Positions 1-7,039 of a stretch of DNA of 7,039 nucleotides are shown here, in pieces. How positions within the stretch are numbered: position 1 is the stretch's first letter; the number at the start of each line of letters is the position of its first letter. This stretch comes from Spirochaetales bacterium (GTDB lineage: Bacteria; Spirochaetota; Spirochaetia; DSM-16054; Sediminispirochaetaceae): the NCBI GenBank assembly GCA_021767325.1, contig JAASTM010000115.1, positions 1-7,039 of the forward strand, given 5' to 3'. Position numbers and translations under genes: made by a program. The notes under the pieces are model-generated. The model was not told where the DNA came from, ran no database searches, and saw only the letters and a list, made by a program, of their open reading frames with translations.

Positions 1-1201
1 AGCTTTCGAGGAAGCTCTTACGGCGGGTGAGGTCGCGGGCTTTGCGGGCCGCCACCCGGGCCTTGGCGGCCATGACTGCTTTTTCGAGGATTTTATCGAT
101 AACAGAGGGGTTTTCCTCTAAGAAGTATGTGAGGTACTCGTAGACCAGCGAGGAGACCACGCCCTTTACTTCGGAGTTGCCGAGCTTCGATTTGGTCTGG
201 CCTTCGAACTGCGGTTCGGGGACCTTGACCGAGATGACGGCGGTGAGGCCTTCGCGGCAGTCGTCGCCGCTGAGGCTGTCTTCCATTTTTTTGGCGTGCT
301 TCGACTTCTTCAGGAAGTCGTTGAAGACCCTGGTAAGGGCGGTTTTGAAGCCCACCAGATGGGTGCCGCCTTCGCGGGTGTTGATGTTGTTGACGAAGCT
401 GAAGATGTTCTCCGAGTAACCTTCGTTGTATTCCATGGCCACTTCGATTTCGATGTTCTCGCGGGTGGCCTCTATGTAGATCGGCTCTTTGTGGATCGGC
501 TTTTTGCTTTCGCTGAGGTAGCTGACGAAGGATTTGACTCCGCCTTCGAACTGGAAGTCGCGGACCTTACTCTGCGGGAAGCGTTCGTCTTCCAGGTGTA
601 TTTTGATGCCCTTGTTGAGAAAGGCCAGCTCGCGCAGACGCTGGGCCAGGACGTCGAAGCTGTAATCGGTGGTCTCGAAGATTTCGCTATCCGCCAGGAA
701 GCGCGTGGTGGTTCCTACGCGGTCGGTCTCACCCTGCTCTTCTACCGGCATCAGCGGGATGCCGCGCTCGTACTTCTGGTAGTACTGTTTGCCGTTTTTG
801 TGGACGACCACGTCGCACCATTTGGACAGGGCGTTTACTACCGATACGCCGACTCCGTGCAGTCCGCCGGAGACTTTGTAGGTGTCCTTGTTGAACTTTC
901 CGCCGGCGTGCAGGCGGGTCATGACGATTTCCAGGGCGCTGACTTTTTCGACCGGGTGGGTGTCGACGGGGATTCCCCGCCCGTCGTCCTCGACGGTGAT
1001 GATGTTCCCCCGGCCGATTTTTACGCTGATCTGCGAACAGTGGCCGGCCAGCGCTTCGTCTATGCTGTTGTCGACGATTTCGTATACCAGGTGGTGCAGT
1101 CCGTCCGGGCCGGTTGACCCGATGTACATGCCTGGTCGTTTTCTCACCGCATCCAGGCCTTTCAGTACCTGAATGTGCTGAGCGGAATATTGGTCGTGCA
1201 T
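1..1201 (-). CDS. gyrB: DNA gyrase subunit B, N-terminal part (cut by window edge)
   Basis: GyrB is the ATPase subunit of DNA gyrase (A2B2), the type IIA topoisomerase that introduces negative supercoils ahead of forks. I translated the minus strand from the ATG at 1201-1199; 400 complete codons are visible. The GHKL ATPase fold opens with a segment like [15 protein letters not shown] (residues 14-28), followed by the general-base glutamate E41, Mg-binding N45, DDGRGIP (72-78), the glycine-rich lid [15 protein letters not shown] (112-126), and the transducer QTK loop with K337. The [12 protein letters not shown] stretch favours GyrB over ParE. The window ends near residue 400, just before the expected TOPRIM EGDSA motif, so the Mg/cleavage domain and C-terminus are missing because of the window, not a mutation. 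Start choice is backed by an AGGTAG Shine-Dalgarno-like site 7 nt upstream and alignment with the E. coli N-terminus. The position of E. coli Arg136 (coumarin contact) is Lys135 here. The gene diverges from dnaA. Confidence 0.97.
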
Positions 1202-1208
1202 GTTTATT

Positions 1209-1214
1209 CTACCT
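1209..1214 (-). promoter_or_regulatory. Ribosome binding site of gyrB
   Basis: The minus strand reads AGGTAG, one base off AGGAGG, 7 nt before the ATG at 1201. This fixes the gyrB start. Confidence 0.6.
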
Positions 1215-1238
1215 GTTGTTCGTTTATGTGAATGGGAA

Positions 1239-1267
1239 ATTATACCGTTTTCAGCCCTAAAAGTAAA
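1239..1267 (-). promoter_or_regulatory. Predicted sigma70-type promoter of gyrB
   Basis: On the minus strand, a perfect TATAAT -10 hexamer (1244-1239) lies 17 bp from TTTACT (1267-1262), which matches 4 of 6 bases of the TTGACA -35 consensus. Transcription would start near 1232 and give a leader of about 30 nt before the gyrB ATG at 1201. Seen directly from sequence; activity is inferred. Confidence 0.6.
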
Positions 1268-1304
1268 CCTGTTGTCCGAAGCTTGGTGCTATACAGATTT
1301 CAAT

Positions 1305-1330
1305 AGCATTTAGGCTAAGCATTTAGAGTC
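1305..1330 (+). repeat. Tandem 13-bp imperfect direct repeat
   Basis: AGCATTTAG occurs at 1305-1313 and again at 1318-1326, so two 13-bp units stand head to tail and agree at 10 of 13 positions. It lies between the gyrB promoter and the first DnaA box. The function is unknown; it may be a protein-binding repeat of the origin or chance. Confidence 0.4.
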
Positions 1331-1418
1331 CGGATAACTATTGAAAAATCTAATTAATTTCTTGAAAATAGTTTGGTTTACACTGAGCACCATTCTTCAA
1401 ACAGCAGTGGGGAAAACT

Positions 1419-1427
1419 TGTGGATAA
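1419..1427 (-). promoter_or_regulatory. DnaA box (perfect TTATCCACA)
   Basis: The plus strand reads TGTGGATAA, the exact complement of the high-affinity box TTATCCACA. It is bracketed by a 5-bp inverted repeat, GGGAA (1410-1414) and TTCCC (1429-1433). It lies 229 bp upstream of the dnaA start. Confidence 0.85.
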
Positions 1428-1519
1428 ATTCCCAATCCTATGGCATATTAGAAGAAGACCTGTTAAATTAATCATCAAAAGAATTGAGATTTTTAATATT
1501 TGGTAAGCAAATTTTGTTA

Positions 1520-1535
1520 ATTTGTTGCAGCAAAT
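1520..1535. repeat. 16-bp near-palindrome in AT-rich region
   Basis: ATTTGTTGCAGCAAAT has 7 of 8 symmetric positions complementary. The left half can also pair with CAAATT at 1508-1513. It could be an operator or small hairpin upstream of dnaA; no regulator can be named. Confidence 0.35.
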
Positions 1536-1610
1536 AGAATTATATATTAGGTTTCTGTTAAAGTTAGACATATAAGAGATTTATATATTTTCTTATATAA
1601 GCATAACGGT

Positions 1611-1619
1611 TGTGGATAA
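1611..1619 (-). promoter_or_regulatory. DnaA box (perfect TTATCCACA) just upstream of dnaA
   Basis: The plus strand reads TGTGGATAA, ending 36 nt before the dnaA ATG, so it falls in the dnaA leader or promoter. A box here is the usual arrangement for autorepression by DnaA, and it may also be an origin site. The match is exact; the regulatory role is inferred. Confidence 0.85.
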
Positions 1620-1645
1620 CTTGTGCAGTAAGTGTATATCATAGT

Positions 1646-1649
1646 GGAG
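1646..1649 (+). promoter_or_regulatory. Ribosome binding site of dnaA
   Basis: GGAG lies 6 nt before the ATG at 1656 and supports that start. Confidence 0.6.
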
Positions 1650-1655
1650 TATTAG

Positions 1656-3413
1656 ATGGAAGGCGATACACAGCAGTGGGACTACAGTATTTTCTGGAAA
1701 GAGGCGCTGAATCAGATTAGACAGCATATCTCTGAACAGGAATATGTTATGTGGTTTCGTAATTTACAGTACTATGCATCTCGTGAAAACGAGATAATTC
1801 TTGCTGTCCCCTCATCTTTTTATCGGGATCAGGTAAAGCAGCGCTATCTTAAACTGATCCAGGATACGCTGTTCGATCTCTCCGGAATGTCGATTCAGGT
1901 GAGCTTCGAGATAGTCAAGCTGCAACCGCCGGCCGACCACTCGGCTCAAAAGGACGGATCACAGGCTGCTGGATCCAATGACAGCACCGGTCAAATAGGG
2001 CGAGGCCATGCACAGCAGCCTGTGGATAGCTCGGCGCCGGCCGATTCCGGCACGTCCGCTACTCATCCATCTGACGATCTACCTAGAACAGGCGGCTCTG
2101 AAAACGGTGCAGGCCCATCAAAGACGGAAAGCTCTTTTTCTACGGAAAAAAATACTCGAGAAGATAAAGGACAAAAAACAGGTTCGAAATCTTCTATAAT
2201 CATTGATCCCCATGCTGACCGTTCTGGTTCCGGCATGCATGCAGACAGCAGCCGTGCAGCTGCGTTCGATGCGGCGCCACGCCAGGATCAGCATCAGCCC
2301 GGCCCATACCCGCAGACTCAGCAGAGTGGTTCGCCGAGGGCTGGAAGCACCCCGGGCTCACAGCTGAACCTGCGCAAGCACAACGAGCTGCGTATCGACT
2401 ACACCTTTGAGAACTTTGTGGTCGGCGATAACAACTCCTTCGCCGCCAACGCCTGTATCGCTATCTCGAAGAATCCCGGTACAGCGTATAACCCCTGTCT
2501 TATTTACGGAGGGGTTGGGCTCGGCAAGACACACCTGATTCAGTCGATCGGCAATTACGTGCACAATACCTATGAAAAGACGCGGGTGGTGTATGTTACC
2601 GCCGAGACTTTTACCAATGAGTTTATCCAGTCGATCCGGGATGGGAAGAACCATCAGTTCAAAAACCGGTACCGGAATGTGGACGTGTTGCTGATCGACG
2701 ATATTCACTTTCTACAGAGTAAGGATCAGACTCAGGAGGAGCTCTTTCACACCTTCAATGCCTTGTATGATTCCAACAAGCAGATGGTGTTTACCTGTGA
2801 CCGGCCGGTATCGGAGCTCAAGCATCTCACCGACCGTCTGCGCAGCCGCTTCGAGCGCGGGTTGAATGTCGACCTGCAGCCGCCGAACTACGAAACCCGC
2901 TATGCGATTCTCAAGCGTAAAACCGAGGAGAAGCGGGCGGCCATCGATGAACAGGTAATTGAGCTCATCTCGAAGAATATCACCACCAATGTGCGTGACC
3001 TGGAAGCTGCGCTGACAAAACTTATCGCCTACAGCGATATCCTCAACAAAAAGATTACAGTGGATATTGCACAGGAGCAGCTCAAGGATGTGTTTTCCAG
3101 CCCTAAGCAGAGCAATATCACCATCGAGATCATTCAGCGGGCGGTGGCCGATTACTTCAATCTGTCGCCGTACGATCTGCGGGGTAAAAAGCGTACCAAG
3201 GCCATCGCCTTTCCACGGCAGATCGCCATGTACATCACCCGTGAAATTACCGAATTTTCGACTACCGAAGTTGGCCTGGAGTTCGGCGGACGGGATCATA
3301 CCACTGTGATGCACGCCTGCCAGCGGATCGAAAGCCGAATGCAGACCGATCCCTATCTGGAGCCGACCATTCAGCGGCTGATCAGGCAGATAAAGGAGTA
3401 TGGGACGAAATAG
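1656..3413 (+). CDS. dnaA: Chromosomal replication initiator protein DnaA
   Basis: DnaA is the AAA+ initiator that binds DnaA boxes, forms an ATP-dependent filament, opens the origin and recruits helicase; it also represses its own gene. Domain I (about residues 8-88) carries the WF-x-x-LQ segment (W33) used for oligomerisation and helicase contact. Domain II (about 89-238) is a Ser/Gly/Gln/Asp/Ala-rich, probably disordered linker. Domain III has Walker A GGVGLGKT (285-292, K291), Walker B LLIDD (345-349), and the RLRSRFERGL arginine-finger region. Domain IV ends with the helix-turn-helix signature GGRDHTTVMHAC (544-555) that reads DnaA boxes. At 585 residues it is well above the usual 440-470, and the excess is all in domain II. 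The ATG is supported by GGAG 6 nt upstream and by domain I starting at once. The gene is flanked on both sides by DnaA boxes. Confidence 0.98.
   Translation: MEGDTQQWDYSIFWKEALNQIRQHISEQEYVMWFRNLQYYASRENEIILAVPSSFYRDQVKQRYLKLIQDTLFDLSGMSIQVSFEIVKLQPPADHSAQKDGSQAAGSNDSTGQIGRGHAQQPVDSSAPADSGTSATHPSDDLPRTGGSENGAGPSKTESSFSTEKNTREDKGQKTGSKSSIIIDPHADRSGSGMHADSSRAAAFDAAPRQDQHQPGPYPQTQQSGSPRAGSTPGSQLNLRKHNELRIDYTFENFVVGDNNSFAANACIAISKNPGTAYNPCLIYGGVGLGKTHLIQSIGNYVHNTYEKTRVVYVTAETFTNEFIQSIRDGKNHQFKNRYRNVDVLLIDDIHFLQSKDQTQEELFHTFNALYDSNKQMVFTCDRPVSELKHLTDRLRSRFERGLNVDLQPPNYETRYAILKRKTEEKRAAIDEQVIELISKNITTNVRDLEAALTKLIAYSDILNKKITVDIAQEQLKDVFSSPKQSNITIEIIQRAVADYFNLSPYDLRGKKRTKAIAFPRQIAMYITREITEFSTTEVGLEFGGRDHTTVMHACQRIESRMQTDPYLEPTIQRLIRQIKEYGTK
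2021..2029 (-). promoter_or_regulatory. Possible DnaA box inside dnaA (one mismatch)
   Basis: The plus strand reads TGTGGATAG, one base off TGTGGATAA, within the part of dnaA that encodes the domain II linker. A two-mismatch CCATGCACA lies nearby (2007-2015 region). It may be chance. Confidence 0.25.
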
Positions 3414-3507
3414 TGCGCCGGGAGCGGGTTACAGGCCCGGGCGACAGGTGCACGTGCCGGCTAAGGAAACGGAAAGCGAACCGGCTAGAATAAAGGTATT
3501 GATAGCT

Positions 3508-3516
3508 TGTGAGTAA
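3508..3516 (-). promoter_or_regulatory. Weak DnaA box (one mismatch)
   Basis: The plus strand reads TGTGAGTAA, which differs from TGTGNATAA at one position. It points the same way as the box at 3557-3565. A looser two-mismatch copy, TGTGGGAAA, sits at 3529-3537. Confidence 0.45.
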
Positions 3517-3556
3517 TGCGGGAAAGATTGTGGGAAAGCGCGGGTGATTGTGATTT

Positions 3557-3565
3557 TGTGTATAA
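3557..3565 (-). promoter_or_regulatory. DnaA box (TTATACACA)
   Basis: The plus strand reads TGTGTATAA, whose complement TTATACACA fits the TTATNCACA consensus exactly. It faces the box at 3631-3639. Confidence 0.75.
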
Positions 3566-3630
3566 ACCTGCAGAAAAGTTATTGAGTTTTCCAGGATGAT
3601 AATCTACCGTATGAGGTACAGTTAGGAGGC

Positions 3631-3639
3631 TTATGCACA
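3631..3639 (+). promoter_or_regulatory. DnaA box (TTATGCACA) at the edge of the unwinding element
   Basis: TTATGCACA fits TTATNCACA exactly. A second, weaker box, ATATCCACC (3639-3647, two mismatches from TTATCCACA), abuts it in the same orientation, so two DnaA molecules could load side by side toward the CTA repeats. Confidence 0.8.
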
Positions 3640-3677
3640 TATCCACCGGCCCTACTACTACTATTACTGATTATTAA
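3633..3677 (+). CDS. Possible 14-codon leader ORF upstream of dnaN (doubtful)
   Basis: An ATG inside the DnaA box opens a 14-residue frame, MHISTGPTTTITDY, ending in TAA at 3675-3677. A perfect AGGAGG (3624-3629) precedes it, but only 3 nt before the ATG, which is closer than usual. The threonine run is simply the CTA repeat read in the ACT frame, so the frame may be a by-product of the DnaA-trios. It is not in frame with dnaN and ends 31 nt before it. Translation would make it a leader of the dnaN transcript; no function is claimed. Confidence 0.2.
   Translation: MHISTGPTTTITDY
3643..3675 (+). other. Putative basal unwinding element: GC patch plus DnaA-trios
   Basis: Directly after the DnaA box pair comes a GC-rich patch (CCACCGGCCC, 3643-3652). 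It runs into triplets CTA (3652-3654, 3655-3657, 3658-3660, 3661-3663), TTA (3664-3666) and CTG (3667-3669), then ATTATTAATTT. Read on the minus strand away from the box this is 3'-GAT four times, then AAT and GAC, the DnaA-trio pattern described for Bacillus subtilis and found widely in bacterial origins. DnaA would extend from the boxes onto single-stranded trios and melt the AT-rich DNA beyond, next to dnaN. The layout is seen directly; activity as the opening site is inferred. Confidence 0.75.
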
Positions 3678-3698
3678 TTTAAAAGAACCATAAAGATA

Positions 3699-3702
3699 GG
3701 AG
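3699..3702 (+). promoter_or_regulatory. Ribosome binding site of dnaN
   Basis: GGAG, within AGGAGAG, lies 6 nt before the ATG at 3709 and supports that start. Confidence 0.65.
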
Positions 3703-3708
3703 AGAACG

Positions 3709-4812
3709 ATGAAGTTTACCTGTGAGAAAAATACCATACAAAAAGAGATCTCAATAGCTCAGGAAATTATCTCAACCCGCAATGCCCTCTCGATTCTATC
3801 GAATGTATTGCTGGTAGCTGAAAACAACACTCTCACCATCAAAGCTACCGATTTGAAGGTGGGCTTTGAAACCCAGATTCCCGCCGATATCGCCGAGGAA
3901 GGCAGTACAACCGTTTTTTGTGATAAGTTTCTGGGAATTCTTCGTTCTCTTCCCGATGGTGATATCGAGTTCGAACAGACGGACAACCGGCTGCTCATCA
4001 AACCGCTGTTTAAGAAGATCAATTTTCAGCTCAAGAGTATTGCCGGAGACAAATTCCCGGAGCTGCAGGAAATATCCGAGGATCAGTTCTTTGAAATCCC
4101 GCAGAAGGATGTGATCGAGATGGTCAGCCAGACCATTTTCGCGGTGAGCGATGATGAGACCCGCTATTTTATGAACGGTGTGTATCTGGAAAACCAGGAA
4201 GGCGGTCTCTCGATGGTCGCTACCGACGGACGGCGGCTGAGCTTTATATCCAAAGAGTTTGAAAATCAGATCCCCGAGTTCGATCCGGTTATCATACCAC
4301 CGAAGGTCCTGCAGCTGCTGCGCAAGCTGGCCAGTGGCGAAGGCAACCTGCGCCTGGCGGTGGGCGAAAAAAACCTGTTTATGCAGTTCGAGAATCAGCG
4401 TATCTCTTCCAGCCTGATCGAGGGGCAGTTTCCCAACTACAAGCGGGTTATCCCCGACCAGCAGCAGTATGAGATTACAATCGACAAGCCGCAGTTCGAA
4501 GAGGCCCTAAAGCGGGTCTCGCTGCTGGTTGAGCAGAAGTCGCGCCGGATCTACCTGAACCTCTCTGAAAACAATATCACCCTCACCTCCGAGGAGAGCG
4601 AAATCGGGGTGGCCAAGGAAGAGGTGGAGTGCGATTACGACGGACCGGAGATGACCGTCGCCCTGAATTATCTCTATCTGACCGAACCGCTGCGTGTGAT
4701 CAGCGATGAGGAGATTCTCGTCCGGTTTACCGAGCCGAACAAGGCCATCACCCTGCTCTCCAAACCGGAGAGAGAGTTTTTCCACATCGTGATGCCGATG
4801 CAGCTAGACTGA
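3709..4812 (+). CDS. dnaN: DNA polymerase III beta subunit (sliding clamp)
   Basis: DnaN forms the head-to-tail dimeric ring that encircles DNA and tethers polymerase III and many repair proteins. At 367 residues it has the standard family length, with three repeated clamp domains (about 1-120, 125-245, 246-367). Family marks are the N-terminus MKFTCEKN, the central TDGRRLS segment (E. coli TDGHRLA), the GQFPNYKRVIP segment before domain III, and the C-terminal IVMPMQL, which forms part of the hydrophobic pocket that binds clamp-binding motifs; one extra Asp follows. No insertions are seen, in contrast to its neighbours. It lies 295 bp after dnaA, behind the putative origin, and its stop codon is 4 bp from the recF start, so the two are probably cotranscribed and translationally coupled. 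Confidence 0.98.
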   Translation: MKFTCEKNTIQKEISIAQEIISTRNALSILSNVLLVAENNTLTIKATDLKVGFETQIPADIAEEGSTTVFCDKFLGILRSLPDGDIEFEQTDNRLLIKPLFKKINFQLKSIAGDKFPELQEISEDQFFEIPQKDVIEMVSQTIFAVSDDETRYFMNGVYLENQEGGLSMVATDGRRLSFISKEFENQIPEFDPVIIPPKVLQLLRKLASGEGNLRLAVGEKNLFMQFENQRISSSLIEGQFPNYKRVIPDQQQYEITIDKPQFEEALKRVSLLVEQKSRRIYLNLSENNITLTSEESEIGVAKEEVECDYDGPEMTVALNYLYLTEPLRVISDEEILVRFTEPNKAITLLSKPEREFFHIVMPMQLD

Positions 4813-4816
4813 TGGA

Positions 4817-6283
4817 ATGGCGTTCACATCGATAACAAGCTACTCCTACCGCAATCTCCAGGACCAGAAGGTAGCGCTGAATGCCCGCCGGATCTTCCTG
4901 GTCGGTGAGAACGGCCAGGGAAAAAGCAATTTCCTGGAGGCGGTGTATCTGCTCTCCTACGGCAGCAGTTTCCGCACCAAACGCGAAAATGAACTCATAA
5001 CCCGCGGAAAGCGGGAAATGGCCCTGAACGGCCGTTATATACGCCCTGAGGAAGACGATGTGGAAGGCACGGTGGCCTTCAAGCTGGCTGGCGGCGGATC
5101 GGCCATTTCCGCCGGAGGTGCTGCCCCGCCCGGAGGTGGGCAGTCGAGCGGGGCTGTCTCGGCTGGCGAGGCCGCCAGTGAGTCCGCTGGGGCGGCCGGT
5201 GAGTCCGGTGCAGGAGCCGGAGAGAGCAACGCCTCCCCTGGCCGCCCGGCCTCTGCGGCCGGGAGTTCCCGCGGCAGTGCTTCCAAAGAGAAAATTATCG
5301 AGCTGGATGGTAAGCGTCTGCAGGACCGCAAACAGCTCATCTCGCATATCCCGGCCATCGTGTTCAGCCACGAGGATATCTACTTCGTGAACGGGCCTCC
5401 GGAGCGGCGCCGCTGGTTTTTCAACCAGACCATGAGCCTCTTCGATCCAATGTTTATCGACACCCTGCGCGACTACAGCAAAATTCTGAAAATGCGCAAC
5501 CTGGCCCTCAAAGAGCAGCGCAGCGACCTGATTCCCGTATACGATCAGCAGCTGGCTGCCGCCGGAATAGAAATCCAGCGGCGCCGGGCAGAGGTAATCC
5601 GAGAATTCAACCAGGTGGTAGCACCAATCTTCAGCCAGGTCTCCACAATCTCCGAACCACTGGCCATCGAATACCGCCCCTCCTGGCCGCGGGGGCAAGC
5701 CCGGCAAGATCAGTCTCAGCGCGGGACGGCCGGCGAACAGGTCGATTCGGTCGAGCAGTCTGAGTCGGTTGAGCCGCCCGGCCAGTCCGACCCTGCCCCC
5801 AGTCTCGACCGGGTCTGCGATTATCTGGCGGACAAGCGGGAGCAAGACCTCCTCTACGGCACCACCTCCAGCGGACCTCACCGCGACCGGTTTGTGTTCC
5901 GCCTGTCCGGAACCGATTTTGCCCGGATTGCCTCTACTGGACAGCTGCGGCTCATGTCGCTTATATTGAGATTAGGCCAGTGCCGCTATTTTTCGCAGAA
6001 AACCGGGCGCCGGCCGATCTTACTGCTGGACGATGTACTGCTCGAGCTGGACGGTGAGCGCCGCAAGCGCTTTCTTTCGCATTTGCCCGACTTTGAACAG
6101 GCCTTTTTTACTTTTCTGCCGGACGAAAAATATCTCGATCTGGCGCAGGCCGGCACCGGCTCAGCGGGAACCGACGGTCAGTACGATTCCGAAACAGCAA
6201 TTTTCTGGGTGGAAAACGGATGGATCCGAAAGATGAACACGGAGCAGACAGCCCGTACAACACAGACAGACCCGAAGACATAG
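4817..6283 (+). CDS. recF: DNA replication and repair protein RecF, with two low-complexity insertions
   Basis: RecF is an SMC/Rad50-like ABC ATPase that binds gapped DNA and, with RecO and RecR, loads RecA at single-strand gaps and stalled forks. Visible motifs are Walker A GENGQGKSN (30-38, K36), the FSHEDIYFVNGPPERRR region (183-199), SGPHRDR (352-358), an ABC signature written STGQLRL (373-379), Walker B ILLLDD (401-406) and the D-loop LELD (409-412). The protein is 488 residues against about 360 in E. coli. The excess comes from a Gly/Ala/Ser-rich insertion at about 91-155, a Gln/Ser/Glu/Pro-rich one at about 291-328, and a short C-terminal tail. All ATPase motifs are intact and the flanks align, so it is probably functional. 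An ATG at 4812 overlaps the dnaN stop but is in another frame; ATG 4817 gives the canonical N-terminus. No strong Shine-Dalgarno is seen, consistent with coupling to dnaN. Confidence 0.95.
   Translation: MAFTSITSYSYRNLQDQKVALNARRIFLVGENGQGKSNFLEAVYLLSYGSSFRTKRENELITRGKREMALNGRYIRPEEDDVEGTVAFKLAGGGSAISAGGAAPPGGGQSSGAVSAGEAASESAGAAGESGAGAGESNASPGRPASAAGSSRGSASKEKIIELDGKRLQDRKQLISHIPAIVFSHEDIYFVNGPPERRRWFFNQTMSLFDPMFIDTLRDYSKILKMRNLALKEQRSDLIPVYDQQLAAAGIEIQRRRAEVIREFNQVVAPIFSQVSTISEPLAIEYRPSWPRGQARQDQSQRGTAGEQVDSVEQSESVEPPGQSDPAPSLDRVCDYLADKREQDLLYGTTSSGPHRDRFVFRLSGTDFARIASTGQLRLMSLILRLGQCRYFSQKTGRRPILLLDDVLLELDGERRKRFLSHLPDFEQAFFTFLPDEKYLDLAQAGTGSAGTDGQYDSETAIFWVENGWIRKMNTEQTARTTQTDPKT
5180..5242 (+). 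repeat. Three degenerate 21-bp tandem units inside recF
   Basis: Three in-frame units at 5180-5200, 5201-5221 and 5222-5242 encode ESAGAAG, ESGAGAG and ESNASPG (RecF residues 122-142). Units 1 and 2 share 15 of 21 bases, including an identical GAGTCCG start; unit 3 is more diverged. It looks like an old in-frame tandem duplication that built up the first RecF insertion. Confidence 0.6.
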
Positions 6284-7029
6284 ACTCTGAGGAGAAAAGG
6301 GCCGGTGCTTCGCACCATTCTTCGAACAACAGGGGGGGCGCTGAGGACAGGAGCGGCGACCAGTCTGCCAAGGCACATCAGGATCCGGACACCGTTCCTG
6401 ACTGGTCCGAGCTCGGCCGCGGCACCCGCAAAAGCCCGAAGGGCGTGCGTGAGATCCTCAAAGCATACTTCAACGACACCCAAATCGACCGGGCCGATCA
6501 ATATCACAGCTTTTTTACCAGCTGGAAGCAGCTGGCCGGCATCAATATCGCCGCCCACACCAGTCCCCGGGATATCCGCGGCAGTGTGCTCATCGTCGAA
6601 GCCGACCATCCCGGCTGGGTCCAGCTGCTGCACATGCAAAAGCGCACCATTCTTCGTAAGATTAGGCGGGAGTATCCGCAGCTGGAAGTCAAGGATATCC
6701 GCATCGTGGTTGGGGATGGCGAGGGAAATTATGGAAAAAGTTCCAATGCACCAGTCGAGTCGGCCAGCGCCGGGCCCTCGAGTGGGGAGTCCATACAGCC
6801 CTCGAAGCCGCCTGAGCCGAACGTTTCCGAGACCTCCCCTACCCCACAGGATTCGGACCAAGCTCGACAGCAGTCACAACAGGCGCCCGCACCAGAAGCG
6901 CCGGAGGAAGAACCGGAGGAGGAGCGGCAGTACAAGCGCAGGTTCGAGCAGGCGCTGCAGAAGCTGGGCAAACGTGTTGAGGAGCGCGGCCGCGGGGACG
7001 ATACCAAAAACGAAACCGGCGACCAGTAG
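6220..7029 (+). CDS. dciA: DUF721 family protein, DciA-type helicase loader/operator
   Basis: DUF721 proteins (DciA) interact with the replicative helicase DnaB and are thought to be the ancestral bacterial helicase loader. The domain occupies about residues 72-166, with the two conserved tryptophan segments SWKQLAG (101-107) and GWVQLLHMQK (132-141) and a final strand IRIVVG (160-165). Before it is a hydrophilic, probably disordered 70-residue N-terminus. After it are about 70 residues rich in Pro/Ser/Gln/Glu and a predicted charged helix (about 236-257) before the stop. At 269 residues it is longer than many family members, which often have little beyond the domain. The ATG at 6220 is the only methionine ahead of the domain in this frame and has a weak GGTGGA about 6-11 nt upstream; it lies inside recF, giving a 64-bp overlap. 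The start is less certain than the gene. Family assignment rests on recognised motifs and the position after recF. Confidence 0.85.
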   Translation: MDPKDEHGADSPYNTDRPEDIDSEEKRAGASHHSSNNRGGAEDRSGDQSAKAHQDPDTVPDWSELGRGTRKSPKGVREILKAYFNDTQIDRADQYHSFFTSWKQLAGINIAAHTSPRDIRGSVLIVEADHPGWVQLLHMQKRTILRKIRREYPQLEVKDIRIVVGDGEGNYGKSSNAPVESASAGPSSGESIQPSKPPEPNVSETSPTPQDSDQARQQSQQAPAPEAPEEEPEEERQYKRRFEQALQKLGKRVEERGRGDDTKNETGDQ

Positions 7030-7039
7030 CCGGGGCAGC

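What the first reader, a model, noticed from the sequence alone, without database searches (positions are those of the whole stretch)
3624..3680. Candidate basal unwinding system (DnaA box pair, GC patch, DnaA-trios) upstream of dnaN
The order TTATGCACA, abutting weaker box ATATCCACC, GC-rich CCACCGGCCC, then (CTA)4-TTA-CTG and AT-rich DNA follows the box/GC-patch/trio architecture described for the B. subtilis origin (3'-GAT trinucleotides on one strand). Four perfect trios in a row plus two near matches is unlikely by chance at this spot. It places the probable opening site downstream of dnaA, not in the longer, more AT-rich region upstream.
Basis: partly seen in the sequence, partly recalled or inferred. 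Interest (0 to 1): 0.8.

Follow-up and report, generated by a model that had tools for sequence, protein, structure and literature searches.

The report
Spirochaete chromosome origin opening site
The short stretch between dnaA and dnaN looks like the place where this spirochaete's chromosome is first pulled apart for copying, built to the plan known from Bacillus subtilis; the plan itself is not new, but the close match across many spirochaetes is a useful confirmation.

Summary
In detail: box TTATGCACA (3631-3639), box ATATCCACC (3639-3647, one base shared), GGCC (3648-3651), (CTA)4-TTA-CTG (3652-3669), then AT-rich DNA. A profile trained without the window and its nearest relative scores the site 51.3 bits; the next best place in the window scores 14.9. 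The window comes from an uncultured spirochaete. Of 65 relatives' dnaA-dnaN spacers chosen only by dnaN, 61 keep at least four of six trios, 60 the box, 56 both. Of 130 profile hits fetched from the phylum, 111 lie between dnaA and dnaN. In 140 nonredundant origins the triplet phase lasts six trios, then ends, and the best box usually starts 21 bp before the first trio. Further DnaA boxes stand on a roughly 10-bp ladder beginning 44 bp upstream, as engineered B. subtilis origins require. Trio-holding DnaA residues are largely kept. This is a Bacillus-type basal unwinding system, a new member of a known kind, in a phylum with DciA and almost no DnaD. Some deep branches lack a clear one. Unexplained: a palindrome near the boxes in many relatives. 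No melting was measured.

The parts
3631..3639 (+). DnaA box 1, TTATGCACA (one mismatch to TTWTCCACA)
   Evidence: sequence; best box starts 21 bp before the first trio in 92.3 of 140 origins, ties shared
3639..3647 (+). weaker DnaA box 2, ATATCCACC, sharing one base with box 1
   Evidence: sequence; this place is the more variable one in relatives
3648..3651 (+). GC linker GGCC
   Evidence: sequence; 4-bp place between box 2 and trio 1 in the relatives' alignment
3652..3669 (-). six DnaA-trios; plus strand CTA CTA CTA CTA TTA CTG, recognised strand 3'-GAT-5' etc. is the minus strand
   Evidence: sequence; middle base kept through trio 6 and not beyond in 140 origins and in 65 not chosen by the model
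3670..3690 (.). AT-rich tract, probable first melted DNA (inferred)
   Evidence: sequence; place inferred from published systems
3587..3595 (+). weak forward DnaA box TTTTCCAGG at -44 (two mismatches)
   Evidence: -44 is one of two preferred forward positions in relatives
3557..3565 (-). distal DnaA box at -74, TTATACACA on the minus strand (one mismatch)
   Evidence: 65 of 122 origins have a reverse box at -71..-76
3529..3537 (-). distal DnaA box at -102, TTTCCCACA on the minus strand (one mismatch)
   Evidence: 32 of 122 origins have a reverse box at -99..-104
1419..1427 (-). consensus DnaA box TTATCCACA upstream of dnaA
1611..1619 (-). consensus DnaA box TTATCCACA upstream of dnaA
1517..1543 (.). 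palindrome-like site TTAATTTGTTGCAGCAAATAGAATTAT, about 112 bp before dnaA; function unknown
   Evidence: 12.1 bits, best in the window
3599..3625 (.). degenerate counterpart of the same palindrome beside the BUS (1.9 bits)
1656..3413 (+). dnaA; keeps most trio-contact residues (N321, I324, I327, K356, E362; K336 in place of R202)
3709..4812 (+). dnaN, sliding clamp
6220..7029 (+). DciA-family helicase-loading protein, last gene of the cluster
   Evidence: PF05258, 65.4 bits

Best explanation
A basal unwinding system of the B. subtilis incC type. DnaA binds box 1, aided by box 2. Bound protomers reach over the GGCC linker and set their AAA+ domains on the minus strand, capturing the first two bases of each 3'-GAT-5' trio in pockets between neighbours. 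Six trios hold a filament of about seven DnaA, which stretches the strand and melts the duplex rightwards into the AT-rich tract before dnaN. Distal boxes at -74 and -102 (and a weak one at -44) supply DnaA through a DNA loop. Helicase loading follows, probably with DciA. Shown here: the sequence anatomy, its conservation, phase and spacing, conserved DnaA contact residues, a DciA gene in the cluster. Inferred from published work on B. subtilis: filament, base capture, loop, direction of melting. Not shown: melting or origin activity in this organism.
For: Site scores 51.3 bits with a profile trained on 64 relatives without the window and L001. 56 of 65 relatives chosen only by dnaN keep both box and trios (register fitted on the same spacers). 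Where dnaN lacks dnaA upstream, 13 of 14 scorable regions score -17.8 or less. 111 of 130 fetched hits lie between dnaA and dnaN. Six-trio limit equals the six trios of B. subtilis, CTACTATTACTTCTACTA (passage), and the six trios per seven DnaA of the cryo-EM work (section). Distal boxes on a helical ladder as in engineered B. subtilis origins (section). DnaA residues: N187 kept in 174, K222 in 173, E228 in 182 of 182 DnaA matches, not made nonredundant. C. difficile, with unwinding mapped downstream of dnaA, has CACCTACTACTATTACTACTATGA there (passage). B. burgdorferi DnaA binds the dnaA-dnaN spacer in gel shifts (passages).
Against: No melting or replication data for this organism. R202 is K in the window and in 166 of 182 matches, N196 is G in the window. 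178 of 392 genomes gave no model hit; in 3 of 9 such genomes with dnaA ahead of dnaN no BUS could be recognised. Four-fold-site GC skew is inconclusive: dnaA is lower than dnaN in 74 of 107 but lower than gyrB in only 20 of 39. The upstream spacer has two consensus boxes and could share in opening.
Confidence: 0.9

Rival explanations
1. The main opening site is the longer AT-rich gyrB-dnaA spacer; the downstream element only regulates dnaN or titrates DnaA.
For: Two consensus DnaA boxes upstream (1419, 1611); loose-rule hits on its minus strand (5, at most 4 triplets); skew test does not separate dnaA from gyrB.
Against: No strict trios in that spacer on either strand; best profile score there is 14.9 against 51.3. 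In three genomes with dnaA and dnaN apart a BUS with boxes was found away from dnaN (L093, L094, L095).
Confidence: 0.06
2. The triplets are codons of a leader peptide before dnaN: AGGAGG, then ATG at 3632, would give MHISTGPTTTITDY.
For: A ribosome-site-like AGGAG and an ATG reading through the trios exist in the window.
Against: Of 140 nonredundant origins, 59 have some ATG frame through the trios but only 7, the window among them, have a start with a ribosome-site-like stretch, in different frames. Distance from the first trio to dnaN varies, for example 43 to 280 bp in the fetched loci, while box and trios stay together.
Confidence: 0.02
3. Chance run of triplets in an AT-rich spacer.
For: Loose published rule is met by chance in 3-32% of simulated spacers.
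Against: Strict arrangement 0 of 20,000 simulated spacers and conserved in relatives.
Confidence: 0.01

Closest known systems
B. subtilis incC basal unwinding system (PMC6669920 section 6; PMC10721633 section 9)
   Same: Between dnaA and dnaN; box pair, GC linker, six trios in one phase; distal boxes no nearer than about 44 bp and in helical phase; trio-contact residues of DnaA.
   Different: Box 1 has G for C at position 5, which relatives vary; R202 is K; DciA present and DnaD/DnaB-type domain nearly absent in the phylum. Native box 6/7 sequence is recalled, only the trio part was seen in print.
C. difficile oriC2 (PMC7561715, passages)
   Same: Downstream of dnaA, trio run CTACTACTATTACTACTA before an AT-rich element; unwinding there was mapped.
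   Different: Other phylum; both spacers were needed for melting in vitro.
Borrelia burgdorferi oriC (PMC9879097, passages)
   Same: Spirochaete; origin placed between dnaA and dnaN; DnaA binds that spacer and the gyrB-dnaA spacer in gel shifts.
   Different: Trios were not mentioned in the passages seen.

Membership tests
Basal unwinding system (BUS) | DnaA box (single or pair) next to the trios, box strand fixed | tested here: met
Basal unwinding system (BUS) | spacer from the first box end within the published limit (<=16 bp; 12 bp here) | tested here: met
Basal unwinding system (BUS) | at least three trios 3'-NAN-5', preferably GAT, in one phase | tested here: met
   five standard trios plus CTG
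Basal unwinding system (BUS) | DnaA residues that capture the trio bases | tested here: met
   N187, I190, I193, K222, E228 kept, R202 replaced by K
Basal unwinding system (BUS) | distal DnaA box at least 44 bp upstream, helically phased (B. subtilis) | tested here: met
   boxes at -74 and -102 in the window; ladder in 122 origins
Basal unwinding system (BUS) | DnaA-dependent strand separation needing boxes and trios | not testable with these tools
   needs purified DnaA
Chromosome origin oriC | base-composition switch at the site | tested here: inconclusive
   four-fold-site skew; no genome held for the window
Chromosome origin oriC | peak of marker frequency | not testable with these tools
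   needs cultured cells
Leader peptide of dnaN | conserved start codon, ribosome site and frame | tested here: not met
   7 of 140 origins have start and ribosome-site-like stretch

The most novel reading that the evidence does not exclude
Spirochaete origins carry, inside the loop between the distal boxes and the BUS, a palindrome (TAATTCnTTnnnnnnnAAnGAATTA, centre 19 bp before box 1) for an unidentified, probably dimeric DNA-binding protein. It also stands about 110 bp before dnaA in many relatives and in this window, and at several to dozens of other places in some genomes, some of them directly behind tRNA genes. That protein would be a new architectural or regulatory factor of replication initiation, shaping or guarding the DnaA loop much as IHF does in E. 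coli.
Probability: 0.35. Interest if true: 0.65.

Novelty: new member of a known kind. Interest (0 to 1): 0.42.

Why it matters
It gives evolutionary support, from another phylum, for rules found by engineering one B. subtilis origin: six trios, one register, distal boxes no nearer than about 44 bp and in helical phase. It shows the trio strand kept where DnaD, which in B. subtilis reads the opposite strand, is nearly absent, so DnaA alone can explain the conservation. It gives spirochaete workers an exact place to test and points to an unexplained palindrome beside the origin.

Tried and rejected
Hbb (the Borrelia HU-family protein) as binder of the palindrome: not supported. The Hbb-bound sequence quoted in PMC12854757 is ATACTATATGTC and the paper calls its binding nonspecific (passages).

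A shift of the whole distal box block by one helical turn: not supported; near and far classes are not correlated (Fisher p 1.0 and 0.18).

Palindrome as a general inverted repeat: in a free search, arms near box 1 are hardly better than arms 45 bp further upstream (19 against 16 of 140 with score >=7; shuffles 7.8). Only the fixed-position test is strong, and its profile was built from the same sequences. No simulation was run for the gyrB-dnaA spacers.

Palindrome sites crowding near the origin: looked at by eye in the positions, not computed; no clear bias in the complete genome with 18 sites.

Middle-base changes as a test of the published amine rule (cytosine can replace adenine): in trios 1-5 the plus-strand changes are A 14, G 13, C 9 (summed); not decisive.

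Four-fold-site skew as a locator of the origin: inconclusive.

The full B. subtilis box-GC-trio sequence was not found in print here; only the trio part. A text search for it gave three unrelated papers.

Full report
What is there. The window runs gyrB (minus, 2-1201), a 454-bp spacer, dnaA (1656-3413), a 295-bp spacer, dnaN (3709-4812), recF (4817-6283) and a DciA-family gene (6220-7029) (gyrB and recF named by their relatives and recall, recF also by its SMC_N match). The nearest dnaN relative is a Spirochaetia metagenome genome at 92% identity (L001). In the second spacer lie TTATGCACA (3631-3639), ATATCCACC (3639-3647), GGCC (3648-3651), CTA CTA CTA CTA TTA CTG (3652-3669), then ATTATTAATTTAAAAG.

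More than chance? In 20,000 first-order Markov copies of the spacer, (CTA)4 occurred 0 times, ([CT]TA)5 once, and box + 12 bp + four [CT]TA trios 0 times. A 54-column profile trained on 64 relatives, without the window and L001, scores the site 51.3 bits. The next best place on either strand of the window is 14.9 (minus strand, 1464-1517, in the gyrB-dnaA spacer, without strict trios); 2,000 simulated dnaA-dnaN spacers reach at most 12.2. The loose rule used in print (method section) is met by chance in 3 to 32% of simulated spacers.

Relatives not chosen for the element. A dnaN search confirmed 118 places and kept 80 loci. In 65 of the 80, dnaA ends within 700 bp of dnaN. Of these 65, 61 have at least four of six trios of the form [CT]T[AG], 48 have the first three so, 60 have a box with at most two mismatches at 20-22 bp, 56 have both (the register was set by a profile fitted to these same spacers). 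The other 15 loci have no dnaA there; one is too short to score; 13 of the remaining 14 score -17.8 or less and one scores 28.4, which is L027 (28.5). In that genome dnaA lies about 5 kb away with gyrB between, and the BUS is beside dnaN.

The phylum. A sequence-only model (R1, 35 sequences) hit 214 of 392 spirochaete genomes at E <= 0.01, with strict filters. I examined 130 of the best-scoring listed hits (30 given as loci, 100 fetched; the list itself was cut): 111 lie between dnaA and dnaN, 3 beside dnaA only, 13 beside dnaN only, 3 beside neither. Of the 178 genomes without a hit I looked at 20: 18 have a dnaN match at 26-41% identity (best match of each), 9 of the 18 have dnaA ahead of dnaN, and of these 9 six show a degenerate BUS (13.9 to 21.9) and three do not (5.3, 5.2, -6.1). 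The element is common, not universal.

Fine anatomy. From 199 origins (seven weak or duplicate loci left out) 140 are less than 70% identical over 105 bp. With the box sought freely within 60 bp, its start is 21 bp before the first trio in 92.3 of 140 (ties shared), 20 bp in 14, 13 bp in 11.5, 18 bp in 6, 22 bp in 3. The middle base of the triplet is T on the plus strand in 139, 136, 130, 126, 133 and 118 of 140 for trios 1 to 6, then in 74 and 85 for the next two. The 65 relatives not chosen by the model show the same fall: 65, 64, 57, 56, 63, 61, then 44 and 34. B. subtilis has six trios, CTACTATTACTTCTACTA (passage of PMC10201434), and the cryo-EM work describes six trios engaging seven DnaA (section of PMC10721633).

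Distal boxes. In the 122 of 140 origins whose box 1 has at most two mismatches I listed every further box with at most one mismatch between -130 and -12. Forward boxes stand mostly near -44 and -54 (43 of 122 origins), reverse boxes near -74, -82, -102 and -112 (65, 41, 32 and 22 of 122); 2 of 122 have a reverse box in the gaps between these, 4 of 122 have any box nearer than 38 bp, and 113 of 122 have at least one distal box (the bins were set after seeing the histogram, and a few reverse boxes stand at -40 to -42 and near -123). Best periods are 10.8 bp (forward) and 9.7 bp (reverse); with random shifts per sequence the periodicity reached at most 0.41 and 0.33 in 2,000 trials against 0.77 and 0.70 observed. 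In engineered B. subtilis origins the distal box had to be at least 44 bp upstream and showed helical phasing for three turns (section of PMC6669920). The window has reverse boxes at -74 and -102, one mismatch each, and a weak forward one at -44, two mismatches. Related sequences are not independent, so these figures are not probabilities.

The protein. Aligned to B. subtilis DnaA of PDB 8btg, the window's DnaA keeps E183, N187, I190, I193, K222 and E228; R202 is K, E223 is D, N196 is G. In 182 spirochaete DnaA matches, not made nonredundant, N187 is N in 174, E228 is E in 182, K222 is K in 173, I190 is I in 118, R202 is K in 166 and R in 10. DnaD/DnaB-type domains (PF07261) appear in 2 of 100 spirochaete genomes, barely over the cut-off; DciA in 93 of 100. 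In B. subtilis DnaD reads the other strand of the trios (passage); here the trios are kept where DnaD is nearly absent.

How it most likely works. DnaA on box 1 and box 2 is handed to the minus strand across the GGCC linker, captures bases of six trios and melts the AT-rich tract before dnaN; distal boxes supply DnaA through a loop; DciA assists helicase loading. Everything beyond the anatomy is inference from published systems.

A palindrome beside the BUS. Columns upstream of box 1 show a two-fold symmetric motif at fixed distance, TAATTCnTTnnnnnnnAAnGAATTA, centre -19. 114 of 140 origins have a site of at least 6 bits within 110 bp against 23 from simulation, 108 of the 114 within one base of the same place (profile from the same sequences). 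Of 51 complete gyrB-dnaA spacers 35 score 8.0 or more, 23 of these 35 at 96-130 bp before dnaA (no simulation). The window's strong copy is there, 1517-1543 (12.1 bits); its copy beside the BUS is degenerate (1.9 bits). In ten genomes, chosen because most had good copies at the origin, the pattern with up to two mismatches occurs 6-44 times against 0-4 for the reversed control; with one mismatch it occurs in 8 of 12 other or overlapping genomes (1-18 times, control 0) and not in 4. Of 28 sites looked at (20 chosen by hand in three genomes, 8 from one complete genome), 7 lie within 12 bases of the 3' end of a tRNA gene. I do not know what binds it.

What is in print. In the held library 43 papers hold 'DnaA-trio' (listing), none also 'Spirochaetes' (the spelling spirochete was not combined with it). 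The main text of PMC8287927 has none of spiroch-, borrel-, treponem-, leptospir-; its supplementary tables could not be read and may list spirochaete origins among its 1755 of 2070 predicted ones. B. burgdorferi DnaA binds the dnaA-dnaN spacer in gel shifts (passages of PMC9879097).

Verdict. The finding is right and is a new member of a known kind. The added value is the tight match of register, trio number and phased distal boxes across a second phylum, and the unexplained palindrome.

Noticed in passing
1517-1543 in the window; upstream of box 1 in L025, L044, L046, L052, L093: Palindrome TAATTCnTTnnnnnnnAAnGAATTA at fixed distance from the BUS and upstream of dnaA in many relatives, also elsewhere in genomes; 7 of 28 sampled sites stand directly behind a tRNA gene.
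   Followed up: partly
L085:2862-2945 (same place as L094); L095: Two termite-gut spirochaete origins have a second trio run on the opposite strand facing the first across an AT-rich core, with a dense array of DnaA boxes upstream.
   Followed up: partly
L093 (G005:C40), L095 (G001:C25), L027 (G009:C129): The BUS can part from its usual neighbours: with neither dnaA nor dnaN within 1.5 kb (L093), 2.5 kb past dnaA (L095), or beside dnaN with dnaA about 5 kb away (L027). These are metagenome bins, so wrong binning is possible for L093.
   Followed up: partly
3624-3673: AGGAGG followed by ATG within box 1 opens a 14-codon frame, MHISTGPTTTITDY, through the trios; not kept in relatives.
   Followed up: yes
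6220-7029: A DciA-family gene closes the dnaA-dnaN-recF cluster, so initiator, origin, clamp and helicase-loading protein lie together.
   Followed up: partly
4817-6283: The recF product is 488 aa with two long low-complexity inserts rich in Gly, Ala, Ser and Gln; dnaA also has a long low-complexity linker.
   Followed up: no
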